A stretch of 64,000 nt of DNA from Desulfomonile tiedjei (GTDB lineage: Bacteria; Desulfobacterota; Desulfomonilia; Desulfomonilales; Desulfomonilaceae): the NCBI GenBank assembly GCA_016218715.1, contig JACRDG010000060.1, positions 1-64,000 on the forward strand, in the 5' to 3' direction. The position numbers were made by a program, and so were the translations under genes. Below are positions 1-64,000 of the stretch, piece by piece (positions within the stretch are counted from its first letter, which is position 1; each line of letters opens with the position of its first letter). The notes under the pieces are model-generated. The model was not told where the DNA came from. It saw only the letters and a program-made list of their open reading frames with translations, and made no database searches.

Positions 1-350
1 AGAGCTGATTGAAAGGTGCGTGCCTTTCAAGGCATATCTGAACTTGCCGTAAGGTCCCCGCGGGACGTCCGTCCCGGCCTGTCTTTTTCTTCCTCAAGCC
101 TCTTCCTCAAATCTATTTCTCACGCAGCTTATTTGTTCTCTCGCTCGGAGTGCGGCATATCGGTGGGGACGACAACCACAAATCTGTTGGAGTCTGCCCG
201 TTCCATGGCCCGGGGGGGCTCCGGATTTTTGCGGTCAGGAGTCTTTCATGCGCAACTTCTTGGAGAGAAAAAAGGTTGTTACTGAACCGTCGAATCACCC
301 CTCTCGCCCAGATACACGTCCATTCCCACGGGGGAAGCAGTGGAGCGCGT
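1..350. other. intergenic, no gene seen
   Basis: No convincing gene is visible here. Two short hairpins occur near the left edge: GAAAGG/CCTTTC at 11-28, and CGGGAC/GTCCCG at 61-76 followed a few bases later by a T run at 84-88. The second could be a weak terminator for a gene lying left of the window. Short open frames on both strands have no ribosome binding site and no recognisable domain. Confidence 0.4.
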
Positions 351-521
351 GTAGGATGCGGTGACCACCGGGGACCGCATCGATCGAGTCATTCTATCGA
401 GAATCAAGTACTGCCGAGTGCCCGGCCACAAAGGCATTCGGTCATCAAGAAACCCGTCTTGGGGGGTTCTTTCTCGCGAGCGATGCGGTTCACTTCGTTC
501 ACCACATCCTACGCGGGCTCG
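351..521. repeat. MITE/REP-like repeat, copy 1
   Basis: This segment is clearly related to the one at 2090-2269. Both share the order of an outer GTAGGATG-type arm, a GATGCGGT/ACCGCATC sub-terminal hairpin, a middle with GGCCACAAAGGCATTCGGTC, and a right end CATCCTACGCGGGCTCG. The left arm of this copy is degraded outside GTAGGATG. It carries no reading frame of its own and abuts the stop codon of the barrel gene at 535. Confidence 0.75.
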
Positions 522-534
522 TCTTGCACGCCTA

Positions 535-1713
535 TCAGAATAGGAGATTAAGACTGCCTCCTAGTTGCCAAAGTTCCTCGGTCAATGTCAGGCTTTCCTG
601 AGCCCCCTGAACGTAGGCCTGGGTGGCCAGGAAATTGTTGGACATCGATTGACCTTCGGTGCCGGAGTCTCGTAATCTGATGTACGTGTATTTCCCCTTC
701 AAATCGAGAGCGAGGCTTTGGGAAAGCGAGAACGTGATTCCCCCACGCGCCTCAAGTCCAATTCTGTTCCAGCCGGAAATCTGAGTCCCCTGCCAGCCTC
801 GAACGAAGAAAAAGCCGTCGTCGTACGCGGCTCCCCAATCGAATTCGTATTTGCCAAACACGCAGGGAGAGGCCACGACTTCCAGATAGGCTCCTCCAGC
901 CCAGACTGAGGCGGGCATTCTCCAACTCAAACCGACAAACGGTCCGTTCCATTTGAAACTTTGAGCCATATTGAAAGAAGTAGTGCTGGGAACCGCATTC
1001 GTCCAATTATTGCGCCAGCCGCCGTTCGGGTCCAAGGTATGGGATCCAAGGACTGGGTTGTCTGATGAGTACGGATCCAGAAAGCTCTTTATGTTGCTCC
1101 ATTTGTATTCCAGAAGGATATCCACCCCTCGAAATCCCGGAATACGACCGGTCACATCCCAGGCCCACATTCGGTTTCTATTATCAAGGAATATTATGCC
1201 CTCGAGATTGTTCGGCAACCGCAAGACACTGCCGACAGCGTAGCGAGAATGCCAGCCAAAAGGCTGTTGAACCCCGGATTCCGTCCACTGCCTGAATTCT
1301 GTGACGCGTCCGATGTTGGTTTCAAACCGGACGTTGAGGAGTTCTAACCCCTCAGCGGTCAACGCCGCGTCGAACGAAAGGAACGTATCGGTCAATGGAG
1401 TTTTTCGCACGTGCGAAAAGGCATCGAAATCAGGAAGTCCCGGTATCGCTGCCACATGATTCGGTCCCGCCTCGACGGAATGAGCGACCGTGATCGCTCC
1501 ACCCCCTGCGAACACGCCCAGGCAGGCTCTTCCGAGTGTCAGAGATCGAAGCCAATCTCCTCGCGTGAACGCGTTGAAGTCCATTGACCGGGCCGGCAGA
1601 CCGGCCGATCGAACGCCAAGCGCTAATCCTTGCGAATAGGCCGGGAGTGCTACGAACAAGGTGACAGCCATGACGATCAGGACGATACTACTGTACCAGC
1701 GTGTCTGATCCAC
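535..1713 (-). CDS. predicted outer-membrane beta-barrel protein
   Basis: This is an exported protein of about 392 residues, probably an outer-membrane barrel. I take a GTG start at 1713 because GGAGGG lies just upstream and the product then opens with a clean signal peptide (hydrophobic core SSIVLIVMAVTLFVALPA, cleavage near AYS-QG). The open frame continues up to a TTG at 1785, but that part looks non-coding. The mature chain is rich in Gly, Trp, Tyr and alternating hydrophobic residues, has motifs such as GGITFSLSQSLALDLKG, and ends in Phe (LNLLF), as barrels inserted by BamA usually do. I do not recognise the family, so transport substrate is unknown. It resembles in style the larger barrel at 18925-20895, but I cannot show homology by eye. 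Confidence 0.75.
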   Translation of the reverse strand: MDQTRWYSSIVLIVMAVTLFVALPAYSQGLALGVRSAGLPARSMDFNAFTRGDWLRSLTLGRACLGVFAGGGAITVAHSVEAGPNHVAAIPGLPDFDAFSHVRKTPLTDTFLSFDAALTAEGLELLNVRFETNIGRVTEFRQWTESGVQQPFGWHSRYAVGSVLRLPNNLEGIIFLDNRNRMWAWDVTGRIPGFRGVDILLEYKWSNIKSFLDPYSSDNPVLGSHTLDPNGGWRNNWTNAVPSTTSFNMAQSFKWNGPFVGLSWRMPASVWAGGAYLEVVASPCVFGKYEFDWGAAYDDGFFFVRGWQGTQISGWNRIGLEARGGITFSLSQSLALDLKGKYTYIRLRDSGTEGQSMSNNFLATQAYVQGAQESLTLTEELWQLGGSLNLLF

Positions 1714-1833
1714 GTCCTCCCTCCACACCCCACCCCTACGACGCACCGCTTGGAAGTCGAGGAAATCCCTCTGTCGTCCGAGCAACGCGATAAGAGAATG
1801 ACCAAATTTCGCACAATGAATGTTCGAAAGGCG

Positions 1834-1862
1834 ACGTTATGCTCGTGAGGTTGAGATGTCAA
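1834..1862 (-). promoter_or_regulatory. possible sigma-70 promoter for the barrel gene
   Basis: On the minus strand TTGACA (1857-1862) is followed after 17 bases by TAACGT (1834-1839). The -35 is perfect and the -10 is weak. Transcription would begin about 115 bases before the GTG start at 1713. Confidence 0.45.
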
Positions 1863-2089
1863 GCCAAAAAACGAGTATTCATTTACTTCCGGGTGGATAA
1901 TCACGAGCGACAGCCCGTGACAAGGTTTACCCAGCCATCTACAAGGCCGCGCTGTTAGCCTTTCTCCCAAACTGGTCAAGCAATAGTTCAAAGCGGCATC
2001 CAGGCATGCAGAGAGAAAGTCCCAAACCCCAAGGGTAACGGTCAGTTGTCCACGGACGTGCAACCGCGCTGGGTTTATGGAGAGTTCCT
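1863..2089. other. intergenic, nothing recognised
   Basis: Together with its flanks this belongs to a gap of about 1 kb between the barrel gene and typA. I see no gene in this part. The rest of the gap holds two repeats (2090-2269 and 2362-2463) and the typA promoter. Confidence 0.4.
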
Positions 2090-2269
2090 CGAGCCCGCGT
2101 CGGATGCGATGACCACGGGAACTGCATCAATCGAGGCATTCCGTCGAGAAACACGTGCCGCCGGGTGAGCGGCCACAAAGGCATTCGGTCATCAGGTGGC
2201 CCGTCTTGGAGGGCTCTTTTCTCGCGAGCGATGCGGTTCACTTCGGTCACCACATCCTACGCGGGCTCG
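2090..2269. repeat. MITE/REP-like repeat, copy 2, with terminal inverted repeats
   Basis: The element is about 180 bp. Its left end (2090-2106) and the reverse complement of its right end (2253-2269) match at 16 of 17 positions: CGAGCCCGCGTcGGATG against CGAGCCCGCGTaGGATG. Just inside each end is a smaller imperfect hairpin built on GATGC...GCATC. No transposase is encoded, so it would have to be mobilised in trans if it moves at all. I see no obvious flanking target duplication. The related copy is at 351-521. Confidence 0.75.
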
Positions 2270-2361
2270 GGAATGCCCCGGAGGGGCATACGGTGAGTAG
2301 CCGTGGGTTTCAGAAGCCGTCTCAAAACTTCGGAAGCGATGACAATCGTGCCACGCCGTCC

Positions 2362-2463
2362 ACCCTCACTCTCGCCCTCCCAAGGGGAGAGGGAAATCGC
2401 CGGCAAGATGCCGGCGCCACTGAGAGCCCCCTCTCCCTTTGGGAGGGTTGGGGGTGAGGGTTC
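2362..2463. repeat. nested palindromic repeat, copy 1
   Basis: Two arms of about 32 bases (CCCTCAC...GGAGAGGG on the left, its near reverse complement on the right) enclose a core GCCGGCAAGATGCCGGC, which is itself a 6-bp hairpin. The transcript could fold into a long nested stem. A close copy begins at 63905 and runs off the window. Shorter copies of the core occur near 39513, 59998 and 61103. Confidence 0.75.
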
Positions 2464-2579
2464 TTCAACCGAGCCTCGTTCCACAGGTTGAAGCCCGTGG
2501 CGATTCATGGTGCGCACCGCTGGGGCGCTATCCACAGTTGCTTGCGCCGCGGAATGGAACGGTCACCCACGCAAATCTG

Positions 2580-2608
2580 TTTACACAGATCCGGATCGGG
2601 ACTATACT
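2580..2608 (+). promoter_or_regulatory. sigma-70-type promoter upstream of typA
   Basis: TTTACA (2580-2585), a 17-base spacer and TATACT (2603-2608) form a good promoter. A start near 2615 would give typA a leader of about 170 bases. Confidence 0.6.
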
Positions 2609-2783
2609 GGGGGGTGGTGATCATCATCTCCTCTTGATCGTGGTGGCTCGTCTCCCTCCTGTCCATCCAGTCAAAGGAACAATGAGTGAACCGAACGGAG
2701 ATCCGGCCGATCATGGTGGACGAGGGCCACGGCTCGTGCCGGAGGCGTTATCTTAATGAGAGGACTGTAGACGGACCTAACCA

Positions 2784-4580
2784 ATGGAAATTCGTAATAT
2801 AGCGATCATCGCCCACGTGGATCACGGCAAGACGACCCTGACCGACGCTATCATGAAACAGACCGGCATGGTCGACGATGACAGCGTCACTATGGATTCG
2901 AATACCCTGGAGCAGGAGCGGGGAATAACCATCTATTCCAAGAACGCTTCGGTCTTCTACAAGGGAACGAAAATCAACATCGTCGATACGCCCGGACACG
3001 CGGACTTCGGCTCGGAAGTGGAACGAGTCCTGCGATCCATTGACAGCGTGCTGCTCGTGGTAGACGCGCAGGAAGGCCCCATGCCCCAGACCAGGTTTGT
3101 GCTGAGCAAGTCTCTGGAGCTCGGCCTGAAGCCTCTGGTCATCATCAATAAGATCGACAAAGCCGCGGCCGATCCCGACCGGGCTCAGGAAGAGGTATTC
3201 GAGCTTTTCTGCGACCTGGGGGCGAACGACGAACAGCTGGATTTCACCACCATATACGCCATAGGACGGGATGGGATTGCGAAAGCGCATCTGGACGATG
3301 AGTCGGACGATCTGACCCCCCTTCTGGACGCAATCGTTTCAGACGTTCAGCCCGCCGCGGCAAATACTGATGCACCGCTGCGCCTTCAGGTCTTCAATCT
3401 GGGATACGACAATTTTCTCGGCCGCCTGGCCATCGGAAGGATCTACGAGGGAACCGTGAAGGCCGGCAGCACGCTCTGCCTCAAGAAGCTCGGCGGCGAC
3501 TCGACAACCGGCAGGGTGACGAAGCTGTTCACGTTCTCCGGATTGGACAGGCTCGCTGTTGACGAGGCTTCTGCCGGCGATATCGTCATGGTCTCCGGCT
3601 TTTCGAATATCGATATCGGAGAGACGCTGTGTGAGACCGCGGACCAGGATGCCTTACCCGCCATTACCGTGGACGAGCCGACCATCAGCCTGATGTTCCT
3701 GGTCAACAGCTCCCCCTTTGCCGGCCGTGACGGCAAATACGTGACCAACAAGCACCTTCGCGAACGACTGGAAAAAGAGCTGGAGGTCAATGTCGGTCTG
3801 AGAATAGACTTCTCCCCCGACGTATACACCGTGTACGGCAGAGGCGAACTGCACATCTCGATACTGCTGGAAAACATGCGGAGAGAGGGGTACGAGGTCC
3901 AGGTCTCGCAACCGCAGGTCATCGTGAAGGAAGTTGACGGGTGCATCCTGGAGCCATATGAAGAGGTGACCGTTCAGGTGCCGGAAATGTACGCCGGAGT
4001 CGTGATCGACAAAATCGGCATCCGGAAAGGCCTCCTAATCAGTATGGAGACACATGGGAACCTGAAGAGGATGCTCTTTGAAATCCCGACCAGAGGTCTT
4101 CTGGGCTACCGCACCGACCTCGTTGTCGACACCAGGGGCGAAGGGGTCATGTATTCGCGAGTACTCGGGTTCCGACCCCACGCGGGTGAAATACGCAAAC
4201 GACCGGAAGGCTCGATGATTTCCAAGGTCTCGGGCAAAGCTTCCGCGTTCTCCCTGTACAATCTTCAGGAACGAGGAGCCCTGTACATCGGTCCGGGTAC
4301 GGACGTGTACGAAGGCATGATCATTGGCAATTCATCCAAGGGCGACGACATGACGGTGAATCCCATCAAGGGCAAGCAGCTCACCAATATGCGTGCAGCA
4401 GGAGCGGACGATGCCATACAGCTCACGCCTGCCTCCGAAATCAGTATTGAGCGAGGGTTGGAGATCATGGGGGAGGATGAGTACCTGGAAATCACTCCTA
4501 CCTGCGTGCGCCTGCGAAAGCAATTTCTCGCGGAAGCGGACAGGAGAAAGGCGTTCCGGAAAAAACAGAGCGCTGCATGA
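2784..4580 (+). CDS. typA: ribosome-associated GTPase TypA/BipA
   Basis: TypA/BipA is a translation-factor GTPase related to EF-G and LepA that binds the 70S ribosome and supports growth under stress and at low temperature. The 598-residue product has the usual length. The P-loop AHVDHGKT lies at about residues 10-17, the switch I region carries QERGITI, the G3 motif is DTPGHADFG and the G4 motif is NKID, so GTP binding looks intact. The C-terminal half contains RGLLGYR and the conserved tail region with [14 protein letters not shown], typical of BipA. The ATG at 2784 has only a weak ribosome binding site, but the family N-terminus fits. It stands alone behind its own promoter at 2580-2608. 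Confidence 0.97.
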
Positions 4581-4649
4581 GTCCAATCGGCTCCAAGCGG
4601 TCTGCTGCCGATAATCTCTTAGGCTTTGTCTCGTGTTGGTGGGATCGGT

Positions 4650-5723
4650 ATGGCAAGAACGTGGGGGTCGGAAACAGTTTATCGGCTGGTCGCGCAATTG
4701 ACCGGGGGTTTCCTTGTCTTCGCGATCCTGTGTTGCCCGGTAGCGGACTCGGACGCAAGAGGAGCAGCACCCCAGCCCGTATTTGACGTCGGCTATCAAG
4801 TCCTCGATCTCAAGTACCGAAAGGACGGCCGGGAGCAAACGCTCACCGTGGCCGTCTGGTATCCCACTGCTGCGCAAACGAAGTCGCACAACTACGGGGG
4901 ACCAACGAGCGGCAACGTTGCAGTCGATGCCGCGCCGCACGGCGAAGGCAGCCCCTACCCTTTTCTGGTCTTTTCGCACGGGTACGGGGGCAGTGGGCTC
5001 AGCGAAGTGTTTTTCACCGAAGCCCTCGCCGCTCGTGGCTGGATTGTGGCCTGCCCGGACCACCATGACAAGCATTCGGCCGTCCGCATACGGACGGGCC
5101 AAGAGAAAGCCTTCGACCGCCTCGGTCTTCTGCGGTACGCCAAACAGATAGCAGCTTCAGGTCCCGGTGACCGGGGCAAATACCTGTACCGCTTGGACGA
5201 GATGAGGCTCGTGCTGGACGGCATGTTGACTTCCGGTCCGTTCACGAAACTAATCGACAGAGATCGCGTCGCTGTCGGGGGACACTCTTTTGGAGGATTC
5301 ACGGCGCTGGGGCTTAGCGGGACCATCGAGGAGCGCCATGACCCCCGCATCAAGGCAGTATTGTTGTTCTCGACGGGAGCCGGTGGCTATCTGTTCAGGG
5401 AAGACGAGCTTGCCGCCGTGCGAATTCCATGCATGCTGTTGATGGGAGAACGAGAAAAAGACCAATTGCGCGGCTCCAAAAAGATGTCGGAGCTTTCGGC
5501 CACGATTTACAGAAATGTATCATCGCCGAAGTACTTCCTTGAGGTTAAGGGGGCCGGCCATTTTTCATTCAACAATCGCTTCGCGGACAACCGCTGGACG
5601 AGGCTACTAAGTGGCACTGAGGAGCAGTTCGACGTTATCCGACGATACGCGATTGCTTTCCTGGAGAAGCACGTCGCAGGAAGGAAAGACGCTGGCCGCG
5701 TGCTGGAGCGGAGTGACCGCTAG
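4650..5723 (+). CDS. exported alpha/beta hydrolase, dienelactone-hydrolase-like
   Basis: A predicted secreted serine hydrolase of 357 residues. ATG 4650 is preferred over a TTG at 4626 because GGTGGG precedes it and the product then begins with a short positive stretch and a hydrophobic signal segment (LTGGFLVFAILCC). The nucleophile elbow GGHSFGG puts the catalytic Ser near residue 213. The oxyanion-region motif FSHGYGGSG and a late GAGHFSF His complete the usual triad pattern. The arrangement matches the predicted dienelactone hydrolase/PAF-acetylhydrolase group; the real substrate is unknown. It begins 69 bases after typA on the same strand but probably is not functionally linked to it. 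Confidence 0.8.
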   Translation: MARTWGSETVYRLVAQLTGGFLVFAILCCPVADSDARGAAPQPVFDVGYQVLDLKYRKDGREQTLTVAVWYPTAAQTKSHNYGGPTSGNVAVDAAPHGEGSPYPFLVFSHGYGGSGLSEVFFTEALAARGWIVACPDHHDKHSAVRIRTGQEKAFDRLGLLRYAKQIAASGPGDRGKYLYRLDEMRLVLDGMLTSGPFTKLIDRDRVAVGGHSFGGFTALGLSGTIEERHDPRIKAVLLFSTGAGGYLFREDELAAVRIPCMLLMGEREKDQLRGSKKMSELSATIYRNVSSPKYFLEVKGAGHFSFNNRFADNRWTRLLSGTEEQFDVIRRYAIAFLEKHVAGRKDAGRVLERSDR

Positions 5724-5813
5724 CCTGTCGAAATGGTCGGCCACGGTGGAAGGTTCCGGCCGTTCTTGAGGCGACAAAGCGCCAGGAGAGACATACCCAG
5801 AGGGCTGTAGTCG

Positions 5814-6989
5814 TTGACACCTCCCGACCAATTCGACTTTGATACCCCAATCGATCGGCGCGGCACGTGGACGGAAAAATGGGCCAGGTACGAGGGTCGG
5901 GACGTAATCCCCCTGTGGCTCGCGGATATGGATTTCCACGCGCCCCCCGCTGTCATCGAGGCGCTCCATCGGAGGGTCGATCATGGCGTGTTCGGGTACA
6001 CCGTGGTGCCGGAAGAGCTGATCGAGGCCGTCCTTTCGATGCTCCAGACCACGTACCGGTGGAAAGTCGAACGCGATTGGCTCGTGTGGTTGCCGAGCCT
6101 CGTCACCGGGATCAACCTCGCGTGCCGTGCACTGACCGACAACGGCGACGAGATCCTCACCGCGGTCCCCGTTTACCCGCCGTTCCTTTCCGCGCCGGAG
6201 CACGCGGAGCGGAATCTTATCCGCGCTCCCCTTGCCCGAGAATCCGGCCGATGGGTGTTCGACTTTGACCGGCTCGAACGGGCAGTCACACCCCGTACGC
6301 GGCTGTTCCTGCTCTGCAGCCCGCACAACCCGGTTGGCAGGGCCTACTCTCGCGAGGAGCTGACCCGGATAGCAAGGTTCTGCGAATCCCACGACATGAA
6401 GATCTGTTCCGATGAGATCCACTGCGGACTCGTGCTCGACCCGGACAAGAGCCACTTGCCCACAGCGAGTATCGACCCGGACATCGCAGCGCGTACCGTG
6501 ACGCTCATGGCCCCAACCAAGACGTTCAACCTGCCGGGCCTCGGCTGCGCTTTCGCAATTATTCCGAACCCCGAGCTGCGGAAGCGTTTTCGCAAAGCCA
6601 AGGCCGGCATAGTCCCGAGTGTGACCGCGCTGGCCTTCACCGCGGCCACGGCCGCGTATCGTGAAGGCTTGGCCTGGCACGCGGCGCTGCTCGACTATCT
6701 TCGCGGCAATCGCGACATCGTAACCCAAGCCGTCAACCAGATGCCGGGATTGTCCATGACCCACGTCGAAGCGACCTACATCGCGTGGATCGACGCTCGA
6801 GCCAGTGGCATAGAGCATCCGATGGAGTTCTTCGAGGCAGCCGGCGTCGCTCCGGGCAACGGCGCGGAATTCGGAGGTCCTGGATTTCTGCGGCTCATCT
6901 TCGCGTGCCCGCGATCGACCCTGCGGATGGCCCTCGAAAGGATGGCAAAGGCCTTGCAAGCCCACACCGGTCAAGAGCAACGGGGATAG
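5814..6989 (+). CDS. PLP-dependent aminotransferase, PatB/MalY type (cystathionine beta-lyase-like)
   Basis: Fold-type I PLP enzyme of 391 residues. Members of the PatB/MalY branch cleave C-S bonds of cystathionine or cysteine conjugates, or transaminate. The N-terminus DFDTPIDRRGT followed by PLWLADMDF is the branch signature. Further motifs are SPHNPVGRAYS, SDEIHCGLVL and the PLP lysine in MAPTKTFNLPGL. The start must be TTG at 5814: a TAG stands in frame two codons upstream and the next ATG would delete the signature. The downstream gene yjbQ is convergent. Lyase against transaminase activity cannot be decided from sequence. Confidence 0.88.
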   Translation: MTPPDQFDFDTPIDRRGTWTEKWARYEGRDVIPLWLADMDFHAPPAVIEALHRRVDHGVFGYTVVPEELIEAVLSMLQTTYRWKVERDWLVWLPSLVTGINLACRALTDNGDEILTAVPVYPPFLSAPEHAERNLIRAPLARESGRWVFDFDRLERAVTPRTRLFLLCSPHNPVGRAYSREELTRIARFCESHDMKICSDEIHCGLVLDPDKSHLPTASIDPDIAARTVTLMAPTKTFNLPGLGCAFAIIPNPELRKRFRKAKAGIVPSVTALAFTAATAAYREGLAWHAALLDYLRGNRDIVTQAVNQMPGLSMTHVEATYIAWIDARASGIEHPMEFFEAAGVAPGNGAEFGGPGFLRLIFACPRSTLRMALERMAKALQAHTGQEQRG

Positions 6990-6996
6990 ACCTGCC

Positions 6997-7416
6997 CTAT
7001 TCGCCGATGATTTTGACGAGGACCCTTTTGCGGCGGCCGCCGTCGAATTCGCCGTAGAAGATCTGTTCCCAGGGGCCGAAATCAAGCTTTCCGTCAGTGA
7101 TCGCAACGACTACTTCCCGTCCCATGACCTGTCTCTTGAGATGCGCGTCGCCGTTGTCTTCCCCGGTGCGGTTGTGCAGGTACCGGCTCACCGGCTCGTG
7201 GGGTGCCAGGGATTCGAGCCACTTCTCGTAGTCCTGGTGGAGTCCGGATTCGTCGTCGTTGATGAACACCGATGCGGTAATGTGCATCGCGTTGACCAGC
7301 ACGAGACCCTCCTTCACCCGGCTTTCGGAGACGGCTTGCTGCACCTCGCCGGTTATGTTGATGAACTCCCTCCGTCTGGGGACGTTGAACCATAGCTCCT
7401 TTCGATAGCTTTTCAT
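6997..7416 (-). CDS. yjbQ: YjbQ/UPF0047 family protein
   Basis: A small (139-residue) protein of the YjbQ family, members of which show weak thiamine-phosphate synthase activity that can rescue thiE mutants; the true role is unclear. Family features visible are the [16 protein letters not shown] segment, the [19 protein letters not shown] segment with its His and Asp residues, and the C-terminal [18 protein letters not shown] place the start at 7416 because GGAGGATACC lies right before that ATG and the longer frame adds 22 residues not typical of the family. It is divergent from the CBS gene; the 87-base gap must hold both promoters. Confidence 0.9.
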
Positions 7417-7503
7417 GGTATCCTCCGTACTATGGGGGGACCCGATTACAGGGTCTTTTTCCGCGGAAGAGCGAACGTTCAAGCATGCAGCCAGGAGGCA
7501 CCC

Positions 7504-7950
7504 ATGCCCAAAGTAGCCGACATCATGTCTCGTGAGGTGATCACGGTCACACCGGAGACCTCGCTCCGGGATCTAGCACAAATCCTGTCCGAAAAACATA
7601 TCAACGGCGTCCCCGTACTCGACGACGAAGGGGATGTGATCGGCGTGGTCTGTGAATCGGATCTCGTCAAGCAAAACAAACCCCTGCACATACCGACCGT
7701 GTTCGTGATCCTCGACTCGTTTATTCCCATGGAAAGCCCGTGGCGCCTGGAAAAAGAGTTCAAGCGCTTAACCGCAACCACCGTCGGCGAGATCTACTCC
7801 CACCCGGCCACGTGCGTGGCTCCTGACACGGATGTCAGCGAGGTGGCGCGCCTCATGAGCGAAGAGAACATGCACACGATTCCGGTACTGGAGCGCGGGA
7901 AGCTGGTGGGGGTAGTGGGGAAAGGCGACGTAATCCGCTCTCTCCTGTGA
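7504..7950 (+). CDS. CBS-pair domain protein
   Basis: A 148-residue protein made of two CBS motifs, a module that binds adenosine nucleotides and usually regulates a partner. CBS1 covers about residues 5-55 ([18 protein letters not shown]...[11 protein letters not shown]) and CBS2 about 95-147 (THPATCV-like start, [15 protein letters not shown] end). There is no attached enzyme or transporter domain. The ATG at 7504 has AGGAGG seven bases upstream; in-frame sequence back to 7432 is not needed. It is divergently transcribed from yjbQ. The ligand and partner are unknown. Confidence 0.9.
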
Positions 7951-8048
7951 TTGCTTAGTTAATCTCGTCATATTGAGCTGTTATCTTAATATTATGATAA
8001 GTAGGTTTCAAAAAGTGAGCTTTTTTCTAGAAATTTCTTTAAATAATC

Positions 8049-8077
8049 TTGACAATGATTTGAAATCATGGTCTAAG
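8049..8077 (+). promoter_or_regulatory. sigma-70-type promoter in AT-rich spacer
   Basis: TTGACA (8049-8054), 17 bases, then TCTAAG (8072-8077). The spacer itself is the palindrome ATGATTTGAAATCAT (8055-8069), a possible operator. The predicted start is near 8084. Confidence 0.45.
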
Positions 8078-8083
8078 TCTCCC

Positions 8084-8172
8084 CGGACAGCGGGAGGCGT
8101 AGCCCACTGCCCAACATACCTTTTCCTCTTGCGAAGCCCCGGTTCTCATCCTCCTTTCCGGGGCTTTGGTTT
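8084..8172 (+). ncRNA. candidate small RNA or attenuated leader ending in an intrinsic terminator
   Basis: A promoter at 8049-8077 and a terminator at 8134-8172 delimit a transcript of about 90 bases with no useful reading frame. It could be an independent small RNA, or a leader whose terminator controls larB, which starts at 8313. I could not match it to a known riboswitch class; a nickel-responsive RNA would make sense for larB but the sequence does not show it. Alternatively the terminator only closes the CBS gene unit. Confidence 0.3.
8134..8172 (+). terminator. rho-independent terminator
   Basis: A perfect 9-bp stem, AAGCCCCGG (8134-8142) with CCGGGGCTT (8158-8166), is followed by TTGGTTTG. 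It lies between the CBS gene and larB. Confidence 0.7.
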
Positions 8173-8312
8173 GTACGGCCCACGACAAGACCCTGAAATG
8201 AGCTGCCGGCTCGGTCTCCTCCAAAGGGCCGACCTCCCTGAACGTGCAATCTCATCGGACTGCTTCCGTGCCGGGCGACGGTGCGCTTTCCGTTCCATGG
8301 AGGGTGACGAGC

Positions 8313-9080
8313 TTGGATAGACGTCGTTTGAATCAGATTCTCCATGAGGTAAAGGAAGGCCGCCTCGCGCCGGAAGAAGCATCACTGCTGTTTCAGGACC
8401 TCCAGACCGAAGATCTCGGCTATGCAGCGGTGGACCATCACCGGGCGGTCAGGCTCGGATTTCCGGAGGTAATTTTCGGCGAAGGGAAGACGGGCGAGCA
8501 GATCCTCGGCATTTTCAGAAGCCTCCAGGCAAAGCAGGATGTGGTGCTGATCACGCGGGTGGACGATGGGAAGGCTCGGGACCTCCTTGCCGCGGTGCCG
8601 GAACTGCAGCATCATCCGCAGGCCAGGACCCTTCTGTACGTGCGCGGAGAACGGACGATCCGGGGCACCGGCACCATCCTCGTAGTGTGCGCGGGGAGTT
8701 CGGACCTCGCTGTGGCGGAAGAAGCGAGAATCACGGCTGAGGCCCTGGGAAACAGCGTCGAGTCCCTGTACGACGTGGGGGTCGCGGGGATACATCGCCT
8801 CCTGATGCACAGCCGGAAACTCAGAGACGCCGCAGTAATCATTGCCGTGGCCGGCATGGAAGGGGCGCTCCCCAGCGTCGTGGCAGGACTGGTTGACCGG
8901 CCGGTGATTGCGGTCCCCACTTCCGTGGGGTACGGGGCCGCGTTCGGAGGGATCGCGGCGCTCCTCGCGATGCTGAACTCCTGTGCCCCCGGGGTGGTGG
9001 TGGTCAACATCGACAATGGATTCGGTGCGGCCTACGCGGCCAGCATCATCAATCGGCCGTCGCAAGGTCATAGTGAATAG
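8313..9080 (+). CDS. larB: LarB, nickel-pincer cofactor biosynthesis (PurE-like)
   Basis: LarB carboxylates and hydrolyses nicotinic acid adenine dinucleotide to pyridinium-3,5-biscarboxylate mononucleotide, the first step to the nickel-pincer nucleotide of lactate racemase-type enzymes. The 255-residue product has the LarB N-terminal segment (LNQILHEVKEGRLAPEEA, then DHHRAVRLGFPEVIFGEGKT) and a PurE-like C-terminal domain (CAGSSDLAVAEEA, AGMEGALPSVVAGL, PTSVGYGAAFGG, NIDNGFGAAYAA). The TTG at 8313 is preferred, with GGAGGG eight bases upstream; the frame stays open to 8244 but the extra residues are not family-like. larC and larE are not in the window, so the pathway must be completed elsewhere. 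Confidence 0.9.
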   Translation: MDRRRLNQILHEVKEGRLAPEEASLLFQDLQTEDLGYAAVDHHRAVRLGFPEVIFGEGKTGEQILGIFRSLQAKQDVVLITRVDDGKARDLLAAVPELQHHPQARTLLYVRGERTIRGTGTILVVCAGSSDLAVAEEARITAEALGNSVESLYDVGVAGIHRLLMHSRKLRDAAVIIAVAGMEGALPSVVAGLVDRPVIAVPTSVGYGAAFGGIAALLAMLNSCAPGVVVVNIDNGFGAAYAASIINRPSQGHSE

Positions 9081-9146
9081 AGTGACGGGCGCGGCCGCCG
9101 AATCGGTATCAGATGCCAGGAGAGCAAGAGCCGGTGCTGGACTGCC

Positions 9147-9854
9147 ATGAAATCACGCGAAACCACAACGGGGACGAAGGCGCAGGACGGCTGGCGTGGC
9201 CGCCGAGAGTTGCTCAGAGAGCGGCTTCTCCAAGGGGTTTCCGGGGGACTGAAGGATGCGGATATTCTGGAGTTGCTGCTCGCAAGCTCCGCTCCTCGTC
9301 GGGATGTCCTGCCGCTTGTGGAGGAGTTGCTCACGCGTTTCGGGAACCTGCGGAGAGTTCTCGATGCGTCGACGCTGGAGCTGACGTCTGTACCCGGCCT
9401 GGGGGCGCACGGTGCGGGGCTGGTGAGGCTGATCAGGGAGATTATCTTTCGCGTCGCGGCGCGACCTGCGCTTTCGCGTGAAGTCCTCGATCATCCGCGA
9501 CAGATGGAGAAGTATTTGCTCTCCCGGCTGAGTGGCGTGAAGGATGAGAGCCTGCTCCTGATACTCCTCGACGACCAGGGGGTGGTGCTGGGAGAAGAGG
9601 TTCTTGGCGCGGGCACGGTGGATCAGGTAGTCGCGTTTCCGAGGCAAGTGATAGAGACCGCGCTACGGCACAACGCGACAGCCCTGGTGGTCGTCCACAA
9701 CCACCCCCACGGCCCTCCCCTCCCTTCGATCGCGGATCGGGAAGAAGCCGAGCGTTTGCGGGACGTGTTGCGGCCCTTTGACATCACGGTCAAGGACTGC
9801 ATCGTAGTCGGGCAGAACCGGTGTTTCAGCATCTTCAGCAACGCTCCTCTGTGA
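9147..9854 (+). CDS. radC: RadC/YeeS-family JAB domain protein
   Basis: A 235-residue member of the RadC family. Residues 20-100 carry the N-terminal helix-hairpin-helix-like region (LLERLLQGV..., TSVPGLGAHGAGLVRLI); the C-terminal half is a JAB/MPN metalloprotease-like fold with the metal motif HNHPHGPPLPSIAD, i.e. HxH-x7-S-x2-D, and an upstream Glu in GEEVLGAG. The usual Ser-Gly after the second His is His-Gly here. Despite its name the family's function is unsettled; early repair claims were withdrawn. It follows larB by 66 bases and might share its transcript. Confidence 0.88.
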   Translation: MKSRETTTGTKAQDGWRGRRELLRERLLQGVSGGLKDADILELLLASSAPRRDVLPLVEELLTRFGNLRRVLDASTLELTSVPGLGAHGAGLVRLIREIIFRVAARPALSREVLDHPRQMEKYLLSRLSGVKDESLLLILLDDQGVVLGEEVLGAGTVDQVVAFPRQVIETALRHNATALVVVHNHPHGPPLPSIADREEAERLRDVLRPFDITVKDCIVVGQNRCFSIFSNAPL

Positions 9855-9929
9855 CGGCTGGCGACGCACAGCTGTCTCAGCAGGGAGGCCGTTGCACGCA
9901 ATGCCGTGCGCCGACGTCGAATCCGGATC

Positions 9930-9959
9930 TTGACAATGTGCCAGGATGGGTGCTAACTT
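9930..9959 (+). promoter_or_regulatory. tRNA promoter
   Basis: TTGACA (9930-9935), an 18-base spacer and TAACTT (9954-9959) stand 13 bases upstream of the tRNA. Confidence 0.6.
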
Positions 9960-9972
9960 AAACAGATTGCCT

Positions 9973-10049
9973 GGCGGTGTAGCTCAGTCGGTTAGAGCAT
10001 GCGGCTCATATCCGCAGTGTCCGGGGTTCAAGTCCCTGCACCGCCACCA
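9973..10049 (+). tRNA. tRNA with CAT anticodon, probably tRNA-Met
   Basis: A 77-base tRNA including an encoded CCA. The acceptor arms GGCGGTG and CACCGCC pair perfectly; D arm GCTC/GAGC, anticodon stem TGCGG/CCGCA with loop CTCATAT (anticodon 10007-10009), and T arm CGGGG TTCAAGT CCCTG are all in place. CAT could be elongator Met or the lysidine-modified Ile tRNA; the first base pair is normal, so it is not an initiator. I favour elongator Met. Confidence 0.9.
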
Positions 10050-10627
10050 CCTAACCCCTTGATATCCTACGATGTGGCCCCTCCAAAACGCGTCAGCAAA
10101 TTCCAGATCGCTCGTCCTTTCAGGTAATTACCCTTTATGCGAACTAACATATCGTGATCACATATTATTCCGGCATTTCTTTTGTTGGAGGGCATCCAGG
10201 TCGGGGATCGGCTGACACTTGATTGCTGCCGCCTTGACGCGTTCCCTGGCTGCTGCCCCGCGTGACAGACGCGTGTTCGGGCAACGAGCAAGGTCTTGAA
10301 AACTGGTTGACGGAGCCGGCGGCGATGAGGTACGTTCGCGAATTCGTGCGAAACCCATTTGCCAAGAGAGAGTGTCATCTGAGCTACCGAGAAACTCGGG
10401 GGGAGACAGAGCAGCGGCCTTTTTGCGCTTGCAGGGTTCGTCGAGTGACCGATGATGAGCCCCAGAGACCCCGAAATGGCAAGGCCGCAGCATAATCTTG
10501 GGATGGGAGCCTTCCCTCGAACGGAAGAGCATTGATCCGGACCGCTGGGGAAGGCAGTCTCAAGGGAATTTACAGCTATTTTGGTTCACTACTGGGTTTC
10601 GGATTGACAGGGAGGGAGGTTCTGCTG
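10050..10627. other. intergenic, nothing recognised
   Basis: The 578 bases between the tRNA and the ankyrin gene have no supported gene. Short open frames on both strands lack ribosome binding sites and recognisable content. No clear promoter for the ankyrin gene was found. Confidence 0.4.
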
Positions 10628-13600
10628 ATGCGCGTTTCATTATTCCGGAGATTGCAGGCTCCTCGAGTCATTCTAGTCGTCACTCTCATTCTCGCAGGCG
10701 TTTTCGTGCCCGGCTACGCATGTGCTCAGGAAAAGGCTATCCCCTTGATCACTGCTGCGCAGAACGGGCAGTTGAGCGAAGTCACGAAGCTGTTGAAAGC
10801 CGGGGCCAAGGTCGACGTCAAGAACCAGTTCGGGACGACCCCGATCATGACTGCAGCGGGCAACGGTCACCTGGAAGTCGTGAAGCTGCTGATTCAGAAG
10901 AAGGCAACGGTCAACGCGCAGCAGACGAACGGGTTGTCCGCGCTGATATGGGCCACTTCGTACGGTTATACACCGGTGGTCGAGGAACTCCTCAAAGCAG
11001 GAGCGACGGTCGATCTGAAACAGACCGACGGCGTCACAGCACTGTTGTATGCGGCCTCCAACAATCACCTTGCTGCTGCAAGACTGCTGCTGGAAAAAGG
11101 CGCCAACGTGAACGCGGTGCAAGATAACGGGCGAAATCCGTTGATGTGGGCTGCCATCAACGGCAACCTGGACATGGTGAAGCTCCTGCTGGAATACAAG
11201 GCAGATCTCAATCTCCGCCCTGAAAACGCAGCTACCGCGCTGGTTTGGGCGGCAGCGAATGGCCATACCGAAGTGGTGAAGCTGCTCGTCGACAAGGGGG
11301 CAGACGTAAACGTCGCGACGGGAGATGGCTACACGTCCCTCATTTATGCCGCGGAAAGAGGCCATGGAGAGATCGTGAAGAGCCTGCTGGATAAAGGAAC
11401 GGACGTCAACACACGCAAGAAAGACGGCTCTACGGCCTTGCTGGCCGCTGCCCTCAATGGCCATGTCGGGGTTGCGACCATGCTTATCGAGAAAGGCGCC
11501 GATCTCCATGTGGAGCAGGAGGACGGCACCACGCTCTTGATGGCCGCATCCGGATCGGGAAAGCTGGATCTGGTCACGTTGCTGCTCGAGAAAAAGGCGG
11601 ATGTCCACGTTCAGCGGAAGGACGGCGCGACCGCTCTGTACTTGGCCGCGGCATCCGGGAACCAGGAAATCGTCAAATGGCTCCTGCACGAAGGTGCACG
11701 GCCTCAGGTCGCGAATGCAAAGGGAACAACGCCGCTGATGATTGCTGCGTATAAGGGTAATCTCGACGTGGTGAAGATCCTTGCCGAAGAGGGTGGCATC
11801 TATGGGACAGAGTTAGATGGGATGACTGCTCTTCATTGGGCAGCAGCCCAGAATCATCTGGAAGTGGTGAAGCTCCTCCTGGAAAGGGAGGCGAGCGTCA
11901 ATGCGGTCACCAAGTTGGGCATCACTCCTTTGATGGAAGCTGCACGGAACGGACGTTCGGAAATCGCGAAACTCTTGATAGAGCACCTTGCGGACGTCAA
12001 GCTCAAGACCACCGACAACGAGCGCACAGCCCTTCATTTCGCCTGTGAAAAGGGAGACGTGGAGATCGTGAAGCTGCTTTTGGCGAAGAATCCAGAAGTG
12101 GATGCGGCCACGACCGACACCGGAGTTACTCCGGTTTACATGGCTTGCGAGAAAGGACACCTCGATGTTGTCAAACTGCTTCGCGAGCACGGAGCCGACG
12201 TGGACCTTGCGCGAACCGACAATGGATTGACACCGCTGATCGTGGCCTCGATCGCAGGTCATGCGGAGGTCGTCAAGCTGCTGCTGGAGAGCGCGAGTAT
12301 CGACGCGACGGCCAAGAACGGAGCCACGGCCCTCATGGAAGCCGCGGCCTGCGGGCAACTGGAAGTCGTGAGGACTCTTCTCGATAAAGGAGCGGACGCG
12401 ACCATCAAGCACGCTAACGGTCTCTCGGCAATGGAGTTTGCGGCACAGAAGGGCCATGCCAAAATAGTCGAGCTGCTCAGGCCGGACGAGCCAACGGACG
12501 ATCGCCAGGAGCTGCTGAGGAGAGCGTGCAGGAAAGGTAATGCGGAAGTAGTGAAACGGCTTCTAACAGAGGGGGTGAATGTTAATGCCAAAGGAGCGAG
12601 TGACTACACCCCGTTGATCACGGCTGCCGCCAGCGGCTGCCCCGAAACAGTGAAACTGCTGGTGGAACGGGGAGCGAAGCTGGAAATGAAGGAAAAGGAG
12701 TTTGGCGCCACGGCCCTGGACTTAGCAGTATTATACGGTAGCATGGCGCACACGAAAGACGTGCTGCCCAAGGACTCGTCCCTATACGCCTGGATAACCG
12801 GCACACCCTCTGATTACTTTGAAGTGGTGAAGATCCTGCTGGACAAGGGCGCCAACCCCAATGTCAGAAGGAAGAACGGAGGAACGCTTTTGACGGGAGC
12901 CAGCCGTGTGGACATGGCTCGGATCCTTGTCGAGAAAGGAGCAGACGTCAACGCGAAGTGGCTCGACGGCGAGACCGTGCTGATGGGCGCTTCCGAGCTT
13001 AGAGACGCGGGAAAGGTCCGACTTCTGCTGGAAAAGGGGGCGCAGGTCAACGCGAAAGCTACCGATGGCCGTACCGCATTGACCGTTGCCGCGAAAAATG
13101 GAAACGAGGAAGTCGTGGCGGTTCTCCTGGAGAAAGGTGCGGCTACCAACGCGAGATTGAATGACGGGCATACAGCGCTCACGTTGGCTGCCTTTGAAGG
13201 ACACGAGGAAACGGTCAAGCTGCTCCTGGAAAAGGGTGTCGAGGTCGACGCAAGGATTCGCCAGGGAGCCACCGCACTGATGCTGGCGGCCCAGAAAGGC
13301 CGCGAGGGAGTGGTGGAGTTGCTCCTGGCAAAAGGAGCCGACCCCAATTTCAAGTTCCGGCTAGAAAAAGTGGGGAACGTGACGCCTCTCTTGATTGCCG
13401 TTCTCGAGGGGCATCAAGAGATCGTGAGACTGCTGCTGGAGCGAGGAGCGGACGTCAGTACAAAGATCCAAAGTGGAAAGACCCCCCTCTTTGCCGCGGT
13501 GGAATACAAGTTCCCCGAGATAGCGAAGATGCTGCTCGAAAAGGGAGCGGACCCCAATGTACGCACAGACAAGGGTCAGTCAGTGCTATACTTCGAGATC

Positions 13601-14122
13601 GGACAGTCCAAGCCAGATGTCGACACGGTACGAATGCTTCTCGACGCGGGAGCCGATGTGAATCTCCAGGACAAGGAGGGGCTTACACCGCTCCTTGGTG
13701 CTGCAGCTGGCGGCCATACCGAAATCGGCAGTATGCTCCTCGAGAGAAACGCGGGTCCAATTAACCGTGCCATGGGGCTGGCAGCACTGGCCGGCCACCT
13801 CGATATGGTGAAACTCCTCCTGGACAAGGGAGCTGATAATGTGAACGAAACTGTGCTTTTCGCTGCTGGGGAAGGCTTTCCCGAGATCATCCGGGTGCTC
13901 TTGGAAAAAGACGTGGACATCGACGCAGGAAACGCAGTGGGGACGACTGCCCTGATGAAGGCATCGGAGAACGGTCGCGTGGATGCGGTGAACCTGCTCC
14001 TGGAAAAAGGGGCAAACGTGAATCTCAAGGACAAGAAGGGGCAGACGGCCCTGGCATTGGCATCAAAGAAAGGCCATGCAGAAGTGGTCAAACTGCTCAC
14101 CGCACAGGGAGCGAAGAAGTAG
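10628..14122 (+). CDS. exported giant ankyrin-repeat protein
   Basis: A 1164-residue protein built almost wholly of ankyrin repeats, about 33 units of 33 residues, each a helix-loop-helix used for protein binding. ATG 10628 is chosen because GGGAGG lies upstream and a signal peptide follows directly (VILVVTLILAGVFVPGYACA-QE). The array is interrupted once, around residues 615-630, by a linker RPDEPTDDRQELLRRACRKG, and a second time by an insert near residue 705-725. No catalytic domain is visible. The next gene, a TPR-CHAT protein also with a signal sequence, starts 62 bases downstream, so the two are probably co-transcribed. Location is periplasm or cell surface by inference from the signal peptide. 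Confidence 0.93.
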   Translation: MRVSLFRRLQAPRVILVVTLILAGVFVPGYACAQEKAIPLITAAQNGQLSEVTKLLKAGAKVDVKNQFGTTPIMTAAGNGHLEVVKLLIQKKATVNAQQTNGLSALIWATSYGYTPVVEELLKAGATVDLKQTDGVTALLYAASNNHLAAARLLLEKGANVNAVQDNGRNPLMWAAINGNLDMVKLLLEYKADLNLRPENAATALVWAAANGHTEVVKLLVDKGADVNVATGDGYTSLIYAAERGHGEIVKSLLDKGTDVNTRKKDGSTALLAAALNGHVGVATMLIEKGADLHVEQEDGTTLLMAASGSGKLDLVTLLLEKKADVHVQRKDGATALYLAAASGNQEIVKWLLHEGARPQVANAKGTTPLMIAAYKGNLDVVKILAEEGGIYGTELDGMTALHWAAAQNHLEVVKLLLEREASVNAVTKLGITPLMEAARNGRSEIAKLLIEHLADVKLKTTDNERTALHFACEKGDVEIVKLLLAKNPEVDAATTDTGVTPVYMACEKGHLDVVKLLREHGADVDLARTDNGLTPLIVASIAGHAEVVKLLLESASIDATAKNGATALMEAAACGQLEVVRTLLDKGADATIKHANGLSAMEFAAQKGHAKIVELLRPDEPTDDRQELLRRACRKGNAEVVKRLLTEGVNVNAKGASDYTPLITAAASGCPETVKLLVERGAKLEMKEKEFGATALDLAVLYGSMAHTKDVLPKDSSLYAWITGTPSDYFEVVKILLDKGANPNVRRKNGGTLLTGASRVDMARILVEKGADVNAKWLDGETVLMGASELRDAGKVRLLLEKGAQVNAKATDGRTALTVAAKNGNEEVVAVLLEKGAATNARLNDGHTALTLAAFEGHEETVKLLLEKGVEVDARIRQGATALMLAAQKGREGVVELLLAKGADPNFKFRLEKVGNVTPLLIAVLEGHQEIVRLLLERGADVSTKIQSGKTPLFAAVEYKFPEIAKMLLEKGADPNVRTDKGQSVLYFEIGQSKPDVDTVRMLLDAGADVNLQDKEGLTPLLGAAAGGHTEIGSMLLERNAGPINRAMGLAALAGHLDMVKLLLDKGADNVNETVLFAAGEGFPEIIRVLLEKDVDIDAGNAVGTTALMKASENGRVDAVNLLLEKGANVNLKDKKGQTALALASKKGHAEVVKLLTAQGAKK

Positions 14123-14184
14123 TCAGTTGCCGTCGGTGGGATTTTTTTTGTCGTCCAGGCTGTTCGTGTGGAGGAGATATTTTC

Positions 14185-17166
14185 ATGAGGTTCGCAATCG
14201 CAACGCTCTTGGTCTCCATATTTGCTTTGGGTCTCGGGGTGGGAACCGGGTGCTGCCAGTCAAAGCAGGAGGCCATGCGGTTACTGAACGAGGCGCGTAA
14301 GCTCAGCGCAGACGGTCGACCGATTGAAGACACGAAGAAAGCAGTGGACAAACTCGCTCAGGCAATAGCGATCTTGGAGAAACTAGGCCTCAAGGAAGCA
14401 GTAGCCTCGGTTGCCATATCGCGGGGAGTTGGCCTGAAGGAGTTGGGTGACTTCGAACAAGCCGCTAAGTCGTACCTCAAATCGCTCGCGATCAAGAGGG
14501 AGTTGGGGGACCGCGAAGGACAAGCGGAGCTTCTCCAGGAACTGGGCATTGTGTACGATGCGCTGAACAGGCCTTTAACCGCGCTGCAGTACTATGACCA
14601 GGCTCAGGCAATACAGAAGGAACTTGGTGGCAAGAAAGCCCTTGGCCAGATTCTCAACAACATGGGGGTCGTGTACAAAAACCTGGGCAGGTACGGCGCT
14701 GCCCTGGATCACTTCCAGAGGGCCCTGGCAATCAAGCGGGAAGTGGCTGACCGGAAGGAGGAGGCCCAAACCCTAAGAAGTATGGGAACCGTGTACCAAT
14801 CGATCGGCAACTCCGCAAAGGCCATGGAGAGTTATCAGCAGGTCCTGAATGTCCGGAGAGAGATCGGGGACCGCGTTGGCGAGGCAGATTGCATCAACGA
14901 CCTCGGTTCGGTTTACCTCGATTGGGGGAAGTACGCCAAAGCGAAGGAGTACTGGACCAGTACGCTCTCGATGGCCAAGGAACTGGAGAGCCCGATCCTT
15001 GAATACAACAGCTTGCATAACCTGGGTTTGGTGATGGAGTCGCTTGGCGAGTACACCTCAGCGCTCGCCAATTTTGAAAGAGCCCAGCAGGTGTGGCTTG
15101 CGATGGCACGCAATCCGCTGAAGAGTGGGGCGCTGAAGCGGATGTGGACCATGCGGGCGCGCGTGCAAGGAACTGAGGCAGCGGTCCCCTTGATTGAGAA
15201 CGAAGTCAGATCGTATGAGGCTGCAGGGAAATCCTCGGAAAGTCTGCAACCATTGTTGGCGACCCTGTACCTGGATCTCGGCGAGACAGAAAAGGCGGAA
15301 CCGATCGTTCGGTCCGGCGGACTCTTCGCCAACCTCGGCAGGTTGAACCTCCTCAAAGCGCGGTATCCGGCTGCCAGAGGGTACTACCGGCAACTCATAA
15401 AGGCCGCTGAGACGAGCAAGAACGCCGACGATCTTTTCATGGGGTACACCGGCTTCGGGACCGCCAGCGAGGAACTGGGCGATCTTCCGGGAGCGGAGGC
15501 CTCGTTCCGTAAAGCCGTGGACCACACAGAACAGATCAGAGCGCAACTGAATCGGGGCGATCGGGAGAAGTTCTTCGACGTTCGAGTCGGAGGCTTCTAT
15601 CGGACCGCACCCTACGAAGGACTTGCGAGGGTCCTCACCAAACTGAACCGGCCGGCGGAAGCTTTCAAGACATCGGAATACACCAAGGCGCGGGTGTTTG
15701 CAGAGTCTCTGTCCTCAGTCCAGGAAGGCACAGGATTCGATCTTCCCCAGGAAGTCATCCAGCGAGACGCGGATCTCTCCGACCAGCTTTCCGCGCTGAA
15801 GAGGAACCAACAGTCGGCCTACGAACGGAACAACGAGGAGGCAGTTACTTCGCTCGGTTCGCAGATCAAGGGGATTGAAGGACAACTTTCCAGCCATATT
15901 AAGGACCTGCGCCGCGATTACCCTCTCTTTGCTGCGACGAAGTACCCGGAGCCGATGGACCTCGACCAGACCGCTTTGACGGACGGCGAATGGGCGCTCA
16001 GTTTTGACGTGACGGACACCTGCGTGCTCGTCTACCTCACCCGAGGGAAAACACTGGTCAAAACGCTTCTGAAGCCGATCTTGAGAAAGGACCTGGATGC
16101 TCTGGTGCGCTCCTTTCGGGAGCCTCTCGAGGTGGGATCCGATCAGGAAGTTGTCAAGAAGCTTTCCACGTTCGACTTCATATCTGGAAGGAAGCTGTCA
16201 GAGCTGCTTCTCGGAGAAGTGCTCGCAGATGTGCCGCCGAACGAGCCGATCCTCATAGTGCCCGATGACTCCCTGGGCGTCCTCCCCTTTGAGATGCTCG
16301 TGATAGGTGGGGCCGGGGAAGTGAAGACCGACAAGAAGATCCCCTATGTGTCGGGTGCGGAGTTTCTTGGCGATCGCAATCCCGTCTCTTATTACCAGTC
16401 TATCACTGCGCTCACTCTTGCTCGCGGTGCGGCCAAGGCCGGACTGCCGGCGGATAGGCTGCTTGTAATGGCTGACCCGGTGTTCGAGCCTGACGATCCC
16501 CGCATCAAGGAATTGGGGCAACAACGGCAAGAAGTCTTGCTCAAAGGGCTTCCTGAGAGGCTCATGTCCGTGAAGATGGAAACGGGTGTCACATTTCCGA
16601 GGCTTCCGCTGACCGGAGAACTCAGCAACTTTCTGAAAGACCTTAACCCGGACGTCACCGACCAATACACGGGCCTGCAGGCTGTCAAATGGGTTCTCCT
16701 GGAGAAACCGCTCAATCGGTACGGCTCCATGGTATTTGCCACGCACGGGTATTTTGGGAAGGACATTCCAGGCGTTCAGGAGCCGGTGCTGGTACTCTCG
16801 CTCGTCAATCAGGAGGCAGAGGGTGACGGATTCTTGCGGATGACCGAAGTGATGGGATTGAAGATCAACGCGGACATGGTCGTACTGACGGCCTGCCAGA
16901 CTGGACTGGGTGCACGGATCACCGGCGAAGGGACTATGGGAATGGGCAGGGCGTTCCAGTACGCCGGTGCGAAAAGCGTCTTGATGAGCCTCTGGTCAGT
17001 GGCTGAGATTTCATCAGTGACGCTCATGGAAAGCTTCTTCAAGCAAATGAAGACCGGCAAGAACAAACTGGCAGCCCTGAAGCTTGCCCGAGATGAGATA
17101 AGAAAGAACGGCTATGACCATCCGTTCTTCTGGGCTCCCTTCATATTAGTGGGCGAGACTGACTAG
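14185..17166 (+). CDS. exported TPR-CHAT protein (caspase-like fold)
   Basis: A 993-residue protein with a signal sequence (IATLLVSIFALGLGVGTG before Cys, possibly a lipoprotein), an array of 40-residue kinesin-light-chain-type TPRs over about residues 30-330, more degenerate helical repeats to about 560, and a C-terminal CHAT domain (about 620-990). CHAT is a caspase-related cysteine protease fold. Its dyad is present: His854 in FATHGYF and Cys904 in LTACQTGLG, followed by the usual GAKSVLMSLWSV and HPFFWAPFILVG. GGAGGAG precedes ATG 14185. Such proteins usually sit in the cytoplasm (separase/Craspase relatives) or occur as exported versions in cyanobacteria and deltaproteobacteria; partners are unknown. 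It follows the ankyrin gene by 62 bases. Confidence 0.92.
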   Translation: MRFAIATLLVSIFALGLGVGTGCCQSKQEAMRLLNEARKLSADGRPIEDTKKAVDKLAQAIAILEKLGLKEAVASVAISRGVGLKELGDFEQAAKSYLKSLAIKRELGDREGQAELLQELGIVYDALNRPLTALQYYDQAQAIQKELGGKKALGQILNNMGVVYKNLGRYGAALDHFQRALAIKREVADRKEEAQTLRSMGTVYQSIGNSAKAMESYQQVLNVRREIGDRVGEADCINDLGSVYLDWGKYAKAKEYWTSTLSMAKELESPILEYNSLHNLGLVMESLGEYTSALANFERAQQVWLAMARNPLKSGALKRMWTMRARVQGTEAAVPLIENEVRSYEAAGKSSESLQPLLATLYLDLGETEKAEPIVRSGGLFANLGRLNLLKARYPAARGYYRQLIKAAETSKNADDLFMGYTGFGTASEELGDLPGAEASFRKAVDHTEQIRAQLNRGDREKFFDVRVGGFYRTAPYEGLARVLTKLNRPAEAFKTSEYTKARVFAESLSSVQEGTGFDLPQEVIQRDADLSDQLSALKRNQQSAYERNNEEAVTSLGSQIKGIEGQLSSHIKDLRRDYPLFAATKYPEPMDLDQTALTDGEWALSFDVTDTCVLVYLTRGKTLVKTLLKPILRKDLDALVRSFREPLEVGSDQEVVKKLSTFDFISGRKLSELLLGEVLADVPPNEPILIVPDDSLGVLPFEMLVIGGAGEVKTDKKIPYVSGAEFLGDRNPVSYYQSITALTLARGAAKAGLPADRLLVMADPVFEPDDPRIKELGQQRQEVLLKGLPERLMSVKMETGVTFPRLPLTGELSNFLKDLNPDVTDQYTGLQAVKWVLLEKPLNRYGSMVFATHGYFGKDIPGVQEPVLVLSLVNQEAEGDGFLRMTEVMGLKINADMVVLTACQTGLGARITGEGTMGMGRAFQYAGAKSVLMSLWSVAEISSVTLMESFFKQMKTGKNKLAALKLARDEIRKNGYDHPFFWAPFILVGETD

Positions 17167-17172
17167 CGACAC

Positions 17173-17250
17173 CCGCCGATTACCGCGGCCAGCATCGGGC
17201 ATGCCGATTGCGTGCCTCGCGTACCGTCCCTGCCGCCACGCAGGGCGAAC
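17173..17250. repeat. short dispersed repeat, copy 1
   Basis: CCCGCCGATTACCGCGGC and the following ATCGGGC..GCCGATTGCGTGC recur at 21143-21220. Identity is high over the first 45 bases and fades after. Each copy lies between genes, upstream of a plus-strand gene. Confidence 0.6.
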
Positions 17251-17304
17251 ACCCTGAGCAGTGAAGGTGTGGTCACTTCCGCCACTGCTGAAAGGGAGGG
17301 CACC

Positions 17305-17556
17305 ATGAAGCGCTTGGTGTTTCTGGTCGCGATCTTGGCCGCCACGGTCTCGTGTGCGTTCGCGGAGACGTGGTAATATGATCCTCCGATATTCCCAGGG
17401 GACAACGCAGTATGGAGAAACAGCAGCGGGGACCGGTGGCGTGTCGGCTCACCCGATTTTCCGGGTGATACAGTGAGAATCCAGGGACGTCGGGGCCAGA
17501 ATTACCGGATGAGCACTCCGATGTTCCCGGGAGACTCCTACCGGATCGACAGGTAA
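17305..17556 (+). pseudogene. small exported FPGD-repeat protein interrupted by an in-frame TAA
   Basis: GGGAGG stands six bases before ATG 17305. The frame reads a signal peptide (MKRLVFLVAILAATVSCAFA), then ETW and a TAA stop at 17374-17376. The same frame then stays open for 59 more codons to a second TAA at 17554-17556. The downstream part has three copies of a motif: PPIFPGDNAVWR, SPDFPGDTVRIQ and TPMFPGDSYRID. Motif periodicity across the stop shows that both parts belong to one coding unit of about 82 residues. A single base change (TAA from TAT or TAC, for example) explains the break. Options are a recent nonsense mutation, a sequencing error, or readthrough. I know no family for it. 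Confidence 0.7.
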
Positions 17557-17807
17557 CCCCACACCGGCTTGCCGAACCTCCCGGGTGGCCGCTTGGTTGC
17601 CGGGGAGATCCTCCAAGAAAAATATCATGCCCCTTCAGCACGCCTGCGGTTATCCTCTTGTCCGAATCCTTCCCCGCTCCCGCGAGGAAAAGATGCTCTA
17701 CCACTAACTTGATGTGCGCCACATAATTCGGGGGGCAGGCCAATTGTTCTTGCCGGGCTAGTCATATGAAGCTTGTTCGACATCGTGAACTATGCTGTGG
17801 ACACTGA

Positions 17808-18188
17808 TTACTCGTCGAGCCACGCTTCAGCACTTTCCATTTCGTAGAAGGCATGGGAAGTGATACCGGTTTTGACGTTGATCCTATCAGACTGAAGTTT
17901 GATGAAGCTCTCTCTATCGTACACTCGGGCTGCCTTCTTGATACCGGCCGCAATCGCCTTCCGTTGAACCTTTTCCACATAATCGGTCAACAGCATGGCT
18001 ACCATCGGTCTAACATCAACGAGCACGGTGAACCCTTTTTGGAGACAGGCGAACGCCCGCTCGTGATCGTCAGCAAAGGCTGCCACGTCCTTCTCTCGCA
18101 TCCACGAACCTCTGTAGGTCAGATACATGCGGTTCTTTGCCTCGCTAACCTCGATACGGTAGAAATCGTTGTCGGCTATGGTTTTCAT
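17808..18188 (-). CDS. SpoIIAA-like (STAS-fold) protein
   Basis: A 126-residue cytoplasmic protein resembling the SpoIIAA-like/STAS group. The opening strand-rich part (FYRIEVSEAKNRMYLTYRGSW), the helix with DDHERAFACLQKGFTVLVDVRPM and the C-terminal HAFYEMESAEAWLDE fit that fold. The ribosome binding site GGGGGGATTA is directly before the ATG at 18188. There is no kinase or sigma-factor partner next to it. Function unknown; regulatory or lipid-binding roles are proposed for relatives. Confidence 0.65.
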   Translation of the reverse strand: MKTIADNDFYRIEVSEAKNRMYLTYRGSWMREKDVAAFADDHERAFACLQKGFTVLVDVRPMVAMLLTDYVEKVQRKAIAAGIKKAARVYDRESFIKLQSDRINVKTGITSHAFYEMESAEAWLDE

Positions 18189-18715
18189 TAATCCCCCCAG
18201 CCTGAATTATGCGACGGTTTTTCCATTCTGACCGTCTTGGCACTCTCGTAGTGCAGGGAAGTCGGCCCGCTAAGCTTCAAGAGATCTCCTTGGGGTGTCT
18301 CACGCAACCGCCCGCAGGCAAGACCGTCCTCTCGTTGATGAAAAAACCCATATTCTCGCGCCCCTGAGCGTATCTCACCCTCCAGCACTCGGTCAAGCAT
18401 CTTTCCACTCTGCTCGTCACCCGAATACGTTGCGGTGATCAGGAGCCAAAGGAACGCCGACGCCTGCCCCCGAAAGACGAAAAGCCCAGGCCGTGACCCG
18501 AGCTTTCCATGGGAGGGAGATGAGCTGTCGTCGTCCCGTCCTCTGTAGCACGAGGAAATCCGCAGCGCGAGGACAAGTTAACTTAACTGGTTACCTCTGC
18601 GTAAGGTAATTGTCTGCATTGGTAGACACGCGCTTCCCGACAGAGTCTCCGAACTGATTGAGATCATTAGGGGCTGAAAACCCGTCGTTGTGACAGAACG
18701 CGAGCCAGATTTTGC
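18189..18715. other. intergenic, nothing recognised
   Basis: This is most of a 736-base gap between divergent genes. A 70-codon minus-strand frame at 18188-18400 lacks a ribosome binding site and recognisable content. The right end of the gap holds the promoter for the next gene. Confidence 0.35.
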
Positions 18716-18745
18716 TTGACGGTTTTCAGTCATTCGAAATACAAT
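18716..18745 (+). promoter_or_regulatory. promoter for the large barrel gene
   Basis: TTGACG (18716-18721), an 18-base spacer and TACAAT (18740-18745). Transcription would start near 18752, about 170 bases before ATG 18925. Confidence 0.55.
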
Positions 18746-18924
18746 CCAGTTCAGAACTAGCCTGTTCATCAATAGAAACGAGGAAGTTATCTTCCACCGA
18801 TTCTTGTATGACACCACGGAGTTTTCCGTGGGTGCGAGAATCTTTGGATGGGGTGACCGATGTCAGATGCGCCATCATGTGAAGTGCTGCCTCAAAGTCT
18901 GGACGTTGGGGGGATGACCAAGCG

Positions 18925-20895
18925 ATGCCTTACCGAACGTTAACAGTTCAAGCCAGCTCCCGTAATAAGACAGCATTCAGGGTGGCGGTGGTACTCTGTC
19001 TCTCATTATGCCTGCCCCATGTGTCCTCGACGGTTTCACCGAGCTTTGCTTGGGAGTTCTCCATGCGTGGAGAAGCCGAAATGCGGTACCGCTATATTTC
19101 GAGGACAGGACCCAATGATCTTTTCGGGAATGCTGATTATGCCCAGGCATTTAACATTGGAACTCCGGGAGAATCTTCGATCGGTCTTGCCGGACCGAAT
19201 ATGAGATACGTTCAGGCAGAGGGATATTCTGTCAAGGGTTCGGACGCAGCCTATCATCAAATGCGGCTTTGGTTGTATCCGACGATCAAAATCAATGAGG
19301 CCGCGTCAGTGAGGACGATCATATCACTGTCGGGCAACCTCAATGGAAGTTACGCGAGGCAATATTCCCCCGAGCTACAGAACGACGCTGGCGGTAGAGG
19401 CTACTATGTGAGTCCGAGTGAAAACTGGGCCACTAACCCTCATTATAGCGGCTGGATCATGCCCGAGAGCCGCGACATCGTGGCCGGGGTGCCCATTGCC
19501 GCGCCGATGATTCAAGCCTTATGGTTCACGCTGAAGACACCGTTAGGTACGATGGTGTACGGCAGGCGCCCTGCAGGTTTCGGTGTAGGATGGGTGGTAC
19601 ACGAGAAGGACACTTATGCCACGTCCTTGTCACTCATAGTGCCGTATGGCCCACTAACGTTTGTATGGAGCCAGTACTTGCATGACAGTGGTGAAGACAC
19701 AGATCCAAACAATGAAGGAAACGTTTTTGAGCGATATTGGCAGTCTGTCTATAATGGGAGAGGATGGCCTCATACAACACCTTCGGCCACGGATCAGAAT
19801 AAGGTCGTCGATTGGAATCAGGCTTTTTCCGTCATCTACCAGAGTGGCAATTTAGACATCGGCGCTATGGTTCGAATTGTCAGATGGAGCAACGTTCACA
19901 GCATGTCGAACTATCGAATAGTAGCTCCGGACGGACCAGTAGGGACTCTGCGTGATGACGCCCTTTCCCCTACCATAGCTCAGTTCAATGTCGTCGGCGG
20001 CACGAGCGGGATAGAGACATCTGTTTTCTTGGGCAGCTACACAAATGGTTTTACTGGCCCAGGCACACCTTTGTATGGAGATATGTTTTTCATGCTTGCC
20101 GTGCCCTACCTGCGTTACAATAATGGGAGATTTTTCCTCAACGCAGAGTACGATCTGCAGACTGTGGAGATCCGCAGAACCGGGGGCCGTCCCATAAGTG
20201 GCCGTCCTCAGGCCTGGGCGGTGGAAACGGGTTGGCTGTCAGGCCCTTTGAAGATTAGCGTGGCAAATTTCTATCGAAGCGGGCATGACCGGAGGACAGG
20301 GACTTTCCACATACGAGCTCCGGAGGGCTGGCAGGGGGGATACGACGGCTGGAATTTCTTTTTGACTCGTTGGGGTGGGGGAGAGGGGCCCATAAGGCCC
20401 TACAACTTCCTGATGGGTCTCTATGGAACAGGTAACAACTCTTTTGACAGTGCTGGGAATTGTAAGTACCAGGACTTTATTGGTTATGCCGCCCGATTGG
20501 ACCTCGCTGTGGCCGCCAACCTCAATGTCTTCGGAGCGGTCTTGCGCGCAGCACGTGCCAGCAACACCGGTACTCCCGTGGGACTCTATGACGGAGTATC
20601 TCTTTACGGCCGTGACCGCGCAGTGTATCCATTTCGAAATCCAACACAGACTCCCAATGTTCCGGACACCGATCTTGGGTGGGAAATCGATGCCGGTTTG
20701 GATTGGAAGTTTCTGGAGAACGTTACGTTTAGGTTCCTGTTCGCAAGATGGCAACCCGGCGCTTGGTTCAAGTGGGCTTATCAGGACCGGTCTCGATTTC
20801 CCTATATGTTAAACCCCCCCACTCTAGACATTAATCCCGACCGTGCAATCGACCCGATCATTGCAGTTCAGACTGGCTTCATGATGGATTTCTGA
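18925..20895 (+). CDS. large predicted outer-membrane beta-barrel protein
   Basis: A 656-residue exported protein. Residues 1-43 form a signal peptide ending SFA before WEFSMRGE. The mature chain opens with barrel-like strands (FSMRGEAEMRYRYISRTGPNDLFGN), has many aromatic girdle residues and ends with GFMMDF, a C-terminal Phe as in most outer-membrane barrels. No plug, POTRA or TonB box is seen. The closest type I can offer is an alginate-export or porin-like barrel; this is a structural guess only. A G-rich stretch upstream (18908-18913) is 11 bases from the ATG. It is monocistronic between two long gaps. Confidence 0.78.
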   Translation: MPYRTLTVQASSRNKTAFRVAVVLCLSLCLPHVSSTVSPSFAWEFSMRGEAEMRYRYISRTGPNDLFGNADYAQAFNIGTPGESSIGLAGPNMRYVQAEGYSVKGSDAAYHQMRLWLYPTIKINEAASVRTIISLSGNLNGSYARQYSPELQNDAGGRGYYVSPSENWATNPHYSGWIMPESRDIVAGVPIAAPMIQALWFTLKTPLGTMVYGRRPAGFGVGWVVHEKDTYATSLSLIVPYGPLTFVWSQYLHDSGEDTDPNNEGNVFERYWQSVYNGRGWPHTTPSATDQNKVVDWNQAFSVIYQSGNLDIGAMVRIVRWSNVHSMSNYRIVAPDGPVGTLRDDALSPTIAQFNVVGGTSGIETSVFLGSYTNGFTGPGTPLYGDMFFMLAVPYLRYNNGRFFLNAEYDLQTVEIRRTGGRPISGRPQAWAVETGWLSGPLKISVANFYRSGHDRRTGTFHIRAPEGWQGGYDGWNFFLTRWGGGEGPIRPYNFLMGLYGTGNNSFDSAGNCKYQDFIGYAARLDLAVAANLNVFGAVLRAARASNTGTPVGLYDGVSLYGRDRAVYPFRNPTQTPNVPDTDLGWEIDAGLDWKFLENVTFRFLFARWQPGAWFKWAYQDRSRFPYMLNPPTLDINPDRAIDPIIAVQTGFMMDF

Positions 20896-21142
20896 CCTCT
20901 CGGTGGACTGACCGGAGACAGGATATTCTGTTTTCGTCTGAAAGTGTCAGGCATTACAGTGGGAAAGCCTTCCGTATTGTTACTCACGTGGGCGCCTCGA
21001 AATGCACTCAGATGTTGAGCCAACCCGGAAATAGTGCCTGAGAGATGTGTGTGACTCCCGATGAGGCCCGCTATAGAGAAGCAGAGTCGGGAGTGTAAAA
21101 CGCCTTTCCGGGGCTTTTGGGGAAGCAAGGCCCGCAGATCGT
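20896..21142. other. intergenic, nothing recognised
   Basis: Left part of a 652-base gap. No gene or clear terminator. The right part holds a dispersed repeat, an inverted repeat and a promoter, listed separately. Confidence 0.35.
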
Positions 21143-21220
21143 CCCGCCGATTACCGCGGCTGGGATCGGGCAGGCCGATTGCGTGCTCCGCAAAACTTCT
21201 CTGCCACCCCCAGGGCCGTT
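21143..21220. repeat. short dispersed repeat, copy 2
   Basis: Matches 17173-17250: CCCGCCGATTACCGCGGC, then ATCGGGCAGGCCGATTGCGTGC. Beyond about 45 bases the match weakens. Confidence 0.6.
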
Positions 21221-21401
21221 TCGGGTCTTTTTTCGGCGCGCTCGTCTCCGCTGACTCCCTGGCCTTTCTCAGTCAATTCATTGTAATATCGCGCGGTGGC
21301 TTGTGGCTTCGCACACTCACCGCCGATCCGGATTTGCGGAAAGACTCGTAACGGGTTTGAACACCTGGGCATGTGGAAATGCTTGCACCGCGAGGCCCGA
21401 A

Positions 21402-21419
21402 AGTGTCAATAATGACACT
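21402..21419. promoter_or_regulatory. perfect 7-bp inverted repeat, candidate operator
   Basis: AGTGTCA (21402-21408), loop ATAA, TGACACT (21413-21419). It ends 15 bases before the -35 box of the next promoter, where an activator or repressor could bind. It is followed by a T run at 21431-21436, so it might alternatively act as a weak terminator. Confidence 0.4.
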
Positions 21420-21434
21420 GCATCGCGCATTTTT

Positions 21435-21464
21435 TTGTCGGTCACCCGCCGGCTGGGGTATGCT
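21435..21464 (+). promoter_or_regulatory. promoter for the PilZ-domain gene
   Basis: TTGTCG (21435-21440), 18 bases, TATGCT (21459-21464). It lies 84 bases before ATG 21548. Confidence 0.5.
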
Positions 21465-21547
21465 ATAGAAGATATTCAAGAATGCTCGAGGGCCAATGCG
21501 CCCATGATACATTAGTACCGGAGTCCGTTCAAAAGGGGGAGGACTTC

Positions 21548-22300
21548 ATGAGTCCGAGAGAGATAAGAGGCAGGGACATACTGGCCGATGTCAAGGCAGG
21601 AATGGCTGACGCCGTGTTGATGAGCAAGTACAAGCTGACGGCTCAGGCACTCCTCAAGGTGATGACGAGACTTGTCTGGGACGGTTTCTTGCCCGCGTCC
21701 GAACTGGCGCTCCGAAAGCCATTGATAAAGAGTGTGTTGCAGAGGCGGCAAAGGCGGATTGTTGCCAAAGACATGCTGCGAGATCTCCGGTCGAGGATGA
21801 GCGACGCCGCGCTCATGGAGAAATACAAGCTGACGTCCAGGGGGCTTCAGAGAATCTTTGAACGGCTCGTTGATTCCAATGCGATCGGCCACGCTGAACT
21901 CCAAGAGATTTCTTCATCCTACAGAGCCAAAGTGGAAGGGATCAGCGGAAGACGACATAACAGAGCTTACCTGACCGTACCGGTCCCCATATATGATTCT
22001 CAGTCTTTTTCCGCCGGTCTTTTGAGGGATATCTCACGAGAGGGTTTTCGCGTGGTGGGGATAGAATCAGCCGTCGGCGACATCAAGACTTTCGAAATCC
22101 CCTTGGACATGTTCGGGCGCGCCGAGCCGCTCCTCGTCGTTGGCGAATGTCGCTGGGTTGCCAGAAGGGGACTCGACCAGAGGTACATCGTCGCGGGATA
22201 CAAGATGTCCAATTTCAGCCGAGCCGACGAAAATGCCGTCAGAAAGTTCATCAGCAGTCTGTTATTCACAGATTCGGGTGAATGGCAAACCGTGCGGTGA
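21548..22300 (+). CDS. PilZ-domain protein with a duplicated helical motif
   Basis: A 250-residue protein. Residues 8-52 and about 75-119 are two copies of a helical motif (first: DILADVKAGMADAVLMSKYKL; second: DMLRDLRSRMSDAALMEKYKL, each followed by an LxxxxxRLVxxx helix). A C-terminal PilZ-like domain follows (RRHNRAYLTVPVPIYD, SAGLLRDISREGFRVVG), a fold that in many proteins binds cyclic di-GMP. The usual RxxxR is represented by RRHNR and the D/NxSxxG by DISREG, so binding is plausible. ATG 21548 has GGGGGAGG nine bases upstream. The same helical motif occurs in the protein at 25638-26894. The motif has no name I can give. Confidence 0.8.
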   Translation: MSPREIRGRDILADVKAGMADAVLMSKYKLTAQALLKVMTRLVWDGFLPASELALRKPLIKSVLQRRQRRIVAKDMLRDLRSRMSDAALMEKYKLTSRGLQRIFERLVDSNAIGHAELQEISSSYRAKVEGISGRRHNRAYLTVPVPIYDSQSFSAGLLRDISREGFRVVGIESAVGDIKTFEIPLDMFGRAEPLLVVGECRWVARRGLDQRYIVAGYKMSNFSRADENAVRKFISSLLFTDSGEWQTVR

Positions 22301-22638
22301 CCGGTCAGGTTTCATTGGCGAACGCGACCCTGGCAAGGCCTCCCCGTGGGGTGCACATCCCCACGAACTCTTCAAGAGACTCGTCGTCGGCCTCGACGAA
22401 TGCTCGGCTTATCGCGGTTGCAAAAAATAATGTCCGATTGGATGGCCGCCGACCTGGTGGACCCTTCCCTTCGGACAAGGCGAGCCGTCAAACCGTCGTT
22501 CGGGAGCCTCCAGGCCGGTCGATCGAACCGGTCAGAGGATTTGGCAACCGGTATTAATAGGCTTGGCGTTCCTCTGGTCTCCTGAATGGTCACTCCCGCA
22601 CGTGGTGGCAGACCAGCGCTCTTATGTACACGCCCATT
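22301..22638. other. intergenic between convergent genes
   Basis: No gene and no clear bidirectional terminator is visible in these 338 bases. Confidence 0.35.
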
Positions 22639-25092
22639 TCATAGCTGAGAGTCACTCGTTGCTTGCTCAAGAAGCTCACGAGGCACACGAACGGTCACAT
22701 TCCACGCGAGAGATCGTTCAGCAGGTCTGGATTTCACGACAGAGTCCCGAACCTTGGCCGAGCCGGTATCGGCATAGGCTATCGACGCTCGCTCGGGCTC
22801 GATGTTCATTAAGACACCTCCGCAATTGCGAACATAGAAGACAGAGCCTGTCTGCCCGTGAGAAACACTCAATTTCTTGAAATGAGGGATGCCAGGCAGT
22901 TGCCGCTGGACTTCGTTCCCGGAAGTGTCGCTGTATTCCAGCAGATGAATGAGATCCGCTCCGGCTTCATCAGGAGCGTTTCTCATTTTGATAATCTGCG
23001 CCAATGCGACAAATCGATAGAGATGCGCAAGCTCCTGATAGATCGGCCTCGCCGATGCGATCTCACCATATTTCTCTGTGAAGCTCCTGGCAAACTCATC
23101 GGCCAATGGGTGAGGTTTTCCGCTCTGGGTCACCTGCCCCGTGCCGGTAAGGAGTTCTTCTTCAGTGGAGAGCCCCACAGCCACCCGTTTGACCCAGATG
23201 GCATCGTCCTCTTCGAGGTAAGCGCTCTCTTTCGGCGCAAACCAGAATCTGTTGAAAATCATGGGGGGCACGGCGGCCTTCCCTCTACTCGCGTCTTGTC
23301 GAATGGCGGCCAACATTTTGTCGGTAACGCTCTGGAAACCGCGAATATCGAGGTTCTCCGATCCATCGACCAGCCGTTTCATGAAATAATCCGCTTCCAC
23401 CATTATCTTGGAGAATCGCGAATCAAACGGAACGCCCATGACCCGTACGGCTTGAGGCTGTTGGCAGAGGTTTTGCCATTTGCGATTCGCCTTCTCCAGG
23501 TCTCGCTCGTTGAGAACTCTGTCACCGGAGGCATCCACCCCTTGGAGCTGCCTCATGACTTCCGGATCTGGATCGATGGAACAGCCTGGGAATTCTTGTG
23601 CTGCCCATGCGTTTTTTAGCGCCACCAGAAGATCCTCTGTATGGAGCCGTGGCCCGCCACCAGCCGTACTTCCCAGAAGAATGAGGTCCCCGTTTTCTTT
23701 GTCCAGGCAGTATCCAAGCAGTTCCCTCATACCCCCCAAGAACCTTGCGTCATCCGAACATCTTCCCGTATCCGCACATTCCTTGAGTCTTTCCTGCAAT
23801 ACCGTCAATGACAACGCGACGGCTTCTATGGTCTTACCCTGGTCCGCTGTGGGACTTGGCTCTACGAGAGGTTGCTCGGCGGCCCCGGTTTTCGGCGGCG
23901 CTTCTGTTTTCGGCGGCTCCACCTTTTCAGGGGTCACGGCAGGTGCATCCACCGTCGTGGCCGTATGAGGAGCCGGGGCCTGTTCCGGCTTCCGCTCGAC
24001 CGGTTGCTCTGGCGCAGCAGGTTGGGGACTTGGCTCCGCGACAGGTTGCTCGGTGGCACCCGCTATCGCCGGAGCTTCTGTCTTGGGCGGCTCCACCTTT
24101 TCAGGGGTCGCCGCAGGGGCATCCACTGTCGAGGCAGTCTGAGGAGGCGGGGCCTGTTCCGGCTTCCGCTCGACCGGTTGCTCTTGCGCAGCAGGTTGGG
24201 GATTTGGCTCCGCGACTGGTTGCTCTGCCGCAGCGGTTTTCGCCGGCGCTTCTGTTTTCGGCGGCTCCACCTTTTCAGGCGTCACGGCAGGGGCGTCCAT
24301 TGTCGAGGCCGGCTGAGGAGCCGGGGCCTGTTCCGGCTTGGGGTCGACCGGTTGCTCGTGCGCAGCAGGTTTTTCTGGCTGAGGCCCGATGGCCCTTGGC
24401 TTCTCGGCTACCCTGGGCTTTTCCACCAGCGACGGTTCAGCCACCGTCGGCTGCGGCATAGAGTGATTGCGTGAGTGCTCGGAATCGGCGTCCCCTGATG
24501 TCTCCGGTTCCGCCGCCAGCGTAGCCGCACCGGATCGTACTATCCGCAATCGTAATTCAGCCTCGGTGAATGATTGTTTCCCCAACGCTGAGGCCTCGGC
24601 TCCAATCCAGCTCTCGGCCATCTCAGGTCTGTCCGACCCGGCGAAGTCACGAGAAGACTCGCCAGCTCTTCGCGCGGTCTCTTCTCGCGTGAGCGTGGCC
24701 ACGGCCTTGACTACCTCGGTCCCCTCGGGACCGCGGATTCTGAAGATGATCCCGGAACCTGACGCAGGTACGGAGTAAGTCTTTCCTTTCTCCACTCTAT
24801 TGTCCGGGTGCCACTTGTTTGGAAACAGGATGCTTACCTCGCCGCTCGTTCCGATGTCGATGAGTGTCAGATAGCAATCCTTATTCGCCTCGAACCTAAG
24901 TCGAATTTTGTCGCCAATCCGATAAACCGACTTGTTCTCATCAGTCCATAGTCTGACCTTGAATTCCCGCTTTTCAGCCTGACTGTCCGTCCTCGATTTC
25001 GCCAGCACCGTGCTCGCGTCCCAAGCTGACAATAGTAGGCACGCTATAAGCAGTATCATTGCCAACGAGGAGATCCTGTTCCATGCCTTCAT
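22639..25092 (-). CDS. exported DUF4384 / DUF1598-like protein with a Pro-rich tandem repeat
   Basis: An 817-residue exported protein. ATG 25092 is preferred (AGGAG upstream, then signal segment ISSLAMILLIACLLLSAW). Residues about 40-140 match DUF4384 (VYRIGDKIRLRFEANKDCYL, LTLIDIGTSGEVSILFPN). A Pro/Ala/Glu-rich stretch contains three 58-residue repeats, each starting EQPV.. and including TPEKVEPPKTEAP. The C-terminal 330 residues resemble DUF1598 (VEADYFMKRLVDG, FNRFWFAP, FARSFTEKYGEIASARPIYQEL). DUF4384 often accompanies serine/threonine kinase or peptidoglycan-associated systems; the Pro-rich part is probably an extended periplasmic spacer. No enzymatic residues are evident. Confidence 0.82.
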   Translation of the reverse strand: MKAWNRISSLAMILLIACLLLSAWDASTVLAKSRTDSQAEKREFKVRLWTDENKSVYRIGDKIRLRFEANKDCYLTLIDIGTSGEVSILFPNKWHPDNRVEKGKTYSVPASGSGIIFRIRGPEGTEVVKAVATLTREETARRAGESSRDFAGSDRPEMAESWIGAEASALGKQSFTEAELRLRIVRSGAATLAAEPETSGDADSEHSRNHSMPQPTVAEPSLVEKPRVAEKPRAIGPQPEKPAAHEQPVDPKPEQAPAPQPASTMDAPAVTPEKVEPPKTEAPAKTAAAEQPVAEPNPQPAAQEQPVERKPEQAPPPQTASTVDAPAATPEKVEPPKTEAPAIAGATEQPVAEPSPQPAAPEQPVERKPEQAPAPHTATTVDAPAVTPEKVEPPKTEAPPKTGAAEQPLVEPSPTADQGKTIEAVALSLTVLQERLKECADTGRCSDDARFLGGMRELLGYCLDKENGDLILLGSTAGGGPRLHTEDLLVALKNAWAAQEFPGCSIDPDPEVMRQLQGVDASGDRVLNERDLEKANRKWQNLCQQPQAVRVMGVPFDSRFSKIMVEADYFMKRLVDGSENLDIRGFQSVTDKMLAAIRQDASRGKAAVPPMIFNRFWFAPKESAYLEEDDAIWVKRVAVGLSTEEELLTGTGQVTQSGKPHPLADEFARSFTEKYGEIASARPIYQELAHLYRFVALAQIIKMRNAPDEAGADLIHLLEYSDTSGNEVQRQLPGIPHFKKLSVSHGQTGSVFYVRNCGGVLMNIEPERASIAYADTGSAKVRDSVVKSRPAERSLAWNVTVRVPRELLEQATSDSQL
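23836..24357 (-). repeat. 3 x 174 bp in-frame tandem repeat
   Basis: Three units start at 24357, 24183 and 24009 reading on the minus strand. The period is exactly 174 bases (58 codons), so copy-number changes would keep the frame of the enclosing gene. The third unit is slightly diverged at its end. Confidence 0.85.
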
Positions 25093-25542
25093 TGAAACAC
25101 TCCTTTCCGCCGCTCCCTCATATTGCTCCACCAACCTGCTCAGTCGTTTTTTTGGCAGTTGCCGTAGAAGACTCCCCGATCTCGGGGGACCTTTCCCGCC
25201 AGTTTACGCTTGCTCCGCGAAAGGTCTTACCAGTACTATGCTCTTGGCCGCTCTCATCCCGGAAAAGCTCTCAGAATCCTGTCGTCGATCGCTAAAGGGT
25301 TAGTTGGGCACGACCAGCTCATGTGACAAAGAATTCTGCTCCGCGGAAAAGATTCTCGACTGGAGACAAAATGCCGCGAGAATTGACAGGAGCTCCACTA
25401 GTCCACGGCCTCCCAACGGCCTCGAAACTTCGGCAAACGTTTGCGCGAATCGATGGATGGGCTCGAACGAGCATGCGGCCGTGCCGCTCAGCAGGTCTTG
25501 TCATCTCCCTTGTGCACTTCTCGTGGCCGGGAACCGTCATGG
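25093..25542. other. intergenic between divergent genes
   Basis: No gene is supported here. A plus-strand frame from 25323 is continuous with the next gene but lacks a ribosome binding site and looks non-coding before 25638. Confidence 0.4.
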
Positions 25543-25571
25543 TTGACGAGCAACTATGCTTGAATTACCCT
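25543..25571 (+). promoter_or_regulatory. possible promoter
   Basis: TTGACG (25543-25548), 17 bases, TACCCT (25566-25571), 66 bases before ATG 25638. The same spacing and -10 appear before the AMIN gene on the minus strand at 42866-42894. Confidence 0.35.
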
Positions 25572-25637
25572 GAGCTTAATTCACAATCTGACTGCATGGG
25601 GTTGACGCAGAATTATCTCTCCGGAAAGGACGGTGTC

Positions 25638-26894
25638 ATGGTCACCCCCGAAAAGCGAAGAATTAGCGCTCGGCAGCTCCTGTCAGACATCCAAGCGGGG
25701 ATGGACGGCGAGCAACTGAGTCAGAAGCATGGCTTGTCCGACAGGTCGCGGGAATCGGTCTTACATAAGCTGGCCGCAGCCGGTCTCATCACCGAGGAGC
25801 AGGTGCAACGGTTATCAGTGTCGCAGCCCGTCGAGCGTGACACCGATCGAGAAGACGCTCAGGCCGCCGATCTGAGAAAATGCCCAGCGTGCGATGCCCT
25901 GCTGGCATCTGGCAGTCCGGAATGCCCCGTTTGCGGAGTAGTGGTGGCGAAGTTCGTGGCACGTCAGGAACAGGGGAGCCGGGATCGCGAGTCAAGGCGG
26001 GACACCAGTGCCTCGCCGGGGAAACGTTGGCTGCTCTTGAGCTGCATGGTCACGCTCGTCGTAGTCGCGGGAGGGTATTTCGTGTTCCGGCTTCACGACA
26101 AAACCCAGGAGAAGCCCAAAACCGCTGCAGCGACCGGCATACGTCAAGTGGAGGAGGAATCGTCCAAGCGGCCCGGCGCGGCAGCCAGAGTTCCAGCACC
26201 AAAAGACCGTAAGGCCCAAGAAACCCCGAAGGCCCCAAACATTTTCGCCATGAACGCGGGGGAATTGCTCGAACTGAAATTTGTTCCGGAAGGGTTTCCC
26301 CTGGGCCTGGCGGTAAGTCAGGGTTCTGGAGGCGTACACTTCTTCGGAACGCCGGACCCGAATCAGGGATTCAAGAAATTCCCCCCCGAGGCCGACTCCA
26401 GACGATATTACGACCAGATCACCATAGCCGGCCAGAGTTTCCTCATGATCACAGACGAATCGAATCCTCCGAAGATCTACCTTGATGCCAACCGGAACGG
26501 AGACATGACAGACGACCCGGGCCCCTTCGCGGGTGAAGGACCAAACGCGGCCCCCAGTCACTATACTTTGGAATTGCCTTATCAGGGAGAAGAGCTCTCT
26601 GTTCCTTACCGACTGTGGCTTTTCCCCAGCAACATGGGCGGCGTACGTTTCTACCCCACGTGCTATTGGCTCGGACAGGTCGAGCTCAACGGTAACCCCT
26701 TCAAGGTAGTCACGTTCGACGGCAACGCAGACGGGGACTATTCCAACGATCCGGTGGTGGTCGACCTGGACGATGACGGCAAGGCTGCTGATTCTGAACG
26801 TCTGAAACCGGGGCAAAGCCTCACCATCGACGGAAGAGAGCTGAAACTCCTCGCCATTGCGCCGAGCGGCCGCTGGGTGCGAGTCCAATACTAG
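25638..26894 (+). CDS. membrane-anchored protein: helical motif, zinc ribbon, Ca-loop-like C-terminal domain
   Basis: A 418-residue protein with an unusual order. Residues 8-52 carry the helical motif also seen twice in the PilZ protein (ARQLLSDIQAGMDGEQLSQKHGL). Next come CPACDALL and CPVCGVVV, a four-cysteine zinc-ribbon-like pair, then one membrane segment (LLSCMVTLVVVAGGYFVF), an Ala/Lys/Pro-rich linker and a C-terminal domain with DANRNGDMTDD and DGNADGDYSNDPVVVDLDDDG, which resemble calcium-binding loops. The topology suggests a cytoplasmic sensor part and a periplasmic domain. ATG 25638 has GGAAAGGA upstream; 105 in-frame codons before it are ignored. Function unknown. Confidence 0.75.
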   Translation: MVTPEKRRISARQLLSDIQAGMDGEQLSQKHGLSDRSRESVLHKLAAAGLITEEQVQRLSVSQPVERDTDREDAQAADLRKCPACDALLASGSPECPVCGVVVAKFVARQEQGSRDRESRRDTSASPGKRWLLLSCMVTLVVVAGGYFVFRLHDKTQEKPKTAAATGIRQVEEESSKRPGAAARVPAPKDRKAQETPKAPNIFAMNAGELLELKFVPEGFPLGLAVSQGSGGVHFFGTPDPNQGFKKFPPEADSRRYYDQITIAGQSFLMITDESNPPKIYLDANRNGDMTDDPGPFAGEGPNAAPSHYTLELPYQGEELSVPYRLWLFPSNMGGVRFYPTCYWLGQVELNGNPFKVVTFDGNADGDYSNDPVVVDLDDDGKAADSERLKPGQSLTIDGRELKLLAIAPSGRWVRVQY

Positions 26895-26896
26895 TT

Positions 26897-26975
26897 TGAC
26901 AGCACTTTGACCACAGTGCCGGATCGTTCTTGACCGGGCACCTGCGGTGAGGTACGCTTATCAACAGGAAAGCAC
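26897..26975 (+). repeat. promoter-type repeat, copy 1
   Basis: TGACAGCACTTTGACC starts this copy and recurs at 33075. The two copies also share TCTTGACCG (GTTCTTGACCG here, GCTCTTGACCG there) and the ending GTGAGGTACGCT. Two TTGACC hexamers begin exactly 23 bases apart (26907 and 26930) in both copies. Confidence 0.75.
26930..26958 (+). promoter_or_regulatory. promoter in repeat copy 1, before the hybrid kinase
   Basis: TTGACC (26930-26935), 17 bases, TACGCT (26953-26958). It would start transcription about 110 bases before ATG 27076. Confidence 0.5.
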
Positions 26976-27075
26976 CGGTTTCTCAACAATGGGCCGACGG
27001 GCTTGGCCCCCGGCTTAGTGGGGGATTATCAGTGAGCCTTTTCTGTGTCGGGGAGATCGTACATCCAGCGGCAGG

Positions 27076-30000
27076 ATGCCCGGACAAAAGGTTCAGAATT
27101 GGCGGGACCTTGGCAAAATTCCGGTTGAGGCGGACCCTCATTACCTATCGGTCGACACAAAACCTATGTTCACGCTAGAAGGTTATGAAATCCTTGACCC
27201 CATTTATGAGAGTTCCCGATCGACCGTCTGTCGGGCCCGGAGGTTAGCGGACGGCCTGGGTGTTGTGCTGAAAGCCCTTGCCAGAGAGCGACCACTGCCT
27301 GAAGAAGTAGCCCGCCGAAGACATGAATACGCGATTCTGAAAAGCCTTCATTTGGATGGGGTTGTAACGGCCCACAGCCTGGAGGAACATTCCGTCGGAC
27401 CGATACTCGTTCTCGAGGACTTTGGCGCGGAGCGTCTGAGCGAATGGGTGGGAAGGCGTCAGCCGGATCTGCCGGAACTCATTGCCCTGGCTGTTAGAAT
27501 AGTCTCCATTCTCGGCGATATTCACACGGCCCAAATCATCCATAAGGATGTGAACCCGACAAATCTGATCTGTTCCGTCAACGACGGAAGAATCAAGCTG
27601 ATAGATTTCGACATAGCAGGGGTCTTCTCCAGAGAAGACGCGTTCCCCCGCGACCCGGTGCGTTTTCAAGGGACGTTATCCTATATTTCGCCCGAACAAA
27701 CCGGCCGGACCAACCGCCTGATAGACTATCGCACGGACTATTACTCGTTGGGGGTCACGCTTTATGAGTTGCTCTGCGGTTGCCTCCCATTCGAGAGTAA
27801 CAACCCCTTGGAGCTGGTGCACTGCCACATCGCCAGGGTGCCTATTCCGCCTGCGGATTTGAATCCCGCTGTACCTCGACCGCTATCAGACATAGTCATG
27901 AAGCTCATGGCCAAAGACGCATCGGAGCGCTACCAGAGCTCGCGTGGGATCAGGGCCGACCTCGAGGAATGCGCACGACTCCTGCAAGACGCCGGGCCCA
28001 TGAAACCGTTTCCCCTGGCCCGACAGGACGCGCCTGCGAGATTTATCGCCCCCCAGAAGATCTACGGAAGACAGGGCGAAGTGGACACGCTGCTGAGGGC
28101 TTTCGATAGGGTTTCCGCGGGGGCCAAGGAGATGATCCTCGTCTCGGGTCCTCCGGGATCGGGCAAGACTTCGCTGGTTCGAGAGATCTACGAGCCGGTC
28201 ACTCGTCGCAAGGGCTGTTTCGTGTACGGTAAATGCGATCAGTTTCAAGGAGACGTGTTCGATTCCGCGATGGTTGAAGCTTTTCGACCTCAAGTGAGGG
28301 GCATCCTTACGGGGAGCGACGAGCGACTGGCCGCGTGGCGCGAGAAACTCACCGAAGCCTTGCGACCCAACGGGGCGATTCTCGCACAAATGATTCCGGA
28401 ACTTCAGTTCATCCTGGGGCCTCAGCCACCGACCGCGGAAGTGGCGCCGCTGGAGGCCCGGAACCGATTCAATCTATTGTTCAAGTCGTTCCTGAACCTG
28501 TGGTGCGACAAAGATCACCCCACGGTGCTTTTCCTGGACGATCTCCAGTGGGCGGACGCCACCTCCCTGCGTCTTCTTGAATTGATGCTCGACGCGGAGG
28601 ACGTGCGGTACCTACTGGTGGTCGGCTCGTATCGAACCGATGAAGTGTCTGCCGATCACGGGCTAATAAAGGGGATTGGCCGTGTAGTCAGAGAGGGCGC
28701 CACGGTTAATTCCATCGGCCTGGACCCGCTGAAGATTGGATCGGTTACCGAACTCGTGTCCGACGCGGTCCGCTGCGACAAGGACTCGGCTGGTCCGTTG
28801 GCGGAAGTTGTCCTCCAAAAAACCGGAGGAAACCCGTTCTTTGCCAATGAGTTCATGAAATCCCTGTACGAAGCGAAACTCCTGGACTTCGATCAAGAGC
28901 GAGGAGTCTGGGCCTGGGACCTCAGGGACGTGGAGAACCAGTCTATTACGCAGAACATCGCGGATCTGATGTCCGCAAGAATAAAGAATCTGGACCTCAG
29001 AACTCAGGAAGCGCTCAGGTCGGCATCCTGCCTGGGAAGTCGTTTCGAACTCGGCGTCCTGGCCCATGTACTGGGATATTCAGAGTCGGAAGCCATGGGA
29101 GCGCTCCGTGAAGCTGTCTCTGAGGGAATGCTCATAGGACTGGTAAACGTCTGGACGTCCGGCGACCCCCATTCCTGCGGACTGGACGCGAACCTGCCAA
29201 TCGAGCTGAAGTTTGCCCATGACAGGATCCGACAGGCCGCTTACGAGCTGATTCCCGAGTCGGAGAGGCCGACCGTTCACCTCTGCCTGGGACGCAAGCT
29301 CATCGAGCACGGTTTTGCCTCTTCTGAAGGAGAAAAGCTCCTTCAGGTTGTCGATCACCTGAATGCTGCGGCGGCTCTGGTGGACGAGAAAGACGAGATC
29401 GTCCGGTTCGCGGAGCTTAACCTTATGGCGGCCAAGAGAGCCAAAGCAGCAGCGTCGTACGAAGCGGCGTTTCGTTACGCCAAATCCGGCCTGGGCCTTT
29501 TGAAACCTGAGAACTGGGAGACACATCACGAACTGACGCTGGAACTGCACTTGGCCGCGGCCGAAGGGGCATATCTGTGCGCGGATATAGAGGAGTCGGA
29601 GCGTTTGTCCAGGATCGTGCTCCGACACGCCGGCTCCAGTTTGGAAAAAGTAAGGGCATACGAGGTCAGGATCCAATCCTGCGTCGCCCGCTACGACATG
29701 CTGGAGGCAGTGCGGACCTCACTCGACGCCCTGGATCTCCTCGGAATTCGTTTCCCCTTGAGGCCCAGTAAATCCGCTGTAGTTTGGGCCATTTTGAAGA
29801 CCAAGTACTTGCTGTTTGGAAAGGACGTCGAATCCCTGGTCGACCTTCCCGAAATGACCGACCCGAACGCACGCGCCGCGCTGAGGATCATGTCCAGCGC
29901 GGCCAAGGCGGTATACGCTACCGTGCCGGAACTGGTACCGCTTTTTGTAGGCCAAACGGTCAACCTGTCGCTAAAGTACGGCAATACACCCGATTCGGCG

Positions 30001-32913
30001 ATAGCATACGCTACCTACGCAATGGTCCTGGCGGGGATACTGGGGGAGACAGATCGAGGCTGTCGCTTCGGAGAGATGGCCCTTAATCTGGCGCAACGCT
30101 TCGGCTCTTCCCCATCCAGCGTTCGATCCGTGATGACCGTCTATTTCTTCGTCAAGCCTTGCAGGGAACATTATCGGGAATCAATAGAACACTTCACCAA
30201 TCTGTATAAGAGGGCTTTGGAATTGGGGGCGTTTGAAGACGCCGCGCTGTGTGCCTACTTCTATTGCACGTGCCTGTTTCGCACCGGCGCGGGCCTGCAA
30301 ATTATTGAACTGGAAATGAGCCGACATTGCGAAGTCATCCGCAAGATGAGACAAGACACCGCGCACCGACTCATCTCCATATTCAGGCAGGCGGTGTTGA
30401 ATCTCACGGGTCACGCGACCGATCCCTGCGTCTTGGTGGGAAGCGCCTACGACGAGAATTCCGAAATGCCGCAGCTCCGCAGTGCGAACGACAGGAGCGC
30501 CGTGTGCGTCACCTATTTGAATAAGCTCCATCTTTGCGTACTATTCCACGACTACGGCCGAGCGCTGGAAAACTCGAAAGGAGCTCAGGAATACCTGGAC
30601 GGAGTCAGAGCCACCGCGGGTGAGCCGACGTTCTATTTCTACGATTCCCTGGCGCGCCTCGCCTTGTGTGCGTCGGAAAACAGAACCGACCGGAGGGCGC
30701 TTCTGAAGAAAGCCGCGTCAAACCAAAGAAGAATCAGGAAATGGGCACTCCACGCGCCTATGAATCATCTCCACAAAGCCCTGCTCATCGACGCAGAACG
30801 TTTTCGAGCTCTCGGCAAGGACAGTCGTGCCGAACAATGCTACGACCAAGCTATAGAGGCAGCGAGCAAGAATCAATACATACATGAAGAGGCACTTGCC
30901 ACCGAACTGGCGGGCAGGTTCCACCTCTCCAGGGGGCGTATTCAAACAGCCAGAGACTATATCCGAAGGGCGCGAAGTTTGTACAGCGCCTGGGGCGCTC
31001 GCGCAAAGGTAAGGCATCTGGACGACAAGTATTTTCAGCTGTTGGAGAAACCATCCGAATCCCTGTCCACTGTCTCGGATGAAAGGACACTGACTTCAAC
31101 CATTTCCAATGAAAACGAACTGAGTCTGGACATGAACGCTGTCCTGGAAACCTCCCTGGCGATTTCCGGAGAGATCGTCCTGGACAAACTCCTGGACAAG
31201 CTCATGAGAATAGTCATAGAGAGCGCGGGAGCGCAAAAGGGGATTCTGATCGTCGATTCAGGGAACGGTCTCATAGTCCGGTCTGAAGTCAACGCGGAAG
31301 CGGACTCGGGACCGATTCTCCAGGACATTCCACTTGGCTTCTGCCAAGGACTCTCCCAGGGAGTCGTGCGATACGTCGCTCGAACCGAGGAAATCGTCGC
31401 GCTGGGCGACGCGGCTGAAGAGGGGATGTTCACCGCCGACCCCTACGTGTCCGCGACTCGTCCAAAGTCCATTCTTTGCGCTCCCCTGCTCCATCGCGGC
31501 AGACTCGTGGGGGTTGTGTACTTGGAAAACAATCTGGCCACCAACTCGTTCACTCCGAGCAGGGTAGAACTTCTGCGCATCCTCTGTTCCCAAGCGGCCA
31601 TTTCCCTGGAGAACGCTCTGCTCTACGAACGTATGGAACAACTGGTCCAGCAACGAACCCACGAGCTTCAGTGGTCCAATGAGGAACTCCGCAAGGAAAT
31701 CCTGGTCAAGGAGAGGGCCCAACAGGAATTCATTCACGCCAAACTGGAAGCAGAGGCCGCGAGCCGCGCCAAGAGCGAGTTCCTGACTAACATGAGCCAC
31801 GAGCTCAGAACGCCGCTCAACGCGGTGATAGGTTTCTCCGAACTCCTTTTGGACCTCTGGCCTGGGCCGCTGAACGAGAAACAGAAGCAATACCTGAACC
31901 AGGTCTGGGATTCAGGTCGTCACTTGTTGCAGTTGATCAACGACATACTGGACTTGGCCAAAGTGGAATCAGGCAAGATGGAGCTACTTGTCGTCCCGGT
32001 GAACGTGGGGGATCTGTTGCACGAATGCATGAGCATGATCCAGGAAACAGCCACGAAGAAAGGCTTGAATCTGGAAGTCAAGATATCCGACGAGACCCAA
32101 TCCGCAATGGTGCAGGCCGACGAGGTGAAGCTCAAACAGATCATGCTCAACCTGCTATCCAATGCGACCAAGTTTACTCCCGCGGGCGGAACCGTCACGG
32201 TGGAGGCGAACATGGAGGACAACGCGCTCAGGATGACGGTCTCGGACACCGGGATCGGGGTTAACCCAGAGTATTCCGAACGAATTTTTGGGGCGTTCGA
32301 GCAAGTTGATTCCTCACTGTCCAGGCGTCAGGAAGGCACCGGTCTGGGACTCGCGCTGAGCCGTCGGCTCGCGGAGCTTCACCACGGCCGCCTGTGGGTC
32401 GAGAGCGAAGGTGAGGGCAGAGGAAGCGATTTCATCCTGGAGATCCCCGTGAGCCCCACGGCGCCCGCTATTCACCCGCTCCAGGCGCCACCGGCGGATC
32501 CTCCCGCGGAACCGTCAAGCTCGGACGCCGTGAGGCAGAGTCAAAGGATACCAAGGCCGAGGGTCTTGGTGATAGAAGACAATGACGCTAGCCTCAGGCT
32601 CGCCGAGAGCCTGGTGGAAGAAGCGGGTTACACTCCGTTACGGGCCCGGACCGCGGACGAGGGCGTGAGAATGGCCGAATCGGAAGTCCTCGCTCTCATA
32701 CTGATGGACATATCCCTTCCGGGCATGGACGGCCTCACCGCCACACGCAAGCTCAAACAAAACCCTAAGACCTCTCATATCCCCGTGGTGGCCTTGACCG
32801 CCCACGCTATGAAAGGCGACATGGAAAAGGCCCTGGACGCCGGGTTCGACGCGTACCTCACCAAGCCGGTGGACCGGAAGAGTTTCATGACTACCCTAAA
32901 GAGGCTGATTTAA
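27076..32913 (+). CDS. hybrid Ser/Thr kinase - AAA ATPase - GAF - histidine kinase - receiver protein
   Basis: A 1945-residue cytoplasmic multi-sensor kinase. Order: protein-kinase domain (about 35-300; Lys66 in VVLKAL, catalytic loop HKDVNPTN with Asp158, IDFD, SPEQTGR), a predicted STAND-like ATPase (Walker A GPPGSGKT at about 358-365, Walker B VLFLDDLQWAD), a long helical TPR-like region, a GAF domain (about 1370-1510), HisKA with phospho-acceptor His1575 in NMSHELRTP, HATPase (NLLSNATKF, DTGIGV, GTGLGLALS) and a C-terminal receiver with Asp1878 in LMDISLP. The glycine loop of the kinase is degenerate (YESSRSTV). No membrane segment or DNA-binding output is present. The start is taken as 27076, where the binding site is poor; ATG 27166 is the alternative. 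Signal and target are unknown. Confidence 0.93.
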   Translation: MPGQKVQNWRDLGKIPVEADPHYLSVDTKPMFTLEGYEILDPIYESSRSTVCRARRLADGLGVVLKALARERPLPEEVARRRHEYAILKSLHLDGVVTAHSLEEHSVGPILVLEDFGAERLSEWVGRRQPDLPELIALAVRIVSILGDIHTAQIIHKDVNPTNLICSVNDGRIKLIDFDIAGVFSREDAFPRDPVRFQGTLSYISPEQTGRTNRLIDYRTDYYSLGVTLYELLCGCLPFESNNPLELVHCHIARVPIPPADLNPAVPRPLSDIVMKLMAKDASERYQSSRGIRADLEECARLLQDAGPMKPFPLARQDAPARFIAPQKIYGRQGEVDTLLRAFDRVSAGAKEMILVSGPPGSGKTSLVREIYEPVTRRKGCFVYGKCDQFQGDVFDSAMVEAFRPQVRGILTGSDERLAAWREKLTEALRPNGAILAQMIPELQFILGPQPPTAEVAPLEARNRFNLLFKSFLNLWCDKDHPTVLFLDDLQWADATSLRLLELMLDAEDVRYLLVVGSYRTDEVSADHGLIKGIGRVVREGATVNSIGLDPLKIGSVTELVSDAVRCDKDSAGPLAEVVLQKTGGNPFFANEFMKSLYEAKLLDFDQERGVWAWDLRDVENQSITQNIADLMSARIKNLDLRTQEALRSASCLGSRFELGVLAHVLGYSESEAMGALREAVSEGMLIGLVNVWTSGDPHSCGLDANLPIELKFAHDRIRQAAYELIPESERPTVHLCLGRKLIEHGFASSEGEKLLQVVDHLNAAAALVDEKDEIVRFAELNLMAAKRAKAAASYEAAFRYAKSGLGLLKPENWETHHELTLELHLAAAEGAYLCADIEESERLSRIVLRHAGSSLEKVRAYEVRIQSCVARYDMLEAVRTSLDALDLLGIRFPLRPSKSAVVWAILKTKYLLFGKDVESLVDLPEMTDPNARAALRIMSSAAKAVYATVPELVPLFVGQTVNLSLKYGNTPDSAIAYATYAMVLAGILGETDRGCRFGEMALNLAQRFGSSPSSVRSVMTVYFFVKPCREHYRESIEHFTNLYKRALELGAFEDAALCAYFYCTCLFRTGAGLQIIELEMSRHCEVIRKMRQDTAHRLISIFRQAVLNLTGHATDPCVLVGSAYDENSEMPQLRSANDRSAVCVTYLNKLHLCVLFHDYGRALENSKGAQEYLDGVRATAGEPTFYFYDSLARLALCASENRTDRRALLKKAASNQRRIRKWALHAPMNHLHKALLIDAERFRALGKDSRAEQCYDQAIEAASKNQYIHEEALATELAGRFHLSRGRIQTARDYIRRARSLYSAWGARAKVRHLDDKYFQLLEKPSESLSTVSDERTLTSTISNENELSLDMNAVLETSLAISGEIVLDKLLDKLMRIVIESAGAQKGILIVDSGNGLIVRSEVNAEADSGPILQDIPLGFCQGLSQGVVRYVARTEEIVALGDAAEEGMFTADPYVSATRPKSILCAPLLHRGRLVGVVYLENNLATNSFTPSRVELLRILCSQAAISLENALLYERMEQLVQQRTHELQWSNEELRKEILVKERAQQEFIHAKLEAEAASRAKSEFLTNMSHELRTPLNAVIGFSELLLDLWPGPLNEKQKQYLNQVWDSGRHLLQLINDILDLAKVESGKMELLVVPVNVGDLLHECMSMIQETATKKGLNLEVKISDETQSAMVQADEVKLKQIMLNLLSNATKFTPAGGTVTVEANMEDNALRMTVSDTGIGVNPEYSERIFGAFEQVDSSLSRRQEGTGLGLALSRRLAELHHGRLWVESEGEGRGSDFILEIPVSPTAPAIHPLQAPPADPPAEPSSSDAVRQSQRIPRPRVLVIEDNDASLRLAESLVEEAGYTPLRARTADEGVRMAESEVLALILMDISLPGMDGLTATRKLKQNPKTSHIPVVALTAHAMKGDMEKALDAGFDAYLTKPVDRKSFMTTLKRLI

Positions 32914-33074
32914 ATCCCGATCGGGCGACTTCGGCGAAACGGCGGCCTGGACTGCTGATTTTCTTCCTTTCCTGGGAGCGAGTCGGAATCGGAAGTATGG
33001 CTGGTGGAGACTGGCTACACGGTACCATGGCGTCGCAAGTGCGGTTAGCAGGAATCCCAACGTCGGATACAGCC

Positions 33075-33155
33075 TGACAGCACTTTGACCGAAGCGCTGG
33101 TTTGCTCTTGACCGAGGGGCGCGCTGTGAGGTACGCTCAACGACAGGGTGCAGCT
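33075..33155 (+). repeat. promoter-type repeat, copy 2
   Basis: Matches 26897-26975. TGACAGCACTTTGACC, TCTTGACCG and GTGAGGTACGCT are conserved with the same 23-base step between TTGACC hexamers (33085 and 33108), while the bases between vary. Confidence 0.75.
33108..33137 (+). promoter_or_regulatory. promoter in repeat copy 2
   Basis: TTGACC (33108-33113), 18 bases, TACGCT (33132-33137). The next gene begins 255 bases downstream, leaving a long leader with no gene in it. Confidence 0.45.
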
Positions 33156-33391
33156 ACCTTTTCCGGGAAGCGTGACAACGATTTTGGCGCCGGGCCTTGC
33201 GGAGGACCATGGTTTTTTTGCGGGTTCCAGGGCACCATGGCTTGACCCCTCACAGGCACCAAGATGCCCGAGATGGCCAGACCGGCGCACAATTTCCGAT
33301 ATGAACCGGCGCGTATGACCAGGACGACAGCAGCGTGGGTCCGCGCGCCCGACGTTTCGATAATCCAATGAATCGTTTCAGGGAGGTCTCG

Positions 33392-33598
33392 ATGCAGCAG
33401 TCAGGAGAAACAGGAAGCAAGCTCGCGGAATTAATCAAGAAAGCCATCCATGACGGTAAACTCACGAACGAGGAGTACGATCGGATTCTGATGCTGGCGG
33501 ATGCAGACGCGGTGATCGATCCCCAGGAAAAGAGACTCCTTGCCCAGCTCCAGGAAATGCTTGCCAACAAGACCATCGTCCGCGTGGCCAGTGAGTGA
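33392..33598 (+). CDS. small acidic helical protein, unknown function
   Basis: A 68-residue soluble protein. ATG 33392 is chosen because GGGAGG lies five bases upstream; in-frame ATG 33368 has none. The chain is helical and charged (LAELIKKAIHDGKLTNEEYDRILMLADADAVIDPQEKRLL split over two helices). The pattern of DGKLTNEEYDRI and ADAVIDPQEK recalls TerB-like or EF-hand-like helical proteins, but I would not assign it. It lies downstream of the repeated promoter module shared with the hybrid kinase, so the two may respond to the same regulator. Confidence 0.7.
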   Translation: MQQSGETGSKLAELIKKAIHDGKLTNEEYDRILMLADADAVIDPQEKRLLAQLQEMLANKTIVRVASE

Positions 33599-33784
33599 GC
33601 AGGCGCTGTTCCTACGAGAACAGGATGATTGACGGGGGAGCAGCGTCAAGAAACGCGGGGGCCGTTTCTTCGTTCGATTTGTTGGCCTGACGCGGTATAG
33701 CGAGAGAGTCTGGGACAAATCGATCCCGAAGGGGAAGCCGCAGGAGCGGCCCCAGGGCTGGCCCATGTCGAGGAGGCATGGGAA

Positions 33785-34624
33785 ATGGAGGCGAGGAAGA
33801 GAAGATACCCTATCGTGGCACTGCTGTTGTCGCTGCTCGTCCCAGGTGTCGGCCAGATGTACAACGGGCAACTCGCCAGAGGGGTGTGCTTGCATGCAGG
33901 GGTGTTGCTGGTTTGGACCGTCATGGGGCTGACCGGCTTGCTCTACAGCTTCTTCGGGGCCTGCGTTTGGCTCTTGTGTGGGGTTGCCCTTTGGTGGGTG
34001 ATCATTCCCCTGGATGCGGTACTGGGTTCCCGTAGACGCAGAGAGATGCCCCTGAAGGCGTACAATCGTTGGTACTATTACGTAATTGTCATTGTTGCCT
34101 TCGCGTTGCTGGCCGACTTTCTGTATCAGCCCATAAATCAGATCTACGTCAGGCACGTGAGAACGTTCAGGGTCCCGATATCCTCGATGGAGCCGACCCT
34201 CTGCGTAGGGGATTATTTCGTCACGCAAATCAACCCGTACCGCTCTCAATCACCTTCCAGAAACGACGTGGTAGTTTTTCCCTTTCCTGAGGACACCTCG
34301 AAGATGTTCGTGAAACGAATAGTGGGGCTCGGAGGCGAGAAACTGGAGATCCGAGACAAGAAGCTCTATGTGAACGACAAGGTCCTGGATGAACCCTGGG
34401 CGGTCCATTCGTCGTCCGTGTCGCTGCCAAGAGAACGAAGTCCCCGGGACGGGTATGGGCCGGTGGTTGTCCCTTCGGGAGCTGTTTTCGTGATGGGAGA
34501 CAACCGTGACCATAGTCTTGACAGCCGCTTCTGGGGTTTTTTGCCATGGAGGGACATTCAGGGCAAGGCCTTGTACGTCTATTGGTCGAAAGACCTGAAG
34601 AGGATAGGCGACGAGGTGAAATAG
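33785..34624 (+). CDS. lepB: signal peptidase I with an N-terminal membrane extension
   Basis: Signal peptidase I cleaves signal peptides of exported proteins on the outer face of the inner membrane. The 279-residue product has the Ser/Lys dyad: Ser134 in ISSMEPT and Lys177 in FVKRIVG, followed by box E MGDNRDHSLDSRFWG. Before the catalytic domain there is an extra region of about 110 residues with several hydrophobic segments, starting with a PGVGQMYNGQLARG motif like that of small TM2-type or DUF5683-type membrane proteins. Such fusions are known in deltaproteobacteria. ATG 33785 follows a GGCATGGGAA stretch; a GGAGG is found slightly further upstream. Confidence 0.93.
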   Translation: MEARKRRYPIVALLLSLLVPGVGQMYNGQLARGVCLHAGVLLVWTVMGLTGLLYSFFGACVWLLCGVALWWVIIPLDAVLGSRRRREMPLKAYNRWYYYVIVIVAFALLADFLYQPINQIYVRHVRTFRVPISSMEPTLCVGDYFVTQINPYRSQSPSRNDVVVFPFPEDTSKMFVKRIVGLGGEKLEIRDKKLYVNDKVLDEPWAVHSSSVSLPRERSPRDGYGPVVVPSGAVFVMGDNRDHSLDSRFWGFLPWRDIQGKALYVYWSKDLKRIGDEVK

Positions 34625-35055
34625 AGACTCTTCTCCACCAGTTCGGTGGAAGGGTCTCGTGTGCAGAACAAGCGAGAGGCGCAGGGGGTCGGGAGGCTAC
34701 AATGCGTCAGGGCTTAAAGGCGGGACCCCAACACGTTGCGATACGGTTCTAAAACCTCACATCCTCTCGAAGCCGCACCGCCGGTATGTGCCTACTTTCT
34801 TACCGATCCTACGCCTCAGTTACTATGACACTCCACCTCGAACAACGTTCCGCTTGATAGGCTTTGACACACCCTGTTGTTGATGGTATTCCATCTGCTG
34901 CCGGTTGGTCGGTGCGCAGACCGACTCCGATTGAGCGCGGACCAGACCGGAAGGCCCGGGAGCCCACTTGCCTATGGGCTCTGCATCAGATTGCGTAGAA
35001 GCGGATACGAAAGAGCCGGACTCTGCCGAGCCGCTTCCTGGTAGAACACCGAACC
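34625..35055. other. intergenic, nothing recognised
   Basis: No gene, clear promoter or terminator seen in these 431 bases. A 16-codon frame at 34700 behind GGGAGG is too short to support. Confidence 0.35.
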
Positions 35056-35961
35056 ATGACAAACACACCTATTGACCGCATCGATCCTCTCGCCGGCTCC
35101 GACCCGACGGTTACCATCGTGATACCGGCGTTCAACGAGGAGCAAACCATCGCCGAGGTGGTTCGGAGCGCGAAAGACCATGTACCGGCAGCGAGGATCC
35201 TCGTCATCGATGACGGGTCTACCGACAGGACTGCCATCGAGGCCCGAAATGCAGGTGCGGAGGTAATCTCGCACCCGTTGAACAAGGGAAACGGGGCCTG
35301 CATGAAGACCGCTTTGCGCAACATCCCCGGTGGGCATGTCGCTGTCTTGGACGGGGACGGACAGCACGATCCGGGAGATCTCCCCAGGCTGCTCGCCCGA
35401 CTGAGCGAGTACGATCTGGTCGTGGGGACCCGCACCTTCTCCACCGAGGAGGGGTCGCCTCTGCGGAATTTCGGCAATGTAATCCTGCGGAGGTTGGCTT
35501 CCTTTCTGGTCGAACAGAGAATCCCCGACCTGACGTCCGGTATGCGCGCGTTTCGGCACAGCATCGCAGCGAAGTTCCTCCACATGTACCCCAACGGATA
35601 TTCGTTCCCGTCCACGAATACGTTGAGTCTGATTGCCGCGGGATACAGCGTCGCGTTCGAACCCATACAAGTGGGGCGACGGCCTCCGGGAAGCCATAGC
35701 AAACTTCAGCCCTTCCGGGACGGTTTTCGATTCATCATGTTCATCCTGCGCATCATCACAATGGCCAATCCAAACAAGATCTTCTTTCCCGTCGGGTTGC
35801 TCATGCTCCTGGCAGGGCTCGCCCTTACCATACGCAACCTTGTGCTCTTCTCCCAGTTTTCCAGCGGCACGGTATTCTTTTTTGCCGGTGGGACGAACGT
35901 CATCTTTTTCGGCCTGATCCTCGACCAGTTCGCTACCCTGCGCCTGCAGGAGCGTGATTGA
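35056..35961 (+). CDS. GT2 glycosyltransferase, dolichol-phosphate-mannose-synthase-like
   Basis: A 301-residue family 2 glycosyltransferase that probably moves a sugar from a nucleotide donor to a lipid carrier at the membrane. The GT-A domain has IVIPAFNEEQTI, DDGSTDRT and LDGDGQHDPGDL with the metal-binding DGD; the acceptor-side region is SGMRAFRHS. Two hydrophobic segments at the C-terminus (FPVGLLMLLAGLALTI and VFFFAGGTNVIFFGLIL) anchor it. The stop overlaps nothing, but asnB begins 25 bases later and DUF362 follows, so it is the first gene of a likely three-gene unit for surface glycan or nucleotide-sugar-linked work. Sugar identity unknown. Confidence 0.9.
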   Translation: MTNTPIDRIDPLAGSDPTVTIVIPAFNEEQTIAEVVRSAKDHVPAARILVIDDGSTDRTAIEARNAGAEVISHPLNKGNGACMKTALRNIPGGHVAVLDGDGQHDPGDLPRLLARLSEYDLVVGTRTFSTEEGSPLRNFGNVILRRLASFLVEQRIPDLTSGMRAFRHSIAAKFLHMYPNGYSFPSTNTLSLIAAGYSVAFEPIQVGRRPPGSHSKLQPFRDGFRFIMFILRIITMANPNKIFFPVGLLMLLAGLALTIRNLVLFSQFSSGTVFFFAGGTNVIFFGLILDQFATLRLQERD

Positions 35962-35986
35962 TCGGGTCCGGTGTCTTCGGTCCATT

Positions 35987-37870
35987 ATGTGCGGAATTTG
36001 CGGCGTCTTCTTGGTCGATCCTGAGGCTCGGGTCGATCGCGGCCTCCTGGAACGTATGAACCGGACTCTGATCCATCGAGGCCCCGACGACGAAGGGTAC
36101 TTTGTTTCCGGGTCGTTAGGGCTCGCGATGCGGAGGCTGAGCATTATCGACCTGGGAGGCGGGAAACAGCCGATTGCCAACGAAGACGAATCCGTGTGGA
36201 TCGTGTTCAACGGCGAGATCTACAACTTCCTGGAACTGAGAACAGAACTCGTTTCCAGGGGGCATGTCTTCAAAACCCTCTCCGACACGGAGGTCATCGT
36301 CCATCTGTACGAAGAGATGGGGCCCGACTGTGTGAATCGTCTCAATGGGATGTTCGCCATCGCGATCTGGGATTCGGTGAAGCAGACGCTCCTCCTTGCA
36401 CGGGACCGACTAGGCATCAAGCCGCTGCACTATGCGCTGGAATCGGGAAAACGGCTCGTCTTCGGCAGTGAGATCAAGGCGCTCCTGGCCGCAGGGGTCA
36501 GCCGCGAGCCAGATTACCAGGCGCTGTACGACTATGTTTCGCTCTTGTACGTCCCGACGCCGGATACCGCGTTCGCCGCGGTGAAGAAACTTCCGCCCGG
36601 CTGTGTGCTCACATGCACCCGCGAGGGCATCCAGGTTCGGCAGTACTGGGACGTCCCGCTCCCGCCCGCTGGGGATTGCGGCTCGGGCCGGCAGGACTAT
36701 GACGAGGAAGTGCTCCACCTGGTCGAAACCGCGGTGCGGCGGCACATGATCGCGGATGTCCCAGTTGGGGCGCTCCTGAGCGGCGGACTGGACTCCACCA
36801 CCGTCAGTGCGGTGATGTGCCGCAAGCTTCAGGTCCCTCTGCGGACGTTCACCGTCGGCTTCGACGTCAAATCGTACGACGAATCGGATGATGCGCGGCT
36901 GGTGGCCCAAACCCTGGGGACCGAGCACATGGAACAGGTGGTGTACCCGGGGATGATCGAATCCATTCCCGAGCTTTTGACCTTTTTCGACGAGCCGTTC
37001 GCCGACTATTCGGCGATTCCCACGTTTCTCGTCTCTCGGCTCGCTGCCCGATACGTCAAGGTGGTGCTCACTGGCGACGGCGGCGATGAAGTTTTCGCAG
37101 GATACCCGACGCATGTGGCGTACCGGGTGAGCCGGCTGTTCCGGCTGATACCGGGCGTGATCCGGCGACACGTGATCGCCCCCCTTGTGATGGCCTTGCC
37201 GACATCCATGGAGCGGATCAGCTTCGACTACATGGCCAAGCGTTTCGTGACCGGTGCGGACCTGCCGCTGGAACGCGGCCACTACTGGTGGAAGGTGATC
37301 TTCAACGAGGAGGAGAAAAAGCTTCTCTTCAGACCGGAATTCTTGCAGATGGGATTCGAGGACACGTACAGGACTTTCGATCGCCATTTCAGGACCGCAC
37401 AGCACGCGGATCCGCTCAACCGGCTCCTCTATGTAGACACCAAGACCTTTCTCCTCGATGACAACCTCGCCAAGGTCGATCGGATGACCATGGCCAACTC
37501 CTTGGAAGCACGGGTACCCCTGCTGGACCACGAGATCGTGGAGCGCGTGGCAGTTATCCCGCCGTCCGCCAAGTCGCGGGGCCTTGAGACAAAACGCCTT
37601 CTCAGGAGGGCAGTGCGAGGGCTCCTGCCGCCTGCGATCCGCAAAGGAAAGAAACGAGGATTCACCCCTCCTCTCCCGTTTTGGATCCGGCACGAGCTGA
37701 AGGATTTCATACTCGATTACTTCTCCGAAGAAAGACTCAGGGCCACGGGAATACTCGACGAAACCTACTGCCGCCGCATGCTTGACGACCACTTCGCGGG
37801 AAGGAAGGACAATAACCGGCAGATCTGGACCATAGTCGCACTGGTGTGCTGGCTGGAAAAGATGCGATAA
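35987..37870 (+). CDS. asnB: asparagine synthase (glutamine-hydrolysing)
   Basis: Glutamine-dependent asparagine synthetase of 627 residues. The start at 35987 is fixed by MCGICGVF: after Met removal Cys is the N-terminal nucleophile of the glutaminase domain. The synthetase domain (from about residue 250) has the PP-loop LLSGGLDSTTVS and the late EARVPLLDHEIVE. In clusters with glycosyltransferases these enzymes often amidate a sugar or peptide rather than make asparagine, and its position 25 bases after a GT2 gene allows that. Free asparagine synthesis remains the default. Confidence 0.94.
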   Translation: MCGICGVFLVDPEARVDRGLLERMNRTLIHRGPDDEGYFVSGSLGLAMRRLSIIDLGGGKQPIANEDESVWIVFNGEIYNFLELRTELVSRGHVFKTLSDTEVIVHLYEEMGPDCVNRLNGMFAIAIWDSVKQTLLLARDRLGIKPLHYALESGKRLVFGSEIKALLAAGVSREPDYQALYDYVSLLYVPTPDTAFAAVKKLPPGCVLTCTREGIQVRQYWDVPLPPAGDCGSGRQDYDEEVLHLVETAVRRHMIADVPVGALLSGGLDSTTVSAVMCRKLQVPLRTFTVGFDVKSYDESDDARLVAQTLGTEHMEQVVYPGMIESIPELLTFFDEPFADYSAIPTFLVSRLAARYVKVVLTGDGGDEVFAGYPTHVAYRVSRLFRLIPGVIRRHVIAPLVMALPTSMERISFDYMAKRFVTGADLPLERGHYWWKVIFNEEEKKLLFRPEFLQMGFEDTYRTFDRHFRTAQHADPLNRLLYVDTKTFLLDDNLAKVDRMTMANSLEARVPLLDHEIVERVAVIPPSAKSRGLETKRLLRRAVRGLLPPAIRKGKKRGFTPPLPFWIRHELKDFILDYFSEERLRATGILDETYCRRMLDDHFAGRKDNNRQIWTIVALVCWLEKMR

Positions 37871-38004
37871 TGAGATAGGAACTCCTCGGCCCTCCGGAAC
37901 GAGATCTCTGGACGTCGACCAAACGGAAGGATGCCGAGAATTCGGGCCATAGGGACCGCTGGCGCCATGTTGAATTTCTAGAAACCGCAAGCAAGGTGGT
38001 GAAC

Positions 38005-39438
38005 ATGAAACACAGGGTCTTGATCATGCGGTGCGACGAGTACCGAGCCGACGCCATTGCAGGGATCATCAAGGAAGGGATGGAAGAGCTGGGCGTCAAA
38101 CCCTTCGGCAAAACCTTGCTCAAACCGAACTGTGTCGCAGCCCACCCGGAGTTGTTCCCTCACGCGTTTACCCGGGCCGAGTTCCTCGAGGGTGCCATCC
38201 TGGCGATGAAAGCCAAAGGGGAAGCTGTCACGGAACTCGGTGTCGCCGAACGATCCGGGATCACCATCCCCACGCGCTGGTGTTTCAAGAACGCCGGGTA
38301 CGACGAGGTGATCGCGCGGAACCGCGTTAGGGCCACCTACCTCGACGAAATGAAGCACGTCTCCGTTGAACTGAAGCACAAGGATCGTCTTCGGGATTTC
38401 ATCTTTGTCCCCAAGCCGATTGCCGAGTGCGACTTCCTGGTGAACTTGCCAAAATTCAAGGCTCATCCCTGGACCAGGTTGACCCTCGCGTTGAAGAACT
38501 ACATCGGCCTCCAGGACGACCGACACAGGCTTGTCGACCACAACAGCTTCCTGGAACACAAAATCGTCGACCTGCAGGAAGTCGTTCAGTCGAGCTTCAT
38601 AGCGATCGACGCGATCTCGGCAGGCCAGAAAATGATGTTGACCCCGACTCCTTTCCACATGGGAGCCATAATCATGGGCTCCAACGCCTGCGCTGTGGAC
38701 ACCGTCGGATGTCACATCGTTCACGTCAAACCGCAGGATCTGGTTCACCTCCGAATGGCTGCTGAACGAGGATTCGGCCCTCTCGACCTGAGCGATATCG
38801 AGGTCGGCGGCGACTTTCCTCTGGACGAGATCCAGGAGCGCTGCACCGAATTCCAGTTCTGCCTGGAGCGTGTCGACCGGTATTTCGGTCCGGACGGCAA
38901 CCTCGCATGCTCGGTAGGAGCATTCCCGGAAGACCACTCGCGGGACTATTGCTGGGGCGGATGTCCAGGCGCACTCCAGGAAGCGGTCCACATATTCCGC
39001 GTGTACTACCCCGATATACTCCAGGAGATGAAGAAGGTCAGGTACGTAGTGGGGAAGGTGGAAGCACCCCTGAATCTGGAGGACGGGGAACGGGTCCTCT
39101 TTGCCGGGGATTGCACGAGTTGGCAAGGAAACCTGAATGGGGAGAAGCTCGCCATCGCCGGTTCGTACAGGACCAGGGCGGAAGTCGATGCCCACAAAAC
39201 CCGATCTAACGACATGATCCTCAAGATCGTCGGCCAACTCTGGGAGTGTTTCAAGAGCAGGTCATCCCGGCACTTGCACGCTCGCGGTTGCCCGGTGTCG
39301 GTTGCGGCCCACGTGAACTACCTTTCCGCGCTCGGTGGCGTCAAGAATCCCAACTTCGACCCGAGGAACGTTCTTTCAGTCAACTGGGCTTACCTGCAGA
39401 TGCGGCTACATCGCTTCTGGAACCACCTTTTTGGATGA
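38005..39438 (+). CDS. DUF362 domain protein
   Basis: A 477-residue DUF362 protein. DUF362 members are often fused to ferredoxin-like clusters; here only isolated cysteines are seen (CWGGCPGA near residue 315), without a CxxCxxC motif. Core features are LLKPNCVAAHPE, the NLPKFKAHPWTRLTLALKNYIG stretch and MGSNACAVDTVGCH. ATG 38005 has AAGGTGG seven bases ahead and is preferred to GTG 37996. It begins 134 bases after asnB. Function unknown. Confidence 0.85.
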   Translation: MKHRVLIMRCDEYRADAIAGIIKEGMEELGVKPFGKTLLKPNCVAAHPELFPHAFTRAEFLEGAILAMKAKGEAVTELGVAERSGITIPTRWCFKNAGYDEVIARNRVRATYLDEMKHVSVELKHKDRLRDFIFVPKPIAECDFLVNLPKFKAHPWTRLTLALKNYIGLQDDRHRLVDHNSFLEHKIVDLQEVVQSSFIAIDAISAGQKMMLTPTPFHMGAIIMGSNACAVDTVGCHIVHVKPQDLVHLRMAAERGFGPLDLSDIEVGGDFPLDEIQERCTEFQFCLERVDRYFGPDGNLACSVGAFPEDHSRDYCWGGCPGALQEAVHIFRVYYPDILQEMKKVRYVVGKVEAPLNLEDGERVLFAGDCTSWQGNLNGEKLAIAGSYRTRAEVDAHKTRSNDMILKIVGQLWECFKSRSSRHLHARGCPVSVAAHVNYLSALGGVKNPNFDPRNVLSVNWAYLQMRLHRFWNHLFG

Positions 39439-39785
39439 GTCGCAGAGACTCTTCCTCGTCCTACCAACTCCCCTAGCTAAAAAGCTACGACGAATGATGA
39501 AAACCGGGCAGTAGGACCGGCATCTTGCCGATCGATACCTGCCGGCTTCATAGGAATGCGCGATCAACGAAGTAGTACTGCTGAAGGGCGCTCCTGGGAA
39601 GTCTCCGGAGCGCAGTCAGGCTGTGCCGTCCGCAGCGGAGGAGACCTCTCGGGAAAAGCCCTTGGTAGTCCCCAGTCCAATATTGCCTGGTTAAAAGCGC
39701 ATTGGTGTCAGTGATGCAATTGCGGGTTCAAGCAGGCGACTCCTGAGAATCAATGCGACGCAGGTTCCCCGCCATCAGCTACACC
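39439..39785. other. intergenic with a partial palindromic repeat
   Basis: Between convergent genes. The part at 39513-39545 holds the inverse of the core CGGCAAGATGCCGG, related to the repeat at 2362. No gene or clear terminator. Confidence 0.4.
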
Positions 39786-41543
39786 TTACCGGAGAACGAG
39801 AAGGAGCCACACGCTCGCGATAACGAGGCTGATGCAGGTCACCGGCGCACCATGCTTCAGGAATTCGTAGAACGTGATTCTGTACCCGGATTTCTCGGCA
39901 AGACCCACGGCGATGACATTCGCCGACGCCCCGATAATCGTGCCGTTGCCGCCGAAACACGCCCCCAGCGCCAGGGCCCACCAGAGCACGCCACTTTCAG
40001 CCCCTGGAATAGATTTGCTCAGAAATGCCACCACAGGGAGCATGGTAGCGGTGAACGGGATATTGTCCACAATCGCAGATAAGATCGCGGAAATCCAGAG
40101 GATAAACAGTATGGCCAGCACGAGGTTCCCCTTGCAGACCCACATCAATCGGTCCGCGACGTATTGGAGGATACCGGTCTGTTCCGCAGCGCCCACAATG
40201 ATGAACAGCATGATGAAGAAGACCAGGGACGACCACTCCACATCTCGTTCGAGGACGTGCACGATGTCGCTTCCACTGAGCAGGAGAATCAAGGCAGCCC
40301 CGAGAAGCGCAGCGACGCTGACCTCCATGTGAAGCGCACCATGGAGCAGGAACAACACTATGACACCCAGAAGGACGGTCGAGCCCACCCAGAGGAGCCT
40401 GGCGTCGGTTATTCGATATTTCTCTTTGAGGAAACCGACCAGGTCCGCGACCTTTTCCACTTTGGCCTCCCCGTACTCTCGGCCATAGTACCACCTGGTG
40501 TAGAGAATCTGCGCTACCATCGTCACAAAAACCACAGGACCCAGTGACATGAGGAAATCGTTGAAAGTGAGCCCTGCGTACGAACCGATCATGATATTGG
40601 GCGGGTCACCGATGAGCGTCGAGGTTCCTCCGAAATTCGACGCCATGATCTCCGGCAGCAGAAGAGCGAAAGGTGAAACCCTGAGAATCACGGATAGCTC
40701 GATGGTCACAGGGGTCAGCAGAAGCATGGTTGTCACATTGTCGAGAAATGCGCTCAGGACGGCAGTTATCACACAAAGGAGTGCGGCCAGCAGGAAAGTC
40801 TTTCCTCCAGTCAAACGGAAGGACATGTACGCCATCCACTGGAACACTCCGGATTCCTTCAAGACGCCGACAACGACCATCATCCCCATGAGGAGAAAGA
40901 TTACGTTCCAGTCCACAGCCTTGAGGCACTGGTGGAAGGTAAGCACCTGGTACGCCGGGTCGAAGTGCCCCGCGGTGTGCGTTATGGCGAGAAGCACGGC
41001 GGCACCGAGGAGCGCTGCCAGCGTCCGGTGCATGAGTTCGAGCGAGATGAGGGCGTAAATGCCCACGAGCACCGCCAGAGCGATCCAAAAGGAAGCGCCC
41101 ACGTCCCGCTGGAGTGTCACCTTGAATTGACCGGTGAAGTGGTGGATACCCTTGGCGTCAACCCCCTGGTCGACGATGCCGACGGCCTCGACGGGCGGGG
41201 AAGTCTTGAAAGCGGGTTTTTGGAACTGGAGAGACCACTTGGTATTCCGTACGGTGTCAGGCGGAGCGTGAATCCTGATCTGGAACAGGCCGTTATCGCC
41301 GGTTTCAGGTTTCATCCGGGCCCTGCCGCCCGCTGAAGCGGAGTCGTTCATTACAAAAGGGCGGCCGTCGGCAAAGACCTCCAGCCGGACCTCATCGAGA
41401 GGGCTCCCTGTGGCGTCCTCGACGCTTCCCTGGAGAATCAACACCGCAATTGGCGGAGCCAGCTCTTCGCTCCGGCTGACGTCCGCCATCGAAATCATCG
41501 CTACGATGAAGACCAACCCTATGACATATAAACGTTTCACCAT
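39786..41543 (-). CDS. ion transporter of the IT superfamily (ArsB/NhaD-like) with a periplasmic domain
   Basis: A 585-residue membrane protein. The first 30 residues are a signal segment, residues about 35-145 form a beta-rich extracytoplasmic domain (carboxypeptidase-regulatory-like), and the rest has about 11-12 membrane helices. The two repeats typical of the IT superfamily appear as FLDNVTTMLLLTP with GGTSTLIGDPPNI, and VDNIPFTATMLP with GGNGTIIGASANV. This fits ArsB/NhaD/citrate-type carriers; the substrate cannot be assigned. ATG 41543 has GGGAG eight bases upstream. The N-terminal domain is not usual for the family. Confidence 0.85.
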   Translation of the reverse strand: MVKRLYVIGLVFIVAMISMADVSRSEELAPPIAVLILQGSVEDATGSPLDEVRLEVFADGRPFVMNDSASAGGRARMKPETGDNGLFQIRIHAPPDTVRNTKWSLQFQKPAFKTSPPVEAVGIVDQGVDAKGIHHFTGQFKVTLQRDVGASFWIALAVLVGIYALISLELMHRTLAALLGAAVLLAITHTAGHFDPAYQVLTFHQCLKAVDWNVIFLLMGMMVVVGVLKESGVFQWMAYMSFRLTGGKTFLLAALLCVITAVLSAFLDNVTTMLLLTPVTIELSVILRVSPFALLLPEIMASNFGGTSTLIGDPPNIMIGSYAGLTFNDFLMSLGPVVFVTMVAQILYTRWYYGREYGEAKVEKVADLVGFLKEKYRITDARLLWVGSTVLLGVIVLFLLHGALHMEVSVAALLGAALILLLSGSDIVHVLERDVEWSSLVFFIMLFIIVGAAEQTGILQYVADRLMWVCKGNLVLAILFILWISAILSAIVDNIPFTATMLPVVAFLSKSIPGAESGVLWWALALGACFGGNGTIIGASANVIAVGLAEKSGYRITFYEFLKHGAPVTCISLVIASVWLLLVLR

Positions 41544-41834
41544 CGTTTGCTCCCTTTCTGTACCTTCGTCCAAAACGCGGAGCTATACACCCGCGCCAGG
41601 TGGTGCACGCGCCGCTTCCCCGCTCTATTATCCAGCATAGCCCCGACTGGGGCAGTCATAGGCCGTATTGGTTATATCATATTGAGCGTGAGTGAGGGTG
41701 ACTGTAACGGCGTGGGACTGCCGGGCATGCGACGAACCGTCTTCTCTGGGCCGAGCGGTTCCGAGGTGTGCTGCAGCAAGGTCTCTTGCAGCAGACGACA
41801 CCCGGTGCCCGTCAAGAGGAAAGTATCGGCTGTC
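41544..41834. other. intergenic, nothing recognised
   Basis: No gene is visible. Genes on both sides run on the minus strand but the gap makes a shared transcript uncertain. Confidence 0.3.
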
Positions 41835-42827
41835 CTACCCTTCGTTCCCCGGTTTCCGTTCCTCGAGGGTGAACCCCTTCATGCGCAGGCCTGGTCGCTT
41901 GGAGACCGTGGATTCCGGTGATTGCGCGGGTAGAGACGACTGCACGCCCCACTTGAACTTGGCGGGTGTTGTTTCGGCGTTCACGGAGGGGACTGAGGAC
42001 TGCTTCCGAGGACCGGCGGACGATCCGGGCGGTGCGGCAACGTCAGCACTTGTCTGTTCGTCTTCCCCGGCAGCGACAAGGTTGAACCGTTTCAAGTTCC
42101 CGGTCTCGTCACTCACCGTGGCCTGACGTACGTTCATCCGTTCCTGATCGAGGTCCACAACGAGTCGATAGGCTTTCTTTCTGTCCTTGCGATCCACCAA
42201 TTCCACATAGACGAGGTTGTCGGTAATCCCAGCCGTTTTCACCACCATCCTTGCGTCGGCCTGATTGGTGGACGAAATCGCCGGCGACACTGACTTGCTC
42301 GGCGCGAGGGATTCTCTCCCTGCAGGGTGTCCTCTGGTCACCACCGACCCGCGAGGGAGCCCCCCTGCCGGGTTCACGTTTGCTTTTCCGCCAGGTCCAG
42401 TCCCGAGCGTGAGGCGCACCGTAACCATGTCGGCGGCCTGCTCGATCTTGAAGGCCGGTACCGGACGATCCCCAAAATCGACCACCAGTCTCGACCGTGA
42501 TTCCACCGAACCTATTCGAATCTCGTTGATCGGGTCCCGATGTACCGCGATCTTCCCGGGAATCTTACCCAGTCCGGTTGACTCGAAATCGAGCACCAGC
42601 CTGAAAGGCTTCCCCATCACAAACGCGGAGTGTTTCCCTATCTCCCCTTCGAACCGGATCGTGAGCTGCGTCATGTCAGGATTGAGACGCACCGCGGTTA
42701 TCCGTCCTCGTTCCTCACCCGCTCCGGACGTGGCCGCAGCGAGGAGCAACACGAGGGAAACCGCAAGCGTCAGCCACTTCGTCCGTGCGCCTTCTCTGTT
42801 GGTCATGTTTGGTGTTTCAGGTACCAT
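41835..42827 (-). CDS. AMIN-domain exported protein
   Basis: A periplasmic protein of about 330 residues. An AMIN domain occupies about residues 40-130 (RGRITAVRLNPDMTQLTIRFEG, GKPFRLVLDFESTG, INEIRIGSVESRSRLVVDF). A second AMIN-like stretch may follow after an Ala/Pro/Ser-rich linker (NLVYVELVDRKDRKKAYRLVVDLD is too long to be chance). AMIN domains bind peptidoglycan or the envelope. The start is unsure: ATG 42827 (chosen) or 42806; the signal peptide is WLTLAVSLVLLLAAATSG. A promoter at 42866-42894 would begin transcription after the more upstream ATG at 42875, excluding it. Confidence 0.8.
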   Translation of the reverse strand: MVPETPNMTNREGARTKWLTLAVSLVLLLAAATSGAGEERGRITAVRLNPDMTQLTIRFEGEIGKHSAFVMGKPFRLVLDFESTGLGKIPGKIAVHRDPINEIRIGSVESRSRLVVDFGDRPVPAFKIEQAADMVTVRLTLGTGPGGKANVNPAGGLPRGSVVTRGHPAGRESLAPSKSVSPAISSTNQADARMVVKTAGITDNLVYVELVDRKDRKKAYRLVVDLDQERMNVRQATVSDETGNLKRFNLVAAGEDEQTSADVAAPPGSSAGPRKQSSVPSVNAETTPAKFKWGVQSSLPAQSPESTVSKRPGLRMKGFTLEERKPGNEG

Positions 42828-42865
42828 AGCTGCCCGGCCGCTCTCAGACAAACATCGTTCGAGCG

Positions 42866-42894
42866 AGGGTACCATACCAGAGGGCTTATGTCAA
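42866..42894 (-). promoter_or_regulatory. promoter for the AMIN gene
   Basis: Reading on the minus strand, TTGACA (42889-42894), 17 bases, TACCCT (42866-42871). Confidence 0.5.
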
Positions 42895-43186
42895 AATAAT
42901 TCTAATGATTAAGGTGTTAACGATGTTCGCTCAACTTATTTATTATGTATTCATATCTCTGTTTTGATATATCAGGTGATACCTATCGGGGCTATCATCC
43001 GGCGCGTCCGTGGCCCGCAGTCCCATGAGGACGTTGCAGGAAGGGACCATGTGTGCGATAACATTTCCGGGAAAGCCGACTGGCCGACCTGCGAGGATTC
43101 AGACAACGATTCATAGCGCTCGGAACGCGTGAGACAGCGGAAATTCCCTCAAGGCCGAGCCTTCCGAGAGCCCCAGGTATCCTGTA
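42895..43186. other. AT-rich intergenic between divergent genes
   Basis: The stretch 42895-42975 is notably AT-rich compared with its surroundings. No gene is seen; it should contain the promoter of the plus-strand methyltransferase. Confidence 0.35.
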
Positions 43187-43894
43187 ATGCTGTATGATCG
43201 TGGCGAGTTACTTCCGGTTACGACGGAACCCGCCGTCGAGGTGCCGCTTAAGCTCTTGCCACGCGAGAGCTATGACGGGGTTGATGAGTTCGACCCGATT
43301 CGCTACTACTTCTGGCCGATTCTCGGCCCAATGTATCGGCGAAGGGTAGAGTTATGTCTCGGGGAGTGCAAACCCGGCAAGCGGGTCCTGGAAGTCGGTT
43401 TCGGCGCCGGTGCTACGTTTGTGAACCTGCACGATCTGTATCAGGAGATCCACGGCTTGGATCTCTCAGCTTCCGTGGAACGGGTCGGCGAAGTTTACCA
43501 TCGGATGGGGATCGATGTTCACCTGCGGAACGGCAACGTTCTCGATATGCCGTACGAGGACTCTTCGTTCGACACCGTACTACTGATAAGCATTCTGGAG
43601 CACGTACGTCCGGCTGAACTCCCACGGGCCTTCTCGGAGATCGCCCGGCTGCTTAAGGTCGGCGGGCAGGTGGTGTACGGCGTCCCGATCAATCGCCCGA
43701 TCACGACGTGGGCATTCCGATTGTTGGGACATCGCATTAGCGAGCATCATTTCTCCACTGAGGTCGACGTGAGAAATGCTGCCTCACAGGCGCTGAGAGG
43801 AGTGCGTCTCGTCCGTATGCTGAGCAGGCCATCCTTTCTTGGGCCGGTCTATGAGGTAGGGCATTTTATGAAAGACCGGCCTCGAACAGGCTGA
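43187..43894 (+). CDS. class I SAM-dependent methyltransferase
   Basis: A 235-residue soluble methyltransferase. Motif I is VLEVGFGAGATFVNL, motif II LDLSASVERV, motif III-like YEDSSFDTVLLISILEHV, then GGQVVYGVP. The pattern is the generic Methyltransf_11 group and the substrate is unknown. The ATG is at 43187. The TPR membrane-protein gene starts 29 bases downstream, so the two are likely co-transcribed and may act on the same envelope component. Confidence 0.85.
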   Translation: MLYDRGELLPVTTEPAVEVPLKLLPRESYDGVDEFDPIRYYFWPILGPMYRRRVELCLGECKPGKRVLEVGFGAGATFVNLHDLYQEIHGLDLSASVERVGEVYHRMGIDVHLRNGNVLDMPYEDSSFDTVLLISILEHVRPAELPRAFSEIARLLKVGGQVVYGVPINRPITTWAFRLLGHRISEHHFSTEVDVRNAASQALRGVRLVRMLSRPSFLGPVYEVGHFMKDRPRTG

Positions 43895-43922
43895 TAGATG
43901 TGCCGGACGTTGGGAACTGCAC

Positions 43923-46517
43923 GTGGCTGACGAAGTTCAGATTGCACTGGACGGGCGACGGACCGATCTCGGCTCGTTTATCGACAGACCTTCAGCCAGA
44001 TGGGTGGCGGTTCCCCTGCTCTTCCTCGTCTTCCTTATTTTGCCCGCGGCGCTTCACTACCCCGGCTTCTCTTCACCGATGATCTATGATTCTTGGTCGT
44101 ACATCGGCAGCAGAGCCGGTGCGTTTGCAGCCCAGGATCTGTCGCAGGTGCTCGGCATCATCGCCGCGCGTCCTCTCTTGATGATCACCTTTTACTGGAA
44201 CCATATGTTGACGGGCATGGATCCGTACTATTTTCGACTGTTCAATACGGTCGTCCTGTCGGCCACGGCATCCGTCCTGGTGTTCCTGAGCTTTTCGATT
44301 CTCGAGATCCCAGCGCTGAGGGTACGAGGAACAAGGCTACGGAAGCTGACGCTCAGCGTCTTTGTCGGCGCAATCTTTGTGGTCCATCCTCTGCAAACCT
44401 TTGTGGCGTTGTACATCATACAGCGAGAAGCCATTATGGCGTGTTTCTTCTACTTCTCGGCTCTCGCCCTCTATGTATCGACCCGGTCACGGGGCATATC
44501 GCGACCCGGTCTGGGTTATGCCGCAACCGGATTCCTCTTTCTCGCCGGCATGCTGAGCAAAGAAAACCTGATCACCTTGCCTGCAGTGCTGGTTCTCGCA
44601 GAAGTAATCCTCTTTCGCGAGAACTTCAGAGGCCTTCTCCGGAGGGTTCTCATCATAGCCGCGGTGACGATCCCTCCTCTAATCACCTATGTCCTTATTA
44701 TCTCACAGTTGCAGGGATCCCAAACCGTCCATCCCCCAGGCATCGTCGAGCGCCTGTTCCACCATTATCGGGACAGCGGCCTGACCCCGCGCGAAGTGCT
44801 GTTGACCGAGTGTCGCGTGCTTTTCTCCTACATGGCCATGATCGTCGCTCCGTTCTGGCACGGTGTGCAGCTCATTAGGGCTGAGAACGTCTCGACGTCG
44901 GTCATGGAACCACCGGCCACTGCGGCCGCGTGCGCGGGGATCCTCGGATTGATCGCTCTGGGGTTGAGCCTCATCCGGAAAAGGCCGATCGCCTCCTTTG
45001 GGATACTCTTCTTTCTTGTGACCGTGGCCCCCGAGTCACTCCTGATTCCCCAATTCCTCTTCTTTGGTTACCGGCCGATCCTTCCCATGGCAGGGGTGTT
45101 GTTGATCCTGGCGGATGCACTACTGGCCCTATGGAACTGGGCCGAAGCACGCATGTTGTGGCGGGCAGCGCCGAAAGTTGCCGCTGCAGCATTGGCACTG
45201 GTTCTGGTTGGTTCCCTGAGTCGGTTGACCCTTTCACAGGCGCACGGATGGAAGCCCTACCAGTTCTGGCAAGAGGCATACACACAACTGCCTCAGTCCT
45301 CAGACAGGGTGGAGATGACCCCGTACGCGACGGTTCTCCTAAGCTTCGGCGGCGAGTTGAACAAGGCCGGCGAATACGCCAGGGCGATCCACATCCTTTC
45401 CCGGGCTGTTGAGGTTGCCTGTCACCGTCAGCCGTTCGCAAGCGACGCGGAGCCTCTTCCGACCGGCGCTCACTCGACTCAAGCCGTGTTGGACGCCAGC
45501 CGGCTCCGCAGCTGTCCCGAGATGAACCCCGACTTCTTTATTGCCTACAATTACCTCGGCATGGCCCTCGAAGGACTGGGCAAGACCTCGGAGGCCATCG
45601 AGTCGTATCGGGAGGCGGTCAAACTCAGGCCGGATTCCCCGGAGTCGTACAACTACCTGGGTGCTGCTTTGCTGAAATCGGGCGATATGCAGGATGCGGT
45701 CGAGTTGTTCCAAAAGGCTGTTCGGCTCCAGCCGGGATATGCCCCGGCCCACAACAACTTGGGAGATGCGATGCTCAGGTCAGGCCGAGCGGCCGAGGCT
45801 GTGGAGCACTTTCGCACCGCGATCCGATTCCAACCCGAATTCGCTGCAGCGTACAACAATCTGGGGAACGCGTTCTTGCAAATGGGAATGCTCGCGGAGG
45901 CGGTCAAGCACTATCGAAGGGGCATCGACCTCGCACCCGACTCGGCGGAGTTGCGCAACAACCTTGGAGCAGCCTTGCTGAGGTCGAACGACCTACTCAG
46001 TGCCCGCGATAGCTTCGAGCAGGCGGTTGCGCTCAAGCCGACCTTTTCCAAAGCCCAGGCCAATCTCGGCATGACCTTACTCCGACTGGGAGAGACAGGG
46101 GCTGCTGTGAGCCACTTGAGGAAGGCGGTCGCGCTCGACCCTCGCCTCGCGACGGCCCACATGCTCCTCGGTGTTGCGTTGGAGAGATCAGGAGAAGAAG
46201 GCCATGCAGCGGACGAGTACTCCCAAGCGCTTGCCATCGATCCTCGCCTGGTCGAAGCTCACTACCGTCTCGCTGCCATTGCGGCAAGGCGGGCCGATCT
46301 ACCCCTGGCCACATTGCATTACGAGGCGGTCGTGGACCTGGACCCCGCCCATTATATGGCTCACAGCGCTTTAGGAGCCATCTTCTTGTCGGCCGGAGCA
46401 TTCGACAGAGCAGTAGAGCACCTGCGAAAGGCCCTTGCGATACACCAGGACCTGCCGGAAGCGAAGCGAAACCTGGAGGCTGCCCTCCAGCGATCGAGAG
46501 AGGGAAAACACGAATAG
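43923..46517 (+). CDS. multi-pass membrane protein with C-terminal TPRs (TMTC/OGT-like)
   Basis: An 864-residue protein with a GTG start. The first half has about 10-11 membrane helices, beginning VAVPLLFLVFLILPAAL, with conserved loops such as YDSWSYIGSR and HPLQTFVALYIIQREAIM. From about residue 540 there are nine TPRs (for example GKTSEAIESYREAVKLRPDS, SGDMQDAVELFQKAVRLQP). This is the arrangement of TMTC-like putative glycosyltransferases (GT-C type) joined to a TPR tail. An Asp in the first loop (YDSW) could be the catalytic residue, by analogy only. A smaller relative is at 50900-52969. Acceptor unknown. Confidence 0.85.
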   Translation: MADEVQIALDGRRTDLGSFIDRPSARWVAVPLLFLVFLILPAALHYPGFSSPMIYDSWSYIGSRAGAFAAQDLSQVLGIIAARPLLMITFYWNHMLTGMDPYYFRLFNTVVLSATASVLVFLSFSILEIPALRVRGTRLRKLTLSVFVGAIFVVHPLQTFVALYIIQREAIMACFFYFSALALYVSTRSRGISRPGLGYAATGFLFLAGMLSKENLITLPAVLVLAEVILFRENFRGLLRRVLIIAAVTIPPLITYVLIISQLQGSQTVHPPGIVERLFHHYRDSGLTPREVLLTECRVLFSYMAMIVAPFWHGVQLIRAENVSTSVMEPPATAAACAGILGLIALGLSLIRKRPIASFGILFFLVTVAPESLLIPQFLFFGYRPILPMAGVLLILADALLALWNWAEARMLWRAAPKVAAAALALVLVGSLSRLTLSQAHGWKPYQFWQEAYTQLPQSSDRVEMTPYATVLLSFGGELNKAGEYARAIHILSRAVEVACHRQPFASDAEPLPTGAHSTQAVLDASRLRSCPEMNPDFFIAYNYLGMALEGLGKTSEAIESYREAVKLRPDSPESYNYLGAALLKSGDMQDAVELFQKAVRLQPGYAPAHNNLGDAMLRSGRAAEAVEHFRTAIRFQPEFAAAYNNLGNAFLQMGMLAEAVKHYRRGIDLAPDSAELRNNLGAALLRSNDLLSARDSFEQAVALKPTFSKAQANLGMTLLRLGETGAAVSHLRKAVALDPRLATAHMLLGVALERSGEEGHAADEYSQALAIDPRLVEAHYRLAAIAARRADLPLATLHYEAVVDLDPAHYMAHSALGAIFLSAGAFDRAVEHLRKALAIHQDLPEAKRNLEAALQRSREGKHE

Positions 46518-46756
46518 CGAGGCCCGATCGACCGCACGTAGCGGCACTTCGGTGCTAGCGGAAAAGTCGACCTCACAGAGACAAAAAACGTCCCGCCCTG
46601 TCAATGATCTTGACATAATCAACCAACGTGATATCGGCATGTTAACTGAAAGCATAGCGGCGAGTGACAATTTTCGTCTTCGCGTGTCATTTCATCATAT
46701 ACGGCCACACGGGGCGGAAGGTCACTGTTTCCAGCGTATGTGGCCGATTGCTGAAC
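46518..46756. other. intergenic upstream of pilin
   Basis: No gene. A hairpin with a TTCG loop near 46538-46556 lacks a T run and is probably not a terminator. Confidence 0.3.
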
Positions 46757-46773
46757 TGGCATATTCCTTGCAA
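46757..46773 (+). promoter_or_regulatory. sigma-54 promoter of the pilin gene
   Basis: TGGCATATTCCTTGCAA: GG at -24 and GC at -12, separated by the required 10 bases. It lies about 125 bases before the pilin ATG. Pilin genes in many Proteobacteria are driven by sigma-54 and a PilR-type regulator. Confidence 0.75.
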
Positions 46774-46898
46774 TAGTCCAGCCGGTAACTTCGGTTGTCC
46801 GGAATTGGGATGAATGCTCCGAAACGACTCAGGAGTGTCACAGGAAATCGGGCCGTGGGGCCCCAATTCCTTAAGAAACAGACAGGAAGGAGGAACGT

Positions 46899-47549
46899 AT
46901 GTTAAGTAAGATCAAAGGCATGAAGGGTTTCACCTTGATCGAGCTTATGGTCGTTGTGGCGATCATCGGAATCATCTTGGCCATCGCCATTCCGTACTAT
47001 GTCTCGTACAAGAGAACCTCTTGCGACCGTGCGGCAAGCGCTGACATCGGCAAGGTTTCAGCGACCCTGGAGCGGCTGGGTAACGAGCTTGTCGACCTGA
47101 ACCTGAAGTTCGACAATGACGCAGCCGGCTATCAGATCTACACCGAGAACCTGTTGCAGTACCTCGTCGGGCCGTATTACGGTTTCCGGGGCGGCACGAT
47201 CAAATGCGACGTTCTCATGATGATCTCTAACGAGGCGACCCGGTATAACGTTCAGGGTTGCGCCACGAAGGGAAGCCACCCGATGGGCCGTGAGAGCCGT
47301 TACGTGTATCGTGCACCGGTTGCCGGTGGCGGTGACTTGCCCGCGACCATATTGGCGACGTGCGGCCCCAACAAAGGCGACGGAGCGTCCGCCAATTGGA
47401 ACAACTATCCCCTGTCCGGCGGCGGTATTGAATACTGCTATACAGAGACCATGGTCGAGACGACATCAACCGCGCCCGACACCTACCGGTCCTTTACGTC
47501 AAGAACTCCGTCTTCAGCCAACTGCAAAGCCCTCACCGGTTTCGATTGA
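46899..47549 (+). CDS. pilA: type IV pilin (PilA-like)
   Basis: A 216-residue prepilin. The 10-residue leader MLSKIKGMKG is cleaved before FTLIELMVVVAIIGIILAI, with Glu5 of the mature protein present; the hydrophobic helix serves for membrane retention and fibre assembly. The globular part is longer than in minimal geobacter pilins and has six cysteines, which could form disulfides (note the VKOR-DsbA gene at 53994). AAGGAGG stands directly upstream. The gene is alone between a sigma-54 promoter and a strong terminator. It could equally be a major pilin or a pseudopilin; the sigma-54 promoter favours pilA. Confidence 0.88.
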   Translation: MLSKIKGMKGFTLIELMVVVAIIGIILAIAIPYYVSYKRTSCDRAASADIGKVSATLERLGNELVDLNLKFDNDAAGYQIYTENLLQYLVGPYYGFRGGTIKCDVLMMISNEATRYNVQGCATKGSHPMGRESRYVYRAPVAGGGDLPATILATCGPNKGDGASANWNNYPLSGGGIEYCYTETMVETTSTAPDTYRSFTSRTPSSANCKALTGFD

Positions 47550-47572
47550 TACCATCAAGGGCCACGCATAAG

Positions 47573-47602
47573 CCGGTCCCTCCCAAAGGGGGACCGGTTT
47601 TT
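47573..47602 (+). terminator. rho-independent terminator after the pilin gene
   Basis: The stem CCGGTCC (47573-47579) pairs with GGACCGG (47591-47597) and extends inward; the T run TTTTTG follows. Confidence 0.85.
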
Positions 47603-48247
47603 GTTTTCTTGCGGACTCATCCTTCCATCGCATCGCCAAGCAGCTCAGGTCGATCTTTCGATACGAGGGAGAAAGAGTTTGGTCCTCCTCCGAGAGGCTT
47701 CCCCGGCGCTGTTTTCAGATCTTGCCGGCCCCTCTTCCCTCAAGGGGGACGCGATTGTCGAGGCGTCTCGGCCCCGTACGTAAAAGGGTAGAGGCATTTC
47801 CCGTGCAGGCCCGATTCTCTGCCCGCACGGGCGGCGGTGTTCAATTGACTAATCACAAAGGCCTTGGTATGATTCGGACAAGTAGGCGAAAACCTCAAAG
47901 AGACGCCAGATCCGAGGGATTGTAACAGAAGCCGTACAAGACAGCTTGGCGGTTTCCTCCCAGAACGGAGCAGGGAGAGAGCGTGCTTGGCACCCTGTGT
48001 TTTCCCAAGATGGAATCCCTGGAGGGCGCTCGTTAACATACTGAAGTTCCTTGAGAACGCACCTCGCTCTTGATGCCCTCGGGTATCAATCGGCTAAGAG
48101 TTACAATTATATCTAGAGCTTATCTGGGAAACTGAGGCCGATAGCACCACTGCGTTCGCGGCATTCTCGGTGACCTTCAGTATATCACGCATGTTCCTGC
48201 CACCCAGCAGGGTTGGTGGACCGCGCGCCGTCGTGGACAGACGATCC
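47603..48247. other. intergenic, nothing recognised
   Basis: A 645-base stretch with no supported gene. Small frames on both strands lack binding sites and content. Confidence 0.35.
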
Positions 48248-50446
48248 ATGCAGGTATTGTTTTCCCTGACTCTATTCCTGAGCGCCGCATTGGTCTTTTG
48301 GGTCCAGCCAATGTTCGGCAAGAGAATTTTGCCTCTCCTGGGAGGCACTCCTGGGGTCTGGAATACCTGTTTGGTCTTTTTCCAGGCGTCTCTCCTCCTG
48401 GGTTATCTTTATGCCCACGCTCAGCAGCGATACCTGAGCTTGCACAAGCAGGTCCTGACCCATCTGATTCTACTGTCCATCGGCCTCATTGCTCTGCCCA
48501 TTGGAGTGCCTCAGGGATGGATTCCTCCGGTCACGGACAATCCGGTGCCCTGGCTGCTAATCTTGCTTGTTACCGCGCTCGGACTGCCCTGTACCCTTCT
48601 GTCCGCGACCGCTCCGCTTCTGCAGAGTTGGTTTTCTCGAAGTCTCGATCGGGACGCAGGCGATCCCTATTTTCTCTACGTGGCGAGCAATATTGGGAGT
48701 CTGGTAGGGCTTCTCGGATACCCGTTCGCGATCGAAGCGAACGTGAGTCTGGTGAAGCAGGCGCTGGCGTGGAGCGGCGGGTACATTTTGCTCCTGGTCC
48801 TTGTCGCTGTCGGCGGTCTGCTCTTGTTTCACCGCGGACTCCGTCCGCCACTGCATGCCGAGAATGACTCTCCCGCCCCGTCCTCTGCACTTCGTTTGAG
48901 ATGGCTTCTGTTGGCGGCTGTGCCATCGAGTTTGCTTCAGTCCGTCACCTCGCACGTGACGCTTGACCTCGCGTCGGTGCCGCTCCTGTGGGTTCTGCCG
49001 CTCACGGTGTACCTGGTCTCGTTCATCCTGGTCTTTGCCCGCCGGCAGTGGATTCCGCACGACTTGATGGTTGGCATCCATGTCGCGGTCTTGACCCTGC
49101 TGGTGATTCTGGTCTTTTTCGTAGGTACAAGACATGTTTTGGTGGCATTGCCATTGAACATCGCGGTTCTCTTTTCGACTGCGATGGTCCTTCACGGCGA
49201 ATTGGTGCGACTTCGTCCTTCTGCAGGTCACCTGACGGAATTCTATTTATGGCTGGCGCTGGGAGGGGTGGTCGGCGGCTTCTTGTGCGGCATAGTGGCT
49301 CCGATGGTTTTTAGTTCCCTCGCAGAGTATCCGTTGTCACTGATCCTGGCCGCAATCATGACTCCGGCGGTGAAGACCGGCAAAGACCGGTTCTCCTGGC
49401 GGCCGGCCGATCTGGCAACTCCGTTGGTCTTGGTGTTACTTACAGGATGTGGCGTGTGGGCCGCACAGACTTGGGGCGACGCGCCTGTGGGCTCGATCTA
49501 CCGGGCCGCGGTGATTGTGCCGGCGGGGTTCGCTGTTTGGTGGTTCAGCGTACGGCGCCGCGTGCAGTTGGGAATCCTCATCACGGCTCTGGTGGTAACT
49601 GGAGTATTGCTTCCCCTCACGGGAGGCCAGACGATCAATCAGCAAAGAAACTTCTTCGGCCTCCTCAAAGTGGTCAAAGACGAGCCGAGAGGGCTAACGG
49701 TCCTGCTGCACGGAACGACGATTCATGGCAGCCAGTTCATGTATCCTGAAGCTTTCCGGGAGCCTACAAGCTACTTTTACAGGGGAGGACCCGTTGGGGA
49801 TGTTTTTTCGTGCTTGCACGAAGACCCGCGTGGCTTGAGAGTCGGAGTGGCAGGGTTGGGCACCGGTACGATGTCTTGCTACGCCCGGCCCCAAGACACC
49901 TGGTACTTCTACGAAATCGATCCTGCGGTGGCGCGGGTCGCCCGTGACGAGGGCTATTTCACTTACCTGTACGAGTGCCCGGCGCGAGTGGAAATCGTGC
50001 TGGGTGATGCCCGCCTCTCCATGGCGTACGCGCCTCCTGGTTTCTTCGACGTCATCGTTCTCGATGCATTCAGCTCGGATTCCATCCCGATCCATCTGCT
50101 CACGAGAGAGGCTCTGGCACTTTACCTTGCCAAACTGGCCCCGTCAGGGCTTTTGGTGGCCCACATCTCAAACAGGTATCTGGATTTGCGACCCGTCCTG
50201 AGTGACTTGGCCCATGATGCCGGTCTGGTGGGTGGCGTCCGGACTGAGGATCTCTCTGCTGCCGACCAATTGGCCTTTGGTGCCAGCGGTTCCACGTGGG
50301 CTGTTTTGGCACGGTCCTGGAAGGACCTGAGCTGTGTGGCCAAGAACCATGAGTGGAAGAATATGCTCGTGGGAAAGCGTAATCCTCCTTGGACCGATGA
50401 CTACTCGAGCATCTTCCGGTGCCTAAAAATCGAAAAGCCCTGGTGA
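48248..50446 (+). CDS. membrane-anchored spermidine-synthase-like protein
   Basis: A protein of about 732 residues: about 12 membrane helices over residues 1-430, then a SpeE-like domain at the C-terminus. In the latter, GLGTGTMSCYA binds the nucleotide part, FYEIDPAV is the acidic loop, LGDARLSM follows and LDAFSSDSIPIHLLT is the gatekeeper-type loop of aminopropyltransferases. Such fusions are common in bacteria and their substrate is unknown; polyamine synthesis is not proven. The start at 48248 is chosen by family fit (MQVLFSLTLFLSAAL); in-frame ATG codons at 48170 and 48191 are alternatives and none has a good binding site. Confidence 0.82.
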   Translation: MQVLFSLTLFLSAALVFWVQPMFGKRILPLLGGTPGVWNTCLVFFQASLLLGYLYAHAQQRYLSLHKQVLTHLILLSIGLIALPIGVPQGWIPPVTDNPVPWLLILLVTALGLPCTLLSATAPLLQSWFSRSLDRDAGDPYFLYVASNIGSLVGLLGYPFAIEANVSLVKQALAWSGGYILLLVLVAVGGLLLFHRGLRPPLHAENDSPAPSSALRLRWLLLAAVPSSLLQSVTSHVTLDLASVPLLWVLPLTVYLVSFILVFARRQWIPHDLMVGIHVAVLTLLVILVFFVGTRHVLVALPLNIAVLFSTAMVLHGELVRLRPSAGHLTEFYLWLALGGVVGGFLCGIVAPMVFSSLAEYPLSLILAAIMTPAVKTGKDRFSWRPADLATPLVLVLLTGCGVWAAQTWGDAPVGSIYRAAVIVPAGFAVWWFSVRRRVQLGILITALVVTGVLLPLTGGQTINQQRNFFGLLKVVKDEPRGLTVLLHGTTIHGSQFMYPEAFREPTSYFYRGGPVGDVFSCLHEDPRGLRVGVAGLGTGTMSCYARPQDTWYFYEIDPAVARVARDEGYFTYLYECPARVEIVLGDARLSMAYAPPGFFDVIVLDAFSSDSIPIHLLTREALALYLAKLAPSGLLVAHISNRYLDLRPVLSDLAHDAGLVGGVRTEDLSAADQLAFGASGSTWAVLARSWKDLSCVAKNHEWKNMLVGKRNPPWTDDYSSIFRCLKIEKPW

Positions 50447-50899
50447 ACAAAGGCCGCGGCTCTCCCGTGCAGTGCGTTTCCTGCAGACCTGGCGCCGTTT
50501 CCGAGTCAGATGCTTATGAATGCTATGGTTCCGGTGGGACAGTCTCGCACGGGTCGCCCGCGAAGGAACCGATGCTTCCATGGGGAGAAGACCGCCGGAT
50601 GAACGCGAGCAAGGCGGGGCAGCCAGCAGTGCCCTCTGCAAAAGGCCTCTGGTGTTCGGAAACAATCCCTTGAACTCGCGGTGGCAAGCCCCGCTCAAAC
50701 GATGCCCAGACCCTGAACGGGTCCACCAACGTGTTCATTGGTCGATGCTGTCAGGACCGTCTGTGGGGACACGCATTAGGCCCCGAAATCAATGGGTTGC
50801 ACCCGAGGCCATTCACCGTACGCCCTCTTGGAGCGCGACGGTATTGATGAAATCGGTCAATAAGCAGCCGACACCGTAGCGATCGTCGAGGATCATGGT
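50447..50899. other. intergenic, nothing recognised
   Basis: No gene, promoter or terminator I can support in these 453 bases. Confidence 0.35.
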
Positions 50900-52969
50900 T
50901 TGAGCCGTCCGAACTCTCCTCGTGAACAAGACAATGCAGCATCCCGGAGGTCAGTCTGTCCGCCCTGGCTCGGTGCTGTATTGATCGTCATCGTCACGGC
51001 TGCGGTCTACTCACCAGTCCCACATCAGGGATTCTCCACCTGGGACGATCCGAAACACATAGCCGCCGTGTGGAAACCCGGCTGGGAGCGAGCTTGGACG
51101 GTTCTGACCGACGTAAGCCTGCGGTATTCCGATGTCAGATACTATATCCCGCTCCACTTTCTGAGCCTTATGGCGGATCAAGCGGTCGTCGGCGTCGGCA
51201 ATCAACCACAGGCATGGATTGCCAAGATCATGAATGTGGCCTTACATTGCGCCAACGCATCTTTGGTGTTCGGTCTCCTCGTGATGTTCGGGCTCGGGAC
51301 AGGGCCGGCGCTGTTGGGGGCTTTCGTGTTTGCCTTGCATCCGGTGCAAGTCGGGACCGTTGCGTGGGTGGCGGAGCGGAAAAATTTGTTATCTGCTCTG
51401 TTCTATCTGTCGGCGCTCCTTGCCTTCACGAAGCACCTGCATACCGGACGATTTCGGTACATACCGGTGGTTGCGGCGCTGTTCGTCCTCGGTTTGCTGT
51501 CCAAACCGTCTGTCGTCACCTTACCGGTGGCGTTGGCCGGCCTGCTTATGATTCCTGCGGGCACAGAAGCGGGAAAGAGCCGCCCGGCGATGCTCATCGG
51601 ATTGCTCGCGCTCGTCGCCGTCGGATGGAGTGCCTATGTCATTTCGACCGAGGTCTCGTACCCGGGCATACTTCCGGCCTGGTTCCTTCGACCGCTCATG
51701 GCGGCAGGGGTCGTATGGTTTTACCTGGCCGCATTCCTTTACCCGGTAAACCTCGTGCTGGTCTATCCAAGGTGGGATGTCGCCGGCAACTACCTGATCT
51801 TCTTTCTGTTACTTTTCGCTCTGCTCGCACTACTTGCCGCGGTCATCCGGTATCGAGGGCAAATCGGTCCTTATGCTCTTTGGGGCCTGTTCTTCTTTCT
51901 CATCAACATCGCACCCGTCTCGGGGATCGTCCCGTTTGGCTATATGGGGCATTCCTTCGTGGCGGATCATCTGCTGTACCTCCCCATGGTCGGACTGGTA
52001 ACGGTTGTAGCAGCCGGTTCGCACCTGCTGTTTGCTCGCCTAGCCGACCGGAGGGCACTGGTTGCTCTGCTCTGGTCCGGGGCCGCTATGGCGACAGGCA
52101 TTCTCGGAATCCTATCGGCCAAGCAGATCTCTTTGTGGAAGGATCCTGCGTCGCTGTGGGCAGCGACATTGCAGGTAAACCAGGGCTCTGCGGCCGTCTA
52201 CCATAACTATGGCGCGGTCTGCATGGAGAGGGGAGAATTCCGTCAAGCCTTGGCCCTCTTCCAAAGAGCGGCTGAACTCGCGCCTCTGCTCGACGTGAGT
52301 TACAACAATATGGGGAAAATTTACTTGTCGTTGGGGCAAAGAGACAAGGCTCGGGAGATGTTCGAGAGGTCCTTGCAGGCCAATCCCCGAGGCGCAGTAC
52401 CTCGTGTCGTGCTCGGACAGATGCTTCAGGAAGAAGGAAAGCACAATCAGGCTGTGGATTTTTATCGCCGCTCCCTTGACGAACTACCCACCAACGCGGC
52501 TCTGCGGACCGCTCTGGCTCGAGCCTATTTCGCCACCGGTCAGGCGAGTGAGGCTCTTCACGAGCTGGATACTGCCATCAGACTGAGCCCCCTGGCTTCA
52601 GAGCCGTACGCGTACAAAGCGCACATTCTCTTGTCCCGAGGGGAAACGGGCGCTGCAATCACTCTACTCAGACACGCTATCGGTCTCCGCGGGAATGATG
52701 CGGCCGCCCACGATATGCTCGGCACTGCCTATGCTTCCCGAGGGGAATGGGATCTGGCGCTCGCGGAATTTACCAAGGCCCATCAACTCACGCCGGACCT
52801 GCCCGGCGTTCGAGACCATATCGCCAATAGCCTGATGGAGATGGGGGACTTCCCTGAAGCGACCGCGTTCTGTTCCCGTTCACAGGAAGCAGGCACGCCT
52901 TGTTCCGAGGAGACGGTACGCCGCGTTCGCCGCGGCACCTCTGATACCAAGTCGCAATCCAAGGAGTAA
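50900..52969 (+). CDS. multi-pass membrane protein with C-terminal TPRs
   Basis: A 689-residue relative of the protein at 43923-46517. About 10 membrane helices (from WLGAVLIVIVTAAVYS) are followed from about residue 430 by six or so TPRs (GEFRQALALFQRAAELAPL, LGQRDKAREMFERSLQANP). The first loop carries FSTWDDPKH, the DD of GT-C-like enzymes, and a later loop HPVQVGTVAWVAERKN, as in TMTC-type proteins. The start is TTG at 50900; no in-frame ATG lies before the first helix. It probably glycosylates or assembles a surface component; this is inference. Confidence 0.82.
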   Translation: MSRPNSPREQDNAASRRSVCPPWLGAVLIVIVTAAVYSPVPHQGFSTWDDPKHIAAVWKPGWERAWTVLTDVSLRYSDVRYYIPLHFLSLMADQAVVGVGNQPQAWIAKIMNVALHCANASLVFGLLVMFGLGTGPALLGAFVFALHPVQVGTVAWVAERKNLLSALFYLSALLAFTKHLHTGRFRYIPVVAALFVLGLLSKPSVVTLPVALAGLLMIPAGTEAGKSRPAMLIGLLALVAVGWSAYVISTEVSYPGILPAWFLRPLMAAGVVWFYLAAFLYPVNLVLVYPRWDVAGNYLIFFLLLFALLALLAAVIRYRGQIGPYALWGLFFFLINIAPVSGIVPFGYMGHSFVADHLLYLPMVGLVTVVAAGSHLLFARLADRRALVALLWSGAAMATGILGILSAKQISLWKDPASLWAATLQVNQGSAAVYHNYGAVCMERGEFRQALALFQRAAELAPLLDVSYNNMGKIYLSLGQRDKAREMFERSLQANPRGAVPRVVLGQMLQEEGKHNQAVDFYRRSLDELPTNAALRTALARAYFATGQASEALHELDTAIRLSPLASEPYAYKAHILLSRGETGAAITLLRHAIGLRGNDAAAHDMLGTAYASRGEWDLALAEFTKAHQLTPDLPGVRDHIANSLMEMGDFPEATAFCSRSQEAGTPCSEETVRRVRRGTSDTKSQSKE

Positions 52970-53118
52970 CCTTGGGAGGAACTCCTTTGTGCAAGAAAGG
53001 TTTCCCGCAGATTACATCTTCGAAAGCGTATCGGTATCAAGCCGGTCCAGCCTGTCGCCGAACGATCGACTCACTGGCGGACAACAGGACCGATATCGGA
53101 ACAATCTCGATCCGACGC

Positions 53119-53850
53119 TCAGGGCTTGGAATTCTGGGCGGGTTCCTTGACTGGATCGGACTTCGTCTCGGTACCGGGTTTCTTGTCTCCTTCCGTTGTC
53201 GCCTCGGGCTGAGGAGCTCTGTTTGCTTCGGTATCGATGCCGCCCTCTGGCTTCTTCTGCGGGGATTCTTCCTTGGCTGTCGGCGTCAGGGGCATCCGGT
53301 CCTCACCGCTCACAGGGCGATTGAACAGCTCGAAGATCTTCTCGTGAGTTTTCCGGTTGGTAAACTCGAGGTAATAGAGGGTCATCCCCTTTTCCGGGCC
53401 GTAGAGGATAATGTCGTCGTCCTTGATCCTTAGCTTGTAGGGTGCTTCCCAGGAGAAGTCGAACTCACTGAAGACATTCTTCTTGATGGCGTGATAGTTG
53501 GTGAGGGCCGCGTCGGTCAGCGCGAAACGGATGAGGTACAGCCTATCCTTCTCGGTAAATTGGAAGGTCACGTTCTTGTAACTGGGGTTCTCCGGTAATT
53601 CCCAAACGATCTTGGACCGGTTTTCTTTGATGATAGGCTCTTTGGTGAGTGATCCCAGGCCCTGGATCCGGTCGCTGACCGCCTGGGTTGAATCGCCCAT
53701 TCTTACTGCTTTGATCGCGTCGGGCATGATGCTCGATTCAGCGTAGGTCAAACCGACCGAGCCCGCCGTCGTGACGAGGGCAAGGATCAGGACCGTCAGC
53801 AGACCTCGCATCGGACTTTTGCCTGCGCAAAGCGCTCGCGTGACAACCAT
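53119..53850 (-). CDS. exported protein of unknown function
   Basis: A 243-residue protein with a signal peptide (LLTVLILALVTTAGSVGLTYA) and a Lys/Glu/Pro-rich hydrophilic tail of about 65 residues. The middle has strand-rich, charged sequence (KIVWELPENPSYKNVTFQF, EFDFSWEAPYKLRIKDDDI) with no cysteine in the mature part. ATG 53850 is chosen because AGGAGAAGCGAA precedes it; the frame upstream is ignored. It lies 144 bases downstream of the VKOR-DsbA gene on the same strand and may share its transcript. No family recognised. Confidence 0.65.
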   Translation of the reverse strand: MVVTRALCAGKSPMRGLLTVLILALVTTAGSVGLTYAESSIMPDAIKAVRMGDSTQAVSDRIQGLGSLTKEPIIKENRSKIVWELPENPSYKNVTFQFTEKDRLYLIRFALTDAALTNYHAIKKNVFSEFDFSWEAPYKLRIKDDDIILYGPEKGMTLYYLEFTNRKTHEKIFELFNRPVSGEDRMPLTPTAKEESPQKKPEGGIDTEANRAPQPEATTEGDKKPGTETKSDPVKEPAQNSKP

Positions 53851-53993
53851 TTCGCTTCTCCTTTGCATCGGCGGTTGCCCCGGTTGCGAGGACCAGGGTC
53901 CTTCTGAGAGTGGATTTACCAATAAAGCCCGTGTCATGGGTTCGCTCCATCGCCTGGTGTCTTCGTGACCAGGGACATCCTCTGCACTCGACG

Positions 53994-55487
53994 TCAGCGA
54001 CGGAGTAGGCGAACATCAGCGGCTTCGGGGTGATTATCTCTTAGCAGCTCCTCTAGGGCGTCGACCAGGTATGCTGTGCCGAAGTTGTCAGGAAGCCTCT
54101 TGCCTTCAAAGAATATCTTCGGGGTTGCATTCAGCTGAAGCTTCAATCCCAGTTTCACGTCTTCCTGCACTTTCTTGGCCGCCGGTGAATCCGGCTTCAT
54201 CAGTTCCGTGAACTTGTTCACGTCAAGATTCAGCTGCTTGGCATAACCGATCCACTGATCGTCTCTCAGTCGTTTCTGGTTGGCGAAGAGCAGCTCGCCG
54301 TATGTCCAGAACGCCTTCGGCCCTCCCAGGAGATAAGCGGCATAAGCAGCCCTTGCAGCAGTGCAGGCCAGGGGGTGAAAATCCCGCTGGGCTATCACGG
54401 CATCGTTGCAGTCCTTCGATAGTGGGTAGTTCTTGTATACCAAGCGCAGAAGTCCGGGGTTCGCGTCAACCACGTCTTTGAGACTTCTTTCGATTTTTGC
54501 GCATCCGGGGCACTGAAAGTCAGCGAACAGAATTATCGGATACGGCGCGCGGGGAGAGCCGTAAACCGGATCCTCCGGACTGACGGGGACCTCCAGGGTG
54601 GGAGAGCTTCGGATCACTGCCATGATGACGGCATTGTCATTGGCCAGCTCTTCATAGTGCATTTTGAGATCGTCGAACGTCAAGGACTTCTCCGCCATGG
54701 TTGCCGCGGACAGAACCGCGAGCGATAAGACAACCCCACCGATCACGAAGTAGACCCTTTCCCCGAGGGGTGCAATCTCCCGGAGGAGAATATCCCCCTT
54801 CTTTCGTATCGAGACCCAGACGACCAGTATCAAGGCAAACGCATTCAAGATGTGGACCACAATGCACCAGGTGCAGATATGATCGACCTGAAAAATCATG
54901 ATGTACATGTAGTACCAGCTGAAGCCTATGGCGGCAAAGAAGTAGGCAACGAGCAGGACCCAGGCGAGCTTTCTCATCCGGTGATTGAACAGAGCGTTGA
55001 TCGTGCACCAGAGCACAAAAACAAATCCGGCAAGTCCCAGCGCAGCGGACGAGATGTAGCCGAAAAGGACGGCATAGTCGGTCATCAGGATGGCATCGCA
55101 ACTGACTCTTCCGTCTGAGCGGCAGAGGATTGAGTCGCCAATACCTGCGGAATTGCTGACGAGCATAATATGACGGTAGGAGAGAAAACTTGTCGCGAAA
55201 ACTCCGATGAGGGCCACGATCAGGAGCACGACGAAAGGGAGCGGTCCCGAGAAAAAGGGCTTTTCTTGACCAGCCTGTACGGGCACCGCGACGGCTACTG
55301 GGCCAGATTCTTCTTTTCTCAACAATTCCGAATGCTTCTCCAACGCGCTGTGCGCCTTGCCATCCATTCTCATTTCCCGAACAAGTCCGAATGTCTTCTC
55401 AATCGGCATGTTAATCGAAAGGACCTGTCCGGTCAAGGGGCTGCCAAAGGGCGGATCGTACCTGCACTCGATCCGTTCGCCTGTCAA
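53994..55487 (-). CDS. VKOR-DsbA fusion, disulfide-forming enzyme
   Basis: A 497-residue fusion of a vitamin K epoxide reductase-like membrane domain and a thioredoxin-fold domain. It would oxidise thiols in exported proteins and pass electrons to quinone. With the TTG start at 55487, the VKOR cysteines are Cys122/Cys130 in the first periplasmic loop and Cys205/Cys208 in CTWC; the DsbA-like domain has Cys326/Cys329 in FQCPGC and a cis-Pro in NATPKIF. ATG 55409 is an alternative that drops 26 residues; codon usage of that stretch looks coding, so I keep the longer one. Fusions of this kind are known in several phyla and replace DsbA/DsbB. Confidence 0.88.
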   Translation of the reverse strand: MTGERIECRYDPPFGSPLTGQVLSINMPIEKTFGLVREMRMDGKAHSALEKHSELLRKEESGPVAVAVPVQAGQEKPFFSGPLPFVVLLIVALIGVFATSFLSYRHIMLVSNSAGIGDSILCRSDGRVSCDAILMTDYAVLFGYISSAALGLAGFVFVLWCTINALFNHRMRKLAWVLLVAYFFAAIGFSWYYMYIMIFQVDHICTWCIVVHILNAFALILVVWVSIRKKGDILLREIAPLGERVYFVIGGVVLSLAVLSAATMAEKSLTFDDLKMHYEELANDNAVIMAVIRSSPTLEVPVSPEDPVYGSPRAPYPIILFADFQCPGCAKIERSLKDVVDANPGLLRLVYKNYPLSKDCNDAVIAQRDFHPLACTAARAAYAAYLLGGPKAFWTYGELLFANQKRLRDDQWIGYAKQLNLDVNKFTELMKPDSPAAKKVQEDVKLGLKLQLNATPKIFFEGKRLPDNFGTAYLVDALEELLRDNHPEAADVRLLRR

Positions 55488-55583
55488 TTTCCGAGTTGAG
55501 GACGTTCACAACAGCGGCCGGGAGCGTCAAGACCCACGCGCCGCGTAATCGGTGGCCTCAGTCGCGGCTGTCCGGGCACCGCG

Positions 55584-56201
55584 CTATTTTCTTGCGACCG
55601 CCCAGAGGTTCATGAATATCTCAAAGAATCCCACTCGTACATCCTTGCCGGGGAAAACCTGGGCAAGGAGAGCGGCAAGATCGGTCCGGCTGTAAGCCGC
55701 CTTATGTTCTTCGATTTCTGTAGCGCTGACCAGCCCGGCCTTGGCCATTATCCTGAGCAGAGAGTCGGTCCACGCAGCAGGGGTGGTAACGACGAGCAGC
55801 CCGCCGGCTCTCAAGATCCGGTGAATCTCTCGAAGCAGCAGCGGAACTCGGTCAGGCGCGAGGTGCTCTATCACGGCCAACATCGTCACTACCGCGCACG
55901 ACTCGTTCGCAATCGGCAGATACGGATCCTTTTCGATATCGTGTCGGAGGAACTCGATCGCTGCACTGGCGGTCGGGTCGAAGTCTTTCCTGTAGTGCTC
56001 TCCCACCACTTTGTCCAGGCCGATCTTCCGGGCAAAGGTTGTACCGTGAAGAAACAGAGGATAGGAGCCGCATCCGACATCCAGAAGGCAGCCACTGCGA
56101 AGGTCACGCGAGATCAACCGGTCAGCTGTCTTCGCCCGCTGGCGGGCCAGAAAGCCTTCCAACAGACCTGTGCCCCTCGTTACACGTATATTGGACCTCA
56201 A
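55584..56201 (-). CDS. class I SAM-dependent methyltransferase
   Basis: A 205-residue methyltransferase. Motif I is CLLDVGCGSYPLFL, then FLRHDIEKDPYLP, MLAVIEHLAP and GGLLVVTTPA; it belongs to the Methyltransf_11-type group and the substrate is unknown. The frame is open to 56651, but the domain begins about residue 150 of that frame. TTG 56201 is preceded by AAGGTG with good spacing and gives the normal family length, so I prefer it. Confidence 0.75.
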   Translation of the reverse strand: MRSNIRVTRGTGLLEGFLARQRAKTADRLISRDLRSGCLLDVGCGSYPLFLHGTTFARKIGLDKVVGEHYRKDFDPTASAAIEFLRHDIEKDPYLPIANESCAVVTMLAVIEHLAPDRVPLLLREIHRILRAGGLLVVTTPAAWTDSLLRIMAKAGLVSATEIEEHKAAYSRTDLAALLAQVFPGKDVRVGFFEIFMNLWAVARK

Positions 56202-56548
56202 TTCCTTACACCTTCTGAAACAATCGACGCAGAGGAGCAGTACTCCCGACGGGTACGCGAACCCGTCACCAGTGAGGCCGGTCCCTGTGCTCTCTGCGCT
56301 CGTGCAGCACCATCCGGCGTGCTCTACACTGTGCTGCTTGCGGCTGAGATTCGGAAATCCCGGTCGGAAGAGGAGCGCCTTATCCTCGAAATCCTGATGA
56401 TCGGGAAAGAGGTTCGCAACTCTGGCCCGCGATGTCAAGTTCGTCTGGCACGGGGAAAGTGGGTTCGCACAGGACCCGGCGGGCTCCTGACGGTGGAATG
56501 CTGCCGCGCTGGAAGCAAGGGGCCGCATCGCGGCGGTCCTCTTCAAAA

Positions 56549-56743
56549 ATGGAGAATTCGCGGGAAGCCGCCCAGTGTTTTGCGAAAGCCGTTGCGATCG
56601 ATCGCGGCCTGGCGGAGGCCCATCGTGGACTCGGCCAAGCGCTGGAAGCAACGGGCGATCTCATCCATGCGCTGGCGAGCTATCGCAAGGCCGGGACCGG
56701 GTCATGGAAATTGTGGTATGAATGCCGTTTCCGGATAGGATAG
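56549..56743 (+). pseudogene. TPR gene remnant (about 64 codons)
   Basis: The plus strand codes for one clear TPR-like pair (REAAQCFAKAVAIDRGLAEA, then LGQALEATGDLIHALASYRKA). No signal, start region or binding site is visible and the frame ends soon after. The remnant resembles the TPR tails of the proteins at 43923 and 50900 and may be a decayed relative. The rest of 56202-56800 shows no gene. Confidence 0.4.
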
Positions 56744-56800
56744 TCCAGTTTTGGCTCTCAGTATGACTGACACGCACCGTCCGAGTGCTTATTGCTTCCC

Positions 56801-58204
56801 CTACCCTGCCGTTCTGAGGCCGTGCTTGCGTATCTTGCTGTACAGCGTGCTGCGGCTGATCCCCATGATCTTCGCTGCCTTGTACTTGTTCCAGGCGCAT
56901 CGCTCGAGGATAGCCCGTACATGATTGCGCTCGATGCGTTCCAGGTTTGCAATTTCGTGGTCCGTCAGGCCCGACTCCCCGTCCTCACGCAGTTCCGGTG
57001 GCAAGTCGTGCTCCTGGATGTATTCCTCTTTGGCGAGGACCATCGAGCGTTCCACCACGTTCTCCAGTTCCCTGATGTTACCGGGCCAGTGGTGCCGGAA
57101 AAAGATTCCCATCGCCTCTGTCGTGAACCCTCTGACGTCCTTACCCAACTTTGCGTTGAATCGATCCACGAAGTTCGCCACGAGTTGCGGGATGTCTTCT
57201 TTTCGGTCTCGCAGGGGTGGAAGGTTGAACGAAATCACGTTGAGCCGCCAGTACAGGTCCTCGCGGAACAAACCCTGGCCCATGGCTTTCTTGAGGTCCC
57301 TGTTGGTGGCCGCAATGATCCGGGCGTTCGTGCGGAGGGTCTCTTCGCCTCCCACCCGCTCGAAGGTCCTCTCCTGAATGACGCGTAACAGCACCACCTG
57401 CGTCGGCTGGCTTATCTCGCCTATCTCATCGAGAAAGATGGTCCCGCCGTCCGCTTGTTCGAAGCGACCGGGCTTCTTCCTGATGGCCCCGGTGAACGCG
57501 CCCTTTTCATGACCGAATAATTCGGAGTGGAGCAATGTCTCGGAATAGGCCGCACAGTTGATAACCACAAAGGGGCCGCCCTTTCGATTACTCTCTTCGT
57601 GCAGAGCCCGCGCCAGCACCTCTTTTCCCGTGCCGGACTCACCCTGAATCAAAACGTGGGAGTCGCTGGTCCCGATATCGAGGATCAGCTCCGCAATGCT
57701 CCGCATTTGCGGAGACCGGCCGAGGAGATTGCTCAGCCGTTCGGTGCCGTCAAGCGCTCGAGTCAACTCGCGGTTGATCTGGCGCTCGTGTCGCAGGCTG
57801 TCATAGAGCCGGCGGATGCGCAGCATTGCGTTAATCCGCGCAATAAGCTCGTCCGGTGCGCACGGTTTGATGAGGTAATCGTCTCCGCCTGCATTCAAAC
57901 CCGCTATCTTATGCTCGAGGGAATCGTGCACCGTGAAGAGAATCACTGGAATGTACTGGAACACCTGATGGGCCTTCAGCTTGGCCACCAGTTCCATGCC
58001 GTCCATTCCCGGCAGGTTCACGTCGAGCAAGATCACGTCCGGAAGGTAATCGTGGTTCCGTTGGAGAAGTTCCATACCTTCTTCAGCTGACACGACCAGT
58101 TCCGGGATGAATCCGGCTCCCTGCAATAGCTCCTGAGCGAAAGGGCCGTTGTACGGGTCGTCTTCGACGATGAGGACCCGACCGGAGGATTGAGGTGCAG
58201 TCAT
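56801..58204 (-). CDS. sigma-54-dependent response regulator (NtrC family)
   Basis: A 467-residue transcription activator. The receiver spans residues 8-125 with phospho-acceptor Asp61 in LLDVNLPG. The AAA+ domain (about 160-395) has GESGTGKE, the sigma-54 contact loop GAFTGA, IFLDEIG and the arginine-rich region. A Fis-type helix-turn-helix ends the protein ([19 protein letters not shown]). ATG 58204 has GGAGGGC upstream. No histidine kinase lies next to it, so its partner is elsewhere; the hybrid kinase at 27076 is not obviously linked. Its target may include the sigma-54 promoter of the pilin gene at 46757, which is only a guess. Confidence 0.93.
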
Positions 58205-58365
58205 CAGGAAAGCCCTCCACAAGCGAAATGCTGAGCCGGTCAATGAGCCCCGGAGACCCGGCTCGACCAAGAAAAGACCATCGCGAGCGTCGCGTCAGGA
58301 TGCTCGATTGCCCCAGGGCGGGGCCGACAAACGCGAACCCTTGTGACAGCAGGATTCTTAGATGG

Positions 58366-59268
58366 CTAGAAAAGCGGCTCTCTCACACGAGTTTTTGCCG
58401 CCTGGCTCCCGGCTCGCCTGTTGTTTCCTTCTTCTGCCCCCCGTGCAAGCCGGTTGTGCGCCCGAACAAGCTCGAGAAAATTCCGCAACAGCATGCCGCC
58501 GTCCGGTCGAGCTGGGAGATAGTATTCGGTGTGAGCCTGAACTCCATAGGCCGGCCGGGTGGGGTGTCTGATAATCTGAAACGGGCAGAGTTCATTCTTG
58601 GCGAGGCATATGAATCCGGGTGGGAGTCTCTTCACCTCATCGTAATGATTTTGGACCAGGTTCAGAGTGTTCCCCATTCCGACAAACAAAGGATCACGCT
58701 CCACTACGAACACGTCGTGTCGTCCTCTTTCCGTGGGGTTGTGACCGTAGGGGAAGCAGTCGTCCTCGCCTCCTCGTATCGGTCCTACCTTCCCGCCGAA
58801 CGCGAGGGCCAAAGCCTGGTGCCCGCCGCATATTCCGATGACGGGGATGTGCATATCCTCCACGATGACTTTGAGAGACCTGAGGAACCTCATGAGATCT
58901 TCGTGGTTTCTGCCCTTGTACTTACACCACGGGACGCCGTTCGGGCTCAGTGCCAGAAAAGCCGGTCGCAGCCTGGCCACGTTTTCCACCGTTGTTTCGG
59001 CGAACGGCAGGACCATCCCCTGGCCTCCGGCACCCAGTCTCTCCAACGTTTCTTGAACGATGACCGCCTGCTTGGAAGTGCGACCCGTAAACAGATTCAC
59101 CACGACCCAGACGGAGGATGGCTTCAATGGCTGGATTTGGGGCTGATCGGGTCCCACCATTTCCAGAAGCTGCTGGCCGTTGAAATCTGTCGCGGGAGCG
59201 CGATCCGCAGCCCAAAAGAACGCCGCGGCCATGACGATTACCCTAATCCAAGTGCGTCGCACATTCAT
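58366..59268 (-). CDS. exported class I glutamine amidotransferase-like protein
   Basis: A 300-residue protein with a signal peptide (WIRVIVMAAAFFWAADRAPA) and a class I glutamine amidotransferase fold. The triad is complete: Cys147 in GICGGHQ, His246 and Glu248 in QAHTEYY. Cytoplasmic members of this fold supply ammonia to a synthase; here the signal peptide suggests the periplasm, where glutamine hydrolysis or a peptidase-like role would be needed. Some relatives are gamma-glutamyl hydrolases or peptidases. The signal segment is short but clear. It is divergently placed with respect to the cupin gene and has no obvious synthase partner. Confidence 0.78.
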   Translation of the reverse strand: MNVRRTWIRVIVMAAAFFWAADRAPATDFNGQQLLEMVGPDQPQIQPLKPSSVWVVVNLFTGRTSKQAVIVQETLERLGAGGQGMVLPFAETTVENVARLRPAFLALSPNGVPWCKYKGRNHEDLMRFLRSLKVIVEDMHIPVIGICGGHQALALAFGGKVGPIRGGEDDCFPYGHNPTERGRHDVFVVERDPLFVGMGNTLNLVQNHYDEVKRLPPGFICLAKNELCPFQIIRHPTRPAYGVQAHTEYYLPARPDGGMLLRNFLELVRAHNRLARGAEEGNNRRAGSQAAKTRVREPLF

Positions 59269-59486
59269 ACCTGAGGACCCTCCAAGGCGTCGCAGAAAGC
59301 GTCGTCTCCATTCACCATTGCCCCAATCTCTCCGGAAAGTAAAGACTTTTCTTGCGATGGTACGCCCAGAGTTTGATACGACATCTCACGTTCTGACAAT
59401 AACTGGTTGCATCCTCACCCACTATTGGACATAATGAACGCTCCAGGAGGGCGAGACCCGGCAATTAGCCGTACAGGAGATGGGTG

Positions 59487-59897
59487 ATGTCTATGGGCGC
59501 GTCAGGCATCCGAGTGGAGAGCCTCCCCCTGCGGACGCAGGGCCGGGTTCCGAGGAGAATCTGTGAGGATCGGGGGGAATTGGCGGTGCTTCACCCGGTG
59601 GGACCGGTGTACAACCCCGTCTATTTCGACTTACACCCTGGGGAGGATCGCTCCCGCGGAGGGCATTACCATAAATCCAAGACCGAATTCTGCTATGTGA
59701 TCTCCGGCTCCTGCAGCGTGGAGTACCTTGACCTCAACACCGGCGAGCAGGGTTTCGTCGAGGCTCACCATGGGGACCGGATCACGATAGGGCCGCGGTG
59801 CGCCCACCGGATGCAGGCGGTGAAATTCTGCCAGTGTCTCGAATTCTCCGCTGACGACGTGGACTATGCGGAAGACACCGTCAGCTACGTCTTTTGA
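59487..59897 (+). CDS. cupin-domain protein
   Basis: A 136-residue protein with a cupin fold. The metal-binding pattern is GGHYHKSKTEFCYVISG, with a second region GDRITIGPRCAHRM. Such a small single-domain cupin may be a sugar isomerase/epimerase-like or a binding protein; I cannot decide. ATG 59487 has AGGAG seven bases upstream. Upstream GTG 59484 is not needed. The spacing to truB (convergent) is short. Confidence 0.8.
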   Translation: MSMGASGIRVESLPLRTQGRVPRRICEDRGELAVLHPVGPVYNPVYFDLHPGEDRSRGGHYHKSKTEFCYVISGSCSVEYLDLNTGEQGFVEAHHGDRITIGPRCAHRMQAVKFCQCLEFSADDVDYAEDTVSYVF

Positions 59898-59997
59898 GCG
59901 AGCGGAAGCACGGCTGGGCAAGCGAGTAGTGGCACCATGCTGGTAGCCCGGCTTCGGCCAGCGGGATCGCGCTGACGGAGAGGAGTGTCGCGGAGAG

Positions 59998-60031
59998 TAA
60001 CCGGCAAGATGCCAGCCCCCCTGAACAGCGA
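59998..60031. repeat. short copy of the palindromic core
   Basis: ACCGGCAAGATGCCAGC lies between the cupin gene and truB. It matches the core of the repeats at 2362 and 63905 but without long arms. Confidence 0.5.
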
Positions 60032-60083
60032 AGAACATCGGCCCAGGTAAGACACCGTATTTGAGAAAAAGAGTATGAAGCCT

Positions 60084-61007
60084 CTAGCCCTCTCGGGTAT
60101 TGAAAAGTTTTACCGGCTGCAGCGCTATGTCCCCCCTCCCGGGCTCGGGCCGTACCAGGATTATCAGATCCCCGTCTCCAACGACGATTCTGAAAAGACG
60201 CGCCAGGGAATTCTCCGGAGGTCCCGTGAGAAGCAGGCGACTCCGCGTGATGTTGATCTGGCTGCCTCTCATCAGCCTTTTCGCCTCAGTGGGGAGGACC
60301 TTCAGCTCGGGAATATGACCCAGGGCAGCGTCAAGGGATATGAGGTTTTCTGCTATGGCATGAGCCCCGCCTTCCTTGATCTGGCTGGCGGTCATCGCGT
60401 CCTCTATTCGGAATCGGCCGCTCCATAGCCGTCTGAGGCTTTCCAGCCTCCCCCCTACGCCCAAGTCGCTCCCGATGTCTCTGGCGAGCGCCCGTGCATA
60501 GGTACCCTTTGAGCACACCAATTCCAGCCCGAGGTTGGGCGGGTCCCAGCTCATCAGTTCCAGCGAAAAGACCTCTATCTTGCGTGCGGGGACCTCAGGG
60601 AACACCCCCTTGCGGGCGAGTTTGTACAGAGGCACTCCACCTCGCTTGATGGCCGAAAAGTGAGGAGGAATCTGGTCCTGTACCCCCAGGTACTTCTGGA
60701 GAACCTCCATGATCTGAGCAACGGTTATCTGGGTGGCGTCCGCCGTACGAATCAGATTCCCTTCGCGGTCACCGGTATCCGATTCCTCACCGAGGATGAC
60801 CCCCATGGCATATTTCTTGGGGTTCTCATCGAGATAGTCGAGGGCGCGGGTGCCCGCGCCGATGAGGAGGACCATCAGGCCCGAAGCGGCAGCATCCAAT
60901 GTGCCGGAGTGCCCGACCTTGGCCGGCTTCACATATCGCTTCATGATACGAACCACGTCGTAGGACGTGATCCCCTCGGGTTTGTCCACGAGAAGTATTC
61001 CGTGCAT
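60084..61007 (-). CDS. truB: tRNA pseudouridine-55 synthase TruB
   Basis: TruB makes pseudouridine 55 in the T loop of tRNAs. The 307-residue product has ILLVDKPEGITSYD at the N-terminus and catalytic Asp38 in GHSGTLDAAASG. The residue after Asp is Ala where most TruB proteins have Pro. Further motifs are HFSAIKRGGVPLYKLAR and CSKGTYARALARDIG. The C-terminal PUA-like domain is present (about 240-305). In many genomes truB sits with rbfA/infB; none is in this window. Confidence 0.95.
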   Translation of the reverse strand: MHGILLVDKPEGITSYDVVRIMKRYVKPAKVGHSGTLDAAASGLMVLLIGAGTRALDYLDENPKKYAMGVILGEESDTGDREGNLIRTADATQITVAQIMEVLQKYLGVQDQIPPHFSAIKRGGVPLYKLARKGVFPEVPARKIEVFSLELMSWDPPNLGLELVCSKGTYARALARDIGSDLGVGGRLESLRRLWSGRFRIEDAMTASQIKEGGAHAIAENLISLDAALGHIPELKVLPTEAKRLMRGSQINITRSRLLLTGPPENSLARLFRIVVGDGDLIILVRPEPGRGDIALQPVKLFNTREG

Positions 61008-61400
61008 GGGTTCTTTCTTCTGCTTTAATGCTGCATTTCACCATTAGGGCGGCTTATTCGTTTGGGACGTGTGTGTGTCAACCGCGGACGCCGAACTGGC
61101 TGTATTGGTTGGACAGGCATCTTGCCTGTCATTTCTCCATGGACCGGCAAGATGCGCCGGCCCCACTGAACAACCCGGGACAGAGACTCACGTGAGACAG
61201 TATCGTTGCGAAACCGGGCGCTTGGCATGCCGATTTCAACGGCTCGCGAGAGTGCCGGGTCTTGTCCGGAATCCCTCCGGACTCATAAAACCGTCGCGCC
61301 TGTGGCAGACGCTCTCCGCGCGACAGCAGGGCGTGCCGACGCCTCGCCGTCCGTTCCCGTTGTAAGCGGGCAGCACAGGAAATCAGGATTCAGGAGCACG
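61008..61400. other. intergenic with a palindromic repeat fragment
   Basis: The part 61103-61180 contains GGCATCTTGCCTGTC and GGCAAGATGCGCCGGCCCCACTG, members of the repeat family seen at 2362. The rest shows no gene. Confidence 0.4.
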
Positions 61401-62465
61401 TCAAAGCTCTTCAAGACCTGGCCAGAAGCGGCTCTGCATTGCCAGGACATCCTTCAATCGGCTCCGGAATGTGGATGGCAGGTTATCTCTGGGCGGAGGA
61501 AAAGGCACGGCCGCTATCCCGGGATCGTACGAGCCCAATCCCGAAAGCACTCGCTGAGCTGAATCGACAAGCGCACCCAGATGGTACCCCCCCTCGAGGG
61601 TGAGAACCAATCTATCCGAGCAGAGTTCTGCGGCCATGTGCATCAGTATTTGAAGCATCTGCTCGTACCCGTCTTCGGTAAGGTTCATACCGCCCAGCGG
61701 ATCGCTGCGGTGGGCGTCAAAACCAGCGGAAACCAGAATCAACTGAGGCCCGAACGCCTCCAAGATCGGGGCGACAGCCGCATGAAAGGCAGCGAGATAT
61801 TCTGAATCCCCGCACCCCGCGGGCAAAGGGATGTTTACCGTGTATCCCTGTCCCACTCCGTAGCCCGCCTCTCTCACCCCTCCGCTTCCGGGATAATGGG
61901 GATATTGATGCGTTGAGATAAACAAAACGGTTGGGTCTTCGTAGAACGTATTCTGGGTTCCGTTGCCGTGATGCAGGTCCCAATCCACGATGGCCACCCG
62001 TTCCAACCCGTGCTTCACTCTTGCATAATTGGCAGCAAGGGCCACGTTGTTGAATATGCAGAAGCCCATCGCCCGCCGCCGTTCAGCGTGGTGACCAGGA
62101 GGCCGCACCAGGGCGAAGCCATTGCGTATTCGCCCCTCAATGACCGCATCCACCAGACTGAAAAGCCCTCCCACTGCACGTACAGCGGCGCTCCATGAAT
62201 GTGCGCACGCGGTTGTGTCAGGATCGAGAAACGTCTCCTCGCGGCCGGCCGTCCCGGCGATCTGATCGACGTACCGAGGATCGTGCACCCCTGCCAGTTC
62301 TTCGTGCTCGGCGTCTCGAGGAGCGATTTCCATGAGGTTCAGGCTCGACCTCTCTTCATCAATCATGCGGTAGATCGCGGCAAGGCGCTCGGGGCTCTCG
62401 GGATGATAGACGCCCATATCGTGCATCAGGTACACGGGGTCTCTCACTATGCCGGTAGGTTTCAT
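61401..62465 (-). CDS. histone-deacetylase-family (AcuC-like) deacetylase
   Basis: A 354-residue class II HDAC-like zinc amidohydrolase. Motifs are PGHHAERRRAMGFCIFNN, the zinc site DWDLHHGNGTQ, and LVSAGFDAHRSDPLGGM. The family removes acetyl groups from lysines, polyamines or acetyl-CoA synthetase (AcuC). It begins with ATG 62465. The neighbours do not suggest a specific substrate. Confidence 0.92.
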   Translation of the reverse strand: MKPTGIVRDPVYLMHDMGVYHPESPERLAAIYRMIDEERSSLNLMEIAPRDAEHEELAGVHDPRYVDQIAGTAGREETFLDPDTTACAHSWSAAVRAVGGLFSLVDAVIEGRIRNGFALVRPPGHHAERRRAMGFCIFNNVALAANYARVKHGLERVAIVDWDLHHGNGTQNTFYEDPTVLFISTHQYPHYPGSGGVREAGYGVGQGYTVNIPLPAGCGDSEYLAAFHAAVAPILEAFGPQLILVSAGFDAHRSDPLGGMNLTEDGYEQMLQILMHMAAELCSDRLVLTLEGGYHLGALVDSAQRVLSGLGSYDPGIAAVPFPPPRDNLPSTFRSRLKDVLAMQSRFWPGLEEL

Positions 62466-62863
62466 TGGTTGACCATCTTCCGTAAGCGTAGACGTCTCAA
62501 TCGATCTGCTCCGGTGTCATGGAACGCGGCATTCTCCAAGCCGGCCCGGAATGCGACGGAATAGAAAGTTAACATTCCAAGTCAAACAAGTCAACGGCTT
62601 TGCCCCTGCTTTCGCTCCGCGCGGCAGGCCAAATCTTCGCTCCAGTAGACCCCTTCACGGCATGACCGTCCTGCAGCGGCGTGTGGGGAGACCAGAAGCG
62701 CTTTCATGGAAATGCACGCCCCGACAGGCGACCTGCAGCTGGCCGATACGAACGCTCTATCCGAAAAGGCTATGATCCGGATACTCCGAAAAAAGATTCA
62801 CACCTCGTTCCCCTCTGGAGTAGGATTGTCCGGGGAAACACGGGACAGAAAGGAGACCTCCTC
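62466..62863. other. intergenic between divergent genes
   Basis: Frames that lead into coaX from 62681 lack binding sites and are not supported. No clear promoter found. Confidence 0.35.
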
Positions 62864-63646
62864 ATGCTCCTTGCCATCGATGTGGGCAACACCAATACTG
62901 TTGTCGGGCTCTATAGGGAGAACACGAGCGTTGGGTTGTGGAGGATCAGGACCATCAAGGACACGACGGCGGACGAGTACCGCATGATTCTGCACAGCCT
63001 CGCAGCGATGGACGCTCTGGGCCCACTCCAGATCGGCGGAGCCATCGTATCGTGCGTGGTGCCACCGCTGACCGGCGCCCTGGACCAACTGTGCCGGACC
63101 TTTTTCAAGGTCACGCCGCTCTTCGTCGGACCGGGCATCAAGAGCGGCATGCCCATCCGGTACGACAACCCGAAGGAAGTCGGAGCCGATCGCATTGTCA
63201 ACGCGGTTGCCGCGTACGAGCGTTATCGTCGCGATCTCATCGCAGTCGATTTCGGGACCGCCACCACCTTCGATTATGTCAACAAGGCAGGAGAATACGA
63301 GGGGGGCGCCATTGCGCCCGGCGTGAGAATATCGGCAGAGGCACTGTTTCACCAAGCTTCAAAGCTTTTTCGCGTGGAATTGGTCGCGCCGCAGCGAGTT
63401 ATTGCCAAGGACACCGCCTCGGCAATCCAATCGGGGACCGTTTATGGCTATGCTGCGCTCGTCGACGGGATACTGGAAAGGATGTTCGACGAACTGGGTG
63501 CCAGACCGAAGGTTATCGCCACCGGCGGCCTGGCAAGGGTCATATGCTCTCAGGCGCAGCACGTGGACGATGTTGACGACGACCTGACCATGGAAGGTCT
63601 GCGAATACTGTACCAGAGGAATAGACCGCCACGATCGAGCCTGTGA
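62864..63646 (+). CDS. coaX: type III pantothenate kinase
   Basis: CoaX phosphorylates pantothenate in the first step of coenzyme A synthesis, using a potassium-dependent ASKHA fold. The 260-residue protein has LLAIDVGNTNTVVGLY (phosphate 1), DFGTATTFDYVN (phosphate 2), YEGGAIAPGV and VIATGGLA. ATG 62864 has AAGGAG eight bases upstream, giving the usual family length. It probably is transcribed alone; a terminator follows at 63763. Confidence 0.95.
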   Translation: MLLAIDVGNTNTVVGLYRENTSVGLWRIRTIKDTTADEYRMILHSLAAMDALGPLQIGGAIVSCVVPPLTGALDQLCRTFFKVTPLFVGPGIKSGMPIRYDNPKEVGADRIVNAVAAYERYRRDLIAVDFGTATTFDYVNKAGEYEGGAIAPGVRISAEALFHQASKLFRVELVAPQRVIAKDTASAIQSGTVYGYAALVDGILERMFDELGARPKVIATGGLARVICSQAQHVDDVDDDLTMEGLRILYQRNRPPRSSL

Positions 63647-63762
63647 TTTTCCCGCCTGCCGTGAGAACCGTGAGGCGTTGGAGCCCCTTGTGCACCTCGA
63701 ATTCGTGACTATCCTAGGAATGAGTCCCTGATGCTCCTTCCCCCCGGTGCTACAGGGCTCAC

Positions 63763-63800
63763 AACCTCCGGGAAAAGGCGATGGGGTCCCGGAGGTTTTG
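63763..63800 (+). terminator. rho-independent terminator
   Basis: An 11-bp stem AACCTCCGGGA (63763-63773) with TCCCGGAGGTT (63787-63797) is followed by TTG and TTTT. It ends a transcript that includes coaX about 115 bases upstream. Confidence 0.7.
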
Positions 63801-63904
63801 TTTTCGGAACGGTCCCCTTGAGATATGCCGGGAGAGCGGATTGCCGGTACACTTTTCCGATCGCGAATTCGCATCAAGTATTTGATACAATTTCGCTGCT
63901 GAAT

Positions 63905-64000
63905 GGCGAATCCCGACGCCCTGCCCTTACCTCTCTCCCAGAGACAGAGGGAAATCACCGGCAAGATGCCGGCGCCACTGAAAGTCCCCTCTACCCACGG
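63905..64000. repeat. nested palindromic repeat, copy 2, cut by the window edge
   Basis: CACCGGCAAGATGCCGGCGC and flanking GAGGGAAAT / CCCCTCT match 2362-2463. The right arm continues beyond position 64000. Confidence 0.7.

Follow-up and report, generated by a model that had tools for sequence, protein, structure and literature searches.

Two adjacent genes in the window (the whole 64,000-nucleotide stretch of Desulfomonile tiedjei DNA analysed here) may encode a module of the cell envelope, periplasmic or on the surface, in which a caspase-like TPR-CHAT peptidase is served by an exported ankyrin protein that acts as its recognition or holding partner, a reading to which we give a probability of about 0.45, a little short of even odds. 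What the sequence displays is the neighbourhood of the two genes, the export-like starts of both products, an intact catalytic dyad, and a combination that recurs in relatives, where fusions of ankyrin repeats to a caspase-type peptidase also occur. The first-pass annotation had described the two genes as adjacent on one strand, 62 bases apart and both carrying signal sequences, and this description holds. The features are as follows.

9973–10049, plus strand: tRNA-Met (CAT), the left border of a lineage-specific stretch
10050–35055, no strand: the 25-kb stretch with the ankyrin-CHAT pair; three relatives have 0.16 to 2.8 kb at the same site
10628–14122, plus strand: ankyrin protein, 1164 aa, about 33–35 repeats that make up the whole mature protein (open reading frame, Pfam, repeat HMM)
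10628–10726, plus strand: signal-peptide-like N-terminus of the ankyrin protein, probably cleaved behind ACA at residue 33 (sequence inspection and home-made rule)
14123–14184, plus strand: intergenic gap of 62 bases between the two genes, with a T8 tract and GGAGG before the CHAT start (sequence scan)
14185–17166, plus strand: TPR-CHAT protein, 993 aa (open reading frame, Pfam, AlphaFold2 model)
14185–14256, plus strand: signal-peptide-like N-terminus of the CHAT protein, with a putative cut around residue 24 or, alternatively, Cys23 as a lipoprotein cysteine (home-made rule and the paralogue in L039)
14323–15543, plus strand: TPR superhelix, about residues 47–453 (Pfam TPR_12; paired helices in the model)
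16183–17157, plus strand: CHAT domain, residues 667–991 (PF12770, E = 8.3e-50)
16744–16746, plus strand: codon of the catalytic His854, just after strand 846–852 (homologue alignment, model)
16894–16896, plus strand: codon of the catalytic Cys904, just after strand 898–902 (homologue alignment, model)

The ankyrin protein bears out the earlier count of about 33 repeats: Pfam assigns the entire protein to ankyrin repeats (Ank_2, E = 1.6e-264), a custom repeat HMM recovers 35 stretches, and residue identity within the protein peaks at a lag of 33. Its ATG at 10628 is preceded by GGGAGGGAGG, a strong Shine-Dalgarno-like stretch, and a longer frame from an alternative TTG start at 10532 is also open. 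The N-terminus reads MRVSLFRRLQAPRVILVVTLILAGVFVPGYACA, followed by QE after a cleavage site of the AxA type. MzaA and the Dot/Icm Ank effectors were considered as identities for this protein and rejected, their NCBIfam scores being far below the cut-offs and reflecting the repeats alone. No plus-strand terminator was found by scanning the gap that follows, where the T8 tract comes without a recognised hairpin, and GGAGG ahead of the ATG at 14185 is again a strong Shine-Dalgarno-like stretch. The CHAT protein then begins MRFAIATLLVSIFALGLGVGTGCC, continuing as QSKQ after the putative cut; its nearest paralogue (L039) begins MKALFALITALSMLSAFVPGAAQAQSKQ and shows GAAQAQSKQ at the corresponding position. 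Read against the lipobox rule, Cys23 of the CHAT protein could alternatively be a lipoprotein cysteine.

That the second protein joins TPRs to a CHAT domain with an intact dyad of His854 and Cys904 was also read correctly, down to the positions of the two residues. TPR_12 matches with E = 2.9e-40 (137 bits) and PF12770, C-terminal to it, with 170.3 bits against a curated cut-off of 24, which places the protein in the TPR-CHAT type; the dyad is invariant in 18 of 18 homologues. In clan CD peptidases the catalytic residues are expected just after strand ends, and in the AlphaFold2 model of the window protein, a good one (pLDDT 86.7, pTM 0.80), His854 and Cys904 each follow directly on the end of a strand, as fits this peptidase clan. 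Searches of PDB chains with phmmer and profiles gave no meaningful sequence match of the CHAT domain to a solved structure. By fold, the top Foldseek match of the model is the transmembrane anti-sigma factor DdvA (PDB 8rot, E = 3.5e-13), followed by separase and then by Csx29 (E = 1.7e-11). DdvA, which holds the ECF factor DdvS inactive in Myxococcus xanthus (PMC4374960), is like the window protein in fold, and is itself the membrane anti-sigma factor, whereas the window protein is separate and predicted to be exported. A DdvA-type transmembrane anti-sigma factor was rejected as an identity for the window protein: Pfam returns no zf-HC2 domain in it, its signal segment leads directly into the TPRs, and it does not combine a cytoplasmic anti-sigma domain and a membrane helix in one chain.

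The first-pass annotation took CHAT proteins to be usually cytoplasmic, and on this point it fails for the TPR-CHAT type, since by our home-made signal rule 40 of 48 relatives outside the main set, and most CHAT proteins of the family, have a signal-like start. The export calls combine this rule with N-terminal comparison; the rule is crude, misses evident signals and has a high background (other open reading frames of at least 250 aa at the same loci score in 80 of 213 cases), and for this reason weight was placed on the recurring N-terminal pattern instead. Judged in this way, exported TPR-CHAT proteins appear ordinary for their type, with as many as 16 in one genome here and examples in many Bacteroidota.

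The best argument for a cooperation of ankyrin repeats with caspase-like peptidases in the envelope comes from fusions: in the Desulfomonilaceae, the family of the window's genome, one gene encodes both an exported Peptidase_C14 domain and 9–12 ankyrin repeats (G000, G002, G003, G005, G008, G009, G012). The SGHG and DAC motifs that carry the His and Cys were read in every fusion but that of G002 and are intact. Across 297 sampled genomes of the phylum, nothing outside the family matched over both the C14 and the ankyrin half, and we found no name for these fusions in the literature. Like the window pair, they combine a signal-like start, a His-Cys peptidase of clan CD and ankyrin repeats, and so both functions; unlike the pair, their peptidase is C14 and not TPR-CHAT, they are one gene and not two, and they usually lie behind genes for an ECF sigma factor and an anti-sigma factor. 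The two peptidase types are also found together, as about 10 of the 41 loci inspected have a C14 gene no more than two genes away from a TPR-CHAT gene, and in other relatives C14 is joined to DUF4384, TPR, Sel1 and even CHAT (L069). The last case, at L069:5585–8029 (G007:C343), is an exported protein that carries, in a single frame at a contig end, a C14 caspase domain together with the C-terminal region of TPR-CHAT proteins. The earlier proposal that a caspase-like peptidase is matched to an exported ankyrin scaffold thus gains from the fusions of seven genomes and from at least four further CHAT-ankyrin neighbours; its companion claim, that such an arrangement would be unusual, does not carry over to the export of TPR-CHAT proteins.

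If the pair is a two-gene version of the exported caspase-ankyrin fusion of its relatives, proteolysis would fall to TPR-CHAT, with the exported ankyrin protein as its partner for recognition or holding. The ankyrin superhelix would bind an envelope protein or ligand, this binding would bring a substrate to the CHAT dyad or release it, and the cut made by CHAT would be an irreversible signal. The physical interaction, the proteolytic activity, the trigger and the substrate are what we infer for the window pair.

The roles could also be distributed differently, with the ankyrin protein as substrate or inhibitor of the CHAT peptidase, cut when the system is triggered. Such an arrangement exists in the type III-E CRISPR system, in which the TPR-CHAT protease Csx29 frees an ECF sigma factor by cleaving its inhibitor, the associated protein Csx30 (PMC10028731), and the ankyrin gene is immediately upstream of the CHAT gene in the same direction. 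However, ankyrin repeats fused to an active-looking caspase domain in seven relatives would suit a recognition arm better, and the ankyrin partners of CHAT proteins vary widely in length and in their extra domains (a PQQ propeller, a FecR-like domain); we regard this alternative as unlikely, if one to be taken seriously. The likeness to Csx29 of Craspase (PMC10028731, PMC9729208) consists in the TPR and CHAT fold and a His-Cys protease, and is a similarity of fold alone, with no sequence homology detected by phmmer or profile search. By way of its substrate Csx30, Csx29 is linked with an ECF sigma factor; unlike the window protein, it acts inside the cell with Cas7-11 and a guide RNA. A Pfam scan of the neighbouring open reading frames, up to about 43 kb, returned no Cas or Csx30-type gene; with no Cas-type neighbours among the scanned frames and a likeness of fold only, membership of a CRISPR-Craspase system was set aside as unlikely.

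As to whether the two genes are neighbours in relatives, on which the annotation had made its proposal depend, the exact pair is not kept, which goes half-way towards the refutation it had named, but the combination of ankyrin and CHAT genes does recur. The closest CHAT homologues, 51–57% identical over the C-terminal part, are C9 of the same genome, G006:C64, G003:C29 and G007:C269, and an ankyrin neighbour is absent from all of them, which makes the exact pair lineage-specific; the only close homologue in an operon with an ankyrin gene is G004:C41, in the order CHAT-CHAT-ankyrin. Beyond the window, same-strand ankyrin genes follow at least four CHAT genes, in G004 (two loci), G006 and G003, the neighbour in G003 being a FecR-type ankyrin protein. 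In the three genomes whose ankyrin genes were counted by hand (G000, G004 and G006), an ankyrin gene lies within a limit of 400 bp of a CHAT gene four times (twice in G004) where 0.13 would be expected, an excess with P of about 1e-5, or 4e-4 without the window pair. On the CHAT tree, a quick FastTree calculation with weak deep branches, the ankyrin-linked proteins fall on separate branches, and the link would therefore have arisen more than once.

These data bear directly on whether the two genes are side by side by chance in a genome rich in both kinds, with separate functions. The host genome has 8 CHAT matches and roughly 50 ankyrin genes (a number counted by hand from its Ank_2 stretches, of which there are at least 178), so chance neighbours do occur; the closest homologues stand without ankyrin genes beside them, and the stretch that holds the pair is lineage-specific. 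The excess of adjacency, the recurrence on separate branches and the restriction of the caspase-ankyrin fusions to the family within our sample all speak for more than coincidence, and we consider chance improbable, with some weight left to it. For the module we favour, the points against are the closest CHAT proteins without ankyrin partners, the chance neighbours to be had among so many ankyrin genes, the G006 ankyrin partner, which has no signal start by the home-made rule, and a CHAT clade without sigma-linked members.

In three relatives, RadC, tRNA-Met, ORF301 and asparagine synthase stand close together, with 0.16, 2 and 2.8 kb between the tRNA and ORF301, whereas 25 kb separate tRNA-Met from ORF301 and asparagine synthase in the window, with the ankyrin-CHAT pair at the tRNA end. 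A mobile element was considered and rejected, as the tRNA end does not recur over 13 bases or more elsewhere in the window and no integrase was recognised among the scanned proteins; the sole 12-base match in the window, at 1267, is outside the 25-kb stretch. Just after the CHAT gene, at 17305–17553 (plus strand), a small signal-peptide-like frame, MKRLVFLVAILAATVSCAFAETW, with an in-frame TAA and three FPGD repeats, appears to be a decayed or misassembled small exported protein. The 25-kb stretch further holds an exported-looking DUF4384 protein with a DUF1598 stretch (22639–25134, minus strand), a 1945-aa Ser/Thr kinase-AAA-GAF-histidine kinase-receiver protein (27076–32913, plus strand) and a type I signal peptidase (33785–34624, plus strand); relatives have DUF4384 both in fusions with caspase domains and beside CHAT genes.

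A contact or defence role, which the annotation had also suggested, finds no direct support. Surface or secreted factors for contact, defence or protection from predators would agree with the predicted exit of both proteins from the cytoplasm, with the variable gene content at the tRNA gene and with a serpin gene beside a CHAT gene in one relative. Against this, the PADLOC matches are to generic ankyrin-, TPR- and caspase-type models, no defence family beyond these appears, and no integrase or att repeat was recognised, so that we think this very unlikely. With no system-specific protein among the strong PADLOC matches, a known anti-phage defence system was rejected as an identity.

Envelope surveillance, another of the early suggestions, gains weight from operons of relatives in which such peptidases accompany an ECF sigma factor and a transmembrane anti-sigma factor. 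The peptidase gene comes after both genes at L057, L061, L062, L077, L168, L172, L180 and L193; at L170 only the anti-sigma gene is visible before it, and at L195 two genes come in between. The anti-sigma protein has an N-terminal zf-HC2 domain, one membrane helix near residue 150–170 and about 170 residues outside, and its family was found, among the 297 genomes of the phylum, only in the two Desulfomonilaceae members included. By a hand count over the operons of this one family, an exported C14 or CHAT peptidase, often a caspase-ankyrin fusion, lies within a few genes in about 13 of 17. The operon of ECF sigma, transmembrane zf-HC2 anti-sigma and exported caspase-ankyrin fusion (L172:974–5171, L193:4565–8610, L168, L195, L170) is kept in five genera of the family, and the L172 copy (G000:C48) belongs to the window's own genome. 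Within these ECF operons, the peptidase would most likely act on the part of the transmembrane anti-sigma factor that lies in the periplasm. CHAT proteins have been described in the gene neighbourhood of ECF54 sigma factors, with proteolytic control proposed (PMC8999054); those systems were described without an anti-sigma factor, which the Desulfomonilaceae operons do possess, and beside the window pair there is neither a sigma nor an anti-sigma gene.

For the window pair itself, it is conceivable that a sigma factor is released when the exported peptidase cleaves, within its periplasmic domain, a transmembrane anti-sigma factor encoded elsewhere. The 13 of 17 operons, the architecture of the anti-sigma protein, the top fold match to DdvA, an anti-sigma factor, and the operon on C48 of the same genome all lend themselves to this idea. 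However, no sigma or anti-sigma match was found within the window, the clade of the window CHAT protein on the quick FastTree has no sigma-linked member, and the peptidases may instead be products of the regulon; we hold this quite improbable. The parallels with DdvA, Csx29 and the ECF54 factors make cleavage of the anti-sigma factor a good guess for the sigma-linked relatives, and the absence of local sigma and anti-sigma genes, together with a clade lacking sigma-linked members, is why we do not carry these parallels over to the pair automatically.

It is tempting to extend the module we favour into an envelope alarm of the Desulfomonilaceae, in which exported C14 and TPR-CHAT peptidases, aimed by ankyrin repeats fused to them or encoded next door, would set ECF sigma factors free by cutting transmembrane anti-sigma factors, with Craspase as a cytoplasmic relative or parallel and the window pair as a split, lineage-specific unit; as a whole we rate this as doubtful, and rather improbable. 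Discussion of caspase relatives in bacteria centres mostly on cytoplasmic proteases of cell death or defence; in the family studied here, many are exported and are coupled to ankyrin repeats by fusion or neighbourhood and, in sister operons, set behind an ECF sigma factor and its anti-sigma factor. DegS acting on RseA is a periplasmic cut that controls transcription; whether caspase-like cuts in the periplasm do the same, and whether they are an older counterpart of the sigma link of Craspase, can now be tested. Individually, exported caspase homologues, links of CHAT proteins to sigma factors and TPR-CHAT proteases are already known. Bacterial orthocaspases and metacaspases with an N-terminal helix, likely a signal peptide, were noted previously, in papers that mention neither an ankyrin partner nor a fusion (PMC3501461, PMC6426788), and a literature search that missed most subscription journals found no paper on ankyrin partners of bacterial orthocaspases.

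The relatives supply some further arrangements. At L057:2980–16128 (G015:C188), the order is ECF, anti-sigma, OmpA/TPR, CHAT, caspase/DUF4384, caspase/DUF4384, serpin, CHAT and caspase/DUF4384, which reads as a dense caspase-like cluster with a gene for a protease inhibitor, the serpin. A gene facing a CHAT gene at L068:1–717 (G007:C220) encodes a zinc-finger-like start (HxxxCxxC, a motif read by eye that Pfam did not return), a membrane helix and ankyrin repeats, and looks as though an anti-sigma factor had ankyrin repeats for its outer domain. Finally, large proteins of about 730–880 aa (L198, L199, L200, L201, L202 and L203) share the outer domain of the anti-sigma family as their C-terminal part and have a different conserved domain as their N-terminal half.
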